Source: Methanolobus sediminis
GTDB taxonomy: Archaea > Halobacteriota > Methanosarcinia > Methanosarcinales > Methanosarcinaceae
Direction: 5' to 3'
Assembly: GCF_031312595.1 (NCBI RefSeq)
Contig: NZ_CP133592.1
Location: 744,001-808,000 of the forward strand
Length of the DNA stretch: 64,000 bases
This document shows, in pieces, positions 1 through 64,000 of this stretch (the stretch's first letter is position 1; every line of letters starts with the position of its first letter). Both the position numbers and the translations under genes were made by a program. The notes under the pieces were generated by a model. That model was given only the letters and a program-made list of their open reading frames with translations. It searched no databases and was not told where the DNA came from.

Positions 1-687
1 ATTCTCATCGCCCATGGAAACCCATACATCAGCATAAAGGATATCTGCATCCTTTGCAGCCTCATATGGATCATTGGTGATAGTAATCTTTCCGCCAAGT
101 TCCCTGGCAAGCTCAACAACATCCTCATCCGGCTCATATCCGGGAGGACATGCAACAGCGACTTCCATATCCATAAGAGCGCCACCGATAATAGCAGAAT
201 TACAAACATTGTTCCCGTCGCCAACCCATGCATACTTCAGACCGGCGATCTTGCTCTTATACTCGCGGATAGTGAGAAGGTCAGCAAGAATCTGGCATGG
301 ATGTTCCTTATCCGAAAGCGCATTGATAACCGGAATTGAGGAATGCTCTGCCAGCTGTTTCACCGTTTCATGGCTATAGACCCTTGCAATAATAGCATAA
401 AGGTATCTTGAAAGAACCTCGGAAGTATCCCCTACAGTCTCACCTCTGCCAAGCTGCATATCCCTGGCGTTGAGATAGAGAGCATGCCCGCCAAGGTCGC
501 ACATAGCAACCTCAAAAGACACACGGGTACGTGTAGATGACTTTTCAAAGATCATGCCGAGACTCTTATTCTTTAGCAGGTCTGTGACCTTACCCCTCAG
601 GCGTTTCTCCTTAAGATCCTCCGCCATATCGAGTAACTCATTGATCTCATCATGAGTCAGGTCTGCCATTGAAATCAGGTGTTTCAT
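1..687 (-). CDS. argF: Ornithine carbamoyltransferase, C-terminus cut off by window edge
   Basis: Converts ornithine and carbamoyl phosphate to citrulline in arginine synthesis, in the cytoplasm. The reading frame is open from the ATG at 687 to the window edge, so 229 N-terminal codons of the roughly 300-residue enzyme are visible. The translation begins [20 protein letters not shown] and holds the carbamoyl-phosphate motif STRTR near residue 51 and the HPCQ motif near residue 128, both diagnostic of the transcarbamylase family. The next gene upstream on the same strand is purD, 30 bp away, so they may be cotranscribed. The other arginine genes here (argJ, argC) lie 48 kb away, so the pathway is not in one operon. 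Ornithine rather than aspartate specificity is inferred from overall similarity; the C-terminal HCLP signature is outside the window. Confidence 0.93.
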
Positions 688-717
688 ACTTAAACCCTCA
701 CTGTATAACTAATAAAA

Positions 718-2022
718 CTACTGCCCGCGTATTTCATTCATATGGTCAATACGCCTCTGGATAAGGAATGCCTTACCTATATCACTTCTGTAATGAAGGT
801 CACCGGAAAGATTCTCCAGAGCATTCTGGGCGATCTCTTCTGCCTCTTCAATTGAATCAGCAACACCTACAACAGCAACAGCCCTTGAACCTGTGGTGTA
901 AACCTTTCCATCCTTCTCGTAAACGCTTGAATAGAAAAGGATCGCGTCACCAATATCACCAACTGTGACTTCCCTGTCCTTTGTAGGATCATCAGGATAA
1001 CCTGCAGGGACAGCATACTTGCACACTGTTGCCTTGTTGCTGAACTTCACATCGATCTTATCAAGTGTACCGCTTGCCATTGCAGCCAGCACATCAACAT
1101 AATCTGACTCAAGAAGAGGTAATACGTTCATTGCCTCCGGGTCACCGAAACGTGCATTGAACTCAATGACCTTCGGACCGTCCTTTGTGATCATGAACTG
1201 ACCGTAGAGTGTTCCCTTGTACTCCTGTCCGGTCTCCTTGTAGAGTGCCTTGATGGTGTCCTTCATTATTTGCTTTGAACTCTCAACATCCTCAGCGGTC
1301 AGGAACGGAAGAATTTCACCTGCTGCATTGTAGGAACCCATTCCACCGGTGTTTGGTCCGAGATCGTTCTCAAATGCCCTCTTGTGGTCCTGGACTGTTG
1401 GCATGAAAGCAAGGTTCTTACCGTCAACAAAAGCCTGAAGTGTGAATTCCTCACCAACAAGGTTCTCCTCAACGACAACGCTTCCCATGTCAAGAAGACT
1501 TGCTGCATACTCTTTTGCAGCCTTAACATCAGGTAACTGGTCACCCATTACCTTGACACCTTTTCCACCTGTAAGACCTGCAGGCTTGATAGCAACATTT
1601 CCAAGCTCATCAATAAAAGCATCCATTGCAGCCTTATCTGTGAAAACATCGAAAACAGGGCAGCCTGCAATATTGTTGTTCCTCATGAAGTTACGTGCCC
1701 ATGCCTTGTCAAACTCAAGCTGTGCAACTTTCTGTTTAGGACTTGCAACGCTGATGCCTTCTGCTTCAAGGGCATCTGCAAGACCAACTGAAAGAGGTGC
1801 TTCCGGACCAACCACAACAAGCTCAATGTTCTTGGAAACAGCATACTCGACAACTTTCTCAACGTTTGTCTCCTTTTCAAGGAGATAATCTTCACAAAGA
1901 GCAGCAATGCCCGGGTTCTTCTTTGACATCACCGCATAGATGGACGGGTCTTGCCTGCTACGTTCAATTGCTGCTACGATAGCATGCTCTCTTCCGCCGC
2001 CACCAACTACTAGTATATTCAT
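718..2022 (-). CDS. purD: Phosphoribosylamine--glycine ligase (GAR synthetase)
   Basis: ATP-grasp enzyme that joins glycine to 5-phosphoribosylamine, the second step of purine synthesis. The 434-residue product has the usual length. It opens with [15 protein letters not shown] (N domain), then the biotin-carboxylase-like region with [14 protein letters not shown] near residue 70, the ATP-grasp glycine-rich loop [13 protein letters not shown] near residues 148-160, and the metal/ATP segment [12 protein letters not shown] near residue 285. It lies downstream of pyrE on the same strand, with its own likely TATA box near 2118-2130, and 30 bp upstream of argF. Nothing looks broken. Confidence 0.97.
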
Positions 2023-2128
2023 TTATGAAACCTCATTATCAGAATTTATCAGAAAAATATTATCGGATTGTTAGATGTAATACATCGGTATTTGATTGAT
2101 CAGAGATGTTTTTGTTTGTATTATAAAT

Positions 2129-2160
2129 AGGAATTAGAATATCAGAGTGTTCTAATTCCT
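2129..2160 (-). terminator. Inverted repeat between pyrE and purD (terminator or operator)
   Basis: An 11-bp perfect inverted repeat, AGGAATTAGAA and TTCTAATTCCT, with a 10-nt loop. It lies 67 bp past the pyrE stop and immediately upstream of the TATA-like sequence that probably serves purD (minus-strand CCTATTTATAATAC). The position fits either the end of the pyrE transcript or a regulator site at the purD promoter. The repeat is seen directly; the role is inferred. Confidence 0.45.
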
Positions 2161-2226
2161 GTAATAAATAACTTGTCTTTTATTCGGATGTTATTATGCT
2201 ACTTCAAACGATACTTTAGATATATC

Positions 2227-2760
2227 TCAAATGAGATCACTTGCCCTTACAAGAGGAACAAGTTTAACACCAATATCACTCAGGCTCTTCTCCGCTCCGG
2301 ACTCACGATCAACAACAGTGATGACCCTGTCAACAACAGCACCAGCTTCACGAATTGCCACAATAGCATCCATCACAGAACCACCGCTTGTAGTTACATC
2401 CTCAAGAAGCAGTATTTTTGAACCTTCCTGGAAATCCCCTACAAAGCGTCCACCGGTACCATATTCTTTCTCAGACTTACGAATGAGTACCAGAGGAAGC
2501 TCAGTCTCCATTGAAACTGCAGTTGCAAGTGGAACACCACCAAGCACAACTCCACCGACAGCATCGATATCCAGACCCTTTATGACCTTTCCTGCTTCCT
2601 TTGCTATTACCTTTAAGGTCTTAGGATCCGTGCTTGCCTTTTTAATATCAATATAGTAACTGCTTTTCTTTCCTGAAGCAAGTGTGAAATCACCAAATTT
2701 GACTGCACCACATGCCTTTAATGCATCAATTAATGTACGTTTGCCATTCCCTTCAGACAT
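2227..2760 (-). CDS. pyrE: Orotate phosphoribosyltransferase
   Basis: Transfers phosphoribose from PRPP to orotate to give OMP, the fifth step of pyrimidine synthesis. The 177-residue length is typical of archaeal PyrE. The PRPP-binding signature ILLLEDVTTSGGSVMDAI sits near residues 115-132, and GGVVLGGVPLATAVS near residue 68 is the conserved substrate loop. An N-terminal lysine/serine segment (SGKKSSYYID) is typical of the family. Translation starts at the ATG at 2760. It is on the same strand as purD and carS, forming a loose nucleotide/lipid housekeeping run. Confidence 0.95.
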   Translation of the reverse strand: MSEGNGKRTLIDALKACGAVKFGDFTLASGKKSSYYIDIKKASTDPKTLKVIAKEAGKVIKGLDIDAVGGVVLGGVPLATAVSMETELPLVLIRKSEKEYGTGGRFVGDFQEGSKILLLEDVTTSGGSVMDAIVAIREAGAVVDRVITVVDRESGAEKSLSDIGVKLVPLVRASDLI

Positions 2761-2828
2761 AAGATCACCGATAATTGCTAATAATTGTTAAATAGATTAT
2801 TTGTTTGATAATTGTTAAACTCTGTCAA

Positions 2829-3386
2829 TCACCAGGGCTCGTTCTTAACCCCAATGTAGTAACCTATAACGTTAGTTACAAAATGCAGCAGAGGAGTTAC
2901 GATAAGCAAAGTAAGGATAATACCGGAAGTAAAGTTACCCAAAAACCATGCAGGTGAAGTAATTAATGTCAAAAGCCATGCACCCATGACAAAATCAAGC
3001 TGATCAACACCAGGCAAAGCAGCACCTCTCTTGTATCCCATCCTGCGTTTGAAATAACTCATGGACATATCACCCAGTAGCGAGCCGAATGCAAGGGTGA
3101 ATATTACAAGCATAGCACCCATACCTTCACCGAAGGATGGCAATTCAACACCAAATATACTGCTGCTTCTGCTAAGATAATACATTTGCAACAAGCCAAG
3201 TAACATTCCGCACACAGTACCTGCAATAAGACCACGCCAGGTCTTTCCATCTCCAAGCATGCGACGCCCGTCAGACATCGTTCTGCCACCATCTATAGGA
3301 CGGCCACCGCCAAAAACAGCAGCCATGGAGTTTGGAATGTATGCAGGAAGCATCAGCCAGACAGCAGTGATAATTATCTCTATCAA
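2829..3386 (-). CDS. carS: CDP-archaeol synthase
   Basis: Membrane enzyme that activates digeranylgeranylglyceryl phosphate with CTP, a committed step of archaeal polar lipid synthesis. The sequence has the conserved loop PNSMAAVFGGGRPIDGG, then GDGKTWRGL and the C-terminal LPGVDQLDFVMGAW, with about five hydrophobic helices. I chose the TTG at 3386 (185 residues) because an AGAGG ribosome binding site lies 8 nt upstream and family members begin close to IEIIITAVWLMLP. The alternative is the ATG at 3419, which adds 11 residues and could be leaderless from the TATA-like ATATATTAAA at 3441-3450. It is divergent from the ccmF pair. Confidence 0.9.
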   Translation of the reverse strand: MIEIIITAVWLMLPAYIPNSMAAVFGGGRPIDGGRTMSDGRRMLGDGKTWRGLIAGTVCGMLLGLLQMYYLSRSSSIFGVELPSFGEGMGAMLVIFTLAFGSLLGDMSMSYFKRRMGYKRGAALPGVDQLDFVMGAWLLTLITSPAWFLGNFTSGIILTLLIVTPLLHFVTNVIGYYIGVKNEPW

Positions 3387-3477
3387 GTAACAAGCCTCTT
3401 TGAAAACTCTTTTTTGCAATTTACGTTTGCAATACCATTGTTTAATATATCAGAGTACAACGGATAAAATAGCTCTA

Positions 3478-3487
3478 ACTATAAATA
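3478..3487 (+). promoter_or_regulatory. TATA box for the split ccmF operon
   Basis: ACTATAAATA centred near 3483. A start point about 26 bp downstream falls near 3509, only a few bases before the ATG at 3514, so the mRNA is probably leaderless or nearly so. This agrees with the absence of a ribosome binding site before that ATG. Position and sequence are seen; activity is inferred. Confidence 0.5.
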
Positions 3488-3513
3488 CATTGTACACTAA
3501 AATTTCCCGCGAG

Positions 3514-4572
3514 ATGAAAAACAAAATACCTGACCTGACAACAAGTAATACAATGCTTGCGACTGTTGTCACTTTTCTCATACTGGCGACTATCATCACA
3601 ATGGGAATGCTGACTCCCCTTATCGCAAAGCTTGTAAACGGCGTGGAAATAAGTCTTGATCCCGGCTATTATAACACCAGATCCGCACTACCTGTTGCTG
3701 CACTGGTGCTGCTTTTAAGCACATGCATGCTAATAGGATATGCAGATAAAAAATACATTGTACCCATAGTAACCGGTTCAGTGGTGCTTTCGATTATTTT
3801 TGCAGTGCTGGCACCGTTTGGAAATACTCCAATTGATATTTCCCTGCCAATACTGATAGTAGCCCTCCTGACAGCCTTTTACCGCATATACAGAATAGTT
3901 CTCGGTAAACAGAATGCTTCAACAAAAAATAAGATACGTAGTATAAGCGCACATGTTATCCATGTTGGAATACTGCTAATCCTGCTTGGCATAATACTCA
4001 GTTCCAACATGAAAATAGAAAGCTCCGCAGTCCTTAGTTCAGGTTCCGGCGAGATAGTAAGTTTTGACGGACAACACTACCAGCTTATAATGAACAGTAT
4101 GAACTCATACTACAGCGGAGAAGCTTTCAGGAACTATCCTGCATCATCATATACAACAGAAGTCATTTTTGATATCTACAAAAATGGCAGGTATTTTAAG
4201 AGTGGAAAAGTGAACTACATCACCGATTTCAAGTGGGGACAGTCATACACAACTACTTACATTAACCATGGACTCACCGAGGAACTTTTCATAGCCCCTA
4301 GAGCTATTGACGAATCGGCTGGTGAGATTGACCTTTACATGAGAACTGTACCGTTCATCAACTGCCTCTGGGGAGGCATCTACCTTATGGTAATAGGTAT
4401 CATTGCCCTGATCCTGACTGACCGCGGGAACAAAGATAGAGCAATTGACCCTACCAGTGTCGTATCAGAAAAAAGCAGTGCCAATGGCACAGACAATGAA
4501 AACAAATATGACCGTATGCTTCAGCAGGAAATTCAGAAGCGTAAAGCAAATAGGGTGAAGGGAAAGAGGTGA
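3514..4572 (+). CDS. ccmF: CcmF-like cytochrome c maturation protein, C-terminal half
   Basis: Probable C-terminal half of the CcmF haem lyase component, which delivers haem to apocytochrome c on the outer face of the membrane. The 352-residue protein has four N-terminal helices (residues about 15-115), an ISAHVIHVGILLILLGIILSS segment near residue 150 carrying the conserved histidines and the typical SAHxxHxG pattern, a large extracytoplasmic domain (about 170-280) and a last helix near 285-305, then a charged tail. An upstream ATG at 3400 would add 38 unlikely residues, so I start at 3514, just after a TATA box. The N-terminal half is the next gene, 4 bp downstream, so the order of the halves is inverted relative to fused CcmF. 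The haem histidine assignment is by analogy. Confidence 0.75.
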   Translation: MKNKIPDLTTSNTMLATVVTFLILATIITMGMLTPLIAKLVNGVEISLDPGYYNTRSALPVAALVLLLSTCMLIGYADKKYIVPIVTGSVVLSIIFAVLAPFGNTPIDISLPILIVALLTAFYRIYRIVLGKQNASTKNKIRSISAHVIHVGILLILLGIILSSNMKIESSAVLSSGSGEIVSFDGQHYQLIMNSMNSYYSGEAFRNYPASSYTTEVIFDIYKNGRYFKSGKVNYITDFKWGQSYTTTYINHGLTEELFIAPRAIDESAGEIDLYMRTVPFINCLWGGIYLMVIGIIALILTDRGNKDRAIDPTSVVSEKSSANGTDNENKYDRMLQQEIQKRKANRVKGKR

Positions 4573-4576
4573 TGAT

Positions 4577-5638
4577 TTGAATTTTGGAATGATACTTATA
4601 TGGATAGCCTTCATCTGCGGACTGGGAGCCACATTTGCTTCAATCCGATACAATCTGAGTTCTGACCATCGATCAGGAATACTAACTAAAAAACTGGAAA
4701 TACTCTGTACGCTTGCTGTGGCACTGTCATCCCTGATTCTCGTTATACACCTGCTGGGTGTGAACGCATCCTACGAATACGTGTATAACCACTCAAGCAC
4801 CGATCTTTCATGGTTCTACCGTATATCCGCATTCTGGGCAGGTCAGCAGGGTTCTCTCCTTCTCTGGGCGTTGGGAATACTTGTGATGCTTATGTTTGTA
4901 CGCTATACAGGGCACACAAAAGAATTTGCAGAATCGAAGCTCATGGACATTACCACAATGGTAACCATGGCAATTGTATCTGTGTTCCTGATACTGCTTA
5001 TAATAGACAATCCATTTGCAGCTTTCAGAGTTCTGCCCTCGGGTTCCATAGAACCAACTAACTGGAATCCTTTTGCTGCACTCTATGATGTGCCCTACGG
5101 CCAGGGAATGAACCCTCTCCTGAGAAATCCATGGATGGCAGTCCACCCGCCAATGCTTTTCCTGGGATATGCGGCTTTCACTATCCCCTTTGCAGCTGCG
5201 GTTGCTAATCTCATCACCAAGGATAGCCGCTGGACACTCATCTCAAGGGACTGGATGAGAATTGCATGGCTTTTCCTTACACTGGGAATTGGTCTTGGAG
5301 GATTCTGGGCATATGAAGTGCTCGGATGGGGGGCATGGTACTGGACATGGGATCCTGTGGAAACATCTTCCCTCATACCATGGATAACTGCTACAGCATA
5401 TCTGCATGCACATTCACGTTCAAGATTTGGAGAATATGGTTTCCTGGCACCACTAATGGCAATAGTATCTTTTATACTGGTGATATTTGCAACCTTTGTA
5501 ACAAGAAGTGGTATCTGGGCCTCTGTGCACTCCTGGCAGGACTTCACAACAGAAGGACTGATAATAGCCATATTCCTGGTAATTCTCACAGGAAGCAGTA
5601 TATTCTTACTTGGTAAGAGATATCTGGAAGATAACTGA
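4577..5638 (+). CDS. ccmF: CcmF-like cytochrome c maturation protein, N-terminal half with WWD domain
   Basis: Integral membrane protein with the haem-handling WWD signature, seen as GWGAWYWTWDPVETSSLIPW near residues 250-270, diagnostic of CcmF/CcmC proteins. The 353 residues give roughly nine hydrophobic helices, with HPPMLFLGYA near residue 190 and FVTRSGIWASVHSW near residue 308, both conserved in CcmF. The start is a TTG at 4577 behind a strong GAGGTGAT site that overlaps the stop of the preceding gene, so the two are translationally coupled. Together they would make a complete CcmF from two polypeptides. Multihaem c-type cytochromes occur in Methanosarcinaceae, which gives this system a client; none is encoded in this window. 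Confidence 0.85.
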   Translation: MNFGMILIWIAFICGLGATFASIRYNLSSDHRSGILTKKLEILCTLAVALSSLILVIHLLGVNASYEYVYNHSSTDLSWFYRISAFWAGQQGSLLLWALGILVMLMFVRYTGHTKEFAESKLMDITTMVTMAIVSVFLILLIIDNPFAAFRVLPSGSIEPTNWNPFAALYDVPYGQGMNPLLRNPWMAVHPPMLFLGYAAFTIPFAAAVANLITKDSRWTLISRDWMRIAWLFLTLGIGLGGFWAYEVLGWGAWYWTWDPVETSSLIPWITATAYLHAHSRSRFGEYGFLAPLMAIVSFILVIFATFVTRSGIWASVHSWQDFTTEGLIIAIFLVILTGSSIFLLGKRYLEDN

Positions 5639-5663
5639 AAATTGAAAACTAAATATTAAGTAA

Positions 5664-5688
5664 GACAATTGCTTTTAAAGCACTTGTC
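5664..5688. terminator. Hairpin between convergent ccmF and methyltransferase genes
   Basis: GACAA-T-TGCTTT followed by AAAGCA-C-TTGTC forms a near-perfect hairpin 25 bp past the ccmF stop. On the plus strand it is followed within 6 bases by a seven-T tract. The genes converge here, so a terminator is expected. One mismatch interrupts the stem. Confidence 0.5.
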
Positions 5689-5691
5689 ACC

Positions 5692-6471
5692 CTATTTTTT
5701 TATAGCATATACATTCAGACGTCTGAAGTACTCGAAATAAGTCCCGCCTTCCTGCTCAGCTATCGCTTTTGCTTCTTTGATTACACGCTTTGCAAAAAGA
5801 CTAGCCTTATCCTCCGGGAGGAAAGATACAAAAGGAACAAGACTTGGCTGGTTTATCCATCCAACATAAGATTCTTCATCAGGAAAATTGCGGTCAGCAT
5901 TTTCGATCCATGCACGAATGCCCATAAAACCGGACCTTACAAGCAAGTCACCGTATTCTTCTGCGCCGGGCATGTACCAGGGCCATTCAAATGAACTGAA
6001 ATCATCCTTGAATTCCGGAGAAAACATTATTCCTTTAAGGACTGGAATCAGATTCATACAATTACCTTCACCTGCAAACTGTACCCTCATGATCCCGCCA
6101 CTTTTCATTGAGCGATTGATCTGACGCAGAGCAAAAGAATGGTCTTTTACCCAATGAAGAGCAGCGTTGGAGAACACAACATCGAACTCGTCCTCAAAGT
6201 CCAGCTCGGTAATGTCACACAGTAAGAAATCCATATTGCCTTTCCTGTGCTTTTTTGCCTGTTCAAGCATAGAAGGTGAACTGTCAATACCAGTTACTTT
6301 TCCATCCGGAACCTTTTCTGCAAGTTTTGCGCTGAGAAGACCATTGCCGCAACCAAGATCAAGAATGTGTTCATCGCCTTTCAGGGCAAGCTCATCTATT
6401 ACTTTGCTGCCCCACTCCTGTTGTGGTGCTGAGAACTTTTCGTACTTCTCACCGTCAAATCCCTTTTTCAC
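5692..6471 (-). CDS. Class I SAM-dependent methyltransferase
   Basis: Probable small-molecule methyltransferase. Residues 37-50 (ILDLGCGNGLLSAK) are motif I, the SAM glycine-rich loop, followed by the acidic residue of motif II in VTGIDSSPSML and motif IV VVFSNAALHWV near residue 103. The 259-residue length and the LHWVKDHSFAL segment resemble trans-aconitate methyltransferase-like proteins, but the C-terminal half that sets substrate is not diagnostic. It lies 27 bp downstream of xseB on the same strand and may be cotranscribed with the exonuclease VII genes, without an obvious functional link. The substrate is unknown. Confidence 0.85.
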   Translation of the reverse strand: MKKGFDGEKYEKFSAPQQEWGSKVIDELALKGDEHILDLGCGNGLLSAKLAEKVPDGKVTGIDSSPSMLEQAKKHRKGNMDFLLCDITELDFEDEFDVVFSNAALHWVKDHSFALRQINRSMKSGGIMRVQFAGEGNCMNLIPVLKGIMFSPEFKDDFSSFEWPWYMPGAEEYGDLLVRSGFMGIRAWIENADRNFPDEESYVGWINQPSLVPFVSFLPEDKASLFAKRVIKEAKAIAEQEGGTYFEYFRRLNVYAIKK

Positions 6472-6498
6472 AGAAATCCTCCTTAACCCTGAATGACC

Positions 6499-6804
6499 TT
6501 ATTCCTCAATAAATGTCTCTGTTTTGAGATTCCCATTCTCTTCTACCAGTATTTCGATCTTCCTTTCAGCCTTTGAAAGTTTCTGGTTGCACACACGGGC
6601 AAGCTTCATTCCACGTTCGAACAGTCCGAGACTCTCATCAAGGGTTAATTGACCCTTTTCGAGCTTTTCCACCAGCGATTCCAACTCTTCCAGAGATTGT
6701 TCAAAACTTATAGCCTCAGAATCTTCCGAACTATCCATAAGGTCACTCATCTGGCGCTTACCAACATCTGTGCTTTCTTCAGAACTTTTCCTAGTCCTTG
6801 CCAT
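6499..6804 (-). CDS. xseB: Exodeoxyribonuclease VII small subunit
   Basis: Small helical subunit that binds the XseA large subunit. The 101-residue protein has the family core SFEQSLEELESLVEKLEKGQ followed by LTLDESLGLFERGMKL near residues 34-70, and a charged, disordered-looking N-terminal arm of about 30 residues longer than the bacterial norm. It lies 5 bp downstream of xseA. A later ATG (M19 or M23) could be the true start, but the arm reads in frame from 6804 close to the xseA stop, as expected for coupled subunits. Confidence 0.92.
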   Translation of the reverse strand: MARTRKSSEESTDVGKRQMSDLMDSSEDSEAISFEQSLEELESLVEKLEKGQLTLDESLGLFERGMKLARVCNQKLSKAERKIEILVEENGNLKTETFIEE

Positions 6805-6809
6805 AAAAT

Positions 6810-8039
6810 TCAGCTCCTACTCCCATTTTCAGCCTTATTTATTTTCTCTGACCTTCTACCCGTTACTCTGCACTCAAGAGTACCATCTACCAATCTAACA
6901 TCAACAGACTCTTCAGTTTCCACGTCATCAACACTTCTGATTACAGCATGGCTCTCACTTTTCAGAGCAATACTATATCCTCGTTCAAGAGTGTTCAAAG
7001 GACTTACTGCATTGAGTCTGCCCGCAAGCCCGCTAAGTGAAGCATGCCTGGATTCCATTGCCCTTCCAAAAGCCATTTCCATACGGGAACTTAGTTCATC
7101 GATTCTCTGCATATCACGCCGCACGATTTCAGCAAATCTTTCCGGCTCTATACGCGAATAAAGATATTCAACATGATGCCGCTTATCAGCGATAAGATGT
7201 ATTGCAGCCTGCTGCATACGTGATGACACTGATTCAACATGTTTTTTCAGGCCGGTTTTTTCAGGTACAGCAATCTCAGCGGCGGCTGATGGTGTTGGAG
7301 CCCTCACATCCGCCACAAAATCCGAAATTGTATAATCGGTTTCATGTCCCACTGCGGAAATCACAGGAATCCCGGAATCAAATATGGCCCTTGCAACAAT
7401 TTCTTCATTAAAGGACCACAGGTCTTCCAGGGAACCACCACCTCTTCCCAGAATTATTACATCTACATCAGTCCGGTTTAGATATTCAAGGGCTTTTACG
7501 ATACTCTCCGCGGAAGTTTCACCCTGTACTATCGCAGGACTCAGCAGTATATCCACAGGGAACTTGCGCCTGAGTACATGAAGTATGTCGTGAATTGCGG
7601 CACCGGTTGGTGACGTAATAACACCTATTCTGGAAGGATACTGAGGGATCTTCTTCTTGTGAACAACATCGAACAGACCTTCCTCCTGTAACCTGTTCCT
7701 GAGCTGTTCATATGCTTTGTAAAGCTCACCGATACCATCAGGACGCATATCAAGAACCCTGAGCTGATACTGACCTCGAACTGTATAGACATCAACAGTT
7801 CCGAATACCAGCACCTTCATTGATGATTCCGGCTCGAATTTCAGTGTTCTGTTGGTCATCCTGAAACTGACACAGCTTATCTGCGCATTCCCGTCCTTCA
7901 ACGTGAAATAATAATGACCGGAGCTATGTTTGGTCAGGTTCGATATCTCACCACGAACCCATACCTGCGATAGTTGCGGGTCGCTTGTAAGAACCTTTTT
8001 TATGTGTTCATTCAGCTGTGATACGGTGTATATACCCAT
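6810..8039 (-). CDS. xseA: Exodeoxyribonuclease VII large subunit
   Basis: Catalytic subunit of a nuclease that degrades single-stranded DNA to short oligonucleotides without a metal requirement. Residues 1-100 form the OB-fold tRNA_anti-like domain (VSQLNEHIKKVL, VWVRGEISNLTKHSSGHYYFTLKD). The catalytic domain carries RIGVITSPTGAAIHDIL near 137, IILGRGGGSLEDLWSFNEE near 195 and PVISAVGHETDYTISDFVAD near 225. The 409 residues match bacterial XseA. Exonuclease VII is mostly bacterial, so the pair is probably an old transfer into this archaeal lineage. The pair is likely transcribed from a promoter in 8040-8180. Confidence 0.95.
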   Translation of the reverse strand: MGIYTVSQLNEHIKKVLTSDPQLSQVWVRGEISNLTKHSSGHYYFTLKDGNAQISCVSFRMTNRTLKFEPESSMKVLVFGTVDVYTVRGQYQLRVLDMRPDGIGELYKAYEQLRNRLQEEGLFDVVHKKKIPQYPSRIGVITSPTGAAIHDILHVLRRKFPVDILLSPAIVQGETSAESIVKALEYLNRTDVDVIILGRGGGSLEDLWSFNEEIVARAIFDSGIPVISAVGHETDYTISDFVADVRAPTPSAAAEIAVPEKTGLKKHVESVSSRMQQAAIHLIADKRHHVEYLYSRIEPERFAEIVRRDMQRIDELSSRMEMAFGRAMESRHASLSGLAGRLNAVSPLNTLERGYSIALKSESHAVIRSVDDVETEESVDVRLVDGTLECRVTGRRSEKINKAENGSRS

Positions 8040-8184
8040 TCAGATCTCCGGCCTTTTAAGAGAATATGTTTCGGGAGTATAAAACCCAGTGGGAAGTAAT
8101 GTGAAAGTATTGAATAAACTCTATCTGACGAAAACTGCCGCAAGATTAAAGCTTCTTTAACACTATTTTTATAGAGGTGTTATT

Positions 8185-8757
8185 ATGAAAAAATCAATCG
8201 GAGCGAAAACGCTGGCATATCCTACTCCTGCATGGCTGGTAGGTACCTATGACATGTACGGAAAAGCAAATGCAATGACTGCCGCATGGGCGGGTATCTG
8301 CTGCTCGGATCCCCCATGTATCACCGTATCCTTAAGAAAGGCGACATACAGTTACGCTAACATCATGGAAAAGGAAGCTTTTACCATTAACATCCCATCC
8401 GAAGACTATGTCAAAGAGACTGATTATTTTGGAATTGCAAGCGGGAGAGATGAGGACAAGTTTGAAAAAATAGGACTTACACCCGTTAAGAGTGAAGTCG
8501 TGTATGCACCGTATGTAGAAGAGTTTCCTGTTGTCCTTGAATGCAAACTGATACAAAGTTTTGAACTTGGACTCCATACACAGTTCGTTGGCGAGATAAT
8601 GGACATTAAAGCGGATGAAGCTGTACTGGATGAGAAAGGAAATCCGGAGATAGAGAAGATAAGACCTATCATCTATTCACCAGAGAGAAGTTATTACGGA
8701 CTTGGTGAATTTCTGGGCAAGGCATTTTCCATTGGTTTGGAAGGTAATAAAAAATAG
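8185..8757 (+). CDS. Flavin reductase / flavoredoxin family protein
   Basis: FMN-binding split-barrel protein of the flavin reductase-like family, probably a flavoredoxin that passes electrons to or from soluble partners. The 190 residues show the family motifs [20 protein letters not shown] near 13-32, [22 protein letters not shown] near 33-54, [11 protein letters not shown] near residue 65 and a C-terminal [12 protein letters not shown]. The ATG at 8185 is preceded by AGAGGTGTTATT, an acceptable ribosome binding site. It converges on the ferredoxin gene 30 bp away, a plausible electron partner, although the opposite orientation argues against a shared operon. Confidence 0.9.
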
Positions 8758-8769
8758 AACAAGTAATAT

Positions 8770-8809
8770 GGTTCTGGGTCATGGAACTTATTCCATGTAG
8801 ACCAGAGCC
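8770..8809. terminator. Long hairpin between convergent flavin reductase and ferredoxin genes
   Basis: The inner stem CATGGAA / TTCCATG (8780-8797) is extended by outer TCTGG / CCAGA pairing to a stem of about 18 bp with a few mismatches. It spans the stop codon of the ferredoxin and starts 13 bp after the flavin reductase stop. Its position between convergent genes suggests a shared transcript end; there is no T tract. Confidence 0.35.
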
Positions 8810-8973
8810 TTATTAGGACATACTTTTACGCATTTCATGCAAAGGTCACATTTTTGATGATCAACATTAACAAAACCGTTGATCCTGTAAAGTGCTCCGT
8901 TGGGACAGATATTCTCACATTTGCCGCATTTGCGGCAACCTATTGAGACAATAAAACCATCTCGTTCTTCCAT
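8788..8973 (-). CDS. 2[4Fe-4S] ferredoxin
   Basis: Small electron carrier of 61 residues with two complete cluster motifs: CRKCGKCENICP at residues 13-24 and CDLCMKCVKVCP at residues 42-53, each of the pattern CxxCxxCxxxCP. Bacterial-type two-cluster ferredoxins have this length. There is no signal or membrane segment, so it acts in the cytoplasm. It is monocistronic and points away from the radical SAM gene, with the two 5' ends about 90 bp apart; whether it serves that enzyme is speculation. Confidence 0.93.
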   Translation of the reverse strand: MEERDGFIVSIGCRKCGKCENICPNGALYRINGFVNVDHQKCDLCMKCVKVCPNKALVYME

Positions 8974-9060
8974 CAGAACAGATTAACGTTTGAATCTTAG
9001 ATAAGTCTTAACCCTTTAAGTAAAATATCCTTAAATACAAGCAGGTTATAGAAAGCCCTG

Positions 9061-10113
9061 ATGAGTAAGGTCGTACAGGGAGAGGCAGGTTCTTTCCATT
9101 CTTTTCTTTCAGAAGGTTGCAAGCTCTGTCAGCAGGGAGCAAAGATGGTTCTTTTTATTACAGGCATCTGTCCAAAGGATTGTTTCTATTGCCCGGTATC
9201 CGAAGAGAGACGCAAAGACGTAACCTACGCTAACGAAAGAAAAATCATTTCTGATCAGGATGTTGTAGATGAAGCGTTACAGATGGATGCCCTTGGAACA
9301 GGAATTACCGGCGGTGAGCCACTCCTGAGAAAAGATAAGGTTATTCATTATATCAGGCTCCTGAAAGATAATTTCGGACTGCAGCATCACATCCACATGT
9401 ATACATCCATGGCACCTGACTACGATACATTGAAAGAACTGGCCGATGCAGGCCTGGACGAAATAAGGTTCCATCCACCTGTAAAAGTATGGGATGAATT
9501 AGAAGGAACCGGCTATGCAAATTCCATCAGATCTGCCAAAGAGTTGGGAATAGAAACCGGCATTGAGATTCCATCTATTGCTGGTGTAGAAAGCGTAGGG
9601 CATTTTGCAAACAGCATGGAGTGTTTCCTGAACCTTAACGAACTTGAATTTTCAGATACCAACTCCGATGCTATGATAAAGCTGGGCTACTCTCTTATTG
9701 ATGATGTATCAAATGCTGTGGCAGGTTCTGAAGAACATGCACTTGAAGTAGCAAGGAATTGTGAAAGGATGCATTTCTGCTCATCTAGCTATAAAGATGC
9801 GGTACAGCTTCGCAGAAGACTCATAAGGATTTCAGGAAATACGGCAAGACCTTTTGATGAGATCGGCGAGGAAGGAACGGTTTATTATGGGCATATTGAA
9901 TGTATAGAGACTGATCAGGGATCTGTTTTGGAAAAACTGACACAGATGGAAGTTCCCGCAGACATGATGGAAATAAAATCCAAGGGAATCGATCTTGCCT
10001 GGTGGATACTTGAGGATATTGCGGAATATATTAAGGAATCGGGTATAAAATTGTACATTATAGAAAGATATCCTTTTGAAGAAGGGCTAATTGTTGAAAA
10101 AATACCCTTATGA
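9061..10113 (+). CDS. Radical SAM protein, archaeal pyruvate-formate-lyase-activase-like (COG2108 type)
   Basis: Uncharacterised radical SAM enzyme of 350 residues. The cluster motif is CPKDCFYCPVSEERR near residue 37 (CxxxCxxC), preceded by an extra pair GCKLCQQGAKM near residue 20 that is typical of this archaeal group. GITGGEPLLRKDKV near residue 78 is the GGEP SAM-contact motif, and IHMYTSMAPDY continues the barrel. There is no SPASM domain. The substrate is unknown; annotations as a pyruvate formate-lyase activase reflect similarity only. The gene is monocistronic and divergent from a two-cluster ferredoxin that could donate electrons. Start is the ATG at 9061. Confidence 0.88.
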   Translation: MSKVVQGEAGSFHSFLSEGCKLCQQGAKMVLFITGICPKDCFYCPVSEERRKDVTYANERKIISDQDVVDEALQMDALGTGITGGEPLLRKDKVIHYIRLLKDNFGLQHHIHMYTSMAPDYDTLKELADAGLDEIRFHPPVKVWDELEGTGYANSIRSAKELGIETGIEIPSIAGVESVGHFANSMECFLNLNELEFSDTNSDAMIKLGYSLIDDVSNAVAGSEEHALEVARNCERMHFCSSSYKDAVQLRRRLIRISGNTARPFDEIGEEGTVYYGHIECIETDQGSVLEKLTQMEVPADMMEIKSKGIDLAWWILEDIAEYIKESGIKLYIIERYPFEEGLIVEKIPL

Positions 10114-10220
10114 AAGGCCAAAATATATATGTGAGAATGATATAGATGGTACAATTTTCATATACAATGCAGGTTTTAAAGCTATTGCAAATAAATAGTT
10201 TTATAAGATAAAATAACATA

Positions 10221-10544
10221 TTGAAGAGAGAGGTGTTTGTACTGGAAACGATTGAAGAGCGAGTAAGAGAGAGGCTAATAAAATATCTTAGTCGCGATGA
10301 TACAGGTATACGCAAAGTAGTACTGAAACTGTTCCTTAATGGTGGTAAATTCACTACAGGAGACGTGTACGAGCATCTTCATGATACGGATTTTGATGTG
10401 AGTTACAGAGGTGTTTCCGCAATGGTAGGCCTTATGAACACAAGACTTGGAATTCTGAGTATTGATGTTACCGGTGACCACAATATTTACCTGCTTAAGG
10501 AAGATTACAGAGATATTGTCAGAAACGTACTTGACAACTACTAA
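10221..10544 (+). CDS. DUF2551-type conserved methanogen protein
   Basis: A 107-residue protein resembling the DUF2551 family, which I know only from methanogens. The predicted fold is helical with a winged-helix look: RVRERLIKYLSRDDTGIRKVVLKLFL, then FTTGDVYEHLHDTDFDVSYRGVSAMVGLM, then a beta hairpin. A DNA-binding role is possible but not shown. The start is uncertain: the frame opens with TTG at 10221, but the GTG at 10233 follows AGAGAG closely and is as likely. It stands alone between the radical SAM and cis-prenyltransferase genes. Confidence 0.7.
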   Translation: MKREVFVLETIEERVRERLIKYLSRDDTGIRKVVLKLFLNGGKFTTGDVYEHLHDTDFDVSYRGVSAMVGLMNTRLGILSIDVTGDHNIYLLKEDYRDIVRNVLDNY

Positions 10545-10620
10545 TTCCATCTTCTTTTTTGTTGATTAGTTTCAAATGGATATTTGCCATATGGAAATTA
10601 CTTTTACATAATCTACGGGA

Positions 10621-11502
10621 GTGTCAAATATTCTGAAAAGAATACCCGGAATAGCCTATAAAGGATATGAACGTCTTCTCACACAGGAAGTGAAGAATGA
10701 GAAAGTTCCCCGGCACGTAGCCATTATTATGGATGGGAACCGGAGATATGCACGAAAACTAGGACAGATAACTTCCTATGGGCATGCCAGGGGTGCAGAT
10801 GTAACTGAAAATGTCATGGAATGGGCCTGCAGCTTAGGTATTGAATATCTCACGATCTATGCATTTTCTACTGAGAATTTCAACAGAAATGATGATGAAA
10901 AAGACAAGCTCTTTGACCTTATCAGAGTGAAGTTTGATGAAATAGTAGTTGATGAAAGAACCCATGAAAGAAAAATGCGAGTTCATGCCATCGGCGATAT
11001 TGATAAATTGCCGGAGTCATTAAAAGAGTCAATTAAGAACGTGGAACTTGTAACATCAGAATATGATAATTTTGTCCTCAACGTTGCTATTGCATATGGC
11101 GGCAGACAGGAAATAATCCAGGCAGTTAAAGAGATAGCTTTCAAAGTAGAGTCTGAAGAGCTTGAACCTGAAGATATTACCGAAGAAACAATTTCAGATC
11201 ACCTTTATCCTTCGGGAAATTCTGCCCTGCCTGACGTAGATCTTATTATTCGCACAGGAGGAGATGAAAGAGTGTCAAATTTCCTTCCATGGCAGGCCAA
11301 TGGAAATGAGTGTGCTGCTTACTTCTGTGCCCCGTTCTGGCCGGAGTTCCGTAAGATCGATTTTCTTCGCTCTATTCGCGTGTATCAGGCCCGTATGAGA
11401 GAAAAGAATCAGCATACAACCATACGTGCGGCACATTTCCTAAAAGCACTGGGAAAAGCGGAGATTGAAGAAGTGCGACACCATTCAAAAGATTGCAATT
11501 AG
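10621..11502 (+). CDS. uppS: Cis-prenyltransferase (polyprenyl diphosphate synthase, UppS family)
   Basis: Elongates an allylic diphosphate with isopentenyl units in cis, making the C50-60 polyprenyl carrier used for archaeal glycan transfer and N-glycosylation. Residues 34-51 (HVAIIMDGNRRYARKLG) hold the catalytic aspartate, followed by GHARGADV, TIYAFSTENFNR near residue 80, and the RTGGDERVSNFLPWQ block near residue 216. The 293 residues are longer than bacterial UppS, as in archaea, with a 30-residue N-terminal arm. The start is the GTG at 10621; ATG at residue 42 is inside the motif and impossible. It is monocistronic and convergent with the tRNA-Leu genes. Confidence 0.93.
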   Translation: MSNILKRIPGIAYKGYERLLTQEVKNEKVPRHVAIIMDGNRRYARKLGQITSYGHARGADVTENVMEWACSLGIEYLTIYAFSTENFNRNDDEKDKLFDLIRVKFDEIVVDERTHERKMRVHAIGDIDKLPESLKESIKNVELVTSEYDNFVLNVAIAYGGRQEIIQAVKEIAFKVESEELEPEDITEETISDHLYPSGNSALPDVDLIIRTGGDERVSNFLPWQANGNECAAYFCAPFWPEFRKIDFLRSIRVYQARMREKNQHTTIRAAHFLKALGKAEIEEVRHHSKDCN

Positions 11503-11628
11503 ATTTACAGAATCAGACTATTAACTTGAGTATTTTACAATTTAAGTTCTATTTTTAACTTGATTATTTGAAAAGATAAATTCACATGATATACTCAAAA
11601 GAATCATGATTTTAAACGAAATTATGTT

Positions 11629-11643
11629 TTAGAAAAAGATATT
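11629..11643 (-). terminator. T-tract terminator after the second tRNA-Leu
   Basis: On the minus strand ATCTTTTTCTAA follows directly after the CCA end of the tRNA. The same 12-mer occurs just past tRNA-Ser at 16101-16112. Archaeal RNA polymerase terminates on short T runs, so a tRNA terminator is the simplest reading. Confidence 0.5.
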
Positions 11644-11731
11644 TGGTGCGGGAGGTGTGATTCGAACACACGAACTCCTACGAGACTAGGCCCTCAACCT
11701 AGCGCCTTTGGCCTGGCTGGGCAACCCCCGC
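11644..11731 (-). tRNA. tRNA-Leu (anticodon GAG), copy 2
   Basis: An 88-nt class II tRNA including an encoded CCA. The acceptor stem is GCGGGGG / CTCCCGC with one G-U pair. The anticodon stem CTAGG / CCTAG encloses the loop TTGAGGG, so the anticodon is GAG and the tRNA reads CUC/CUU leucine codons. A long variable arm (TCTCGTAGGAGTT region) and the T loop TTCGAAT are present. It is identical base for base to the copy at 11800-11887, 68 bp upstream in the direction of transcription. It has only a weak TATA-like sequence of its own, so the two are probably transcribed together. Confidence 0.97.
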
Positions 11732-11799
11732 ACATGTATGCAGTTAAATTAATAGTTTACAGGAAATCAGATCTTAACCAAATCTTTCTTAGGAGATTT

Positions 11800-11887
11800 T
11801 GGTGCGGGAGGTGTGATTCGAACACACGAACTCCTACGAGACTAGGCCCTCAACCTAGCGCCTTTGGCCTGGCTGGGCAACCCCCGC
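11800..11887 (-). tRNA. tRNA-Leu (anticodon GAG), copy 1
   Basis: An 88-nt class II tRNA with encoded CCA, identical over its full length to the downstream copy. The loop TTGAGGG gives anticodon GAG. A strong TATA-like sequence lies about 24 bp upstream (11904-11917). No T tract follows this copy, consistent with read-through into the second tRNA-Leu. Confidence 0.97.
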
Positions 11888-11903
11888 ATCAAGTTGGATT
11901 TCC

Positions 11904-11917
11904 TATATTTAAATATA
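11904..11917 (-). promoter_or_regulatory. TATA box for the tandem tRNA-Leu unit
   Basis: TATATTTAAATATA, itself palindromic, centred about 24 bp from the first base of tRNA-Leu copy 1, which is the usual archaeal spacing. It lies between the tRNA and a hairpin that ends the rpoD transcript. Confidence 0.65.
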
Positions 11918-11920
11918 AAT

Positions 11921-11945
11921 TTTTAGGAGAGTATATCTCCTAAAA
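11921..11945 (-). terminator. Perfect 10-bp hairpin just after rpoD
   Basis: TTTTAGGAGA and TCTCCTAAAA with a 5-nt loop, only 5 bases past the rpoD stop codon. It is placed to end the rps13-rps4-rps11-rpoD mRNA before the tRNA-Leu promoter. The stem is seen directly; termination is inferred. Confidence 0.5.
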
Positions 11946-11950
11946 CCGTG

Positions 11951-12748
11951 TCAGAGGGACTCTAAAATCTCTCCTAACCGGCTGGCTTTCTCCTTAATAG
12001 TTGTTCCTGCATTTATAATTAACTGTTGAACCGTGTATGAACCATCAGATTCCATTGTGAAAATGAAAGAATTTTCATCTTCAGACACAGTTATTGCATC
12101 AATCTCACAGACAGATGCACAGAGTTTGCAAAGAATACACTTAAGGATATCGTCACCGGATATTTCTGCACCGTTCGGACCAATGTGAATTATGCTCTTT
12201 GGACATTCATTCACACATGCACCACACTCGTCACAGTTCTCAAACGTGACTATTGGCATATTCTTGTAGCCGCATGCCACACCAGCCTGCCATTTTGCGT
12301 GCTTGTGACCATAGTCCATGTGAGCAATAGCTTCAAGCACAACCTTCTGACCTTCCTTCAGGTCAATGATAGGAACATTCTGGTCAGCAGCCTGTACTCT
12401 TTCATCAGAAGACACAAGATCCCCAGAATATACCATTCTCGGACCCTCAGCACTGAGTGTAAGGGAAACCTTACATGCAGGACATTCGGCGCCGCCACAG
12501 GTGCACTCATCAACTGGTACGAACTCCTCAATGTCTGTTGTCAAAGGGATAAGGCCAAGCCTTAACGCTAACTGCTCGTCAAAGAGGACTGATGTATTGT
12601 TATAGATGTTCACATCATCAATAGCAAGAGTTGGGACGTCAGAGAGCGCTGCTCTTCTGACACCATTGGCAAATGCCGCACTTGTATTGGATAATATAAA
12701 CTTCGCAGACCTCTCTGACAGTTCAAGTATGTCTACTTCCATTGTCAT
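11951..12748 (-). CDS. rpoD: RNA polymerase subunit D (Rpo3) with ferredoxin-like Fe-S domain
   Basis: Archaeal counterpart of bacterial alpha and eukaryotic RPB3, which pairs with subunit L to start RNA polymerase assembly. The 265 residues comprise the dimerisation half (SAKFILSNTSAAFANGVRRAAL near 13-32) and an inserted Fe-S domain with CDECGACVNECP near residue 169 and CILCKLCASVCE near residue 199, both complete CxxCxxCxxxC motifs. Another cysteine set, CTCGGAECPAC, lies near residue 83. Having two full motifs implies two [4Fe-4S] clusters. The last gene of the rps13-rps4-rps11-rpoD operon; rpl18e and the genes that often follow are absent here. A second ATG two codons in is an alternative start. 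Confidence 0.97.
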   Translation of the reverse strand: MTMEVDILELSERSAKFILSNTSAAFANGVRRAALSDVPTLAIDDVNIYNNTSVLFDEQLALRLGLIPLTTDIEEFVPVDECTCGGAECPACKVSLTLSAEGPRMVYSGDLVSSDERVQAADQNVPIIDLKEGQKVVLEAIAHMDYGHKHAKWQAGVACGYKNMPIVTFENCDECGACVNECPKSIIHIGPNGAEISGDDILKCILCKLCASVCEIDAITVSEDENSFIFTMESDGSYTVQQLIINAGTTIKEKASRLGEILESL

Positions 12749-12773
12749 GAGTTCATATCCATTTTATTTAGTA

Positions 12774-13722
<949 letters not shown>

Positions 13723-13735
13723 AAAATCACCTGAA

Positions 13736-14182
13736 TTACTTCTTCTTGCTTACGCCGATGGTTGAGCCACGCCTTCCTGTGGACTTTGTTCTCTGACCTC
13801 TGACCTTAAGACCTCTCTCGTGCCTCATACCACGATATGCCCTTACCTTCTTGAGGTTGTTCAGGTCTTCCCTGAGGGTCATGATGATATCCTGGCCAAG
13901 GAGATGCTTGTCATCTCCAGTTAATGGGTCTTCACATCTGTTAAGCATCCAGGTTGGGATATTGCTCTCAAAGCTAGCAATAGCATCATCGAGCTTTGCA
14001 ATATCTTCATCGGAAAGGTAACCGATTGTTTCTTTTGGGTCAATACCCGTGCTGTCAACAATAATTCTTGATGTTCTGAGTCCAATACCGCGAATACCTG
14101 TCAGCGCGTACATTACAGGCTGACTACCCTGAAGGTCAGTATTCATGATACGGACTAAGTGTCTTATTTCTTCATCTGCCAT
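13736..14182 (-). CDS. rps13: 30S ribosomal protein uS13
   Basis: Head protein of the small subunit that contacts the P-site tRNA and 50S bridge. The 148-residue product begins [19 protein letters not shown], has [17 protein letters not shown] (helix-two-turn-helix region) and ends [22 protein letters not shown]. The frame is open further upstream, but the ATG at 14182 is preceded by AAGGAGGAACAACT, an ideal ribosome binding site, and begins the conserved part. First gene of the rps13-rps4-rps11-rpoD operon. A leader of about 165 nt with three hairpins precedes it. Confidence 0.97.
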
Positions 14183-14199
14183 TAGTTGTTCCTCCTTAG

Positions 14200-14258
14200 G
14201 GACGCATGCGTCCTGTAGCCCCGAAACATAAGTTTCGACACACTCCGACATTACGGAG
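14200..14258 (-). promoter_or_regulatory. Three-hairpin mRNA leader of the rps13 operon
   Basis: Reading the minus strand there are three consecutive small hairpins: CTCCG / CGGAG with a 6-nt loop (14258-14243), CGAAAC / GTTTCG with a 4-nt loop (14237-14222) and the self-complementary GGACGCATGCGTCC (14213-14200). The last ends 5-6 bases before the AAGGAGG ribosome binding site of rps13. All stems are perfect. This arrangement fits a protein- or ion-sensing translational leader, for example autoregulation by uS4 or uS13, but no binding protein is shown. Confidence 0.6.
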
Positions 14259-14371
14259 CAGGCAATTCTAAAGATTAATAGAATAACTTGCCTGTTTATA
14301 CCATTGTTCTTATTTAACATTATTCATGTTGCAGAAATAGTGAAACAGGTGAGCACCCAGTATAGGTTAAT

Positions 14372-14381
14372 TATTTAAATA
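14372..14381 (-). promoter_or_regulatory. TATA box of the rps13-rps4-rps11-rpoD operon
   Basis: Minus-strand GAAAGTATTTAAATA contains a purine-rich BRE-like GAAAG and a TATA box at 14381-14372. The predicted start is near 14350, giving a leader of about 165 nt that contains the three hairpins upstream of rps13. Confidence 0.6.
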
Positions 14382-14444
14382 CTTTCCCATAACTCAAAAA
14401 AGATTTTCAGCTTCTTAATCCAGAAAACAAGATTATGTACCCAT

Positions 14445-15548
14445 TCAGACCGCAATAGAACAAACGGGCCTGTCCATTAACCAAAATATAACTGCCCCTG
14501 CTACTGAGCAAACTGCCGCAAAAATCATGGTTTCCCTGTACCCGTAGAATTGCAGGGTCAAACCACCAAGCACAGCACCAACGATATTGCTTGCAGCTAT
14601 CACCGAGTTAAGAATACCGGCAGCAGTGGCTTTTTCTTTACTGCGTTCCATGAGCAACTGACTGGCACCTACAAACAAGAAAGACCACCCGAAAGCCACA
14701 AAGAACATACCTGGAATAATGTAGATATAATTTGGTGACAGGAAATACACAAAAAAAGCCACACCTGATAATAAAAAACCCCATATAATGAGCAATTCAT
14801 TCCTGAAACTATCCAGTCGCCTCATGATCAGGAATTGCAGAAAAGGATTGATTGCATAAATGATCCCAATCCACATGCTGGAAGCTCCAAGATAAGCCAT
14901 ATACAGAGGTAACACTGCCCACATGGCCGCAGCACCTGAATGCCTTATGAAAACTGACAGATAGGTTGCAATATTTTTCCTGAATGTCTCAAATGAGAAA
15001 TAGCTTAACTCAAGGGATGGCTTTTCAATATCCTTCAACTTTAATGCCGCTATGAAGGAGACAAAAAACAACAAGGAAGAAAGAATAAAAAGATACTTTA
15101 TCTCGCCTACATAACCTGCAACCAGAAAACCGGCCATCCACCCAAGTGAACCAAAGGAACTGAACTTCCCGATACTTTCCTTCTGATAATACACATATAC
15201 TATGAGAGCTGCCGGATAAATGCCCATGCAAAAGCCAACAAGTGATCTTGCAACAGCAAGTGTAAACGTGCCAACGGTAAATACCTGCAGGAAGAAAGAA
15301 AGTGAACATGCCAGCAGGCCAATAAGAACTATGGGCCTGAGACGGTTGATATCAGCTGCTTTTCCGAATATGAAAGAAGAAACAAAGGTAGCCAGACTAA
15401 AACAGGCAGCAATCACGCCCACTTCAAAGAAGGAGGCACCCAGTGACCTTGCATATATGGGAATGAAAATGCTGGACATCATGTAAGAGGCATTTGCCAG
15501 AAACTGAATAGTATTTATTTTCATTATAGTGTAATGTGCAAAGACCAT
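14445..15548 (-). CDS. Major facilitator superfamily transporter
   Basis: Inner-membrane secondary transporter of unknown substrate, 367 residues with about eleven or twelve hydrophobic helices. Residues 57-75 (FVSSFIFGKAADINRLRPI) contain the MFS motif between helices 2 and 3 in degenerate form (GxxaDxxxxR). The start is either the ATG at 15548, possibly leaderless from the TATA-like CGTTTATACC about 26 bp upstream, or the ATG at 15524; neither has a clear ribosome binding site. It stands between the 95-residue CxxC gene and the rps13 operon, interrupting what in many archaea is a cbf5-rps13 junction. Confidence 0.85.
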   Translation of the reverse strand: MVFAHYTIMKINTIQFLANASYMMSSIFIPIYARSLGASFFEVGVIAACFSLATFVSSFIFGKAADINRLRPIVLIGLLACSLSFFLQVFTVGTFTLAVARSLVGFCMGIYPAALIVYVYYQKESIGKFSSFGSLGWMAGFLVAGYVGEIKYLFILSSLLFFVSFIAALKLKDIEKPSLELSYFSFETFRKNIATYLSVFIRHSGAAAMWAVLPLYMAYLGASSMWIGIIYAINPFLQFLIMRRLDSFRNELLIIWGFLLSGVAFFVYFLSPNYIYIIPGMFFVAFGWSFLFVGASQLLMERSKEKATAAGILNSVIAASNIVGAVLGGLTLQFYGYRETMIFAAVCSVAGAVIFWLMDRPVCSIAV

Positions 15549-15715
15549 TTCGGGTATTTTAAGCTATTGAAGGTATAAACGTGATAAATAAAAATGTTCA
15601 AAGTAAATGCAGAAATAATTTGAATTACAACTGAAGATAGCCGTTATTCACATTAGTTATCCTTAAAAACTATAGCCGGGCGGTTTAAAGTGTTCTCACA
15701 TACCATTAATAACCA

Positions 15716-16003
15716 TCAGCGTTTGGACAGTGCATTGCCCAGATCCAGTTTAAGACCTTTCAGCAATTCCTTTGCCACATGATCAGCAATCTTTTTGTTT
15801 AAATTTTCTGAAGGATGCACCTGATCCAGAGTTTTGTGACAGACAGGACAATCTATACACTCTGCAAGTGCCATGCTATCATCCAATACATTAGAAAATA
15901 GCACACTTATTTCATTCTCGCATTCAGGACATGTAACAATAGTGCTACCATCATCATTGACATCCATATTTTCTTTTATGAAAAATACATTAACATCAGA
16001 CAT
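15716..16003 (-). CDS. Hypothetical protein with two CxxC pairs
   Basis: I do not recognise this 95-residue protein. It has TCPECENEISVLF near residue 24 and ECIDCPVCHKTL near residue 50, two CPxC pairs that could bind one zinc ion, then a helical C-terminus (ENLNKKIADHVAKELLKGLKLDLGNAL). No signal or membrane segment. The frame is open 17 codons further upstream, but the ATG at 16003 has an AAAGGT site 7 nt before it. It stands alone between tRNA-Ser and the MFS gene. A role in nucleic acid or protein binding is possible only by analogy with zinc ribbons. Confidence 0.65.
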   Translation of the reverse strand: MSDVNVFFIKENMDVNDDGSTIVTCPECENEISVLFSNVLDDSMALAECIDCPVCHKTLDQVHPSENLNKKIADHVAKELLKGLKLDLGNALSKR

Positions 16004-16099
16004 AATTATACCTTTTATTTCAGTTTTAACAGTATAATTCAATAGTATATACATTTAGCACTAGAATGATAGTAAAGTAAAATATAACTAGAATATGAA

Positions 16100-16114
16100 T
16101 TTAGAAAAAGATTA
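16100..16114 (-). terminator. T-tract terminator after tRNA-Ser
   Basis: Minus-strand TAATCTTTTTCTAAA follows the encoded CCA directly. Twelve bases of it (ATCTTTTTCTAA) are identical to the sequence after the tRNA-Leu pair. Confidence 0.5.
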
Positions 16115-16201
16115 TGGCGCCGAGAGGGGGATTCGAACTCCCGAGGGGCGGATGCCCCACAAGCTTTCCAGGCTTGCGCCCTACCGCTAGACTATCTCGG
16201 C
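16115..16201 (-). tRNA. tRNA-Ser (anticodon GGA)
   Basis: An 87-nt class II tRNA with encoded CCA. The acceptor stem GCCGAGA pairs with TCTCGGC, discriminator G as in serine tRNAs. The anticodon stem CAAGC / GCTTG encloses CTGGAAA, so the anticodon is GGA, reading UCC/UCU. The variable arm GGGGCATCCGCCCC forms a hairpin. It begins 9 bp after the cbf5 stop codon and has no TATA box in the preceding 40 bp, so it is probably processed from the cbf5 transcript. Confidence 0.97.
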
Positions 16202-16210
16202 ACATGACTT

Positions 16211-17222
16211 TCATTGTGTTTTTGCTGACCTGCTGTGCCAGCCTTGCGCATAAGTGCCACCATCCATTATTACTCTTTCGGTCGTAGCTACGATTCCATG
16301 CTCATTTTGAAGCATTTCCTCTGAATCCATAAGAGATTTGCATAAAGCCACAGCCTCTCCTTTTAAACTAAAGAGGCAAATGTCATCACCTTTTTTAATA
16401 CCACTGTCAAGGCTTAATATTCCAGGAACTGCAATTGCCGCACCACAACAGATGGCTTCAATTGCACTATCACGAATAATGACACGTGGAAGATGCGACA
16501 AACCCTCTTCCATAGGTCTGACAACTTTACGCAGGAAAGATTCATCACCATCCTCCTGCCAGAAAACATAAGCATCCTTCAGTTCCTGAAGTGTTACAAG
16601 AGTATCTTCCCTGAAAGGACCGGTCTTTGTCCTGCGTAGTTCCTGCATGTGAGCACCACATCCAAGTGCAACACCGATATCATGACAAAGTTTTCTCATG
16701 TATGTACCTGCTTCACAGCCAACGCGCATGAGAACAGATTTTTCTTTTACATCAAGGACTTCCAGATAATATATCTTCCTTACACGCACAGCACGTTTTA
16801 CTGCAGAAATTATAGGGGGCATTTGAAAAATTGGCCCGGTAAACTGAAGTACATACCTTGCGCACCTTTTTTTCTGGGACAGGCTCATGTAACGTCATTA
16901 GACAAATATACTCCTTCCCTGAAAGACGCAGAGCTGCAACTGTTTTAGTTGCTTTGCCAAGCATGATAGGAAGCACACCAGTCACAATAGGATCCAGTGA
17001 ACCCGAGTGTCCCGCCTTATTCAGCTCCAGAATATCTTTGACCCATGCAGTAACCTCATGACTTGTAGGACCTACAGGTTTGTCAAGATTTACAACGCCC
17101 ATCTCTATGTATTTTTTCATAGGACGATCATAAGGAGAACAACCGTAAAGAGGACTGGTTGCAGATTCTGCTTTGTGCAGCAATTCACGTTTTTGTTCAG
17201 AAGGAAGAATACACTTATTCAT
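16211..17222 (-). pseudogene. cbf5: tRNA/rRNA pseudouridine synthase Cbf5 (TruB family), interrupted by a single-base frameshift
   Basis: Catalytic subunit of archaeal H/ACA RNPs, also making pseudouridine 55 in tRNA. The N-terminal frame gives MGVVNLDKPVGPTSHEV and the catalytic HSGSLDPIVTGVLP; the C-terminal frame gives QFTGPIFQMPPIISAVKR, the core and a PUA domain (VPGILSLDSGIKKGDDI). Homology is lost in one frame after VRKVC and resumes at QFTGP in the frame one base on. Removing one base of the AA at 16847-16848 restores VRKVCTQFTGPIFQ with family spacing and a 336-residue protein, the usual length (1012 nt minus one is divisible by three). Start chosen at the ATG at 17222; a TTG at 17246 is possible. 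Since Cbf5 is normally essential, a sequence error or recoding is as likely as true loss. Confidence 0.9.
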
Positions 17223-17242
17223 AAAAATCGCCGGATAGCCGA

Positions 17243-17770
17243 TCAAATATCAGAATAATTATCTATTGCAGCGGAAATAATATTTGTGATCTGGAATTGG
17301 TCCCACTTTTGAGAGTCAATCACAAGATCATAAACTGAAAGGTCATTGATATCTATATTATAGATAGTCTTGTACCTGATCGCTTCCGATGCTTCACGTT
17401 CAATGGTTTCAGCCAGTTTGTCATCAAAAGAACTACCTTCCCTGCCAACAATCCGTTCTACACGGACATTCACAGGAGCCTTTACCCATACCTTAAGTGC
17501 TTTTGCAGCCATATGTCCCGCAAGACGGCCTTCTAGAATTATATTATCATGAGTATTAGCAATCTCTTTCTGGCGTTCATCTATTTTCAGATCGATGCTG
17601 TCATCCGATTCTGCAAGAGCACCAAATTCAGCCAGAGTCATACCGTACTCTTTTGCAAGAGAACGGAAAACCTCGCCAGCAGAAATCATTTGAAGATTAT
17701 ATTTCTCTGAAAGTAAACGGGATACAGTGGTAGTACCACTTCCCGGAAGGCCGCTGATAGTCAGTAACAC
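17243..17770 (-). CDS. cmk: Cytidylate kinase (archaeal type)
   Basis: Phosphorylates CMP and dCMP. The P-loop is ISGLPGSGTTTVSRLL near residues 5-20, followed by the archaeal SAGEVFRSLAKEYGMTLAEF segment and GRLAGHM near residue 85. The 175-residue length fits the archaeal family. I choose the GTG at 17770 because GGTGGAG lies 6 nt upstream and the product then begins next to the P-loop, as in relatives; the open frame extends to 17788. It overlaps nothing, is 1 bp from the EMC3-like gene and 20 bp from cbf5, all one operon. Confidence 0.93.
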   Translation of the reverse strand: MLLTISGLPGSGTTTVSRLLSEKYNLQMISAGEVFRSLAKEYGMTLAEFGALAESDDSIDLKIDERQKEIANTHDNIILEGRLAGHMAAKALKVWVKAPVNVRVERIVGREGSSFDDKLAETIEREASEAIRYKTIYNIDINDLSVYDLVIDSQKWDQFQITNIISAAIDNYSDI

Positions 17771-17771
17771 T

Positions 17772-18392
17772 TCAGACTCCACCAACATCCAGAGCCTTTC
17801 TTATCAACTGACTTACAGCCAGAGAGGCAATAAAATACCAGAAGATCCAATGCTGGAAAGGACCGAATACAGGATCAGTCAATATCTGTTCTCCCCAGAA
17901 TGGGAATACAAGTGAAGCAGCACCATGCCCTTTGATATAGTGGTAAGCCCACATGAACAAAGGAAGAGAAATAATACTTATGTATGCCATGGGTTTGAAC
18001 TGCTGCTTGGACATTTCCATCTGATCTTCCATCATTGCTTTGCGCTCTTCGTCCATCTTCTTCATAAGAGCTGTATTATTGGAAAGCTGAGCTTCCCTGA
18101 ATTCTTTCTGAAATACCTTCATCTTTTCCTGGGTGTTACGCATAAGATCCCAGTTAATTGTGTATTTCTGTATGAGGGAAGCATAAAGAGCTGTAATGGA
18201 TGCCATTATGAACAGAACAATGTGAAGGTTATCAGCTCCTAGGATAACCACCACAGGGTCCATAATAACACTCATTGCTGTTCCAAGGGAGTCCCTGAAA
18301 TCCTGACCAAGAATCATTATTCCCAGCATAAGGGAAATTCCGAAAGCCAGGAGAAACTGGTCCAGCTTTTTCTTAAATTGTTCTGTAACCAA
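17772..18392 (-). CDS. EMC3/TMCO1-like membrane protein (DUF106, Oxa1/YidC superfamily)
   Basis: Archaeal member of the Oxa1/YidC superfamily, probably a membrane protein insertase acting with ribosome and SecY. The 206 residues have helices near 15-33, 55-75, 140-160 and 180-200, and a charged coiled-coil between helices (NTQEKMKVFQKEFREAQLSN, MKKMDEERKAMMEDQMEMS) that fits the ribosome-binding arm of this family. It stands between adk and cmk downstream of secY, the conserved euryarchaeal order, and this supports a role in membrane insertion. Confidence 0.88.
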   Translation of the reverse strand: MVTEQFKKKLDQFLLAFGISLMLGIMILGQDFRDSLGTAMSVIMDPVVVILGADNLHIVLFIMASITALYASLIQKYTINWDLMRNTQEKMKVFQKEFREAQLSNNTALMKKMDEERKAMMEDQMEMSKQQFKPMAYISIISLPLFMWAYHYIKGHGAASLVFPFWGEQILTDPVFGPFQHWIFWYFIASLAVSQLIRKALDVGGV

Positions 18393-18414
18393 GGGATAGC
18401 CTCTTTGTATATCT

Positions 18415-19062
18415 TTATTTGAATTGGTCCATTACCTTGCAAACATCTGCGAATACAGCATCTACTGCACCACTACCATCAATATTGACAAGTATACCTG
18501 CATCATCATAATAGTTTATGAGAGGCTTTGTCTTTTCATTGTAGACAGTAAGTCTCTGGCGGATGACCTCTTCTTTATCATCATCCCTCTGATAGAGTTC
18601 AGCACTACATGCATTACAAACTCCTTCCTTTTCAGGAGGGTTGAACATGACATGATAGCTTTCACCACATGTGCAGCTGCGACGACCACTTAATCTTTTT
18701 ACAAGCTCATCATCGCTTACTTCAATATTGATAACTGCATCAAGAGGCTTACCAATCTCTTTGAGGATGTCAGTAAGTGCATCAGCCTGTGGAATTGTAC
18801 GAGGATATCCATCAAGAAGATAGCCTGTTTCACAATCACACTCACTCAACCTGTTTCTGATAAGACCTATAAGAACCTCATCAGGGACAAGTTCGCCTTT
18901 GTCCATATACTGTTTTGCTTTCAATCCAAGTTCAGTTCCGTCACGGACATTTGCTCTTAAAATGTCACCTGTAGAGATGTGAGGGATACTATACTGTTTT
19001 GATAATTCTTTTGCCTGGGTGCCTTTGCCAGCACCCGGTGGACCAAATAATGCAATATTCAT
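18415..19062 (-). CDS. adk: Adenylate kinase, zinc-finger LID type
   Basis: Interconverts ATP+AMP and 2 ADP. The P-loop is LFGPPGAGKGTQAKEL near residue 5; DGYPRTIPQADAL near residue 84 is the AMP-site signature. The LID has CTCGESYHVMF and VCNACSAELYQRDDD, giving four cysteines in the CxC-CxxC pattern of zinc-bearing bacterial-type adenylate kinases. 215 residues. The start is the ATG at 19062, behind AGGTGTTG; three codons further up in frame are unlikely. It lies 15 bp after secY. Confidence 0.95.
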   Translation of the reverse strand: MNIALFGPPGAGKGTQAKELSKQYSIPHISTGDILRANVRDGTELGLKAKQYMDKGELVPDEVLIGLIRNRLSECDCETGYLLDGYPRTIPQADALTDILKEIGKPLDAVINIEVSDDELVKRLSGRRSCTCGESYHVMFNPPEKEGVCNACSAELYQRDDDKEEVIRQRLTVYNEKTKPLINYYDDAGILVNIDGSGAVDAVFADVCKVMDQFK

Positions 19063-19077
19063 AATCAACACCTGTTT

Positions 19078-20556
19078 TTATTCCTGTCCGAAGAAGGATC
19101 TTACCATCGGATGCATTTCCATCATCTGTTCAGATGCAATATCTTCATACAGACGGTATACAATGCTTACTGCAAGAAGAAGACCAGTACCACTTGTACT
19201 GCCAAGTGTACCTAGCAAACTTGCAACAAGTGTGAGTAAACCAATGAAAGCACCACCGATGACGGTTACTTTTGGAATGTACCTTATCATGACTTTCTCA
19301 ATACTGCCAATATTCCTTCTGAAACCTGGAATCTGCATACCGGAGTTAAATATTTTCTTGGCTGTTGGTTTTGCACCCATTCCAGTTGTTTCAATCCAGA
19401 ACAGTGCGAATACAATACCTCCAACTATAAGGAAAGTTGCATCGACAAAGACGTGCAAAATAATCTGCCAGATTGCAGGTACTGGAGCACCATAACTTGT
19501 GAATGTCTCTCTTACCAGAGAAGGAATCCAGTCGTATGGGCTGTGGATTGGTGCCAGATAGTACATCAGACCATTAATAGGTTTAGAGCCGCTGAACTCA
19601 CCAAGGAAAGTAATGCCCTTACTGCTAAGCAAAAGACCTATCATCTGAATGTTTGCCTGCAATGCCCTTACAAGAATCATTGGCAAGACTGAAGCATAAA
19701 TCAGTTTGACAGGGAACTTACCTCTTGCACCTCTTACTGCACTGTGTGCCAGTGGGATTTCAATACGTGTACTTTCAACATAGACTACAAACAGGAAAAT
19801 CATCACTGTACTTATCAATGCGAGAATTCCACCTCTTACTAACATAAAGGTAATACCATCACCTGAGAAGAGGTAGTCTGCTCCCACATTCTGCACAATA
19901 TAGATCCACTTGGGGAAGAGACCTGTTGGCAGACCACTGGAATCTGTAGTCCAATTAAACAGACCGGTTACTATTTGCTGGGAAACACCAGCTACAATGA
20001 AGAGACCGACACCTGAACCGATTCCCCATTTAGATACAACTTCATCCATGAAGAGTACAAGGAGACCACCGATACAGATCTGTATGAATATGATAAACGT
20101 AATTACTCCTATACCTACTCCCAGAGTAGATGCAAGAGCTTCATCGGGCTGTATGTAACCGCCGGCTATCTGTGGCAGAGCCTCAAGTATTATCATTACA
20201 AAGACCATAAACTTCTGTGCACCCTGAAAGAATGCCTGGTCAGATGGATTGGACATGTCAAGCTTAATGACATCTGCACCAACCAAAAGTTGAAGGACGA
20301 TGGATGCGGTAACAATAGGACCTATACCCAAAAGCATCAGAGAACCCGAAGCTCCGGCAAAAAACGCTCTATAGGATTCGAAAAGGTCGATCGAATCCGA
20401 TGACAATCCAAACAGCGGTACATTTGCAAGTGCAAAATAGAGCACAAGAATTCCAAGCGTCCACATTAATTTATTTTTGAAATGGACATGCCCTTCTGGA
20501 CTTGCAACCGCAGGCAATTTATTAAAAATTGGTTCCAAACTATCCTTAAGACTCAT
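19078..20556 (-). CDS. secY: Preprotein translocase subunit SecY
   Basis: Channel subunit of the Sec translocon, 492 residues with ten hydrophobic helices. MSLKDSLEPIFNKLPAVASPEG opens the archaeal-type N-terminus and KLMWTLGILVLYFALANVPLFGL is helix 1, followed by the plug region. The loop RGARGKFPVKLIYASVLPMILV and PGFRRNIGSIEKVMIRYIPKVTV are conserved cytosolic loops. The ATG at 20556 is preceded by GGGTGG; the 11 extra codons up to 20589 are unlikely. It has its own TATA-like promoter (about 20622-20637) downstream of a terminator that follows rpl15. Confidence 0.97.
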   Translation of the reverse strand: MSLKDSLEPIFNKLPAVASPEGHVHFKNKLMWTLGILVLYFALANVPLFGLSSDSIDLFESYRAFFAGASGSLMLLGIGPIVTASIVLQLLVGADVIKLDMSNPSDQAFFQGAQKFMVFVMIILEALPQIAGGYIQPDEALASTLGVGIGVITFIIFIQICIGGLLVLFMDEVVSKWGIGSGVGLFIVAGVSQQIVTGLFNWTTDSSGLPTGLFPKWIYIVQNVGADYLFSGDGITFMLVRGGILALISTVMIFLFVVYVESTRIEIPLAHSAVRGARGKFPVKLIYASVLPMILVRALQANIQMIGLLLSSKGITFLGEFSGSKPINGLMYYLAPIHSPYDWIPSLVRETFTSYGAPVPAIWQIILHVFVDATFLIVGGIVFALFWIETTGMGAKPTAKKIFNSGMQIPGFRRNIGSIEKVMIRYIPKVTVIGGAFIGLLTLVASLLGTLGSTSGTGLLLAVSIVYRLYEDIASEQMMEMHPMVRSFFGQE

Positions 20557-20621
20557 TAATTCCACCCTTGAATGGAAAAATCCATGCAAATTTAGGTAAA
20601 GTACACCTTAATAGATTTACA

Positions 20622-20637
20622 CATTAATAAATATACA
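20622..20637 (-). promoter_or_regulatory. TATA-like promoter for secY-adk-cmk-cbf5
   Basis: Minus-strand GTGTATATTTATTAATG, centred near 20630. Start predicted near 20603, leader about 45 nt to the secY ATG. It sits just downstream of the rpl15 terminator, so secY and following genes form a separate unit. Confidence 0.5.
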
Positions 20638-20668
20638 CCCTGTAATTTGCAATATTATAAAAAAATAA

Positions 20669-20688
20669 GTAATGCCCGATGGCATTAC
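20669..20688 (-). terminator. Intrinsic-type terminator after rpl15
   Basis: GTAATGCC / GGCATTAC is a perfect 8-bp stem with a 4-nt loop that overlaps the rpl15 stop codon. On the minus strand it is followed by TTATTTTTTTATAAT, which contains seven Ts in a row. This is the most convincing terminator in the window. Confidence 0.75.
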
Positions 20689-21128
20689 TCTTCTATCTCG
20701 GTGCAAGATCCACCTGCACCTTCAATCTTTTCTTTAGCACTGGCAGAGAATGCAGCTGCTGTGATTGCAAGCTTCTTTGAAACTTTGCCAGAACCGAGTA
20801 CCTTGTCGATATCAAGAACTGCAAGGTCGATGGCATAGGTGCCATCCTGAAGTTCTGCAAAACCGTCTTCGACAAGCTGATCAGCAAGCTCATCAAGTTC
20901 ACCGACGTTTACAATTGAAGCATCGTTCAATACTTTCAATGGACGAGTGAATCCTTTCTGGTGCCCGCGGATATATCCGAGCTGCAGTGCACGAGTATGG
21001 TGGTGAGCATTCTCACCACATCTACCTCTTCCACCACGGTTACCTGCACCACGTCTGTTCTTGGTAGTTCCGCCACCACATGTACGTGAACCTCTGAACT
21101 TCTTTGTGTTGGTTTTCTTAGATGTCAT
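20685..21128 (-). CDS. rpl15: 50S ribosomal protein uL15
   Basis: Large-subunit protein of 147 residues. N-terminal glycine-arginine extension [25 protein letters not shown] is the rRNA-threading arm typical of uL15, followed by the [22 protein letters not shown] archaeal core and [16 protein letters not shown] near residue 105. Final gene of the long r-protein operon, whose terminator overlaps its stop codon. The gap to rpl30 is 4 bp. Confidence 0.98.
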
Positions 21129-21132
21129 GGAA

Positions 21133-21594
21133 TTACCTCATTTTCTTCAGTAATTTGTTGATATCTTCGCCGTGGTTACCAAGTACACCGCCCTGCTGGA
21201 CTGTTCTCTTGATACCTGCGTGACCTTTCCTTGGAGGATGGAGCCTGAATACAGGTTTCAGCTTTGGAACATCCTTAAGAGTTGCATTTCCATCACAGAC
21301 TGCCTGTGCAAATGACTTGATTGAGTCGTAGTCTGTGTTTTCTGCTACATACTCATCAGTAAGTCTTACGTCACCTTCAAGTCTTCCACGGTTTGCAAGC
21401 ACCTCTGCAAGTGAATCTGCACTGATTACACCAAATGCAACATAGTCCTTTACTTTCTGGATCATTCCTGCGTTGTGAGGATTGTCAGCAAGGAGGACAC
21501 AGTGGTTTACCTTGTGCAGACGGAGCATCTTAAGAGTATCCTTAATGTTACCCCTGACATTTACGTCACCACGTACCCTGATCAAAGCGTACAT
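21133..21594 (-). CDS. rpl30: 50S ribosomal protein uL30
   Basis: Large-subunit protein with [32 protein letters not shown] at the start and the archaeal C-terminal extension [21 protein letters not shown] near residues 125-145. 153 residues from the ATG at 21594, which has an AAGGAGG site 7 nt before it; seven codons upstream are in frame but are not conserved. It overlaps the rps5 end by nothing (1 bp gap), so translation is coupled. Confidence 0.97.
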
Positions 21595-21595
21595 T

Positions 21596-22231
21596 TTAAG
21601 CCTCCTTCTTGCCATGGTTTGCAGGCATTCTTACAACACATGTGTTTTCCAGTGCGTTAAATGTAGCCTTTGCGAAGTTCAGGGTTGTTCTGGTAGTACC
21701 TTCAGTCCTTGTCCAGACATCTTTAATGCCTGCCTTCTCAAGAACTTTCCTTGCAGTGTCTCCTGCAGCAAGACCAAGTCCACGTGGTGCTGGTTTAAGC
21801 TCTACAAGAACACTGCCAGCCTTTCCACGTACCTGTGAAGGAACTGTGTGCTCAAGACCGCATGCGCATTCCCATGAACCGCATCCACGCTTTACCTTGA
21901 TTATGTTGATCTTTGCGTTGCTGATAGCCTTCCTGATAGCAGGTCCGACCTGAACATCCTTTGCCTGTCCAAGACCGACAAAGCCGTTTCCATTACCAAC
22001 AATAACTGTTGCTCTGAACTTTACACGACGTCCGGAGTCAGTCATTCTCTGGACCATGTTGATATCCAGAACCTCATCTTCAAGATCAGGTAAAAGGATA
22101 TCGATAATCTGGGATTCCCTTACAGGAAGACCTGAATCGATTACCTCGTCCATGGAAGTGATCTGCCCTTCTTGAACGAGTTTTCCAAGTCTGGTTTGTG
22201 GAACCCATTCTTCTTCATATTCGTATGCCAT
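21596..22231 (-). CDS. rps5: 30S ribosomal protein uS5
   Basis: Small-subunit protein at the mRNA entry, 211 residues. Double-stranded RNA-binding domain [27 protein letters not shown] near residues 73-100, then the [23 protein letters not shown] region near 155. The ATG at 22231 follows TAGGTGATTAC. Within the rpl18-rps5-rpl30 block in the order shared by most archaea. Confidence 0.98.
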
Positions 22232-22239
22232 GTAATCAC

Positions 22240-22761
22240 CTAATTGAACTCTGCAGAGATCTTTTCCTTAACTGCATCAAACAGTTCAGGCAGATTTGAG
22301 TCTTCCATGTACTCTGCTACGTGTTCTCCTCTTACTCTCTCATCTGAAGGAAGAACAGATGAGTCATGAGGAATTTCGAATCCTGCATCTACGATGCCTT
22401 TCAAGGTTGCATATACACGTGATCCGGATGATGATGCCTGGAGTCCTATATCAAGAACGCCGTAATCATATCCCTTGCTCAGTGCTCTGTAACCGAATAA
22501 CAGACCTGTAAGATATGCTGCTGTTGTGTTTCCGGTTGGTGCATCATATCCATATTTCTTAAGTTCTGTTGAAATTGCAGCTGAAAGAGTTTTGTCTCCT
22601 TCAGGTGTTGGAGCTACAAGCTGGACCTGCATGTGCCTTGAACTCTTGCGTACTACCACACGGTCTTCCTTTGAAAGGAGTAACCTCAATCTCTGGTGGT
22701 AATCAGTACGCCCTTCTCTTCGTCGCCTGAATGCGACTTTATATTTGGGTCCTGTTGCCAT
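22240..22761 (-). CDS. rpl18: 50S ribosomal protein uL18
   Basis: 5S rRNA-binding protein, 173 residues. [24 protein letters not shown] opens the archaeal basic arm, and [20 protein letters not shown] (near residue 92) belongs to the 5S binding core. C-terminal 30 residues are the archaeal/eukaryotic extension absent in bacteria. The gap to rpl19e is 2 bp. Confidence 0.98.
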
Positions 22762-22763
22762 GA

Positions 22764-23222
22764 TTATGCCTCGTGCTTTATGAGCTTAGCTGACTCAAGG
22801 TGTGCTTTAAGGTGAGCTACACTGCGGTATTCTCCACCCTTTGCCTTGCGGTAAACCTTACAATAGGTTGACCTGTCAAGTGAGCCATCTTCACGCATCT
22901 GTTTAAGTTCCTTTCTCAGAGCACGGATCTTCTTCATCCACTGCTCCTTGCGAGGATTACGTGCGCCCTTCTTACCTTTCCTCTTACCGTGTCCTTTACG
23001 GTGACCGTACTTGCGCTTTGCATCTCTTTCTCTTGCACGTCCACGGCTTACACCTTTTGCCTGGACTGCCTTGATGCTGCCTGCTGCAATGAGCTCACGG
23101 ATGTCAGCTCTTGTGATAGCTACTGCAATATCTTCAGCGGCTTCCGGGTCAAGCCATACCCTGTTGACACCACAGCCCAATACTGCTGCAGCGATCCTCT
23201 TCTGGTTTGTCAGATCGGTCAT
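22764..23222 (-). CDS. rpl19e: 50S ribosomal protein eL19
   Basis: Archaeal/eukaryote-type large-subunit protein of 152 residues, absent from bacteria. It begins [23 protein letters not shown] with the globular N-domain, then a basic stretch [26 protein letters not shown] near residues 60-85 and a long helix. One base separates it from rpl32e. Confidence 0.97.
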
Positions 23223-23223
23223 C

Positions 23224-23613
23224 TTACTCGCCTCTTGTTGGGTTGAGGATCTTTATGGAAAGCTCTGCAGCCTTTGCCTCTATGAGTGCCTTCTTTCTTC
23301 CGCCTACTTTTGCAGCGATCCTGATAGCTTCCACCTCTGCATTGACATTGTCAAGCTGTGAAATGTTACAGACAAGGACTTCTGCATATCCGGATGGGTG
23401 TAAACCCTTTACAGCAGCAGGGCTTCCGTATCCTACCTGTACGATACAACCCTTTCCTTTGTAATGCCTGCGCTGCTTGCCCTGGATACCTCTTGGACGC
23501 CTCCAGTTTTCATCCAGACGCTTGTACTTGTGACCATCAGTTCTCCTGAACACAGGTTTTTTGAGCTTCTGGATTTTCCTTACCTTAAAAAGGCGTTTAG
23601 TTTTATCATCCAT
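23224..23613 (-). CDS. rpl32e: 50S ribosomal protein eL32
   Basis: Archaeal/eukaryote-type protein of 129 residues. The conserved core [23 protein letters not shown] starts near residue 20, then [35 protein letters not shown]. The rpl6-rpl32e-rpl19e order is the archaeal spc arrangement. Confidence 0.97.
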
Positions 23614-23622
23614 TCAAATCAC

Positions 23623-24156
23623 CTACACTATCTTCTCCACAGTATATATTCCGTCCTGGAATACACGAGGGTCGAATCTCTTGATCCTTGTTGTCTGCTC
23701 GATGTTGGCAGCTGTCTGTCCTACATCTTCCTTGTTGTTACCTGTAACAACTACCTCGTCACCTGAAGCCTTTACCTTGGTCTCTCCGAGGATCTTTGCA
23801 GTTCTTGGCTTCTTCTCACCAAGGAAGTTGCCGATCGTCAACCTGTCCCCTTCAACCTTAAGCTGCATAGGGAAGTGAGAGTAAACGACCTTCATGCGAT
23901 ATTCGAATCCCTCGGAAACACCCTTTATCATATTTCTTATGTGAGATGCGAAAGTACCGACCATTGCTTTCTGAGTCTTCTTCATGACTGTAGAGTCCAC
24001 AATGATCTCTGAACCTGCAACCTCTACCTTAACATCAGGGTACCAGAAGTCCCTTTCAATCTTGCCTTTTGGGCCTGTGACTGACAGGAGCTTACCCTGC
24101 ATTGTGACGGTCACGCCTTCAGGGATTGCGATTGTTTTCTTTATTTCTTTTGCCAT
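23623..24156 (-). CDS. rpl6: 50S ribosomal protein uL6
   Basis: 177-residue protein near the factor-binding site. It has two repeats of the same fold: N-terminal [21 protein letters not shown] near residue 16 and the C-terminal [45 protein letters not shown] signature near residues 105-150. An 15-bp gap separates it from rps8. Confidence 0.98.
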
Positions 24157-24171
24157 GTGACATCACTTCCA

Positions 24172-24564
24172 TCAGTACACATATGCAAGTAACTGTCCAC
24201 CGACGTTATTCTCACGTGCCTCGTACTGTGACATTACACCATTAGATGTTGTAAGTATCAGTGTTCCGAAGTTCTTTGCAGGAAGGAACTGTTTTTCCCA
24301 TCTCTCAAAGTCTGCAGCACCTACTGAATAACGTGGTTTGATAGCACCACACTTGTTGATCCTACCAATGAGTTCTACCTTGTAAACACCCGCTTTACCG
24401 TCTTCGACAAATTCGAATTCACCTACATAGCCACGGTCCTGCATTACTTTCAGTACGGTGCCTATGAGTTTAGATGCGGGTTTGATGATACAGGAATCTT
24501 TACCAATTGCTTCTGCGTTCTTGATTGTAGACAAAGCATCAGCGAGTGGATCTAATAATACCAT
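24172..24564 (-). CDS. rps8: 30S ribosomal protein uS8
   Basis: Central-domain rRNA-binding protein, 130 residues. [22 protein letters not shown] opens the archaeal form, and the C-terminus has [30 protein letters not shown]. The ATG at 24564 is preceded by GAGGTGAAAGA; the frame is open 17 codons further upstream through rps14 but this is not conserved. It is 10 bp from the rps14 stop. Confidence 0.97.
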
Positions 24565-24574
24565 TTCTTTCACC

Positions 24575-24727
24575 TCACGTATACTTTTCAAATCCCATAT
24601 CGTGGGCAACTTCACGGAAGCAGTGTCTGCAAAGGTAAATACCGTATTTCCTTACAAGACCCTGTTTTCTTCCACATCTCTTGCATTCGCTTGCTCCTCT
24701 TCCAAAGCTCTTTGTGGTTTGTACCAT
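24575..24727 (-). CDS. rps14: 30S ribosomal protein uS14 (zinc-binding)
   Basis: A 50-residue gene between rpl5 and rps8. The product begins [21 protein letters not shown] and continues [22 protein letters not shown], giving CxxC at 15-18 and CxxC at 33-36, the zinc site of the short archaeal uS14. The ATG at 24727 abuts the rpl5 stop and has a GGAGGT site 8 nt before it inside rpl5. All features match the family length and order. Confidence 0.96.
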
Positions 24728-25237
24728 TTATATTACCTCCACGGAGTATTCGTCTTTGAAGAAAGCAATTGTATCCTCTTTTGTAATTCTGTGAGATGAT
24801 GGGATCTTCCTCTTGACTATCCTTCTTTTGTTGATCCTGTAACCTGGACGGTTTACAACTACATTGATATCCATTCCAAAGATACCTATCTGCGGATCGT
24901 ATTTCATTCCAGGGAAGTCAGTGTGTTCTTCAATACCAAAAGCAACGTTTCCGTATTTGTCGAACTGGGATAATCGAAGCTTGCTCTCTACAATACCAAG
25001 TGCTGTCTTAAGGAACTCTTCTGCCAGGTCAGATCTGAGTGTGACCTTACATCCAATTGGTTCATTCTTCTTGATACCGAATGCTGGAAGAGTCCTCTTT
25101 GAATAAGTCCTTACAACGGTCTGACCGGTAATCTCACTAAGAATTCCTTCAGCATCTACAAGGTGCTGACCACTTTCGCCGACACCCATGTGAACAACGA
25201 CCTTTTCAACTACAGGTGTTCTCATTGGATTACTCAA
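24728..25237 (-). CDS. rpl5: 50S ribosomal protein uL5
   Basis: 5S rRNA-binding protein contacting the central protuberance, 169 residues. [32 protein letters not shown] opens the conserved part, [25 protein letters not shown] follows. The start is uncertain between the TTG at 25237 (GAGGTAG three bases before it) and the ATG four codons in. It overlaps the rps4e end by 8 bases and directly abuts rps14. Confidence 0.96.
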
Positions 25238-25940
25238 CTACCTCACCACCTAGTTTGATCTCAGGTTCCTTCTCGCCGATTACAACTACAAAGTCCTCGA
25301 TTGTCTCGAACTCATAGTCACCGGAGATTGCGACTGTGTTGTGCCTGGAACTTCTTACGGTGTTGATTTCCTTGATGGTTCCAATCTCGCCAGTGTGCCT
25401 TCCACCGACAATCATTGCAAGGTTACCTACCTCATATTTCAGGTGCTTGACAATTGCCTTGTCAGGCAGGGAGAGGATAAGTGAATCCTTTGGTTTATAA
25501 TCATTAGAACCTACGAGGTTTGTACCGTCATTAAGGTTAAGCTGTACAGCTCCACCTTTTATTATAGTCTTACCGTTAATTCTGCAAAGCTTGTTTGCAT
25601 TTACATCTGCAAGCTTGTGAACTTCAAGTCTTCCCTTGCGGTCCAGAAGCATACGGTATGCCACATTTTCAAGAGGGATTGTAATTACGTCTAAAAGACC
25701 TACAGGGAACCTGAGATCCTTTCTGATGACACCATCAACAAGCACATTACCTTCGGAAAGAACGCGCTTTGCTTCTGCACGAGTATCTACTACACCCAGC
25801 ATATCCCTGAGAACTACACCCAGAGGAATGCTCTGCTGCTTGTTATGTGGACCTGGCCTTGTTGATGTGATCCATTTGTTGGATTTCTTTGATATCTGCC
25901 AGCTGTTAGGGACAGATATTCTTTTCTGATGTTTGCCCAC
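25230..25940 (-). CDS. rps4e: 30S ribosomal protein eS4
   Basis: Archaeal/eukaryote-type small-subunit protein, 236 residues, absent from bacteria. S4-like RNA-binding domain near residues 43-90 ([31 protein letters not shown]), central RPS4 core and C-terminal KOW-type segment [22 protein letters not shown] near residue 170. Overlaps rpl5 by 8 bp and follows rpl24 by 4 bp. Confidence 0.97.
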
Positions 25941-25944
25941 AAAA

Positions 25945-26298
25945 TCACCTGTTATTGATTACTTCTTCTCTGCGTTTGTCTTTCATATCGAGGGTTGTGA
26001 TCATCACATTTGAAGGGTAGACAGGTCTTGCAACCTCAGTTCCATCTGCCTTGGAAACGGTAACACCTTCTACAACGATGGTTCCGTGCTTCAGGGAAAT
26101 TGCCTCTACCTTACCGGTTGTTCCTGCATGGTCCCCACGCATTACCTTCACAGTGTCACCAACGATAACGCTGGCACTGCGGCGGCCGTATTTGTCGCGG
26201 AGATCCTTGGAAAGAGAAGCACCCATGTACTTCTGTTTGATGTGCAGAGGAGCAGTATACCTTGCCTTTCTCTGTTTTCTTGGCTGATTTGTTACCAT
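25945..26298 (-). CDS. rpl24: 50S ribosomal protein uL24
   Basis: Assembly-initiator protein, 117 residues. The archaeal N-arm [23 protein letters not shown] precedes the KOW domain [26 protein letters not shown] near residues 45-70. 10 bp after rpl14 and 4 bp before rps4e. Confidence 0.98.
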
Positions 26299-26308
26299 TA
26301 TTCACACC

Positions 26309-26707
26309 TCACACTACAATAGATGCGGTTGTACCGATCTTTGGGAATCTTTCTGCAGCTTCCCTTGCAACCGGTCCCTTAAAGTCAGTTCCCTTTGGAA
26401 TTCCATCCTTGTCAACAATGACTACCGCATTGTCTTCAAAAGCAACCCTCAGACCGTCTGGACGGCGGAACTCCTGCTTCTGGCGTACAACCACTGCAAG
26501 GAGAATCTGTTTGCGCATCTCCGGAGTTCCTTTCTTTACGGAAACAACGCACATATTGCCTATACCAGCCCTTGGGTATCTGTTCTTAACACCTCTGTAG
26601 CCCTTTACAGAGATAATCTCAACTACACGTGCACCTGTATTGTCTATACAGTCGATTTTAGCACCTGCGTTGAGTGCACGTGGAACGGTAGATCTTATAC
26701 CCCTCAT
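26309..26707 (-). CDS. rpl14: 50S ribosomal protein uL14
   Basis: 132-residue protein at the intersubunit face. [41 protein letters not shown] is diagnostic. Its start overlaps the rps17 stop by 4 bases (ATGA), so the two are translationally coupled. Confidence 0.98.
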
Positions 26708-27033
26708 TCCTGTGCCTCCGCCTTGATGACTACATATGATTTTGTCTTACTAAGAGGTCTGCATTCTGCCACTGTCACAACATCTCCAACCTTTGCATCA
26801 ATGCATGGAGGGTTGTGTGCGTGGATCTTGGATTGCCTCTTTTCGTATCTCTGATACTTTTTGATCAGCATTTCATGTTTACGCTGGATGACCACTGTCT
26901 TGTCCATTTTATCGCTTACAACGGTTCCTACAAGAACCTGTCCGCGAACTGGGAGTGTTCCATGGAATGGACAATTGACATCGTCACACTCCTCTTCAGG
27001 AGCAGGGACATCCAATCCAATATCTCTAACCAT
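26704..27033 (-). CDS. rps17: 30S ribosomal protein uS17
   Basis: 109-residue OB-fold protein with the archaeal N-extension containing [20 protein letters not shown], then [40 protein letters not shown], the conserved core. Overlaps rpl14 by 4 bp and lies 10 bp after the RNase P component gene. Confidence 0.98.
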
Positions 27034-27043
27034 GATTATTACC

Positions 27044-27349
27044 TCATGTGTATTTTTTTATGTTCTTTGTCCTGTTCTCAGGTTGTGAGAGCAGAAGGTT
27101 TCCATTCACTTTAACATACCTCTCAGCATGCTTATCGGACAGATGGGCAGGAATCTGAAACACAAAGGTTGTACCGTTTTTTTGAACCATTTTATCAGTT
27201 CTATCCTTTGTTTGAATAATCAGCATATTCCTTGTTTCGTTGACCACTTTTCCACTTATGGCTTTTAGTGCAGAGTTAGAAGACCCTGCAACTTCCACCT
27301 GTAATCCGATTAGTTCATGGAAGACCAGATTTGAAGGAGTTATCTCCAA
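27044..27349 (-). CDS. rnp1: Ribonuclease P protein component 1 (Rpp29/Pop4)
   Basis: Protein subunit of archaeal RNase P, which trims tRNA 5' ends. 101 residues with an Sm-like core: [36 protein letters not shown] near 12-50, and FVFQIPA near 78. One base separates it from rpl29. In many archaea an eIF1/SUI1 gene sits between rpl29 and rnp1; here it is absent, since the two are adjacent. Confidence 0.95.
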
Positions 27350-27350
27350 G

Positions 27351-27554
27351 TCAGATCTCCTTCATTTCCTTCTGGACGGTCTTTATCCTTGCAACGGTTT
27401 TCCTGAGTTCCCCGATTCTTCCAGGGTTGTCAGGCGCACCACCTGCAGATGAAAGAGCACGCTCGCGAATGAGCTCATCTCTCATTTTCTCAAGTTCGTC
27501 CATTCTTTCTTCCGGGGACATGTCCCGAATCTCGTTCATGCGAAGAATTGCCAT
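27351..27554 (-). CDS. rpl29: 50S ribosomal protein uL29
   Basis: Small helical protein of 67 residues at the tunnel exit. [34 protein letters not shown] and [18 protein letters not shown] match the two-helix family. Between rps3 (6 bp gap) and rnp1 (1 bp gap). Confidence 0.97.
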
Positions 27555-27560
27555 TGCTTA

Positions 27561-28484
27561 TCACTCCTTGTGAACACGTGCGACTGGGTGCCAGTAGTCA
27601 TAGCCTTCGTGCTTATGCTGCCATACACCTTCAACCAGCCTGCGCTGTTCATCTCCGAGATCCTCTACCGGAATTGAATCATCAGATTCAGATGCCTCTT
27701 CTGCACAGGATTCTTCCTCAACTTCCTCAGCTGAAGCTTCTTCTGCGACTCCTGCTTCTGCAACCTCTTCGGCAACTTCCACTGTTTCCTCTTCGTCTGC
27801 AACCTCGCCTTCTGACTCCTTACCGACAAGTTCTGTGACATCAGCCTTTGCAACTTCTGGTGCAACTGCTTCTACAACCTCGTCAACAACATCGGCTCTG
27901 ATATCAAAAGCATCAGGAAGTACAACTCCTGGAGGAATGATCCTTACTTTACATCCAAGGGTTCCCAGCTTCTTGACAGCTACTGCGAATCCCTCATCAA
28001 CCATATCTTCAGCAGGTTTTCCAGCGTGCTTGATGTATCCGTCAACGAGTTTCTCAACCCTTGACCTTGCACCTGTCAACTTACCTGAAATAACTATCTC
28101 ACAGCCCAGTGCACCGGAGTTCATAATAGCCCTGAGGGTATTATGACCGGCTTTTCTGAAATACCAGCCTCTTTCAATGGAAGAAGCAAGGCGTGTTGCC
28201 ATCATCTGGGCATTGAGCTCTGGCTTTTTAACTTCCTGAGCATCGATCTGGGGGTTGTCCATATCGTACATTCTGTCGATATCGCGTGTAAGCTTACGGA
28301 TGACCTTACCAGCTTTACCAATGACCATGCCTGGCTTCTCAGCATATACAGTGATCTGGGTACCCATAGGAGTACGGTTGATCTCCATTCCACCGTAACC
28401 TGCTTTGCTGAGCTGTTTTGCGAAATATTCATTCATTGAAGCTTTTACATATCCTTCCTGAACGAATTTCTTCTCTATTGCCAT
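27561..28484 (-). CDS. rps3: 30S ribosomal protein uS3 with acidic C-terminal extension
   Basis: KH-domain protein at the mRNA entry. Residues 1-200 are ordinary archaeal uS3: [31 protein letters not shown] and the KH loop [20 protein letters not shown] near residues 48-67. The 307-residue product is about 80-90 residues longer than many archaeal versions because of a glutamate-rich, low-complexity stretch (about residues 215-272) ending in a conserved-looking tail [19 protein letters not shown]. Overlaps the rpl22 stop by one base (TAATG). Confidence 0.97.
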
Positions 28485-28939
28485 TAGCGCACCTCGTTCA
28501 AAATAATCTCAACGTTCACAGTATCTGTGTTACTTGGACTGCCACGTCCGCGTGCTCTTGGCCTCATACCATGGATCACACGTCCGCGTTTTGCAGCAGT
28601 ATGTACAATGTACATGTGCTCAGGGTCAAGTCCCTTATATTCAGCATTGCTCTTAGCATTTTCCAGAATCTTAAGGAATGCCTCAGCAACCTTTACAGGA
28701 TATCTGCCGTTTGCCATTGGACCTTTTCTGTGACCAGAACCATCACAGTGCCTCTTGAAAGGTACTGCCTGCTTCATAATCACTACATCTTCAAGGTACT
28801 TCTGGGCAACACTGGTACGCATGCCTTTGATCGCTTTACAGAGTTCACGTGACTTTTTCGGGGAGATGTGAAGCTCAGAACCCATTGCCTTTGAACTTAC
28901 AGCAGGGTCCATCTCAATTGAATATCCAATTCTTGCCAT
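28484..28939 (-). CDS. rpl22: 50S ribosomal protein uL22
   Basis: Tunnel-lining protein, 151 residues. [40 protein letters not shown] opens the archaeal form, [27 protein letters not shown] follows, and [33 protein letters not shown] contains the tunnel loop. Gap to rps19 is 10 bp. Confidence 0.98.
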
Positions 28940-28949
28940 TTATCTCACC

Positions 28950-29363
28950 TTACTTAAGTGGCACGAACTTGCTTGAACGGGTTGCTCCTACACCAGCGCT
29001 ACCGTGAGATACTCTTGAGCGAGTTGGTGCGAATTCTCCGAACCTGTGTCCGATCATTTCAGGCTGAATCTCAAATGCCACAAATGACTTGCCGTTGTAT
29101 ACTTCTACAGTCTTGCTGACCATATCAGGGAAGATGATAATGTCCCTGTAGTGAGTCCTCAAGTTGTCTTTACCGTCTTTTAGCTGCTGGACAAGACTCT
29201 TCCTGCCTTCAGTGTAGCCCCTCTTAAGAGTGCGGCGTTCACGTGCAGGAAGCATGCCGATAAACTCATCGACGTCCAGAGCCTGGAGTTCTGCTACCGT
29301 CTTTCCACGGTAGGTATATTCACCTTTTCGTTTTGGTAATCTTGATGATGATTTCTTTGCCAT
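28950..29363 (-). CDS. rps19: 30S ribosomal protein uS19
   Basis: Head protein of 137 residues. [32 protein letters not shown] is the archaeal N-terminal extension; [60 protein letters not shown] is the family core. It follows rpl2 by 14 bp. Confidence 0.98.
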
Positions 29364-29377
29364 GTATTAGCCTCCGG

Positions 29378-30091
29378 TTAACGCTTTCCGGTCCTGCGTG
29401 CTGCGATCTGACCTACCTTACGTCCAGGAGGTGCATTCCTTCCAACTGTTGTTGGCTTACCAGGGTGCTTGCGGTTACCTCCACCGAATGGGTGGTCAAT
29501 GGTATTCATAGCAACACCTGATACACGAGGATATTTTGCAGCTCTTGTCTTCATCTTGTGGTACTTCTTACCTGCCTTAAGGAATGGCCTGTCGACCCTT
29601 CCACCACCAGCAACAATACCGATTGTTGCACGGCATTTAGGATTTAACCACTTCATCTCACCTGATGGCATCTGAACAACAGTCTTTCCACGGTCGTGGG
29701 ACACAACTGTTGCATAAACACCTGATGCGCGTGCGAAGTGTCCGCCGTCATTTGGCTTGGACTCAATGTTACAGACGGGGATACCTTCCGGGATCTCTGC
29801 AAGAGGCAGGATGTTACCAGGTTTGATCTCAGCTGAAATTCCGCAGGCGATCTTCTCACCAATTGCTATACCTTCAGGAGCAAGGATCAGGCGCTCTTCA
29901 CCATTCTCGAAAGAAACTTTGACGATTGGTGCTGAACGAGCCGGATCGTGTGTAATCTCAATAACTGTACCGTACAATGTGTCTTCTTCATCGACACGTG
30001 GGTGTTTAAGTGCAGCTTTGTACTTGTGTGATGGAGCCCTGTATGTAGGAGTTCCGCGACCCCTGTTCTGTGATATGATTCTCTTTGTCAT
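29378..30091 (-). CDS. rpl2: 50S ribosomal protein uL2
   Basis: Peptidyl-transferase-centre protein, 237 residues. Opens [31 protein letters not shown], archaeal form; the catalytic-centre region is [32 protein letters not shown] near residues 190-222, with the conserved histidine of HPFGGG. In the order rpl23-rpl2-rps19. Confidence 0.98.
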
Positions 30092-30102
30092 TTATGTCCA
30101 CC

Positions 30103-30351
30103 TCACATCAGGCCAATCCTGGTTGCGATCTCATGAGCAGCATCGACTCCTTCGAAAGTAACGACAGCTTTCTTAAGACCCTTCATTGTGCTCATTGTGC
30201 AGACAGATGTTACAGGGAATCCGTACATCTTCATTACATCGGCCTTGATCTGCTTCTTGTTTGCGCGGGAATCAACAATAAACTGGAGTTTGTTGTCTTC
30301 CAGCAACATCATTGCTTTTTCAGTAATAAACGGATATTTGATGACGCTCAT
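30103..30351 (-). CDS. rpl23: 50S ribosomal protein uL23
   Basis: Tunnel-exit protein, 82 residues, docking site for [46 protein letters not shown] matches the family throughout. It overlaps the rpl4 stop by 4 bases. Confidence 0.98.
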
Positions 30352-31109
30352 TCGAACATCCCTCCAAGTGAGGATATTGCAGATTCGGTCCAGACGGTCA
30401 GCCTGCCTGCGTGTGTACCCGGTGCAAGAACTTCAGCGTTCAATGAATCGACTGAAACTACATCCACACCTGCAAGGTTCTTTGCAGACTTCATGATTGG
30501 ACTGTCGCATGTTGCAACGATAAGAAGACTCTTCTTGTTCTTGAATCTCCTTCCTCTGAGCTTACCCTTTCCTGCACGAATGTTCCTTCCGTCCTTTGCA
30601 CGGAGTACATCATCGTAAAGACCTGCATTCTGGAGGAAGCTTACTACATCCTTGGTCTTTTCAACATTCTCAAGTTCATCTGCAGCTACAAGAGGGAGCT
30701 GAGCTTCGAACCTGTGACCACGTGCCTTTACAAGTTCTGCATCTGATGTTGCAGCAATTGCAGAGCGGATGGCCATACGTCTTTCCTTTTTGTTGACCTT
30801 TTCAGTTCTGTCAGCTTCTGGCTTTGGTGGGTGTGCCCTTCTACCGCCTACTGCCTGAGGAATTCTTGCTGCACGACTGCCATTTGCAATCCTTGGAAGC
30901 TGTGCTACACCTCTTCCTGAACCCCATGAGCGTGCAGAGGTATCCATACCGGAATACATCCTAGGACCATATGGCTGGTACCTGTTACCCTGAGCTGCAA
31001 GAACTGCTCTTTTAATAAGGTCTGGTCTGTATACTTCATCGAACACAACAGGAAGTTCTACTTCACCTTTTGTGTTTCCTGATAAATCTATAATATTTGC
31101 TGTAACCAT
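30348..31109 (-). CDS. rpl4: 50S ribosomal protein uL4
   Basis: 253-residue protein whose loop reaches the exit tunnel. Archaeal/eukaryote type: [56 protein letters not shown]. The basic loop [26 protein letters not shown] follows. It is coupled to rpl23 by a 4-bp overlap and lies 5 bp after rpl3. Confidence 0.98.
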
Positions 31110-31114
31110 TCAGT

Positions 31115-32128
31115 TCACCCCTGCTTGGACTGTGTGCTTACGTGAACAATATCCGGTTCACCCATAGCAGGCACCTTTGACCTCATAGGATCTCTAAGTC
31201 TTACAAGTCTCTTTGAAGGACCTGGAATGCTACCCTTGATGAGGATGTATTCGCCACGAACAAGACCGTAGTTAAGGAAACCTCCAGCCGGAGTAATCTC
31301 TTCTCCATTTTCGCCTACCTTAAGAATACGCTTGTTGTATTCGGTCCTCTGGTGATAACCCATCTGACCCATCGCAGGTACCATCCATCTTACAATAGCA
31401 GGGCGGAAAGGACCGAGTGTACCTATCTGCCTGAGACTTCCCTGACGTGAGTGCTTGTTCTTCATCAGGTTGATACCCCATCTCTTAACAGGACCCTGAG
31501 TACCTTTACCGGTTGTAATAGCTGCTACGTCAACAAATGTACCTTCGTTGAATACATCAGTAATTTTGATTTCTGCACCAAGTACGGATTTTGCATACTC
31601 GAGCTTTGCCTTTACATCAGAACCGCTTACTGCCGTTTCCATGATATCTGCATTCTTCTTTGGAACACCAGTCAGCTTCTTTGGTAAAGTGTATGTGATG
31701 ACCTTAATGTCAGTAACCTTACCTTCATCAACCAAACTTTCGAGCTTACCAAGAGCCTCTTCAGTGTTTGACTCTTTAGGAAGTAAGATTGTCTTTCCAA
31801 GACTCTCATCAAGATCAGCTGCCCATGCTTCAGAAAGTGCTCTCTCACCATAAGTGGAACTTCCGTAAGCGCGAATTGCAGCGACACGAACAGCAGGAGT
31901 TTCTACAACAGTTACAGGAACTGAGATCTCCATACCTTCTGTGAGACTGTTCTTTGTGTCATCAATCATTACCACATGAGTCATACCAACTTTATAGCCT
32001 GCAAAGTCCTGGAGCTTTGATTCTCCAGCTGCCTCTGGCCATGAGTTAAACCTTGGTACGTGGCTTTTTGCTCTAACGCGTGGACTGAAAGCGAGTGAAC
32101 CTCGTTTTGGTCTATGTCCTTTTGCCAT
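31115..32128 (-). CDS. rpl3: 50S ribosomal protein uL3
   Basis: Early assembly protein of the large subunit, 337 residues. [32 protein letters not shown] is the archaeal N-terminus; GVKGTKGP-type core reads [53 protein letters not shown] near residues 207-260. First gene of the long r-protein operon that runs to rpl15, preceded by TTAGGAGAATAAT and a structured leader of about 200 nt. Confidence 0.98.
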
Positions 32129-32340
32129 TATTATTCTCCTAATTTACACATTTTCTTCTTCAGATCCATGCAATTTTGCATAGACCTATTTACGCGAGAA
32201 AGTCAGGCAGGAACCAGAGAAACAGGAAGAAGACTAGATAAGGCGGACTCCACGTATTCAACGATACGCATTCAACGCCTGACCTGTACAATATTCCAGT
32301 CATCACCGGACCTTCGTAGCCCAAAGGAACTACTGAGGGT
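32129..32340 (-). promoter_or_regulatory. Structured leader of the rpl3 operon
   Basis: Noncoding leader of about 200 nt. The minus strand contains a hairpin GACC..GTAG / CTAC..GGTC (32340-32308), a nested element with outer stem AGGCG / CGCCT (32280-32276 with 32245-32241) and inner stem CGTAT / ATACG (32268-32264 with 32257-32253), and a tight hairpin ATGCAA / TTGCAT (32181-32168). An alternative 7-bp pairing GTCAGGC / GCCTGAC (32283-32277 with 32208-32202) excludes the AGGCG/CGCCT stem. The layout resembles a two-state regulator of r-protein synthesis; the switching is inferred. Confidence 0.55.
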
Positions 32341-32351
32341 CATCTCGAAAA

Positions 32352-32360
32352 GATTTAAAC
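32352..32360 (-). promoter_or_regulatory. TATA box of the rpl3 operon
   Basis: Minus-strand GTTTAAATC, centred near 32357. The start is predicted near 32330, leaving a 200-nt leader before the rpl3 ATG at 32128. Confidence 0.55.
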
Positions 32361-32806
32361 ATCCCAGTATTTTAACACCTTGTGTGTAAGCGGGCATTCT
32401 TGAAGAGGCCCAATTTATACTTCATGTTAAATCCGACTTTTCGCACTGTAATCTTAATACATGCAGAATTACATATTCCTACGTAATCTACCGTAGCGCC
32501 ATTAAAGGAATATATTATATATAAAACCTTTGCAAGAACATAGAATAAAAATACAACGGCACATAGCTTATTGAGAGCATACTGCCCTTTTATTGAAAAC
32601 ATGCTTCTGATCGTATATCAACACTGCGTATGAACCACAAAACAGAATGAGTGACAAATTCAGAAAAAGAATAATTCAAATCATTTTACCTGATTAAATT
32701 ATCCGGAATGATTTACATGTATAAATTATTACATAAAATGTATCACATAAACAACATATACTACAAATCATCAAATACAATTGAAATAAAACCAGGAGTT
32801 AAAAAG
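32361..32806. other. AT-rich intergenic stretch between the rpl3 and galU promoters
   Basis: About 450 bp without a convincing gene. Short frames on both strands lack ribosome binding sites and family resemblance. A TATA-like sequence, TGTATAAATT near 32718-32727, probably serves galU, giving a leader of roughly 55 nt. I see no tRNA-like or repeat structure here. Confidence 0.5.
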
Positions 32807-33670
32807 GTGGAAGTAAAAAAAGCTGTGATACCTGTTGCAGGAATGGGAACGAGATTCCTGCCAGCCACAAAATCAATGCCAAAAGAAATGTTGCCAATTA
32901 TCGACATTCCCGTAATCCATTACGTCGTCGAAGAAGCTATTGCATCTGGTATTGATGATATTATATTCATCACAGGCAGGAGCAAGCGTTCTATTGAAGA
33001 TTATTTTGATGATTCCCCTGAACTTGAGAACCACCTTCGCCAGAAGAACAATGAAAAACTCCTGAAGATCGTACAGAACATATCTTCTATGGTAGATATA
33101 CACTATATCCGCCAGAAAGAACCTAAGGGACTTGGAGACGCAATCCTCACCGCCAAGAAGCATATAAACGAAGAACCATTTGCAGTTCTTCTTGGTGATG
33201 ATATAATAGTGAACAAAAAACCATGTACAAAACAGCTTATTGATAATTTCATTAAATATGGCAGATCAACTATTGCAGTGGAAGAGGTCCCTATGGAAAA
33301 AACCGGTAGTTACGGAATTATTAAAGGCCACCCATTGGATGATTCCCTCTATATCCTGGAAGACATCGTAGAAAAACCTTCACCAGAAGAAGCACCTTCA
33401 AATATAGGTGCAATCGGAAGGTACGTATTCACTCCTGAAATATTGGACTGCATCAAACAAACAGATATTGGCGTAGGTAATGAGATTCAGCTAACTGATG
33501 GAATTCGTCTTTTGAATGAAAAACAAAAAGTCTATGCTTACAAGTTCACGGGTAAGAGATATGACACAGGTGACAAAGTAGAATACGTAAAGGCGGTAAT
33601 TGACTTTGCTCTTAATAAAGAAGACATGAGAGAACAAATAAAAGAGCACATCTCAAACATTAACCTGTGA
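32807..33670 (+). CDS. galU: UTP--glucose-1-phosphate uridylyltransferase
   Basis: Makes UDP-glucose from UTP and glucose 1-phosphate for cell-surface glycans. Nucleotidyltransferase fold with PVAGMGTRFLPATKSMPKEMLPI near residues 9-31 (the nucleotide-binding loop), VVEEAIASGIDDIIFITGRSKRSIEDYFD near 38, LLGDDIIVN near 131 and NIGAIGRYVFTPEIL near 198. I start at the GTG at 32807, where AGGAG lies 8 nt upstream, giving 287 residues, the normal length; the 33 extra upstream codons are not conserved. A hairpin follows the stop directly. Confidence 0.95.
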   Translation: MEVKKAVIPVAGMGTRFLPATKSMPKEMLPIIDIPVIHYVVEEAIASGIDDIIFITGRSKRSIEDYFDDSPELENHLRQKNNEKLLKIVQNISSMVDIHYIRQKEPKGLGDAILTAKKHINEEPFAVLLGDDIIVNKKPCTKQLIDNFIKYGRSTIAVEEVPMEKTGSYGIIKGHPLDDSLYILEDIVEKPSPEEAPSNIGAIGRYVFTPEILDCIKQTDIGVGNEIQLTDGIRLLNEKQKVYAYKFTGKRYDTGDKVEYVKAVIDFALNKEDMREQIKEHISNINL

Positions 33671-33695
33671 TCTGTTTCAAGTTCTTGCAAACAGA
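33671..33695 (+). terminator. Hairpin directly after galU
   Basis: TCTGTTT / AAACAGA form a 7-bp stem that starts at the base after the galU stop, with inner CAAG / CTTG pairing. Position between convergent genes suggests transcript ending; there is no T tract. Confidence 0.45.
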
Positions 33696-33769
33696 TACCC
33701 AAGTTAATCTAACAGCAATCAAAAATCTCACAGTATAATATATAGGAACGTTAATTCATAATCTGAAAA

Positions 33770-34015
33770 TCATTGTGAACTTCGTTTAACAACTTTTCTT
33801 ACAGTCCTTCCTCTGAAATTCACACCACCAACAAGAAGGACACCGGGTTTGCGTTTGATGACATCAGAATAATCACCATCAAATGTTGCAATTATGCTTT
33901 TATTTGCAACAACATCAACACGGCCACCAATACTTACAAGAGCTTTAAGTATTCCTTCAATCTGGGAAGGAGTTGCATTATCTGCAACCCTTACAAGATG
34001 CGTTTCAACCGGCAT
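33770..34015 (-). CDS. Small protein with I9-propeptide-like pattern, PASTA cluster gene 4
   Basis: 81 residues, not a family I can name. The pattern is THLVRVADNATPSQIEGILKALVSIGGRVDV then NKSIIATFDGDYSDVIKRKPGVLLVGGVNF, giving a predicted beta-alpha-beta-beta-alpha-beta order that resembles subtilase propeptide/I9 domains, with the end reading PGVLLVGGV. No subtilase is nearby. Very basic C-terminus (RGRTVRKVVKR). It follows the coiled-coil/PASTA gene by 5 bp and is the last gene of the cluster. The fold guess is mine. Confidence 0.7.
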   Translation of the reverse strand: MPVETHLVRVADNATPSQIEGILKALVSIGGRVDVVANKSIIATFDGDYSDVIKRKPGVLLVGGVNFRGRTVRKVVKRSSQ

Positions 34016-34020
34016 TGCAT

Positions 34021-35091
34021 TTACTTCCGGGAAATTATTTTCCTGGTGGAGCTGATTCTTGTTGCTGTGCCGGATATTGCTTTAGCAGTGGACCTGGAAA
34101 TAGTCGGACTTGTAACGGTCTTTCCAGAAACTGCAGCAAACTCTATATTTGAACTTGCAACAACAAGATCTATGGCAGCTCCAATACCTGCATAACTGCC
34201 AGCTTCAACAGACTGACTTATAACGGTACCTGCCTTCAAGGAATTCACTTGCTCAGTCACATTACCAATGAACAGACCAATCTCCTCCAATAATTTCCTG
34301 GCAACTGCAAGAGTATTACCTGTCAAATCAGGAACCTCAACAGATGTAATCTTTGAAATTACAAGATCTACTGCATCACCGGACTTTGCAACCGAACTAG
34401 CGGAAGGTATCTGTGAAAGTACCGTACCCTGTGCAAGTTCACTGTCCTTTTCAATAAGTTCTCCCTTAACAAAACCTGCTTCTTTGATAGTAGCAAGGGC
34501 AGCATCAAGCTCCAGACCCACCACATTAGGTACATCTTCATAACTGGCAAATTCAGGACCCTTTGATGATGAACTGATAGTGAATTCAACCTCACTCAAG
34601 TTACTTGCAGGAATGATGTCATCAGCCTTAGGCAACTGGAAACGAAGATCGTTGCCACTCATAGCAATATTTGTCTTGAGTTTGATATTCATTGAACTTA
34701 CACTATAATTTACTCTTGAAGAACTGCTTTTAAGAGAGGATTCCATACTCTGAAGAGAATCACTGAATGCTTTAACCAGGTTTTCAGATGAAAGTTCTGG
34801 CCTGGTACGTGATATTTGTTCCAGTTTTTTCTCAATTTCCAGCTTCTCATTGATGATGTCCTTTACACGACTATCCAGTATGTTATATTCCTGCTTTAAA
34901 GCAAGATTTTCTTTCTGAAACTTTTCAAGTGCAGCTGTTTTAGATATAAGATCTTTATTGAGATTCTCAAAATCAGACTCAATAGCTGCAATACTTCTTT
35001 CAGCAAGAAGATAGCTATTTCTTTTTGATGCAGCAGTAGTTGCTTTGTTCAGGCTTTCAATATTCTTCCTAAGATCAGTAATATCAACCAT
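34021..35091 (-). CDS. Cytoplasmic coiled-coil protein with two PASTA domains
   Basis: 356 residues without signal peptide or membrane helix. Residues 1-95 form a predicted coiled coil (LRKNIESLNKATTAASKRNS, KDLISKTAALEKFQKENLAL, KDIINEKLEIEKKLEQISR). Residues about 100-185 are a beta-rich middle. Two PASTA-type repeats follow: VPNVVGLELDAALATIKEAG near 188-250 and VPDLTGNTLAVARKLLEEIG near 253-315, each ending in hydrophobic DLVIS/DLVVAS strands; then a basic serine/threonine/arginine tail. PASTA domains usually sit outside the cell on kinases or penicillin-binding proteins, so this context is unusual. Cotranscribed with the two paralogous genes upstream. Function unknown. Confidence 0.8.
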   Translation of the reverse strand: MVDITDLRKNIESLNKATTAASKRNSYLLAERSIAAIESDFENLNKDLISKTAALEKFQKENLALKQEYNILDSRVKDIINEKLEIEKKLEQISRTRPELSSENLVKAFSDSLQSMESSLKSSSSRVNYSVSSMNIKLKTNIAMSGNDLRFQLPKADDIIPASNLSEVEFTISSSSKGPEFASYEDVPNVVGLELDAALATIKEAGFVKGELIEKDSELAQGTVLSQIPSASSVAKSGDAVDLVISKITSVEVPDLTGNTLAVARKLLEEIGLFIGNVTEQVNSLKAGTVISQSVEAGSYAGIGAAIDLVVASSNIEFAAVSGKTVTSPTISRSTAKAISGTATRISSTRKIISRK

Positions 35092-35106
35092 TCCACCCTC
35101 CTGCCC

Positions 35107-35535
35107 TCATTCTTCCGTTACACGGTAAGATGGTGGTACTGATACGATCTTAGCCTTCAGAACACTTGAACCTTCTACATCATATGAATTGAGCGATTTA
35201 TAAGATGCATTTAATGGTGCTGCATTCAGAATCCGTTTGTATCCACGAACACGGCCTTTGGAATCTTTTTCTTCCTCATATGACATTGAAAGGGTCATTT
35301 TGAGTTCAATATCCACTTCCGGAATATGATACCATGTAGCCTCCAGATTATACTCCTTGAGTACTTCATCACTTGAAAGCTCTATCTGAGTATCAATTGA
35401 ATTGCGGTCAAGTGATCTCTGAGTCTGGGCAATTGACTTACCCATTTCACCAAGGATTGTTGAAAGCGGGCTTATAAGGACCTCTTCGATATTCACGTTA
35501 CTACCGGATGGCAATATACTACCTCCTTCGATCAT
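35107..35535 (-). CDS. Conserved hypothetical protein B of PASTA cluster (paralogue of neighbour)
   Basis: 142 residues, no recognised domain name with confidence; the layout recalls DUF2589-type proteins. Helical N-terminus (PLSTILGEMGKSIAQTQRSL, near residues 23-42), a DRNSIDTQI segment, then beta-rich DIELKMTLSMSYEEEKDSKG and the C-terminal VLKAKIVSVPPSYRV. The order and several positions match the upstream gene (PFGDMIKEMAFAIAEGQTAL; EVKMTISMKREYSTEK; TTLKPVPPPERAV), so the two are diverged duplicates. Ends 15 bp before the PASTA gene. The start is the ATG at 35535 after CGAAGGAGG, which lies within range. Confidence 0.75.
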   Translation of the reverse strand: MIEGGSILPSGSNVNIEEVLISPLSTILGEMGKSIAQTQRSLDRNSIDTQIELSSDEVLKEYNLEATWYHIPEVDIELKMTLSMSYEEEKDSKGRVRGYKRILNAAPLNASYKSLNSYDVEGSSVLKAKIVSVPPSYRVTEE

Positions 35536-35586
35536 CGTAAAAATAAATGACCAATGCAGATTGTAACTGCATTGATACTGCCCTCA

Positions 35587-36195
35587 TTACTCAGTAGCCT
35601 CTTTCACACGGACCGTAGGAACAGCTCTTTCAGGAGGTGGTACTGGCTTGAGAGTGGTCCTCAGAAGACTGGTGCCTGATTCATTGAAAGTATACTTGGA
35701 CTTGTATGTTGCATCATAAGTTGATGTATATGCAACATTGGTGGTATTCTCAGCACTTACCTTAGCCTTACCGAAAAGGAGACCCGCAAGGCCACCAGAC
35801 TGGTAGCTACCTTTTATCTTCGATTCATTGGTGAACTTGAATTCTCTGCCATATTTCTTTTCTGTAGAATACTCCCTTTTCATTGAGATTGTCATCTTTA
35901 CCTCAATGATGGATTCGGTGAATTCATAGAAACGTGGCTCCAGACCATATGTCAACAGTGACATTGGTTGATCGTTTGTGACCACATTGGTTGCAGTAAC
36001 GTTATTATCCGCATCCACTGTTTCCTCTATATAGAGAATTACACTCCCAGCTTCTAATTCTGTCTCTGCAAGAGCCTGTGCAACATTGATAGAGTTCATA
36101 TCAAGTGCAGTCTGCCCTTCTGCAATGGCAAAGGCCATCTCTTTTATCATATCCCCAAATGGGACATCTAACAATTTTTGTCCAACTGATGCCAT
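35587..36195 (-). CDS. Conserved hypothetical protein A of PASTA cluster
   Basis: 202 residues starting MASVGQKLLDVPFGDMIKEM, with an AIAEGQTALDMNSINVAQAL helix, then SVILYIEETVDADNNVT, EVKMTISMKREYSTEKKYGREF and a C-terminus TSLLRTTLKPVPPPERAVPTV. Resembles the DUF2589 layout, unproven. The ATG at 36195 has an ideal TGGAGGG site, so the 14 extra in-frame codons upstream are excluded. A central segment, GSYQSGGLAGLLFGKAKVSAENT, is absent from the downstream paralogue. First gene of the cluster, with a TATA-like promoter at about 36237-36246. Function unknown. Confidence 0.8.
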   Translation of the reverse strand: MASVGQKLLDVPFGDMIKEMAFAIAEGQTALDMNSINVAQALAETELEAGSVILYIEETVDADNNVTATNVVTNDQPMSLLTYGLEPRFYEFTESIIEVKMTISMKREYSTEKKYGREFKFTNESKIKGSYQSGGLAGLLFGKAKVSAENTTNVAYTSTYDATYKSKYTFNESGTSLLRTTLKPVPPPERAVPTVRVKEATE

Positions 36196-36236
36196 ATTAA
36201 CCCTCCAAATTTTTAGGTATAATATAATATGGCACA

Positions 36237-36246
36237 TTATAATTTA
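36237..36246 (-). promoter_or_regulatory. TATA box of the PASTA cluster
   Basis: Minus-strand CTTTTAAATTATAATG, TATA element at 36246-36237. Start predicted near 36216, so the leader is about 20 nt and includes the GGAGGG site. Confidence 0.5.
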
Positions 36247-36409
36247 AAAGACTTTTGTAAAAGTAACTGTGAAAATATAAAATTACTGTGAATTGAACTT
36301 GTACACAACCAAAGTAGCATATGACAAAACAAAGAAAAAGTAAATTTTTGCACAAGATGCACAATTATAACAACATTATTGATGGAAAATAGAGGGAATG
36401 GAGAACAAA

Positions 36410-37006
36410 TCATCCCTGTATTACAGACCTACCCATCTCAAAAGCCTTTACGTTGATATCAATAGTCTTCTGAGGAACAAGTTCCTTTACGCATTCCACC
36501 AGAGTTTCAACGGATACTGGCAGGTAGTTTGAAACCGCACCCACCATTACAACGTTCATGGACTGAGGATGACCTGCCTCTCTGGCAAGCTCAGTTGCAT
36601 TGAAGGCTTTTACTTCGTGGGTTTCTTCCAGCTTCGCAATAATTGCATCAACATCAGGATAGCTACACTGCCCTGAGGTGACAGTTACCGGAAGTATAGG
36701 ATCTGTGTTTACTATTATAGTACCATCATCAGAAAGGAATTCCAGATACCTTAACGCTTCGCTTGGTTCAAGTGAAAGCAAAACGTCAGCACCTTTCATA
36801 GGGATCATGGAACCAAGTTCACAGCCAAGCCTGACATGATTGACAACTGACCCACCACGCTGTGCCATTCCGTGTGTTTCTGCTGCACGTACTGACATAT
36901 TTTCCTTCACAGCAGCCTTGCCAATTATATCGGATGCAAGGATGGTACCTTGTCCACCCACACCAGCAATTACAAGATCGAATTTTGATATTCCTTCGGC
37001 ACTCAT
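36410..37006 (-). CDS. iorB: Indolepyruvate ferredoxin oxidoreductase, beta subunit
   Basis: Gamma-type subunit of the 2-oxoacid oxidoreductase that decarboxylates aryl pyruvates (from aromatic amino acid transamination) to aryl acetyl-CoA with ferredoxin. 198 residues: FDLVIAGVGGQGTILASDIIGKAAVKENMSVRAAETHGMAQRGGSVVNHVR is the signature. Overlaps iorA end by 4 bases, so both subunits are coupled. In methanogens it may also run in the biosynthetic direction. Confidence 0.94.
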   Translation of the reverse strand: MSAEGISKFDLVIAGVGGQGTILASDIIGKAAVKENMSVRAAETHGMAQRGGSVVNHVRLGCELGSMIPMKGADVLLSLEPSEALRYLEFLSDDGTIIVNTDPILPVTVTSGQCSYPDVDAIIAKLEETHEVKAFNATELAREAGHPQSMNVVMVGAVSNYLPVSVETLVECVKELVPQKTIDINVKAFEMGRSVIQG

Positions 37007-38832
37007 TTCTTCACCTCCGTGATAGCATCAAACTTACATAAAGCTGCACATACTCCACATCCCGTACACATTGCATTGATAGATGCTTTCTTGGTCGTTG
37101 TGTTAAATTCAATCGCCGGACAGCCGAGGTTCACACACAACCTGCATCCGACACACTTCTCAGCATCGATGACAAATGGTTTCCTGCGAATACCGGAGCG
37201 TTTTGCATCAATGACACAATACTGCCTTGTGATGACAACTGATGTACCTTTGTGTTCTTTTGCCCTTTTGAAGACCTCTTCTGTCTTTTCAAGGTCATAT
37301 GGATCAACTGTTTCAACAAAACCAGCACCCATACTCTTACATAATTCCTCAAGAGAAACTTCAATGGTTGACTCGCCTGTTGCAAGCTTACCCATTCCAG
37401 GATTTGGCTGATGACCGGTCATTGCAGTTATACGGTTGTCTACTATAGTTACTGTAATATCTGCTTTATTGTAGATAGCATTGAGAAGACCATTCATTCC
37501 TGTGTGGAAGAATGTGGAATCTCCGATTGAGCAGCAGATCGGTTTCTTCTCTCCTGCCTGATACATTCCGCTTGCTACGGTTATGCTCCCACCCATACAG
37601 AGTGTTGTATCAACTGTACCACTCTGGATTCCCAGTGTGTAGCAGCCGATGTCACTTGGAAAGATTGCATCTTTGCCGTAGACTTTTTTCATTACATGGA
37701 AACTTGCCCTGTGAGAACATCCCGGACACATGACAGGAGGTCGCATTGGCAGATCAATTCTGCACCTGTCGTAATCGAAGTCTTCTGCGACTTCTGCAGG
37801 GACATCCGGCCTTTCAAGCTCAAGGACTTCTGCAAGAACATCTGCACAGATATCAGTATTCAGTTCATAGATTCTTGGAACTGGCCCTGGTATCTTGCCA
37901 ACTATATCTACAGTTGAGCCAGTCTGCTGTGCAATTATCCTTACCTGCTCCTCAACTATTGGTTCCATTTCCTCGAAAATGATTATCTTCTCTGTATTCT
38001 CCAGAAGAGTACGAATCTTGCTCTCAGGAACAGGATAGGTTCCAATCTTCAGGAATGATGCATTGGTTCCCTGTTTGACGATGGCTTCCTTTGCGTAGAC
38101 TGAAGCAATGCCTGATGCTATGACTCCTACCTTTGCACCGTCTGTAAGTTCAAGAGAATTCCATGGAGAGTTCTCCAGTTCTTCCTGCATTATTTTCTGA
38201 GATTCAAGAAGTCGAGGATGCTGTATCCTTGCATTTTTGGGGACCATGACCCATCTTTCGAGTTCCTTTACAAACTCTGCTGAAGGTCTGGTTTCTTCCA
38301 CAGGCCCTAGCTCGATATCAGATTTTCCGTGAGAGATACGGGTTGTAGGCCTGAAAATTACAGGCATCTGAACCTTGTTTGAGAATTCGAATGCAAAGGG
38401 AATCATGTCCTTGGCTTCCTGTGGTGTGGAAGGATCAAGACACGGTATGAGTGAGAATTGTGAGTACCTGCGGGTGTCCTGCTCGTTCTGTGATGAATGG
38501 CATGAAGGGTCGTCTGCAACGATTATTATCATGCTGCCTTTGACACCTGTATAAGCAAGAGTGAGTAAAGGGTCTGCTGCTACGTTCAGCCCGACGTGTT
38601 TCATGGTTACTACTGAACGCACGCCAGTCATTGCAGCGCCGGCTGCTACTTCAAAGGCAACTTTCTCATTGACTGACCACTCTACGTAAAAGTCTCTTTC
38701 CTTCATTCCTGCCAGTGTACCGATGATCTCAGAGGATGGCGTTCCGGGATAACCGGATATGACCTGTCCTCCTCCTTCCACGATACCGCGTGCAATTGCA
38801 ACGTTTCCCAGCATGTACTCGCGTGTGCTCAT
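37003..38832 (-). CDS. iorA: Indolepyruvate ferredoxin oxidoreductase, alpha subunit
   Basis: Catalytic subunit, 609 residues. N-terminal pyrimidine-domain VISGYPGTPSSEIIGTLAG near residue 25; TPP-binding domain GDSTFFHTGMNGLLNAIYNKADITVTIVDN near residue 430; C-terminal ferredoxin domain with CVGCRLCVNLGCP and CTGCGVCAALCK near residues 565-600, two [4Fe-4S] clusters. The ATG at 38832 is preceded by GGAGATTAAC; the frame is open seven codons further. It shares a 4-bp overlap with iorB. Divergent from the RMND1-like gene. Confidence 0.96.
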   Translation of the reverse strand: MSTREYMLGNVAIARGIVEGGGQVISGYPGTPSSEIIGTLAGMKERDFYVEWSVNEKVAFEVAAGAAMTGVRSVVTMKHVGLNVAADPLLTLAYTGVKGSMIIIVADDPSCHSSQNEQDTRRYSQFSLIPCLDPSTPQEAKDMIPFAFEFSNKVQMPVIFRPTTRISHGKSDIELGPVEETRPSAEFVKELERWVMVPKNARIQHPRLLESQKIMQEELENSPWNSLELTDGAKVGVIASGIASVYAKEAIVKQGTNASFLKIGTYPVPESKIRTLLENTEKIIIFEEMEPIVEEQVRIIAQQTGSTVDIVGKIPGPVPRIYELNTDICADVLAEVLELERPDVPAEVAEDFDYDRCRIDLPMRPPVMCPGCSHRASFHVMKKVYGKDAIFPSDIGCYTLGIQSGTVDTTLCMGGSITVASGMYQAGEKKPICCSIGDSTFFHTGMNGLLNAIYNKADITVTIVDNRITAMTGHQPNPGMGKLATGESTIEVSLEELCKSMGAGFVETVDPYDLEKTEEVFKRAKEHKGTSVVITRQYCVIDAKRSGIRRKPFVIDAEKCVGCRLCVNLGCPAIEFNTTTKKASINAMCTGCGVCAALCKFDAITEVKK

Positions 38833-38983
38833 GTTAATCTCCTGCCAAGTCATACAAAATGATTATTGATAAAGATATCCTAACGAATGTTGCATGTTAA
38901 CATATGTCACTGCATGATGATTTAACAATAACTGAACAGAGAACAAAACAGAAATAAAGAAGCAATTTGCAGCGTCCTGTAAA

Positions 38984-38994
38984 GCTTTATAAGC
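38984..38994 (+). promoter_or_regulatory. TATA box of the RMND1-like gene
   Basis: GCTTTATAAGC centred near 38989, start predicted near 39015, 28 nt before the ATG at 39043, with CAGGAG in between. Confidence 0.45.
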
Positions 38995-39042
38995 TTACAC
39001 TGTGCAATATCAAGTATAGTTCTCCGCAGGAGATAATAATCC

Positions 39043-40104
39043 ATGATAACGATTCGTTTTTACAGGATCTATGACATCGGACTGGATATCGACCTTGACT
39101 GGCTTGAAAAGGAACTCGCCAGCAGCTTCACCACAGCAAGAGCAAGTTTTGTGCGTGTCAGGCCCACATCTATTATTATGGAAATTCCCCCACTGCTAAT
39201 CAGACTTGGTCAGTGCAGTGTGGAGAAGGATGGAAGAATATTCGATTTTTCGGTGTTTGCACGTATTTTCAAGATTGGTGCCATAAGCCTGTGTTTTGCA
39301 TATGAGAAGGAAGATGCGGACTTTGAATTCCTTGAGAACACGGCACTGTTATTCTCTGAGCAGGAGGGACTTGAGGATCTGTTCCTTTCACATCTCAATA
39401 CCCTTGCAGACATACTCAAACCTCACATCCGGGGATTTGAGATGACTCCTGGTTTCTTTGAGGAATATACTATTTATCATATGGACTGGATTGATGATTC
39501 CATTGATCCAATGCCACTGCTTGCAGGCGAAAGAAGTGAGTTTTCACCCCAGATGATCGATGAGATCCTCAAAGCTACACATAGCTATACTAAAAATGAC
39601 CGTGCCATATTTTCATGGGACTCTGCCCTGATTTGCGATCCCGATACTCCTACAGACCTTTTTGACCTTATTGAATTTGCAAATGTACAGGTTTTTGAGC
39701 TGCGTTACTATGATAGGGAACTGAGCAGGAGCATGGAAAAGATGTATGAGGATATTGCCCTTGCAGACAAACTCCCGTTCTTCAAGAGAAGAAAATTGTA
39801 CAGGGCAATTATGACAAAGCTCATGCAGGACACCGCAGCCCTTTCTGAAGTCACCGAGAAGGTCAACAACCTTATCAAAGTTACTGAGGATGTTTACTAT
39901 GCAAGGGTATATGCAACCGTCCTGAAAACACTAAGAAGCGAGCAGTGGACCGAGAGTGTGAATCGTAAAATAGACATGATACAGGACAATTATTCAATGC
40001 TCTCTGACGAGGTAAGGATTGAGCACTCCAATTACCTTGAATGGATAATTATTGTACTCATTGCTATTGAGATTGTGATGGCGGTGGCGGAGAGGATTGT
40101 GTAA
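39043..40104 (+). CDS. RMND1/Sif2-like (DUF155-type) tail-anchored protein
   Basis: 353 residues, probable member of the DUF155 family found in archaea, bacteria and mitochondria, whose cellular role is poorly known. The diagnostic C-terminal half is VYYARVYATVLKTLRSEQWTESVNRKIDMIQDNYSMLSDEVRIEHSNYLEW near residues 290-340, followed by a single membrane helix IIIVLIAIEIVMAVAERIV at the very end. The N-terminus carries ordinary soluble beta-alpha pattern. ATG at 39043 after CAGGAGATAATAATCC. Not part of an obvious operon; proA is 195 bp downstream. Confidence 0.72.
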   Translation: MITIRFYRIYDIGLDIDLDWLEKELASSFTTARASFVRVRPTSIIMEIPPLLIRLGQCSVEKDGRIFDFSVFARIFKIGAISLCFAYEKEDADFEFLENTALLFSEQEGLEDLFLSHLNTLADILKPHIRGFEMTPGFFEEYTIYHMDWIDDSIDPMPLLAGERSEFSPQMIDEILKATHSYTKNDRAIFSWDSALICDPDTPTDLFDLIEFANVQVFELRYYDRELSRSMEKMYEDIALADKLPFFKRRKLYRAIMTKLMQDTAALSEVTEKVNNLIKVTEDVYYARVYATVLKTLRSEQWTESVNRKIDMIQDNYSMLSDEVRIEHSNYLEWIIIVLIAIEIVMAVAERIV

Positions 40105-40135
40105 TGTTTGTGGCTTTTGCTCTAATTTAAGTTTG

Positions 40136-40171
40136 CTTTACTTAGAATAGGAGAATGAGTTCTAAGTAAAG
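40136..40171. promoter_or_regulatory. 12-bp perfect inverted repeat between the RMND1-like gene and proA
   Basis: CTTTACTTAGAA and TTCTAAGTAAAG with a 12-nt loop, and a third half-site CTTAGAA at 40180-40186. It lies 31 bp past the preceding stop and about 110 bp before a TATA-like box (near 40247-40262) that probably serves proA. It may be a terminator stem or an operator for proA-proB. No T tract follows. Confidence 0.4.
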
Positions 40172-40299
40172 GATGCTTGACTTAGAATTTCAATCAACTC
40201 CATCATAATCGACAAATATAAAACCAAAGAACTATGTGCAATACCTCTATAGTATATAATCTGACATCACTGTTTTAAAAAACCCAGGGTGGTTTATTC

Positions 40300-41655
40300 A
40301 TGGTTCTTGAAATTGAAGAAAAGGTCATTGAGGCAAAGAAGGCGTCCATCATTCTTGCAAGTGTCAATACAGACACAAAGAATGCAGCCCTTGAAGCAAT
40401 GGCACAGGCACTTGACGATAATCGCGATAAGATACTCGCAGCAAACCAGAAAGACATTGAAGCTGCAGAGAAGCTCAAAAGGAAAGGTGAACTTTCCCAG
40501 GCTCTTGTAGACAGGCTCAAGGTCAACGACAGCAAGATCAGCGGAATGATAGACGGAATCCGTGACGTCATCCAGCTCGAAGATCCTGTTGGCAAGACCC
40601 TGCACGCCCTTGAACTTGATCAGGGACTCGAACTCTATCAGGTAAGCTGCCCAATCGGACTTATCGGAGTAATATTTGAAGCACGTCCGGATGTAGTGCC
40701 ACAGGTCATGTCCTTATGTCTTAAAAGCGGCAATGCCACCATATTTAAGGGTGGAAGCGAGGCACTCAATTCCAACCGTGTCATTTTCGACTTATTAAAT
40801 GAAGCTGCAGAATCCACAAAAGGAATGCCAACCGGTGCATTCCAGCTCATGGAAACAAGGGAAGAGGTCAACGATATCCTCAGCATGGATGCATACATCG
40901 ACCTGCTCATCCCAAGAGGTTCAAATGCATTTGTCAAATACATGCAGGACAACACCAAGATTCCAGTCCTCGGACACGCAGACGGAATCTGCCATGTTTA
41001 TGTTGACAATGAAGCAGACCTTTCAAAGGCATACGAAGTCTGTTTTGACTCAAAAGTACAATACCCTGCTGTCTGTAACGCAATGGAAACACTCCTTGTA
41101 AATGCAGAAATTGCTGACAAGTTCCTGCCAAAGATGGCAAGAATGTATGACGAAGCAGGCGTACAGATGCGCTGTGACGAAGCATCCTTTGAGATACTCG
41201 GACAGATCGACTTCCTTAAAAGTATTGCCAGAGCCATTGAAGACGACTGGAGAACCGAATACAACGACCTCACACTCTCTATCAAGATAGTAGAATCAAT
41301 GGATGAAGCCATCGAGCACATCAACCACTATGGTTCACACCACACTGATGGCATCATTACAGAGAATGACCTCAAGAAGAAGAAATTCACAGAACTTGTG
41401 GACTCATCCAGTGTAATGCTTAACGCATCAACAAGGTTTGCAGACGGTTTCCGTTATGGAAAAGGAGCAGAAGTCGGAATCAGCACAAACAAGATCCATG
41501 CACGTGGTCCAGTGGGAATGGAAGGACTTCTCATCTACAAGTACATACTCGTAGGCAATGGAGACAAAGTTGCTGACTACGTCGGTCCTGAAGCAAAGAA
41601 ATACACACACCGCACGCTCAATAAGAAAGTCGGTGATGCAGTTTCCAGAAAATAA
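40300..41655 (+). CDS. proA: Gamma-glutamyl phosphate reductase
   Basis: Reduces glutamyl-5-phosphate to the semialdehyde in proline synthesis, aldehyde dehydrogenase superfamily. 451 residues. PIGLIGVIFEARPDVVPQVMSLCLKSGNATIFKGGSEA near residue 112 is the nucleotide binding region; YPAVCNAMETLLVN near residue 255 contains the active-site cysteine in VCNAMETL. The C-terminus RFADGFRYGKGAEVGISTNKIHARGPVGMEGL is characteristic. ATG at 40300 after AGGGTGGTTTATTC. 34 bp before proB. Confidence 0.96.
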   Translation: MVLEIEEKVIEAKKASIILASVNTDTKNAALEAMAQALDDNRDKILAANQKDIEAAEKLKRKGELSQALVDRLKVNDSKISGMIDGIRDVIQLEDPVGKTLHALELDQGLELYQVSCPIGLIGVIFEARPDVVPQVMSLCLKSGNATIFKGGSEALNSNRVIFDLLNEAAESTKGMPTGAFQLMETREEVNDILSMDAYIDLLIPRGSNAFVKYMQDNTKIPVLGHADGICHVYVDNEADLSKAYEVCFDSKVQYPAVCNAMETLLVNAEIADKFLPKMARMYDEAGVQMRCDEASFEILGQIDFLKSIARAIEDDWRTEYNDLTLSIKIVESMDEAIEHINHYGSHHTDGIITENDLKKKKFTELVDSSSVMLNASTRFADGFRYGKGAEVGISTNKIHARGPVGMEGLLIYKYILVGNGDKVADYVGPEAKKYTHRTLNKKVGDAVSRK

Positions 41656-41689
41656 AAGCAGGTAACATAAACACGCAGGGGCATCACTT

Positions 41690-42814
41690 TTGTACGACAG
41701 GAAAGAGCTCTTCAAAGATGTGAACAGGATCGTTGTAAAGATAGGAACATCATCCATCAATACCGAAGACGGAAAGCTTAACCGGCAGTTCATGGAGAAC
41801 ATGGCTGCCCAGGTTGCCGAACTCCATGAAATGGGAAAAAAGGTCATCCTTGTAAGTTCGGGAGCTATCGGAATCGGCATTGATATTCTTGATTTTGACA
41901 GCCGCCCCAAAGAAATACCGGTCAGGCAGGCATGTGCCGCTGTTGGGCAGAGTGTGCTCATGCAAGAGTGGTGCAGCTCTTTTGCAAAACACAATCTGAA
42001 AGTAGCTCAGATACTCCTGACATACGATTCATTTTCAAACAGGCTTACATATCTTAACCTCAGGAACAGCATATCCACTCTGCTAAGCTATGGAGTTATA
42101 CCAATCATCAACGAGAACGATAGCACATCAGTTCATGAGATCGAGGCAACATTCGGTGACAATGACAAGCTTTCTGCAATGGTTGCCAGCAAAATGGAAG
42201 CGGACCTTCTCATCATCCTTTCAGATATTGACGGGCTTTACGACAAGAACCCAAAGCGCAACGATGATGCAAAACTCCTGGCCCTTGTAGAAGAGATAAC
42301 TCCTGAGATTGAAAGCTTTGGAGGCAGTCCGACAAGTATGAAAGGTGTTGGTGGCATGAGAACAAAGATCGAGGCCGCCAAGATTTGCTATATGTCAGGC
42401 TGCTACCTGATCATTGCAAACAGTGCTACTGAAAATGTAGTTACAAAAGTACTTTCCGGGGAAGATATAGGAACACTATTCCTTGCCAATCAGGAAGTCT
42501 ACAAAAACAGGATACGCTGGATACTACTTTCAAAATCATGCGGTTCTATCGAAGTTGATACAGGTGCAAGGGAAGCAATACTCAACAGCATGAGCCTCCT
42601 GCCTTCCGGAGTTACAAAGGTTAATGGAGAATTTGACAGAGGAGAGATTGTTGAGATTATCTGTGAAGGCAAAGTATTTGCAAAAGGCATAACTGACTAT
42701 TCATCTGAAGAACTGGAACAGGTCAAAGGCCAGCATACAGATATGATAGCTGAAATTCTTGGTTACAAGAATTATAATCATGTTATCAAGAAAGAGAATA
42801 TAGGTATTTGTTAA
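41690..42814 (+). CDS. proB: Glutamate 5-kinase
   Basis: First step of proline synthesis, 374 residues. NRIVVKIGTSSINTEDGKLN near residue 11 is the N-terminal kinase loop, ILVSSGAIGIGIDIL near 54, FGDNDKLSAMVASKMEADLLIILSDIDGLYDKNPKRN near 150-190 is the amino acid kinase signature, and residues about 275-365 form a PUA domain. The start is the TTG at 41690, the only in-frame initiator before the conserved kinase loop with a moderately purine-rich upstream (GCAGGGGCATC). Follows proA; the proA-proB order is reversed from the common proB-proA. Confidence 0.95.
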   Translation: MYDRKELFKDVNRIVVKIGTSSINTEDGKLNRQFMENMAAQVAELHEMGKKVILVSSGAIGIGIDILDFDSRPKEIPVRQACAAVGQSVLMQEWCSSFAKHNLKVAQILLTYDSFSNRLTYLNLRNSISTLLSYGVIPIINENDSTSVHEIEATFGDNDKLSAMVASKMEADLLIILSDIDGLYDKNPKRNDDAKLLALVEEITPEIESFGGSPTSMKGVGGMRTKIEAAKICYMSGCYLIIANSATENVVTKVLSGEDIGTLFLANQEVYKNRIRWILLSKSCGSIEVDTGAREAILNSMSLLPSGVTKVNGEFDRGEIVEIICEGKVFAKGITDYSSEELEQVKGQHTDMIAEILGYKNYNHVIKKENIGIC

Positions 42815-42830
42815 GCTGGCTTCTGCCAGC
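42815..42830 (+). terminator. GC-rich hairpin directly after proB
   Basis: GCTGGC TTCT GCCAGC begins at the base after the proB stop codon; a six-T run lies 18-24 bases later. Consistent with termination of the proA-proB message. Confidence 0.5.
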
Positions 42831-42917
42831 CATAAATATCCAGGCTAACTTTTTTATAATATCTTCATTACTTTTTTATAAATGGTTCTCCTTATAAAGG
42901 TTTAAAACGAAAGATCA

Positions 42918-44267
42918 ATGATGACACTAGAAGAACAAGTGCTTGAAAGGATTAAACCCAGTCCTGCTGAAAAAGAGAAATTACAGGAAGTTGCTTCTGA
43001 ACTACTTGCTAGAGTCAGCACCATTGCGAGAATAAAAGGAATAGATGGCATAATCCCAAAACTAGTGGGTTCTGCAGCAAGGAATACATGGATATCAGGT
43101 ACACACGACCTTGATGTCTTTATCTCATTCCCTGAAAGTGTAAGCCGTGAAGAACTGGAAGAGAACGGCCTCCTGATTGCAAGAGAAGTTGCAAGGAATG
43201 GTACTAATGTTGAAGAGAGATATGCAGAGCATCCATATCTGAACATGCATTACAAAGGCTTCGATGTTGATCTCGTACCCTGTTTTGCAGTTGAGTCCGC
43301 ATCCGAGATTAAATCTGCAGTTGACAGGACACCATTTCACAACGAATTTATCAAAATGAGCATCCCCGGAAGAGAGGACGATGTACTCATGATGAAACAG
43401 TTTATGAAAGGCACCGGCACCTACGGTTCTGAACTTCGGACACAGGGTTTTTCAGGTTACCTTACTGAGCTTCTCATAGTCCACTATGGCTCGTTCCGCA
43501 ACCTGATACGCAATGCCTGCACATGGAAACCAGGACTTGTAATAGACATGCTGGAACACGGTACTCTCAGGCACGAAGACCCTCTGGTTGTCATTGATCC
43601 CACTGATCCAAAAAGAAATGTAGCAGCAGCACTTTCCCTGAACCGTTTTGCTCAGTTTATCGATGCATGCAGGGCATATTCTGATAATCCTTCTGAAGAA
43701 TTCTTTTTCCCGAAAGCAAAAGAACCCATGTCAGATGATGAGATAAAAGACATGTTGCATTCCAGAGGAAGCTCATTTGTAGCAGTTGTTTTTGAAACTC
43801 CTGAACTTGTGGATGATATACTATATCCACAACTTGATAAGATGGAAAACTCAGTCCGTGCACTTCTGGAAGATTACGAGTTTCAGGTCCTCAACTCAGG
43901 ATACTGGGCGAATGAACAGTCCATAGTTGTTGTCGAGTTGATATCATCCAAACTTCCTTCTGTGAAAAAGCATAGAGGACCTCCTGTATGGGTAACTGAC
44001 CATGCAAAAGGTTTCAAGACAAAATATAGTAACTCTAATGAACTGTTTTCCATGTATATTGAAGACGGGGTCTATGTGGCTGATATAAAACGTAAGTTTA
44101 CAACTGCAAAAGAACTGCTTCAGGAAAGATTGCAAACCTGTTCTCTTGGAAAACACCTTGGAAAAGCCGTATTGGAAAGCTTCACAGTTCTTGAAAATAA
44201 TGTTATCCTTGAGATAAAAGATCCTGACTTCAGGGTTTTTATGAGAAAATGGGAGCAGGGTAAATAG
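42918..44267 (+). CDS. cca: Archaeal CCA-adding enzyme (tRNA nucleotidyltransferase, class I)
   Basis: Adds or repairs the CCA end of tRNAs. 449 residues, standard for the archaeal class I family. Catalytic head GSAARNTWISGTHDLDVFISFP near residue 51 with the GS..DxD carboxylates, then DVDLVPCFAVESASEIKSAVDRTPFHN near 115 (third aspartate). The C-terminal tail includes HAKGFKTKYSNSNELF. ATG at 42918, close to two TATA-like boxes (TTTTTTATAAATG near 42870 and CTTATAAAG near 42892), so nearly leaderless. Note that the three tRNA genes here encode CCA, so repair is the likely main role for them. Convergent with ogg. Confidence 0.95.
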   Translation: MMTLEEQVLERIKPSPAEKEKLQEVASELLARVSTIARIKGIDGIIPKLVGSAARNTWISGTHDLDVFISFPESVSREELEENGLLIAREVARNGTNVEERYAEHPYLNMHYKGFDVDLVPCFAVESASEIKSAVDRTPFHNEFIKMSIPGREDDVLMMKQFMKGTGTYGSELRTQGFSGYLTELLIVHYGSFRNLIRNACTWKPGLVIDMLEHGTLRHEDPLVVIDPTDPKRNVAAALSLNRFAQFIDACRAYSDNPSEEFFFPKAKEPMSDDEIKDMLHSRGSSFVAVVFETPELVDDILYPQLDKMENSVRALLEDYEFQVLNSGYWANEQSIVVVELISSKLPSVKKHRGPPVWVTDHAKGFKTKYSNSNELFSMYIEDGVYVADIKRKFTTAKELLQERLQTCSLGKHLGKAVLESFTVLENNVILEIKDPDFRVFMRKWEQGK

Positions 44268-44313
44268 GCCTACATCCGACACTTTGTATTAGCAAATTCC
44301 AGGGGATTTTAAA

Positions 44314-45168
44314 TCAGATTCCTTCAAGTCTTTTCTGATAGAAGAAATACTGTTGAGCATAGCCGCAGTAGCGTCCAAAATACATTCGTCCCCAGTTGCC
44401 AATCTTGCTTTTGGTTGCATTTCCATTAAAATATTCATGGTGACCGTAAACTGTTTTTACAACCTTTTCAACATGAGTGTCTACCGGAAATGCTTCCATC
44501 TTTTCAAATGCAAAGAGGAGAATACAATCCGCAACCTTTTCACCGATGCCCTCAAGGAACATCAGTCTCTGCTTAGCTTCCTCGTAGTCCACCTGGAAAA
44601 TATCATCAAGAACAAGATTACCATCCTCAACGTGTCTGGCAGCTTTTATCACACGGCCACCCCTGAAACCAAGTTTGCAAGCCCTGAGGTCATCGTCACA
44701 TGCATGAACAAGTGCATGTGGTTCTGGAAAACTGTAGTAACCATCTTCTATTTCATCACCATAGTTCCTGCACATCATGGAAATCGCACGCTTGATATTA
44801 GGGATGCTCCATGCTGTTGCAAGCATGTAGGATATCAGACACTCCCAGGGATCCTGCCTGATAAGACGAAGGCCCATGTACTTGTTTATGGCTTCATTCA
44901 TGAATTTATCTTTATTCACTTCCTGAAGAATGGAATCAAGATCATCATCAAAACGGAAGTAATTCTCAAAGAAACATTTCGGCAGAGAGCAGTCTACAAG
45001 AACCTCCCCACTGCCCTTATCCTGCTGCAACCTCGCAACATGGCCATTCACCACCCCGGTCCACCAGCCATCAATAAGGTCCCAGCGGAATACCTGTCCG
45101 CAATCAAGAGTATAATCCAGATTGAAATTCTCTGAGAAAAGAGTGTACATATCAGGAATTGAGTTCAA
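44314..45168 (-). CDS. ogg: OGG1-type 8-oxoguanine DNA glycosylase/AP lyase
   Basis: Base-excision repair enzyme of the HhH-GPD superfamily, 284 residues. N-terminal TLDCGQVFRWDLIDGWWTGVV (near residue 18) is the OGG N-domain. MFLEGIGEKVADCILLFAFEK near residue 212 contains the helix-hairpin-helix and the lysine nucleophile; FPVDTHVEKVVKTVYG near residue 236 supplies the catalytic aspartate. It overlaps the preceding kinase gene by 17 bases, so it is translated as part of an operon with two ADP-dependent sugar kinases, an unusual partner. Confidence 0.9.
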   Translation of the reverse strand: MNSIPDMYTLFSENFNLDYTLDCGQVFRWDLIDGWWTGVVNGHVARLQQDKGSGEVLVDCSLPKCFFENYFRFDDDLDSILQEVNKDKFMNEAINKYMGLRLIRQDPWECLISYMLATAWSIPNIKRAISMMCRNYGDEIEDGYYSFPEPHALVHACDDDLRACKLGFRGGRVIKAARHVEDGNLVLDDIFQVDYEEAKQRLMFLEGIGEKVADCILLFAFEKMEAFPVDTHVEKVVKTVYGHHEYFNGNATKSKIGNWGRMYFGRYCGYAQQYFFYQKRLEGI

Positions 45169-46555
45169 GCTCCCTTAAAAAAATGGCGGCTGATATAGTG
45201 TCCCCAAGTCCGACGGTTGAGACAGGTTCATCACAGATACGTGTCGGTACAATGGTCACCTGATACGAATCATGACTACCACATACAGTACTGCACTTCC
45301 ATTTGTCCTCAATGTGTTGTGCCAGTCTGGAACATTCTTTCTTGCCAAATTCACTTTCCGGAATATCAGATGCAATTTCAAGCAACTTATTCCTGTCAGC
45401 AAGTTTACCCGAGCATGCAAAAGCTGCAGCGCATCCGGCTCCAAAGTTCATTGCTTCGATTATGATTTCCGGATCATCATTTTTCATGCATGAAACTGAA
45501 ACAACAAATTCCCTTGTATGGATAAGCATCCTGCAAAGCCCTGAATCGCTGCATAGTGAAATAGCAGCGTCTGCAATTGCCACGGAATTCATTTCAAGGA
45601 TAGGTCCGGGGTTAATTCCACTTAAACCTGCAAGCATGGCAAGTTCATCCTCATTCATTCCTATTCTGTCAACAATTGGTGAGAGCTTAGAGAAAGCATA
45701 TAATGCAATATCGTTTGAGGAGAAATGACCGAATTCAACATGGATGTGCAAGTCTTTACGGATATTTTTCCAGCTTTGAAGTTGCTTCAAGGAGTTATCA
45801 AGTTTCTCCTTGCAGCTTGAAGAACTATTTCCAGAATCATCCTGAGAAGAAGACTTTTTGTTTTCATGAAGCATATGATAGCCGGAAATTATAGCTCCAT
45901 CCATCTCTGATACATGTTTCAGTGAATAATTCCTGAATTCCTCGTCCATATGAAGCTCAAAATTCAATGGGTCATAGGTTGCTATGAACCTGTTTTCCCT
46001 TGGAACTGTAAAATCCTGTCCTGAAAAAGATACAACATCACCTTTTCTGAAATCAAAAACAAAGTGAATTAGCTCTGGATTATTGTTATTTTCCGGGAGC
46101 AGGTTTACCAATTCTGAGCTTTTGTAGAGCTTTCCTTCAAATGGATGGTAAATAGCATTAGTGGAAAAGAAAGAAAGCTGTAACTTTGATAAACTTGCTA
46201 CGTTGGGCACAACCCTGGAAGCTCCAAGTTCTGAAAGGACGTTGGACATTATTCCCATATTGCCGCCCATTCTCATAAATGATCCATCAATGAATGTTTT
46301 CTTTATCCACTCAAAAACACTGGAATCACTTATCATCCACTCTGCACCTGAACCTGCATGCATACAGGTGATAAGACCTGCAAGAAAATCAGATTTTGAA
46401 GAAATAGAACCCGGAAGTGAGATGAGCTTTTTTTGGAGACTATCTGAAAATGCAGAATCCTCTGATTCCAATTTTCCTATCATACAGGACAATTCACTGC
46501 CATCTATATGGTAAATTGAATCTATATTGGCATTATAGGCACAGAGAATATTCAT
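45152..46555 (-). CDS. ADP-dependent glucokinase/phosphofructokinase family protein, divergent paralogue
   Basis: 467 residues of the ADP-dependent ribokinase-fold family used in archaeal glycolysis. The N-terminus CAYNANIDSIYHIDG matches the NSNVDAM loop of the neighbour, HVEFGHFSSN near residue 272 carries the HxE motif, GMNEDELAML near residue 299 the NxxxE-type motif, and STVGLGDTISAAIFL at the C-terminus the catalytic GxGD aspartate. All catalytic motifs are kept. Much more diverged than the upstream kinase, with a serine-rich loop (SSSQDDSGNSSSSCK near 234). Whether it uses glucose, fructose 6-phosphate or another sugar is unknown. 3 bp after the upstream kinase. Confidence 0.85.
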   Translation of the reverse strand: MNILCAYNANIDSIYHIDGSELSCMIGKLESEDSAFSDSLQKKLISLPGSISSKSDFLAGLITCMHAGSGAEWMISDSSVFEWIKKTFIDGSFMRMGGNMGIMSNVLSELGASRVVPNVASLSKLQLSFFSTNAIYHPFEGKLYKSSELVNLLPENNNNPELIHFVFDFRKGDVVSFSGQDFTVPRENRFIATYDPLNFELHMDEEFRNYSLKHVSEMDGAIISGYHMLHENKKSSSQDDSGNSSSSCKEKLDNSLKQLQSWKNIRKDLHIHVEFGHFSSNDIALYAFSKLSPIVDRIGMNEDELAMLAGLSGINPGPILEMNSVAIADAAISLCSDSGLCRMLIHTREFVVSVSCMKNDDPEIIIEAMNFGAGCAAAFACSGKLADRNKLLEIASDIPESEFGKKECSRLAQHIEDKWKCSTVCGSHDSYQVTIVPTRICDEPVSTVGLGDTISAAIFLRELELNS

Positions 46556-46558
46556 TGA

Positions 46559-48046
46559 TTACTCCGTTATTCTGCATACGTTCATTTTTGGCATTTTTGC
46601 CAGTAAAGCGATGAACGCACCTGCTGAGATGGCATCGCCAATTCCAACTGTTGCAACAGGGTCCTTTACAACTTTGGAAGGAACGATTATAAGATCGTGG
46701 TCCAATGCACTTATGCAGCCGTCTTCGAAATCTTCGGCTGAACATATATTGTTCCTGACCAGATGCCTTTCAAGTTCTATCAAATCCATGTAGCCCTGAT
46801 CATATACCGGCACGCCAAGACCAATATCGATGTCATCGATACCTGTTATGTTACCGGTTGCAGCCTGAGTAGCTGCCAACGCTGATGCGAAAAGTAGTGC
46901 CTGACGATGTGCATCTGCATCAAGAGGATGATCTTTTGAAACTACACAGATGTAGAATCCAAGCGAATGAATATGCACTCTCTGAAGTTCCAGTTCCTTG
47001 AGTAACATTGCAGCGCCTTCGTAAAGTGAAACTATGCTGTTCTCACCTTTATTGATAACAGAATACGCCAGTTCCTCATAACCAAGAACATTAAGGGCAT
47101 TTGCAACTTCCACGGTATCAAGACCAAGAGAAGTTACATGCTTTTTTACAATTTCTGTGAGTAATGCCTTACGGATGACCTTGTCCTGTATGGACGTGAA
47201 TTCCACATGCAGACGCATCTGAGGATTACAGCCTTTCAGGCGTTCAATGACACTGACAGCACGCTGCACATAATCCTTGTACGTTGTACCATCATCATAT
47301 TCTTCCTTGATCATCTGGTAACCTGAAAGTATGGCACCATCTATGTCTTCCCTGATATCAGAAAGCTGCTCGTACATTTCAGGACTCATATCGATACGCA
47401 GCCACTTTGGCCTTGAGGAAATAATAAGACGGTTATCTCTTGGAACCACGAACTCTTCGCCTGAGCATTTAAAACGTATGCCTTTGGAGAATTCAAGTAT
47501 CCAGTTTATCTTTGGCTTCTGATTGGGGTCGTATGCTTCCTTTGGGTGTTTAAGATACAGCTTACCATTCTCTATTACAGGATGTTTCAGGTTGGGAGAA
47601 TCTACAAAGTAATCTGCCTGCTCTTTTGACAGCCAGGGAACATAAGTTATTACATTCTTCACGCCAAGGTTTGCAAGTAAGTTTGAAATTATTCCTGCCT
47701 GTCCACCCATGCGTGCAGAGTCAAAGACCATGTTATCCATGAGCCATTCGTGAATGTCAGATGTATAAGTCGGAACCTCAGCGGCTTTCCCATCACGCAT
47801 AGCGATTATAAGTCTTGCAAGAAAATCAGCCGGTTCATTGATCTCACGAGGATAAGCGGTTATTCTTTCCCTCACTTGATCATAACCAATGATACTTGTG
47901 AGCTTTCTGATGTCATCCTTGCGTACATGCTTCATGGCATCAACGTTGCTGTTATAAGCTACGAACACACCCTGTACGTTTGCAAGCTCGCCCTTTACGT
48001 TTGAAACGGCTTCAACGTAGCGTTTTTCCCATTCCTCAATCTCCAT
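46559..48046 (-). CDS. pfkC: ADP-specific phosphofructokinase
   Basis: Phosphorylates fructose 6-phosphate with ADP, giving AMP, in the modified Embden-Meyerhof pathway. 495 residues. VFVAYNSNVDAMKHV near 25 is the sugar-site loop, MRLHVEFTSIQDK near 270 holds HxE, SLGLDTVEVAN near 305 the metal-site motif, and VATVGIGDAISAGAFI near 465 the GxGD catalytic aspartate. The ATG at 48046 follows GGGTGAAATA; four codons further upstream are in frame. First gene of a three-gene operon with a diverged kinase and ogg. Assignment to PFK rather than glucokinase is by overall resemblance. Confidence 0.9.
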   Translation of the reverse strand: MEIEEWEKRYVEAVSNVKGELANVQGVFVAYNSNVDAMKHVRKDDIRKLTSIIGYDQVRERITAYPREINEPADFLARLIIAMRDGKAAEVPTYTSDIHEWLMDNMVFDSARMGGQAGIISNLLANLGVKNVITYVPWLSKEQADYFVDSPNLKHPVIENGKLYLKHPKEAYDPNQKPKINWILEFSKGIRFKCSGEEFVVPRDNRLIISSRPKWLRIDMSPEMYEQLSDIREDIDGAILSGYQMIKEEYDDGTTYKDYVQRAVSVIERLKGCNPQMRLHVEFTSIQDKVIRKALLTEIVKKHVTSLGLDTVEVANALNVLGYEELAYSVINKGENSIVSLYEGAAMLLKELELQRVHIHSLGFYICVVSKDHPLDADAHRQALLFASALAATQAATGNITGIDDIDIGLGVPVYDQGYMDLIELERHLVRNNICSAEDFEDGCISALDHDLIIVPSKVVKDPVATVGIGDAISAGAFIALLAKMPKMNVCRITE

Positions 48047-48166
48047 TATTTCACCCAATTGATATTAATTATGTTTATAGAGTATTTATAAACGATGGAT
48101 GACGATATTTGAGAAAAAAGAGTGAATAAATTAAAAAATAGATTTTAAAGAATTTGTTAACCAGTC

Positions 48167-49108
48167 TCACAAGAGACCGGTTGTTTCATCCATGCCAAGC
48201 ATGATGTTCATGTTCTGTATAGCAGCACCTGATGCGCCTTTTCCAAGGTTGTCCAGACGTGATATTACCTGAATCTGCTCATCGTTGCCGTAGATGTAGA
48301 TATCAGAATAATTGGTGTCGTTGCTTCCCTGAACATCGAAAGCATTGTCCACAAGGTCATCAGCCTCATCAACTTCGTGAACGCGGATGAATATTGAGTC
48401 ACCATAGTATTTCTGGTAGAGCTCATACAAGCCCTGTTTTGTTACAGATTTTTCCAGATCCTTCACTGACAGAGGCAATGTTACAGCCAGTCCCCTTGGG
48501 TAATTGGAAACAACAGGCATGAGAATTGGATTTACATTCAGACCGGAACGTACCTTGATCTCCGGCACATGCTTATGTGTCAGACCAAGTGCATACTGCC
48601 GTGGGGCTTTGTAAGCTCGCTGCTCTGTGGTCTCGTATGTCTGTATCATCTGCTTTCCGCCACCGGTATATCCGGTGATAGAGAACAACGGAACAGCAGT
48701 TTCCTTAGAAATGATACCTTCTTCCACAAGAGGATAAAGTGCAACTACGGATGCACTTGCATGACACCCTGGATTGGAAACCCTGCTTGCACCAGCTACA
48801 TCCTCCCTGTGTTTGGCAGAGAGTTCAGGTAGTCCGTAAGCCCATGAATCATTTGTACGGTTGGCTGTGGATGCATCAATTATCCTTGTGTCAGGATTTG
48901 TGACCAGACTTACCGTATCTGCTACCGCTTCATCCGGCAGGCAAAGGAACACCAGGTCTGCTTCATTGAGCAGCTTAGTTCTCAGTTCCCTGTTATGACG
49001 CTCCTCATATGGGATCTCCAGTATCTCTACTTCCGGGTGCTTTGCCAGACGCTCGTTTACCAGTAAGCCGGTCGTTCCGTGTTGACCGTCCACATATATC
49101 TTGTACAT
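48167..49108 (-). CDS. argC: N-acetyl-gamma-glutamyl-phosphate reductase, short type-2 form
   Basis: Third step of arginine/ornithine synthesis. 313 residues from the ATG at 49108, which has CGAGGAAGATA in front; 20 more in-frame codons upstream overlap argJ and are unlikely. It has YVDGQHGTTGLLVNERL (NADPH-binding glycine loop) at residue 5, LVFLCLPDEAVAD near 70, RVSNPGCHASASVVALYPL near 127 with the catalytic cysteine, and GLTHKHVPEI near 190. The short length and the VDGQxGTTG start fit the type-2 ArgC subgroup, known from some bacteria. It lies 40 bp after argJ. Confidence 0.93.
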   Translation of the reverse strand: MYKIYVDGQHGTTGLLVNERLAKHPEVEILEIPYEERHNRELRTKLLNEADLVFLCLPDEAVADTVSLVTNPDTRIIDASTANRTNDSWAYGLPELSAKHREDVAGASRVSNPGCHASASVVALYPLVEEGIISKETAVPLFSITGYTGGGKQMIQTYETTEQRAYKAPRQYALGLTHKHVPEIKVRSGLNVNPILMPVVSNYPRGLAVTLPLSVKDLEKSVTKQGLYELYQKYYGDSIFIRVHEVDEADDLVDNAFDVQGSNDTNYSDIYIYGNDEQIQVISRLDNLGKGASGAAIQNMNIMLGMDETTGLL

Positions 49109-49148
49109 TATCTTCCTCGAATCAAATGAATGTAAATTTAATTTGTAA

Positions 49149-50333
49149 TCAGGTCGTGTACTCAGCATTTATCCGGACATAATCGTAGGTCAGGTCACAT
49201 CCCCATGCGGTTGCACTCTTGTCACCCATGCCAAGATCGGTGATGATGTAGATCTCATCCTCTGCCATGATGGACTTCAATTTTGAGAGAGTATCCTCAT
49301 CATTTCTGACGACCTCACCATTCTTTACAAGCTCCACAACCTCGGTTCCTGCTGAGAATGAAAGAGAGATCTTCTCAGGTATAATATCTGCACCGGAGTA
49401 GCCTGCTGCAACTACCACACGTCCCCAGTTAGGGTCCTGACCGAATATTGCAGATTTTACAAGTGGAGAGCGGACAATTGCCTTGGTTACAAGACGTGCA
49501 TCCTCCTCTGTTGCTGCACCTGTTACCTTGGATTCAATAAGTTTGGTAGCACCTTCTCCGTCAACGGCTATCATCTTTGCCAGTTCAGTGAGAACAAAGT
49601 CTAAACCTGCCTGAATGTCGGATAGCTCTGGGGTGATGCCGGATTGTCCCGTGGCTGTTACAAGAACCATATCGTTAGTGCTTGTGTCACCATCTACCAC
49701 TATCATATTGAAACTCTTGTCAACGGCAACTGTCAGGCATGACTGTAATACATCAGAGTGAACTTCTGCATCGGTGTAAACGAAGGCAAGCATTGTACCC
49801 ATGTTCGGCTCGATCATTCCAGCACCCTTGGCAATACCAGCTATGCGGATGCCACAGTCCATCTCGATTGCAATTTCCTTTGGAACAGTGTCGGTTGTCA
49901 TGATAGAGCGTGCTGCATTCATACTTGCATCGGCATCTTCACCCAGTGAGTCAAGGACTTCATCTACATGGGCAGTAATCCAGCCGGTGTCAAGTTTTCG
50001 ACCTACGACACCTGTGGAAGCCACACCTATGAGTTCCTCGCTGACATTGAGTTTTGATGCGAGAGCAGATGCCATGATCCTTGCATCTGCAAGACCCTGG
50101 GCACCTGTGAAAGCATTGGCATTGCCGCTGTTCACAATTACAGCTGAGAGTCTTCCGGTCTTTGAGATATGTTCCCTTGTTATTACCAGGGGAGCTGCTA
50201 TGACCTTATTCCTGGTGTAGGCTCCGGCAGCGTTTCCTTCTGCCTGAATGATCGCCAGTCCCATCTTACCGGGTTTGATTCCACCGGCACGCACGCCTTT
50301 TACAGCACAGATACCGCCTTCGATGAATTTCAT
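49149..50333 (-). CDS. argJ: Glutamate N-acetyltransferase / ornithine acetyltransferase
   Basis: Recycles the acetyl group between ornithine and glutamate. 394 residues, processed by self-cleavage at the AVDGEGATKLIESKV segment near residue 260, before the threonine nucleophile. ASTGVVGRKLD near residue 105 and AGMIEPNMGTMLAFVYTDA near residue 165 are further family motifs. Ends FGQDPNWGRVVVAAGYSG. In an operon with argC, in the order argJ-argC. Confidence 0.96.
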   Translation of the reverse strand: MKFIEGGICAVKGVRAGGIKPGKMGLAIIQAEGNAAGAYTRNKVIAAPLVITREHISKTGRLSAVIVNSGNANAFTGAQGLADARIMASALASKLNVSEELIGVASTGVVGRKLDTGWITAHVDEVLDSLGEDADASMNAARSIMTTDTVPKEIAIEMDCGIRIAGIAKGAGMIEPNMGTMLAFVYTDAEVHSDVLQSCLTVAVDKSFNMIVVDGDTSTNDMVLVTATGQSGITPELSDIQAGLDFVLTELAKMIAVDGEGATKLIESKVTGAATEEDARLVTKAIVRSPLVKSAIFGQDPNWGRVVVAAGYSGADIIPEKISLSFSAGTEVVELVKNGEVVRNDEDTLSKLKSIMAEDEIYIITDLGMGDKSATAWGCDLTYDYVRINAEYTT

Positions 50334-50428
50334 GATATTCCTTCTATCAACTTGTATTCGATTTGAATATAACTTGTAATTATTAGATTTTGATATTGGG
50401 TGTTGGATTTTAAGATTTAAACTTAAAC

Positions 50429-50896
50429 TTACAATTGCCCAAGACCGCCGATGATGTCACCACGTGTTACTATGCCCACAAGCGTGCCGTCCTCAGTCAC
50501 TACAGGAAGGCGGTTTATCTTGTGTTTGCTAAGGACAGTTGAAGCGTCCTCAATGGAAGCATCAGGACCTATTGCATAAACACTTTTGGTCATAATTTCC
50601 TTGATAGGTTTTGAACCGAAGTCTTCAAGCATGTCTTTTGTCTCTTCCCAGTTTAGCAACTCTCGGATAGGTACTTCGATTACCTCAAATGGACTTGGCA
50701 GCCAGAGACCACCGTGTTCCGGAACCTCAAGCAGTTTGAGAATGTCGCCTTCAGATACTATTCCAACTACTTTACCGTCATCTACCACTGGAAGACCACT
50801 TACCTTATTTTGCTTCAGGAGTTGTGCTGCCTCCCTGATAGGTGTTTCAGAGGAACAGGTTACAACGTCAGTGTTCATTACATCTTTTACGTCCAT
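50429..50896 (-). CDS. Two-CBS-domain protein
   Basis: 155 residues made of two CBS domains: MDVKDVMNTDVVTCSSETPIREAAQLLKQNKVSGLPVVDDGKVVGIVSEGDILKL at 1-55 and IKEIMTKSVYAIGPDASIEDASTVLSKHKINRLPVVTEDGTLVGIVTRGDII at 98-150. CBS pairs bind adenosine nucleotides or metal/SAM ligands and regulate partners. No catalytic domain. A target is not evident; argJ lies 95 bp downstream with its own AT-rich promoter region. Confidence 0.93.
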   Translation of the reverse strand: MDVKDVMNTDVVTCSSETPIREAAQLLKQNKVSGLPVVDDGKVVGIVSEGDILKLLEVPEHGGLWLPSPFEVIEVPIRELLNWEETKDMLEDFGSKPIKEIMTKSVYAIGPDASIEDASTVLSKHKINRLPVVTEDGTLVGIVTRGDIIGGLGQL

Positions 50897-51099
50897 GATT
50901 ATACCTTACTTTACTATGATATTTCAGGATTTGCACCTAATGGTTGCAGTATTCCACATAGTCTATGATTTTTTGAATATAAGGTGAAAAAGTGGTTGCA
51001 GGGGTATAATGGTTGCGCTTTGGTGGTGATTGTAGAAAATACGTCTTTTCAGATTACGCCAAGTAAAGGAAATAAAGAATAAAATCATAGGTGGTATTT

Positions 51100-51417
51100 A
51101 TGGCAGATATTTTTCACGATGCGTTAATTATTACAATTGATATAGACGAACTGGAAAAAGTAATGGAATATGTCTACAAGTTATCTGCTGATGTACAGAA
51201 ACACATCACTGCGCCAGTTTTAGGTCTAAATGGTGTAGTAACTATATCTTTTTTATCAGATGGTTCTAAGTATGGATGGGGTATTGATAGCGAAATGCAA
51301 GATGCTAGATGGCAGTTAATTAAATTTGTTGAAGAAAACTGCGATAATCCAGATATTGTTTTACTTCAATATGGTGGAGATTCAGAATACACAGATATTC
51401 TATATTCTACTGATTAA
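51100..51417 (+). CDS. Hypothetical protein, AT-rich
   Basis: 105 residues from the ATG at 51100 (TAGGTGGTATTT before it). I do not recognise it. Acidic, mixed alpha/beta: ALIITIDIDELEKVMEYVYKLSADVQKHI, then LNGVVTISFLSDGSKYGWGIDSEMQDARWQLIKFVEENC, and DIVLLQYGGDSEYTDILYSTD. No membrane segment. GC content is clearly lower than neighbours, suggesting recent gain. A small membrane ORF follows 27 bp downstream and may be its partner. Confidence 0.6.
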   Translation: MADIFHDALIITIDIDELEKVMEYVYKLSADVQKHITAPVLGLNGVVTISFLSDGSKYGWGIDSEMQDARWQLIKFVEENCDNPDIVLLQYGGDSEYTDILYSTD

Positions 51418-51444
51418 TTCCGAAACACTTTGGAAAAGGAAATC

Positions 51445-51585
51445 ATGATTAAGAGTGATTTTATAGAATCATTTTGGAAAATAGATGATTTTTCAAAGAA
51501 GGATAGAATGCGTATAGCATTCGATGGGGTTGCTGTGGTTATTGGTGTTGCATTTTTTGGGCTGGGTACTTATGGAGTTTATTGA
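51445..51585 (+). CDS. Small single-helix membrane protein, perhaps frameshifted
   Basis: 46 residues: MIKSDFIESFWKIDDFSKKD, then RMRIAFDGVAVVIGVAFFGLGTYGVY with one membrane helix at the C-terminus. An AAAGGAAATC site lies before the ATG. In the frame shifted by one base right at the end the sequence continues LLIVIPAILDFVESVEDVEINFLLC to a stop at 51656, which reads as a second membrane helix. So the gene may be a two-helix protein broken by a single-base change. No family recognised. It lies 27 bp after the hypothetical 51100 gene. Confidence 0.4.
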   Translation: MIKSDFIESFWKIDDFSKKDRMRIAFDGVAVVIGVAFFGLGTYGVY

Positions 51586-51732
51586 TTGTCATTCCTGCAA
51601 TCTTGGATTTTGTTGAATCGGTAGAAGATGTGGAAATTAATTTCCTATTATGCTGACTAATCGGAAGTTCTGATTCTAGAAACCACTCAAAAAATAGAAA
51701 ACAAAGAATGGTTAATCTAACCATTCTCCTAA

Positions 51733-53058
51733 TCAACCTCTCACAGGACGCACATAATTATACACTCTTATAGCATCACCCTGCGGAGCATTATTTCCAT
51801 AATCATCAGGATCACCTGATTTCGGATCACTCCTCTGTGCACCGGCACCGTGGACATCCATCCACTTTCCGTTCATGTAACCCAATGCACGTCCGAACGA
51901 GACATATACAGCAGTTGAACCGCTATTGCCAGTTTTTGCATGTGTCGTGCCTGTCCAGTAGAAACCGTAATCATCATTTCCCATTTCATTAACTATCTGT
52001 GTGCATTCAAATATCGGGTCGATAGCAGGTGAATCAGTTGTATCCGGGGAGCGGCTGTAGTCTACAATACTCTGCAACTCCTTTGCATTTGGCAGGCGCC
52101 AGTCATCGTAACCTGCATAATCCAGGTTCTCTGCAAAGTCAAGAGCCTCTTCCCAGTTCAGTGAACCGTCGTCGTTCGTATAAGCTGAAAGCATATCGGC
52201 GAACTCGTCATCGCCACTGTCGGATTGTGTCCACGTAAGTCCTGTGGCCTCATCGGTGATGGTCCCATCTCCGTTATCAACAAAAAAGTTGGTACCGTAT
52301 GCAGTATTTCCCCTTACAAGTCTCAGGTAATATCGCCCTTCCTCCACTTTCAGATCTCCACCTGACTGCGGATAGCCTTTTATTCTTCCGTCTGCGAGGT
52401 TGAGTCCGAAGAAAGCAGCCTGGACGGTCATTACCTTATAAACGTATTCAGTACTGGTAATATACTGGGCATCAATTATCCTTCCTACAGTCGGATACTC
52501 GAAATCAAAGTATTCAGTGTCAACGAAAGGAGTAAGACCGGAAGCAGACTCTGCCATAGGATCAGGGTCAGTACCTCTGAAATCCATCAGGGAATACATT
52601 TCCTTGATAGTAGGAACCCTCCAGTCGTCGTATCCACCTGTAGTTGCTGCTTCAGCCTTATTTTCAGCATCATCGAAATCCGATCTGGTCATTTCCTTCT
52701 GCCACATCAGGCCGGTGCTTTCATCAGTTATAGTACCATCACCATTATCAACAAAATGAGGCTCTATACCATTATACTGGGCATCCTGACCATAGAATGC
52801 ATCCCCCTCTGAAGGCGGATGAATGACCCTCTGATTGCCATAGTACAGATACTGCATCGTGTCAGTCACTACATATTGTCCTGGTTCAGTAACTTCTGCC
52901 TCTGACACATCATTAGCAGTATCTTCAGCACTTATTTCTGATGTCCCATCTACATCCTCAGTCGGTGCCTGCCGATCCCGGGGTCCGGCACATCCTGCAA
53001 CAAGTATCACTATAAGGATGATGCATATAGATAAAATAACTTTTTTCCTTATCAACAT
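51733..53058 (-). CDS. Lipoprotein with two DUF1566 (Lcl C-terminal-like) modules
   Basis: Surface lipoprotein of 441 residues. The signal peptide ends in LVAGC near residue 22, the lipobox, after KKVILSICIILIVIL. A negatively charged linker follows. Two repeats of the same module are seen: FVDNGDGTITDESTGLMWQKE with YDDWRVPTIKEMYSLMDF, and FVDNGDGTITDEATGLTWTQ with YDDWRLPNAKELQSIVDYS. DUF1566 modules are known from bacterial adhesins and lectin-like folds. ATG at 53058 after CAGGAGAAACT. Monocistronic; neighbours point to no pathway. Confidence 0.85.
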   Translation of the reverse strand: MLIRKKVILSICIILIVILVAGCAGPRDRQAPTEDVDGTSEISAEDTANDVSEAEVTEPGQYVVTDTMQYLYYGNQRVIHPPSEGDAFYGQDAQYNGIEPHFVDNGDGTITDESTGLMWQKEMTRSDFDDAENKAEAATTGGYDDWRVPTIKEMYSLMDFRGTDPDPMAESASGLTPFVDTEYFDFEYPTVGRIIDAQYITSTEYVYKVMTVQAAFFGLNLADGRIKGYPQSGGDLKVEEGRYYLRLVRGNTAYGTNFFVDNGDGTITDEATGLTWTQSDSGDDEFADMLSAYTNDDGSLNWEEALDFAENLDYAGYDDWRLPNAKELQSIVDYSRSPDTTDSPAIDPIFECTQIVNEMGNDDYGFYWTGTTHAKTGNSGSTAVYVSFGRALGYMNGKWMDVHGAGAQRSDPKSGDPDDYGNNAPQGDAIRVYNYVRPVRG

Positions 53059-53194
53059 GACAGTTTCTCCTGCTACTATCATAAAATGATGAAATGTATG
53101 CTTTAAAAATGTAACTTGTAACTACAACAAGTAATCGAAAAAATAATCAAGATGGTCAACTGAACCATCCTCTGAATAATATCGATTCAAAAAC

Positions 53195-53653
53195 TTAAAA
53201 TCCGAACAGCGATGTAACATCCATTACCACACTGGCAACGGTATATTTTACGGTGCTTGTGACACCTACAGGTTCCACAACGATCTCACCGTTGTCTTTT
53301 GCTGCAATGAACTCTGACAATGGGTCTGATGATCTGAGAACTGACCTGACGGTGAACTCATTTGCACCTACAACCATGGTTGCACCAAAATCCTCGTCCC
53401 CATCAACCTCTTCAAATGTTGTAATGACTGCATCCTCTGTAATGGCTTTTATGTATACCTTATCTTCGTCATCATCGACTATCACTAACTTAATAGTTTC
53501 GTCACCAAGAAGAGTCACAAGGTAAGAGGGGACAGCGCCCACATTCGCATTATATTCATCAACATCATTCTCAAGGTCACTGACAATATCTGCGCTGGCT
53601 ACGGGCATAAGCAACGTAAGAAATAACAGTGAAATCACAATTATATTTTTCAT
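53195..53653 (-). CDS. Hypothetical secreted protein
   Basis: 152 residues with a clear signal peptide (KNIIVISLLFLTLLMPVASA, residues 2-21, cleavage after ASA). The mature part is acidic and beta-rich, DIVSDLENDVDEYNANVGAVPSYLVTLLGDETIKLVIVDDDEDKVYIKAITEDAVITTFEEV. Not recognised. The spacing to the lipoprotein gene is 136 bp, so it may be independently expressed. ATG at 53653 after GGAGGAAGTGG. Confidence 0.7.
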   Translation of the reverse strand: MKNIIVISLLFLTLLMPVASADIVSDLENDVDEYNANVGAVPSYLVTLLGDETIKLVIVDDDEDKVYIKAITEDAVITTFEEVDGDEDFGATMVVGANEFTVRSVLRSSDPLSEFIAAKDNGEIVVEPVGVTSTVKYTVASVVMDVTSLFGF

Positions 53654-53873
53654 CCACTTCCTCCATTCAATTTATCCTTTTCATACTCCCATTGATAGAC
53701 ACAGAGAGTATCTGAACTATCCAGCACCCATAAGTACCATTACGCTATCATTCCAGTTATACTTTTTTGAGAAAAAACAAAATATATAGTAAATGTTCAA
53801 AGATATTTGCTTTCATTTAATAGAGAGATGACCACAATAAAACAAAAGTAGAGAATAAAAAAGAAACAGAGGA

Positions 53874-55052
53874 TCAGCTAAACCATCCTTCTGTCCTCAG
53901 GCAGATCCTGACAAGCATCAGCATCACGGGTACTTCAATCAGAACTCCTACAACTGTTGCAAGGGCTGCACCGGATGACAATCCGAACAGTATAGTTGAT
54001 GTGGCAATGGCCACCTCAAAATGATTGGATGCCCCTATCATTGCGGAAGGAGCAGCATCCTGATAGCTCAGTTTCAGCAGCTTTGCAAGCACATATCCAA
54101 GCGTGAAAATAAACACAGTCTGTATGAAAAGCGGAACAGCTATCCACAATATTGTAAGCGGCTGTGCAAGTATTGTCTCACCTTTGAAACTGAAGAGCAG
54201 AATCAATGTGATAAGAAGGGCTGTTATCGTAATCGGTGTCAGCAAATGAACAAAACTTGTGTTGAACCATTCCTCACCTTTTGTCCTGATTATCAGTTTC
54301 CGGGAGAGATAACCTGCTGCCAGCGGGAGTGCCACATATACCCCAATGGACAATGCCAGCGCTTCCCATGGAACCGGAAGTCTTCCAACACCAAGCAGAA
54401 AACCACCCAGAGGACCATAAAGGAAAAGCATTGTCAGTGAATTAATTGCAACCATCACAAGAGTGTGACAGTCATTTCCACGTGCCAGATATCCCCATAC
54501 AAGCACCATTGCAGTACACGGAGCAATTCCCAGAAGGATGCATCCGGCAAGGTAACTTCTCCATAACGGAACCTCAAGCATTTTCACACCTTCGTGGAGT
54601 ACAACAGTACCTACACCATAACTTGCACCAACAGGCATGTCAAGTCCGAACGGCATCTTTACAAGGTCAGTTGCTTCAGGACCTATGAAGCCGAGGAACA
54701 GTGTTCCAAGGAAGAAGAGAGAGATGGCATACATTGTGAAGGGTTTTATAGCCCAGTTAATGAACAGAGTAAGACCGACAGGTTTCAGATTCTGGCCAGC
54801 CTTGACAACTTCCCCGAAATCGATCTTCACCATAATAGGATACATCATAAAGAACAGGCAAATAGCAATCGGAATTGAAACAACCGGTGCTCCCTCTACA
54901 TAAATTGAAAGACTGTCAAGATACAGAGCCACACCTGGTGCAACCTTCCCAAGAATGATTCCTGCAATGATACATAGAATCACCCAAACTGTCAGATACT
55001 TCTCAAAAAAAGCAAGACCTTGCGGCTGCTTAGTTATACATGCTTTTGCCAT
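53874..55052 (-). CDS. acr3: Arsenite efflux transporter ACR3
   Basis: Exports As(III) across the membrane, 392 residues with about ten helices (ACR3 family, BASS superfold). [34 protein letters not shown] opens the family, [17 protein letters not shown] is helix 4 region, [26 protein letters not shown] (near residue 160) contains the functional cysteine in GIAPCTAMV, and [18 protein letters not shown] (near 345) is the conserved asparagine block. ATG at 55052 after GGGGATAAATTCT. Downstream of two arsenate reductase genes; regulator not seen. Confidence 0.95.
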
Positions 55053-55113
55053 AGAATTTATCCCCACTGGAATTGTATTCCCAATCTTCTACTATTGAAT
55101 ATATTTGATTCTT

Positions 55114-55125
55114 TTTTATATATAA
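55114..55125 (-). promoter_or_regulatory. TATA box of acr3
   Basis: Minus-strand CTTATATATAAAA centred near 55119; start predicted near 55093, leader about 40 nt. It lies between a perfect palindrome (55149-55166) and the acr3 start, so acr3 can be expressed separately from the arsC genes. Confidence 0.5.
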
Positions 55126-55148
55126 GCACTTCATTTCAGAAAAATGCT

Positions 55149-55166
55149 TTTCAAATCTATTTGAAA
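55149..55166. promoter_or_regulatory. Perfect palindrome in the acr3 promoter region (operator candidate)
   Basis: TTTCAAAT-CT-ATTTGAAA, 8-bp perfect half-sites with a 2-bp spacer, lying 24 bp upstream of the acr3 TATA box and about 100 bp past the arsC stop. Spacing and symmetry fit a winged-helix regulator of the ArsR type. No such regulator is encoded next to it; the assignment is inferred. Confidence 0.4.
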
Positions 55167-55268
55167 TACTGGCATGGAACTATATAAAGAACAATATAGC
55201 GGCAAAATATGACTCTGAATGATTACACAATTCCTATGCCTACAGTAAATTAACAGAATTTTGAGTCA

Positions 55269-55745
55269 TCATTCAGCCCTGAACGCGACAGTGATCCATT
55301 CCCGTATCTCATCTCGTATCTGCCTGAAAATTTCAAGTTGTTCGGTATTTGAGCCTGTGGCTGCAACAGGATCCTTAAAACTCCTGTGCATCAATTTTTT
55401 GGCACGAGGTTCATCACTTCTAACATTTACAGATGCAAGTTCCGGTGTACTACAAACGGGACATGCCTGTTTTGCTTTATCACAAACAGTTACAAGGACA
55501 TCAAACACAATATCCTGATATTCACTTAATGTCTTTGAACGCTGCCCGGAAATATCAATATTAATTTCCCGCATTACCTGAATAGCACGAGGATCTACAG
55601 CAGTGGCTTCCACACCTGCACTGTATACGTCATAACCATCACCATAGATAGACCTCATTAACCCTTCGGCCATCTGTGATCTTGCAGAATTGTGGTAGCA
55701 CACAAAAAGAATCTTCTTTTTATCCTGCTTTTCTATGATTTCCAC
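55269..55745 (-). CDS. arsC: Arsenate reductase, low-molecular-weight phosphatase type (copy 1)
   Basis: Reduces arsenate to arsenite for export by ACR3, 158 residues. P-loop FVCYHNSARSQMAEG near residues 14-28 (CX5R: C16 to R22), then VFDVLVTVCDKAKQACPVC near residue 89 with the cysteine triad residues, and FRQIRDEIREWI at the end. The thioredoxin-linked arsenate reductase pattern VTVCD..ACPVC is kept. It is 58 bp downstream of the second arsC and upstream of acr3. Confidence 0.92.
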   Translation of the reverse strand: MEIIEKQDKKKILFVCYHNSARSQMAEGLMRSIYGDGYDVYSAGVEATAVDPRAIQVMREINIDISGQRSKTLSEYQDIVFDVLVTVCDKAKQACPVCSTPELASVNVRSDEPRAKKLMHRSFKDPVAATGSNTEQLEIFRQIRDEIREWITVAFRAE

Positions 55746-55803
55746 CCCCGGAATCCTTCAAATCCATAATCATAAAACTCATTGATATGAAAATAAACAG
55801 GAT

Positions 55804-56250
55804 TTATGAATTATCAATGTCTTCTACAAATTGCTCAATTCTTTTCATAATCAAATCTCTGAGTTCACGTGCCTGTTCCAGTTTCTCTTCTTCAGAACCA
55901 GTAAAGGTTTCAGGATCAGGATAAGGCCAGTGAAGTTGAAGAAATGGTTTTGGAAAAAGCGGACATTCTTCTTCATGTGCCCTATCACATACTGTGATGA
56001 TATACTGGTAAAATCTTCCTTCTCTGAAAAGATCCCATACCGACTGAGGTTTGCTACTACTCAGGTCAAAGCCATCCTCTTCCATAACTTTCAGCACCAG
56101 AGGATTTATGGGTTCAGGTTTGTAGCCTGCACTCTCAACTTCAAACCTTTCCCTACCAATCTTTTTCAGATAAGCTTCGGCAATCTGGCTTCTACCACTG
56201 TTGCGGATGCATATGAAAAGAACCTTGATTTTATTGTTGCCTGACACCAT
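55804..56250 (-). CDS. arsC: Arsenate reductase, low-molecular-weight phosphatase type (copy 2)
   Basis: 148-residue paralogue. P-loop FICIRNSGRSQIAEA near residues 12-26 (CX5R), and YIITVCDRAHEEECPLFPKP near residue 87. The N-terminal loop IRNSGRSQ and the ECPLF motif differ from copy 1, so the copies are not recent duplicates. The second thiol region has ECPLFPKP where copy 1 has ACPVCSTP, that is, one cysteine instead of two. First gene of the arsenic group, with its own TATA-like box (56296-56307) about 25 bp upstream of a predicted start at 56276. Both copies precede acr3. Confidence 0.88.
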   Translation of the reverse strand: MVSGNNKIKVLFICIRNSGRSQIAEAYLKKIGRERFEVESAGYKPEPINPLVLKVMEEDGFDLSSSKPQSVWDLFREGRFYQYIITVCDRAHEEECPLFPKPFLQLHWPYPDPETFTGSEEEKLEQARELRDLIMKRIEQFVEDIDNS

Positions 56251-56473
56251 ATATTTTATTTTTCATATACACGGAAGATATAGTTAACCTATATAGATTA
56301 TATAAAGACCATAATTTGTCTTTATTCCTTGATCAAAAAAGAACACAATGATATATTGAAAATAATTACAGAAAGAGGAAATTTGAAGATATGATTTTCC
56401 TTATAGAAAATAAAACTCCAGCAATTACATCTAGAATATAAACCGCCTACCTGGTAGACGGCTCAACGACCAT

Positions 56474-57022
56474 TCACCTGGTGGATGGCCTGTCAAAGAA
56501 AATATTCTTGCCTTTAACACTCAGCGGAATTCCCATTGCGACATCCGCATCAACCATTCCAGAATGACATGCAGCTGCCCCTGCAGAATAGAGGACCCTA
56601 TTATCAATACACAGGTCTTTCGCCTTGGCAACCGCTGAACCCACTGCAATTCCCAGATCCATATACTTGATCATACAGTGCGGACCTGTGAACTCCACCT
56701 TCACTTTCTTGTGCATAACCATATCAGCACATGTCTCAAATCCACATGCACCACAGTTAAGTGAGCTTACCCCTGAAGACTTCAAACCAATGATAACCAG
56801 ACAATCTGCATCTCTCACATTCTTTGCATCCCGAATCAGGAATTTCAGACCTTTGGTCTCACTGAGCTCCTCCATCTTATCGGCAAGGTCCATTCTTTCA
56901 TCATCATTTAACAGATAAGTCACAATGTCATCAATACCCTTACCTTTTGGTGCTGTTCTTGCAGCTACAAGAATAGTATTTGCAAGCATTTCGAGTACTT
57001 CAAGTTCAGGATTCTGTTTCAT
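56474..57022 (-). CDS. DUF2148 protein with a cysteine-rich Fe-S-like motif
   Basis: 182 residues of the DUF2148 family, function unknown, known from methanogens and anaerobic bacteria. LNCGACGFETCADM near residue 109 gives CxxCxxxxC, and a further cysteine (GPHCMIKYMDLG) lies near 130, enough for a [4Fe-4S] cluster. N-terminal VLEMLANTILVAARTAPKGKGIDDI is the other typical segment. A 62-bp gap to the cupin gene upstream on the same strand allows cotranscription. Confidence 0.88.
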   Translation of the reverse strand: MKQNPELEVLEMLANTILVAARTAPKGKGIDDIVTYLLNDDERMDLADKMEELSETKGLKFLIRDAKNVRDADCLVIIGLKSSGVSSLNCGACGFETCADMVMHKKVKVEFTGPHCMIKYMDLGIAVGSAVAKAKDLCIDNRVLYSAGAAACHSGMVDADVAMGIPLSVKGKNIFFDRPSTR

Positions 57023-57084
57023 AAAAAAAGAAATGTTTTGATTCTATATATTCATTGAGGATTGCGATCCAATCCTTTCAGAAC

Positions 57085-57483
57085 CTACTCTGTAGTCTTC
57101 CCGTCAAATTCTGCTTCATTTGCCTCAGCTTCTTCCTTCGTGGAACGTATGATTCCATCCTTATGATGTGCCGGGGAATAGATGGTATATAATTTCAGAT
57201 CCTCTGTTCCTGAAGTGTTGATAACATTGTGCTGGGCGCCTGCCGGTACTACTATTGCAACTCCGTCTCCGAGTTCATACTCATTGCCATCAATTATACA
57301 CTTTCCCTGTCCGCTTTCAAAACGGAAGAACTGATCATTTTCCTCATGAACTTCCATTCCTATTTCTTCCATAGGCTTAAGGCTCATAAGTACAAGCTGG
57401 CTGTGCTTTGAAGTGTAGAGAACTTTACGGAAATTGGTGTTTTCCAGAGTGGCCTCTTCGATATTGATAGAAAATCCTTTCAT
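57085..57483 (-). CDS. Small cupin-domain protein
   Basis: 132 residues, single cupin barrel: VHEENDQFFRFESGQGKCIIDGNEYELGDGVAIVVPAGAQHNVINTSG near residues 45-92 carries both cupin motifs with metal ligands H/E/H. Likely metal binding. Role unknown. The ORF is preceded by no clear neighbour; DUF2148 lies downstream. Confidence 0.88.
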   Translation of the reverse strand: MKGFSINIEEATLENTNFRKVLYTSKHSQLVLMSLKPMEEIGMEVHEENDQFFRFESGQGKCIIDGNEYELGDGVAIVVPAGAQHNVINTSGTEDLKLYTIYSPAHHKDGIIRSTKEEAEANEAEFDGKTTE

Positions 57484-57618
57484 GGATATTAATATGACTT
57501 TATTGGATATAAACCCACATACTCCAATATTTGGAAGAGAATATATTAATAAATGTGAAAACGAAACGACTGCAAAATAATATATCAGACGTTATCGTTC
57601 ACACAAAAAATACAAAAA

Positions 57619-58671
57619 TCAAAGATCAAGAGTCAGGAAATTAGGCTCATTATGAACGTGAGAATGTGTCTTCTCAAACTCCACTGCTTCCTTTTCCAGA
57701 TTCTTCTGGATGCATTTATCCACAATCTCTACAAGATCATCTCTCTCGACCTTAGTAACAGCACTGAGGAACTTGAGATGTTCTTCCCCATCACCTTTCT
57801 CATCAAGTATCTCAACAACTGGTTCACCATCGGAGGATGTCAGACTACCTTTTACAAGACCTGAAGATGACTTGAAACTGATCTTAACATGACCCACAAA
57901 ATCAGGATTTATTTCCTTTACCTTGCCCCTAATATCCACAAGCATATGGACAAGCATAGATGTGATCCTGTCAACATCTTTGCCATTGGAAATAATGGAG
58001 TATTCACCTGCATAGCTTCCAACACCTGAAACTTCCATGGAGTTCATGTCCTCACGCTCCTGATGGAGATCACTTTCACCTGTCAGCAGGTCCATGAATC
58101 TCTCAAACTTATTATCCGCATTCTTTGCAGAGAACTCCACAACAATAGCATCAGGATTTATTTCCAATGCCTTCTGAGTTGAAGCTGCAATTGCCTCCCT
58201 GTCAACAAGATCGATCTTATTGATACAAACGATCTCAGACTCTTTTATCTGGTTCTCAATGAACTTCGGGATCTGATCCCATTCTGCACCAAACCTGCTG
58301 GCATCAATAAGTGTAACAACCGGAGCAAAGGAAACTTCGCCAAGGTCCATAAGTTCAATGTGTTCCTTTATCTGTAATGGGAATGCTATTCCAGTAGGCT
58401 CGATAATAACAACATCAGGTTCATAGTCCTCTATGATAGTCTGGAGAGTGAATTCCATGCTGACCTTTAGTGAACAGCATATGCAACCGCTTGTGAGTTC
58501 TTTTGTAACAAGACCGCTGCTTGAAATGGTCTCACCATCCACTCCGACTTCACCAACTTCATTGACAATTATGGCTATCTTGTGACCTTTATCAATTAGA
58601 TGTTTTCCAAGATTCCTTAAAGTAGTAGTTTTGCCACTGCCAAGAAAACCGCCTATGATTATGACTTTCAT
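57619..58671 (-). CDS. CobW/COG0523-type GTPase, metal chaperone
   Basis: 350 residues. IIIGGFLGSGKTTTLRNLG near residue 4 is the P-loop, ELTSGCICCSLKVSMEF near residue 59 contains CxCC, the metal-binding motif of COG0523 proteins, then IIEPTGIAFPLQI near 89, and NKIDLVDREA near 150 gives the NKxD guanine site. C-terminal half has beta-rich segments and histidine-poor tail ending FEKTHSHVHNE. Such GTPases supply zinc or cobalt to enzymes; in methanogens some sit near corrinoid methyltransferase genes, but none is here. ATG at 58671 after GGTGAAAAA; the upstream in-frame extension is not conserved. Confidence 0.92.
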   Translation of the reverse strand: MKVIIIGGFLGSGKTTTLRNLGKHLIDKGHKIAIIVNEVGEVGVDGETISSSGLVTKELTSGCICCSLKVSMEFTLQTIIEDYEPDVVIIEPTGIAFPLQIKEHIELMDLGEVSFAPVVTLIDASRFGAEWDQIPKFIENQIKESEIVCINKIDLVDREAIAASTQKALEINPDAIVVEFSAKNADNKFERFMDLLTGESDLHQEREDMNSMEVSGVGSYAGEYSIISNGKDVDRITSMLVHMLVDIRGKVKEINPDFVGHVKISFKSSSGLVKGSLTSSDGEPVVEILDEKGDGEEHLKFLSAVTKVERDDLVEIVDKCIQKNLEKEAVEFEKTHSHVHNEPNFLTLDL

Positions 58672-58803
58672 TTTTTCACCATTAAGTAATATCTGAATAT
58701 TGTCTGTAGTTAGTGTGGGTCCAAAAGCAAATATACCCATAAATCCGGCTACTAAACTAAAAGCTTTTTGAAAAATCACCTCTAACACAGGATTTGGAGA
58801 GTT

Positions 58804-61800
58804 TTATTGTACCAGAGGTAGACGGACATGAACAGTTGTTCCCTTGCCCTCTTCACTGCTGATGTAAATATCGCCTTTGTGATCTTCAACTATCTTCTTA
58901 CATATATACAGACCAAGACCGGTACCACCGTATCTCCTTTTCACAGAAGAATCAACCTGGTAGAAACGATGGAAAAGCATTGGTATCTTATCCTCTGAAA
59001 TTCCAATACCTGTATCCATTACATCCAGATACATCGAATCCTCGGAAACATGTGCTGAAACTGTTACTTTACCACCATCAGGAGTAAACTTTACAGCATT
59101 ATCTATCAGGTTCACAAAAACATCCATCATCTTGTCACGGTCAACAACAACCGGTGGCATATCGGATGGGATGTCAGTTACAAGCTCTATGTTCTTGCTT
59201 GCAGCCTGGAGTGCAAGATCCTGAACTGATTGCTCAAGTATATCCCTGATCTCAAGCATTTCAAAAGAGTAGTTCAGTTTACCGGACTGGGCACGACTCA
59301 GATATAGCAAAGAATCCACAAGCCTTCGAAGACGCTCCGAATTCCTGAGGACAGTCTCAACAGCCTTCTGCTGCTGCTCATTAACTTCACCAAGTGTACC
59401 GTCTGAAATAAGCTGGCTGTATCCTTTAATAGATGTTAGCGGGGTCTTGAACTCATGACTTACATTCGAGAGGAAATCATCTTTCATCCTATCCAGAGAT
59501 TTCAATTCCTCGTTGGCTTGTGAAAGTTCTTCATTTGTTTTTGAAAGCTCTTCGTTGACCTTGGAAAGTTCATCGGCATACTTACGCAGTGTATCTTCTG
59601 ATTTCTGGCGCTGGATAAGTTTCCACATTCCTTCCATGAATAATGTCAACTGTCTTACATCAGTTTTATCGTAATCTTCGTCCTTATTTCCAACACCAGC
59701 AACACCTACGATCTTTTTCCCATCAAATATTGGGATGCTCATATAACGCCTGAGCCTGATATGGCCTTCCGGATAACCATGTTTTAACGGATTCGGAGCT
59801 TCGAAATCGTTTACAATTACAGCTTTCTTTTGCCTGATTGGTTCTCCCCATAGGCCGGTTTCTTCAATAGAATACTCCAGCTTCTTTCCCTTCACCTTGC
59901 ATCTTTCCATAATGCTCTTTGACCATGAATAAATTGTGAGCTTGGTATTGGTATCATTAAGAAATGCCAGGTAACCTATATTACTCTGTGTCAACCGAAC
60001 TGCTTCTTCCTGCACAAAGTCTGCAACATTACTTAGAGAAAGATCTGTAACATGGCTGATCTTCAGTAATGCTTCCAGACGTGATTCATCAAGACGTAAT
60101 GCCTCTTCGGCCTTTTTACGAATGGAAATGTCACCATATATACCAATACCTCCAAGAAAAGTGCCGTCGTCCGCAAGATTGGGGCTGTAATCGGCTTTTA
60201 GATACAGATTTTTGCCGCTAATGACAGAATGGTATTTTCCTTCAAAATGACCGGTTTTTCTTGAAAGAACATCCGAAATGGCTTTTTTCATATCCTCGTC
60301 CTGAATTTGGGTCACCATGTTAAAACCAATGACTCTGTCTTTATTTTCCACATCTATAATCTGGAGGAACTTCTCGTTACAATGAGTAACAATACCCTCT
60401 GCATTGAAGTGGAAAATTCCTACCGGAGAGTTCTCGAAAATAAGACGATATTTCTTCTCGGCTTCATGTACAGCTTCTTCAGCCATTTTGCGTTCGGTTA
60501 TATCCTGTAATGCACCGGTGACATTCACAACCTTGTCATCCTTTATTATTGGGTGGCCAATCGTTCTTACCCATTTGTGTGTACCTTTAGCTGTAATCAT
60601 TTCCAGCTCAAGGTCGTAAGGTTTGCCTTTTTGCACAGCGTCAGCTACAGCTTTTTCGATAATTTTCTTTGATTCCGGAGAATAGAAACTTAAACCCATC
60701 TCGACATCAGTAGGAGTTGAAGGATGTAATTCATGGATATGTGCAATTTCAGCTGTCCATGTGCCTTTCCCGGTTGCCGGATCAAATTCCCAGCCTCCTA
60801 TTTTGGCTATTCTGCTGACCTCAGCAAGAAGAGCTTCACTCTTTTGCAGTTTTTCTTCAGCCTTCATGCGCTCGGATATGTCTTCAAAGACACCAATGCC
60901 TCCAAGAAATGTTCCATCTTCCGCTATATTCGGACTGTAATCTGCCTTGATGTTAATAGTGATATCAGCCGTAACTGTGTGGTATGGTCCTTCAAAGTGA
61001 CCCACCTTCCTGGAGAAAACATCAGAAACAGCTTTTTTCATCTTTTCATCTACAATGGAAGCAACAATGTTGAAACCTATCACATCCTCTTTTCTCCCAA
61101 GTTGCATTATTTCCAGAAGCTTTTCATTGCAGTGAGTAATGATACCGTTCTTGTCGAAATGAAATATACCGAACGGAGAATTCTCAAAGATCATACGATA
61201 TTTTTTCTCAGCAGCCAGAGCTGCATCTTCTGCCTTTTTCCTTTCCGTTATATCTATGATTATACCCTGATAGTAGGCAGGATCCCCTTTTTTATCTCTT
61301 ACAAGGTGTGACCTTTCAGTAACCCAGCGAATCTTGCCGGATTTTGTCATAAGACGGTATTCCTTTGAGAAGAACATCTTGCCCTGAATTTCAAGCTCTG
61401 AAACATCACCGCGCACGCGATCCAGGTCATCAGGATGGATTATGTCCCCATAATTCATCTTACCGGAAGTCAGATCCACAGGAGTATAACCAAACTGGGA
61501 AATGTTCTCAGAAACAAAAGCAACAGGCCAGCCATTTTCAGCGCTCCACAGAAATGCCACAACAGGACTTTTTCTGTAGATATCTCCCAGCTTTTCCATG
61601 GATTTGAACTTGTCACGCAGTGTTTCGTGGTCGATGGTCTGCTCCACAAGCTTGCCGATAGTGCCTATCATACCCCTGTAATTTCCCTCATCATCAGTAA
61701 GAGGAAGCAGAAAACCACTATGATAAATGAACTGACCATCCGGTTTAATAAATGGAAAAACATCATAATTTCTTGATTGCAGGTCTTCCTTTACAGCCTC

Positions 61801-62565
61801 GAAAACATCTGCGAATCCAGGATCTTCACCTTCACCGCTTTGTGGTATAAAATTTGTCAGTTTCTTCCCGCATACATCTCTTTTTGACAGACCGGATATA
61901 GACTCCATACCCTTGTTGAAAAAGACTATTTTGTCATTTGCATCAACAGCCCAGAAACCTGTCCAGACATTTTCGAGGATCTCATCCCGGAAATACTGAC
62001 TCCTGCTAACGGTCTTGCATGAAGTAGAACTCTGAAGCAGCGTCCATATACCGTTCTTTTCAATAATTGTTCCGTCATGCATGCTGATAAGTTCGATCAT
62101 TTCCATTCTTGAACGTGCTTCAAGGAGAAATGCAAAAAGACCTGTGATCCTTTTTGTCCTGATAAAATTCATAGCCTCTTTTTCATATTCCACAAAGCTA
62201 TCCCAGGAATCACCATCTACGATTGTGAATTTGTCAACGATCCGCAGGCCATTGTAACCTTCAGCCATTGCAATATTGTAGATCTCTTCCCATTTCAGAA
62301 GGTCCATGTCAGAAACAGCACCTTCCCCGGCGATGTAGCATTCATTACACTGCGAAAATATCAACTGTCCGCTTTCAACATACCTGTCAACATCAAGTCC
62401 TGAATCCCTGAGAAGGTTTGTCACATTGTCGGTGTCAAGCTGACCTGCCACACCCCAGAAACAGCACTCATTATTCTTTAGTCCGGCATCGAAAAAGGAA
62501 GCAACTATATCCACAAGTTGCTCTGTGGTATCATAAAGCAGGGAAAATGAATTACCCTGTATCAT
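58804..62565 (-). CDS. Large hybrid MEDS/PAS/GAF sensor histidine kinase
   Basis: 1253-residue soluble kinase. Residues 1-165 form a MEDS domain (SFSLLYDTTEQLVDIVASFF, SQCNECYIAGEGAVSDMDLL). Then PAS domains near 195-310 (GFWAVDANDKIVFFNKGME), 330-440, 450-565, 570-690 and 700-815; a GAF domain about 830-980; HisKA with DFLSNVSHEFKTPLTSIKG, phospho-histidine near 1037; HATPase with NLIDNAVKFTPDGG, DTGIGISEDKIP and YGGTGLGLYICKK near 1150-1220. PAS 3 and PAS 5 are near copies. No transmembrane segment. No response regulator adjoins, so its partner is elsewhere. MEDS kinases in methylotrophic methanogens are linked to methyltransferase regulation, an inference here. Confidence 0.93.
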   Translation of the reverse strand: MIQGNSFSLLYDTTEQLVDIVASFFDAGLKNNECCFWGVAGQLDTDNVTNLLRDSGLDVDRYVESGQLIFSQCNECYIAGEGAVSDMDLLKWEEIYNIAMAEGYNGLRIVDKFTIVDGDSWDSFVEYEKEAMNFIRTKRITGLFAFLLEARSRMEMIELISMHDGTIIEKNGIWTLLQSSTSCKTVSRSQYFRDEILENVWTGFWAVDANDKIVFFNKGMESISGLSKRDVCGKKLTNFIPQSGEGEDPGFADVFEAVKEDLQSRNYDVFPFIKPDGQFIYHSGFLLPLTDDEGNYRGMIGTIGKLVEQTIDHETLRDKFKSMEKLGDIYRKSPVVAFLWSAENGWPVAFVSENISQFGYTPVDLTSGKMNYGDIIHPDDLDRVRGDVSELEIQGKMFFSKEYRLMTKSGKIRWVTERSHLVRDKKGDPAYYQGIIIDITERKKAEDAALAAEKKYRMIFENSPFGIFHFDKNGIITHCNEKLLEIMQLGRKEDVIGFNIVASIVDEKMKKAVSDVFSRKVGHFEGPYHTVTADITINIKADYSPNIAEDGTFLGGIGVFEDISERMKAEEKLQKSEALLAEVSRIAKIGGWEFDPATGKGTWTAEIAHIHELHPSTPTDVEMGLSFYSPESKKIIEKAVADAVQKGKPYDLELEMITAKGTHKWVRTIGHPIIKDDKVVNVTGALQDITERKMAEEAVHEAEKKYRLIFENSPVGIFHFNAEGIVTHCNEKFLQIIDVENKDRVIGFNMVTQIQDEDMKKAISDVLSRKTGHFEGKYHSVISGKNLYLKADYSPNLADDGTFLGGIGIYGDISIRKKAEEALRLDESRLEALLKISHVTDLSLSNVADFVQEEAVRLTQSNIGYLAFLNDTNTKLTIYSWSKSIMERCKVKGKKLEYSIEETGLWGEPIRQKKAVIVNDFEAPNPLKHGYPEGHIRLRRYMSIPIFDGKKIVGVAGVGNKDEDYDKTDVRQLTLFMEGMWKLIQRQKSEDTLRKYADELSKVNEELSKTNEELSQANEELKSLDRMKDDFLSNVSHEFKTPLTSIKGYSQLISDGTLGEVNEQQQKAVETVLRNSERLRRLVDSLLYLSRAQSGKLNYSFEMLEIRDILEQSVQDLALQAASKNIELVTDIPSDMPPVVVDRDKMMDVFVNLIDNAVKFTPDGGKVTVSAHVSEDSMYLDVMDTGIGISEDKIPMLFHRFYQVDSSVKRRYGGTGLGLYICKKIVEDHKGDIYISSEEGKGTTVHVRLPLVQ

Positions 62566-62836
62566 ATCTTCTGTAAAATTAATGTCTGACCGGATACTCT
62601 GTATAGTAATGATGTAACCCCACTAATTTGACTATCAAATACTATGCTGCTATCAGAACAACATAAATTACTTCACTATTAATTTATCCAATTCTTATAT
62701 TTAAGTAGTTGCTTTTTTCAGTTGGAAGAGTATATTCTAAATGAAAACTTAAATTAACAAAAAAGCAATTAAAACCAATATACTTCTTTTAATTCTGTTG
62801 AAATTCACTCTTAAATTTCCATATGAACTTATCTTC

Positions 62837-63169
62837 TCAAAGACTCAACCCATAAAGAAGAACTAAACCAGATATAACAGAAGAAAATAAACCCGATATT
62901 TGATAAAATTCAGTTGGCAACGATTTTTTTGACATATAGGATAATATACTTAGAATGCCAGCTACAGTTAGAGCATTTACATATAATACCAACCAAAGTG
63001 GTAAAGCTGTAAACGTATAATAAAAAGATGTTAATGCAACAGCATTTGCAAAGATTGCAATTCTACTGACATAATGCGTTTCAACAATAACACCTACAAA
63101 AATAAGTGAAATAGATGGAAGTATATCTAGCGCCTGATTTGGTAAAAAAGAAGTAAGTATAATTTCCAT
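62837..63169 (-). CDS. Small membrane protein, AT-rich, unknown
   Basis: 110 residues with three to four hydrophobic helices: ALDILPSISLIFVGVIVETHYV, VALTSFYYTFTALPLWLVLYVNALTVAGIL, and ISGLFSSVISGLVLLYGL. No family recognised. GC content is well below the core genes. It lies 34 bp downstream of the 63204 gene and is probably in the same unit, giving a membrane-anchored cassette. Confidence 0.6.
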   Translation of the reverse strand: MEIILTSFLPNQALDILPSISLIFVGVIVETHYVSRIAIFANAVALTSFYYTFTALPLWLVLYVNALTVAGILSILSYMSKKSLPTEFYQISGLFSSVISGLVLLYGLSL

Positions 63170-63203
63170 ATAAAAGCACCCTTATCTTAGCTACCTAGAA
63201 CCC

Positions 63204-63848
63204 TCATTTAGAAGTATCAAGAAATGATTTAAGGTTTTCAGCATATTCGATTAAAAGTTCATTTACCTTTTTCATCGATTCTATCAACTCATTATATTCA
63301 GGATATTTTTTCTGGATTTCCTGTGGAGACTTTCCCTTATTTTCAGCTTTTTCTAGTTCTTCAGAATACCATTTTCTGAATTTTGCCTGATGAGTTGTAA
63401 GGTGAGGTCTCAAACCTTTATTCAAAATGTCTACTGACATTGAAACTAAATTACCACAATGTTCAGTTCTAAGAGATTTACCAGATAATTTTTTAATCTC
63501 TTCTCTTGTAGATTTGAACAAGGCATACCACGAATCATATATTTCTTTGATTACATCATTTTCAGGTTCAATCGGTATAGCTGCTTTTCTTGTAATCAAT
63601 TCAGTATAAATTCGATGAGCTATTTCCAGATTTTCATAATTTCTTTCTAAATGATAACTACATTTTAACAATTTTGCATCGAAATTCAAATCAATAGAAT
63701 CTACACTAAAACGTTTCTGGTAAATTACGTAAATAACCACAATAACAGCAACAACAAACAATAAAATTACTACCAATAAGTGAATCTCCAGTCCCACAGA
63801 ATAATCTGTATGATAAAGATTAATCAACGTTTGATTATTGTTCAACAC
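63204..63848 (-). CDS. Membrane-anchored helical protein, AT-rich, unknown
   Basis: 214 residues starting at a GTG (63848) that overlaps the stop of the upstream gene. A single N-terminal membrane helix (HLLVVILLFVVAVIVVIYVI, near residues 23-42) is followed by a long helical cytoplasmic part with NDVIKEIYDSWYALFKSTREEI and GLRPHLTTHQAKFRKWYSEELEKAENKG near residues 144-172. The pattern looks like proteins in small mobile cassettes, but I cannot name the family. Low GC. Confidence 0.6.
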   Translation of the reverse strand: MLNNNQTLINLYHTDYSVGLEIHLLVVILLFVVAVIVVIYVIYQKRFSVDSIDLNFDAKLLKCSYHLERNYENLEIAHRIYTELITRKAAIPIEPENDVIKEIYDSWYALFKSTREEIKKLSGKSLRTEHCGNLVSMSVDILNKGLRPHLTTHQAKFRKWYSEELEKAENKGKSPQEIQKKYPEYNELIESMKKVNELLIEYAENLKSFLDTSK

Positions 63849-64000
63849 CAGCTTTCCCCACTGTGATTACGTCTAAAAGATGTGCGAGAATTATCAGGAT
63901 TATTTTGGTTACGTGTTTCAAATGCCGCATGAATCATATTTTTTATTGAAGCTGGATCTGATGTCCAATTGTATATCTTAGCATAATCACACTGGAAGTT
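63842..64000 (-). CDS. Unknown protein, C-terminus only, cut by window edge
   Basis: The last 52 codons of a gene running off the window end. The visible part is NFQCDYAKIYNWTSDPASIKN then MIHAAFETRNQNNPDNSRTSFRRNHSGESWC. The SDPASIKNMIHAAFETR segment has a faint TIR-like flavour, which I cannot support further. The stop codon overlaps the GTG start of the membrane-anchored gene (GTGTTGA), so the genes are coupled. Confidence 0.5.
   Translation of the reverse strand, partial: NFQCDYAKIYNWTSDPASIKNMIHAAFETRNQNNPDNSRTSFRRNHSGESWC

Follow-up and report, generated by a model that had tools for sequence, protein, structure and literature searches.

The locus and its four genes

The stretch of DNA analyzed here, termed the window, comprises 64,000 nucleotides from the 2.8 Mb genome of Methanolobus sediminis. 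All four ORFs of a cluster reported in a preliminary description were found on its minus strand. Gene A (35587..36195) begins at an ATG at 36195 and encodes 202 aa. It is followed on the same strand by gene B (35107..35514), gene C (34021..35091, 356 aa), and gene D (33770..34015, 81 aa). The ORF of B can be opened at an ATG at 35535. However, most homologues from the same genus begin at an MPS equivalent to the TTG at 35514, and for this reason the TTG is most likely the start. The length of B is therefore 135 aa, and the gap between A and B is 72 bp instead of the 51 bp first given, while the cluster of four ORFs itself stands.

Approximately 50 bp upstream of A lies a putative promoter (36237..36260, minus strand), composed of the BRE-like element ACAAAAGTC and the TATA box TTTTAAATTATA, the window copy of which is located at about 36249-36238. 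In an alignment of 11 genomes of the same genus, the block GCAAAGTC-TTTAAATTATAT is conserved at this distance from A and is followed by GGAGG and ATG, as would be expected of an archaeal BRE/TATA promoter. The idea that the set carries its own TATA box is borne out by this conserved block. The ribosome-binding site of A, GGAGGG (36201..36206, minus strand), is kept in the same alignment, and that of B, GGAGG (35522..35526, minus strand), stands 7 nt before the TTG. Strong ribosome sites had been proposed for the entire set; GGAGG-type sites precede A, B, and C, but none is present before D.

Housekeeping genes form both edges of the insertion point and are regarded as outside the system. On one side are iorB- and iorA-like genes (36410..38853, minus strand), and on the other a galU-like nucleotidyltransferase gene (32708..33670, plus strand), the side on which the ribosomal-protein L3 operon is also located. 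Elsewhere in the window, positions 39043-40104 encode a protein of 353 aa whose C terminus carries a membrane segment and which presumably resembles a member of the RMD1/DUF155 family. Among named records, the closest relatives of the window are Methanolobus; the A protein of Methanolobus vulcani B1d is 99% identical to the window's.

Conservation as one unit

Of 60 genomes of the order that were searched, about 30, drawn from five families, retain the arrangement A-B-C-D. A and C as queries match nearly the same genomes, including 16 of 27 within the genus in each case. Low dN/dS values (Nei-Gojobori, 13-14 genomes) were obtained for A (0.044), B (0.079), C (0.162), and D (0.140). Synteny on this scale, together with these values, excludes chance, and by the pattern of substitution A-D are real genes under purifying selection.

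The site of the block was also inspected in seven genomes of the same genus that do not carry it. In five of these, no more than about 110 bp separates iorB from galU; one retains just a remnant of galU (29 residues at the same site, L271:2667-2753); and in one, galU is gone as well. No traces of A-D were found at the site in any of the seven. The adjacency of iorB and galU without such traces indicates that the block was lost or gained whole at a fixed address. That the four genes form one functional unit is well supported. Co-occurrence, block-wise presence and absence, and the PASTA fold described below all agree with the original proposal of a co-functioning set around a cytoplasmic coiled-coil/PASTA protein.

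Proteins A and B

The two small proteins had been called related, and comparison of A with B (phmmer E about 1e-8; hhalign probability 99.1-99.5) confirms them as paralogues, B being the shorter. An AF2 model of A built on a 68-sequence alignment predicts a helix at residues 13-44 and, at 95-132/145-182, a 38-residue beta-hairpin. Mean pLDDT of this model is 72, and the outer half of the hairpin falls below 50. The first strand is amphipathic, with charged residues making up 58% of one face vs 16% of the other. The hairpin tip, SGGLAGLLFGKA, is hydrophobic, and the hydrophobic face is interrupted by R, K, and N. Positions that hardly vary in A and B are for the most part G, P, and aromatic residues together with an E-x-K strand motif, and they look structural rather than catalytic. 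Neither Cys nor His occurs in the A and C proteins of the window. No catalytic residues or membrane spans are apparent in A-D, and the highest 19-residue Kyte-Doolittle mean is 1.54, in line with the earlier claim that the four proteins have no membrane segment.

The window's A gives no match in Pfam. Foldseek returned no significant fold match for A in the PDB (best E 0.058) or among viral proteins (best E 0.007, TM 0.19); its matches are weak and mostly confined to the hairpin and were not taken as homology. No solved relatives of A or D were found, and for B such relatives were reached only via the PASTA portion of fused homologues. One B protein contains a fused ribosomal L7/L12 C-terminal domain (3.1e-11), a rare arrangement.

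Proteins C and D

Protein C consists of a coiled coil (20-94), a helix (102-122), a beta domain (133-173), two PASTA domains (184-314), and a basic tail (320-356) with 8 basic and 0 acidic residues. The combination of coiled coil and two PASTA domains, proposed earlier as PASTA-like repeats, was verified in several ways. PF03793 is matched at E 2.6e-23 (82.2 bits vs a cut-off of 23.2), the AF2 model has a mean pLDDT of 84 with about 96 in the PASTA domains, and in Foldseek these folds match the solved structures 3PY9, 3M9G, and 5E12. C therefore has a true PASTA fold. A similar xVxLK strand motif is shared by the beta domain of C and A/B. Direct sequence homology of this domain to A/B was considered and is not supported, the 97% match between B and C being mainly PASTA-borne.

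Several unusual C genes were observed. A giant second C-like gene, encoding about 1,320-1,530 aa with 12-14 PASTA domains, is located just upstream of A-B-C-D at L152:2932-7512, L154:1641-6149, and L077:10550-14524. Additionally, a potato inhibitor I domain (best E 3.4e-6) is fused in two C proteins, which is again rare.

Protein D is basic (+6), belongs to no recognised family, and was detected only in archaeal type I loci, as defined below. Its description as I9-like was not supported: hmmscan gave no match to inhibitor I9 (PF05922) in Pfam, and hhalign gave a probability of 0.5% against I9 domains of related genomes, a small and noisy set.

Distribution and layouts

The A profile was scanned against one genome per species, covering 84,980 species, and 75 loci were obtained. 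Archaeal loci come from Methanosarcinales, Methanocalculus, Methanophagales, Methanomassiliicoccaceae, and Nitrosocaldus. Bacterial loci come from Aquificota, Elioraea, Bacillota, Fibrobacterota, Bacteroidota, Geobacteraceae, Deltaproteobacteria, Spirochaetaceae, and Hydrogenedentota, among others. Six-frame profile searches detected A-, B-, and C-type frames together in 73 of the 75 loci, and in the other two the contig ends first. The genes co-occur in nearly every case, contrary to the condition under which the preliminary description would have been refuted, namely homologues found singly and never together. B and C share a strand in 73/73 loci. Since the A and B profiles cross-match, the assignment of B is less certain at single loci such as L186 and L207.

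Two layouts can be distinguished. Type I, A-B-C-(D), is found in Methanosarcinales, Aquificota, and Elioraea; D is present in most archaeal type I loci, and in Methanocalculus it lies upstream of A. Type II has the order B-C-A-A', behind which a disordered protein and two TPR proteins usually come; it is carried by Bacillota, Fibrobacterota, Bacteroidota, Geobacteraceae, and gut methanogens. Type I loci have their PASTA domains (1-4) on C, together with DUF4332 in some families, whereas in type II both are located on B. This switching of PASTA and DUF4332 between C and B suggests a single complex in which the two proteins work together. PASTA number varies from 0 to 4 and reaches 14 in the extra giant copies. 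The C of Aquificota has one PASTA domain and neither basic tail nor HHH, and these attachments are therefore optional.

In the tree of A, type I stands apart from type II, the type II A and A' are split with 100/100 support, and gut methanogens fall among Bacillota. This topology suggests exchange between archaea and bacteria, with more than one change of label along the tree, which is not in itself proof of transfer. Two further gene arrangements were recorded. In Methanimicrococcus blatticola (L195:10084-12158), a second B gene is fused to a long HHH region and followed by a third B of 115 aa. In Nitrosocaldus, a 111-aa protein lies between A and C (L217:8510-8845; also L215 and L216) and has a weak Trypco2 match at E 0.15.

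A possible cytoplasmic assembly

For the function of this unit, the explanation given the greatest weight, at about an even chance, is that the products of A, B, and C join in the cytoplasm into a hetero-oligomeric assembly that is non-enzymatic and in which C is a PASTA/coiled-coil strut. A and B would be related subunits, each with an N-terminal helix followed by a beta-hairpin that is long and amphipathic in A, and these hairpins would pack against their neighbours. The coiled coil of C, about 75 residues, could drive oligomerisation, and C also carries a smaller beta domain whose strand motif resembles that of A/B. The variable PASTA rod may act as a strut or docking arm, and DUF4332/HHH, the basic tails, and the TPR proteins of type II may link the assembly to partners. 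We infer direct binding among A, B, and C, their assembly, and a scaffold role from these features.

Structural subunits of a filament, shell, or scaffold had been suggested previously. Such a role is plausible given paralogous non-enzymatic proteins, an amphipathic hairpin, a coiled coil, and variable PASTA arrays, but no fold match points to any of the three forms. Overall, the interpretation in the preliminary description is partly supported.

The HHH modules and basic tails could also be interpreted as DNA-binding elements of an architectural complex on DNA or the nucleoid, with coiled-coil C and the beta domains of A/B as bridges. HHH_5/DUF4332 matches on B or C down to E 1e-21, the basic charge of D, and the basic tails (up to +15) that C carries in most type I loci lacking HHH are all in agreement with this. 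However, among the tails that bear HHH several are acidic (-4 to -9), Aquificota possess neither HHH nor basic tail, and HHH folds are also able to make protein-protein contacts; this explanation is considered unlikely. A conflict or stress system of a defence-like kind, in which A and B would sense or act as effectors and PASTA, DUF4332, and TPR would be adaptors, is rated slightly lower still. Patchiness within the genus (16/27), modular domain exchange, apparent exchange between archaea and bacteria, and repeated weak Trypco2 matches (E 0.05-0.15) would fit such a system. Against it, PADLOC families were matched by nothing but the PASTA and coiled-coil regions, no enzyme family is found repeatedly in the neighbourhood across lineages, in many Methanosarcinaceae the block keeps a fixed address next to the ribosomal-protein operon, and A evolves slowly, unlike typical defence genes.

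The long alternating amphipathic hairpin of A with its hydrophobic tip raises the idea of a membrane-acting device, in which A/B hairpins would insert as an oligomeric beta-barrel, and most of the weak Foldseek matches are to beta-hairpins from pore-forming and phage-tail proteins. None of these reaches significance (E > 0.05, TM < 0.25), the hydrophobic face is broken as noted, and there is no membrane segment or signal peptide; this reading appears improbable. Patchy presence is also what four unrelated neighbour genes or a decaying mobile element would produce, yet synteny over many phyla, purifying selection, and presence or absence as a block make this scarcely credible. The related proposal of a phage or plasmid cassette was discarded, as no relatives were found in IMG/VR or the phage records of INPHARED and a plasmid search gave one weak match.

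Beyond the cytoplasmic assembly favoured for the window, the A-B-C loci and the DUF2589 operons discussed below may tentatively, at somewhat less than an even chance, represent an ancient class of assembly in archaea and bacteria that was previously unrecognized, built of DUF2589-superfamily subunits and intracellular PASTA spacers in at least three layouts (type I, type II, and the DUF2589 operons). No named system of the same make-up was found in the open-access literature searched. The operon family is widespread and, as far as the open-access literature shows, undescribed, no description of the operon having been found there. A syntenic module of three to seven genes that spans about a dozen phyla in both prokaryotic domains, and whose core proteins have no curated name and no solved relative, is rare. 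Moreover, the module puts PASTA domains inside the cells of archaea without peptidoglycan and provides a concrete setting for DUF2589 and DUF4332. The carriers include several named strains, such as Methanolobus vulcani, Methanocalculus chunghsingensis, Elioraea thermophila, Pelotalea chapellei, and Youngiibacter fragilis, which makes the question testable.

Comparison with known systems

PASTA domains are known as extracellular sensors of the cell wall, and the archaeal carriers of the module have no peptidoglycan. True PASTA domains are common to C, the PASTA kinases (PknB/StkP/PrkC), and PBPs of the PBP2x type. In contrast to these, C has no kinase, transpeptidase, or membrane segment, is predicted to be cytoplasmic, and combines its PASTA domains with a coiled coil and a beta domain in a fusion. 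With neither catalytic domain nor membrane anchor, C does not belong among PASTA kinases or PBPs. DUF4332/HHH_5 (PF14229, PF14520) is an attached module, on C in some type I loci or on B in type II, and is missing from the window's own copy.

Trypco2 (PF19631) is a domain named from conflict systems (PMC7159879). It is matched weakly, below significance, by single A and B members and the Nitrosocaldus partner. Trypco2 conflict systems contain trypsin, whereas no trypsin-like gene was noted in the neighbourhoods read here. The link is recurrent and is kept only as a lead.

DUF2589 (PF11655) is the Pfam family most approached by A proteins (4/68, best E 0.0015); neither A nor B of the window gives a hit to it. 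The profile of DUF2589 aligns with A over its full length (hhalign 88%, E 2.9e-6), and DUF2589 operons contain tandem paralogues and a third gene matching the beta domain of C (87%, E 4.4e-6); mismatched pairs of the same profiles gave less than 60%. The DUF2589 operons that were read showed neither PASTA nor DUF4332. Tandem operons with a small C-beta-like third gene were observed at L241-L248 and L129. In Archaeoglobus fulgidus, the DUF2589-related genes AF0414-AF0417 are up-regulated on lactate (PMC3949148), the sole published observation on such genes found in the open-access literature. Profile comparison thus points to distant homology of A to DUF2589 with the same operon logic, and the DUF2589 operons look like a deeper sister system of the A-B-C unit.
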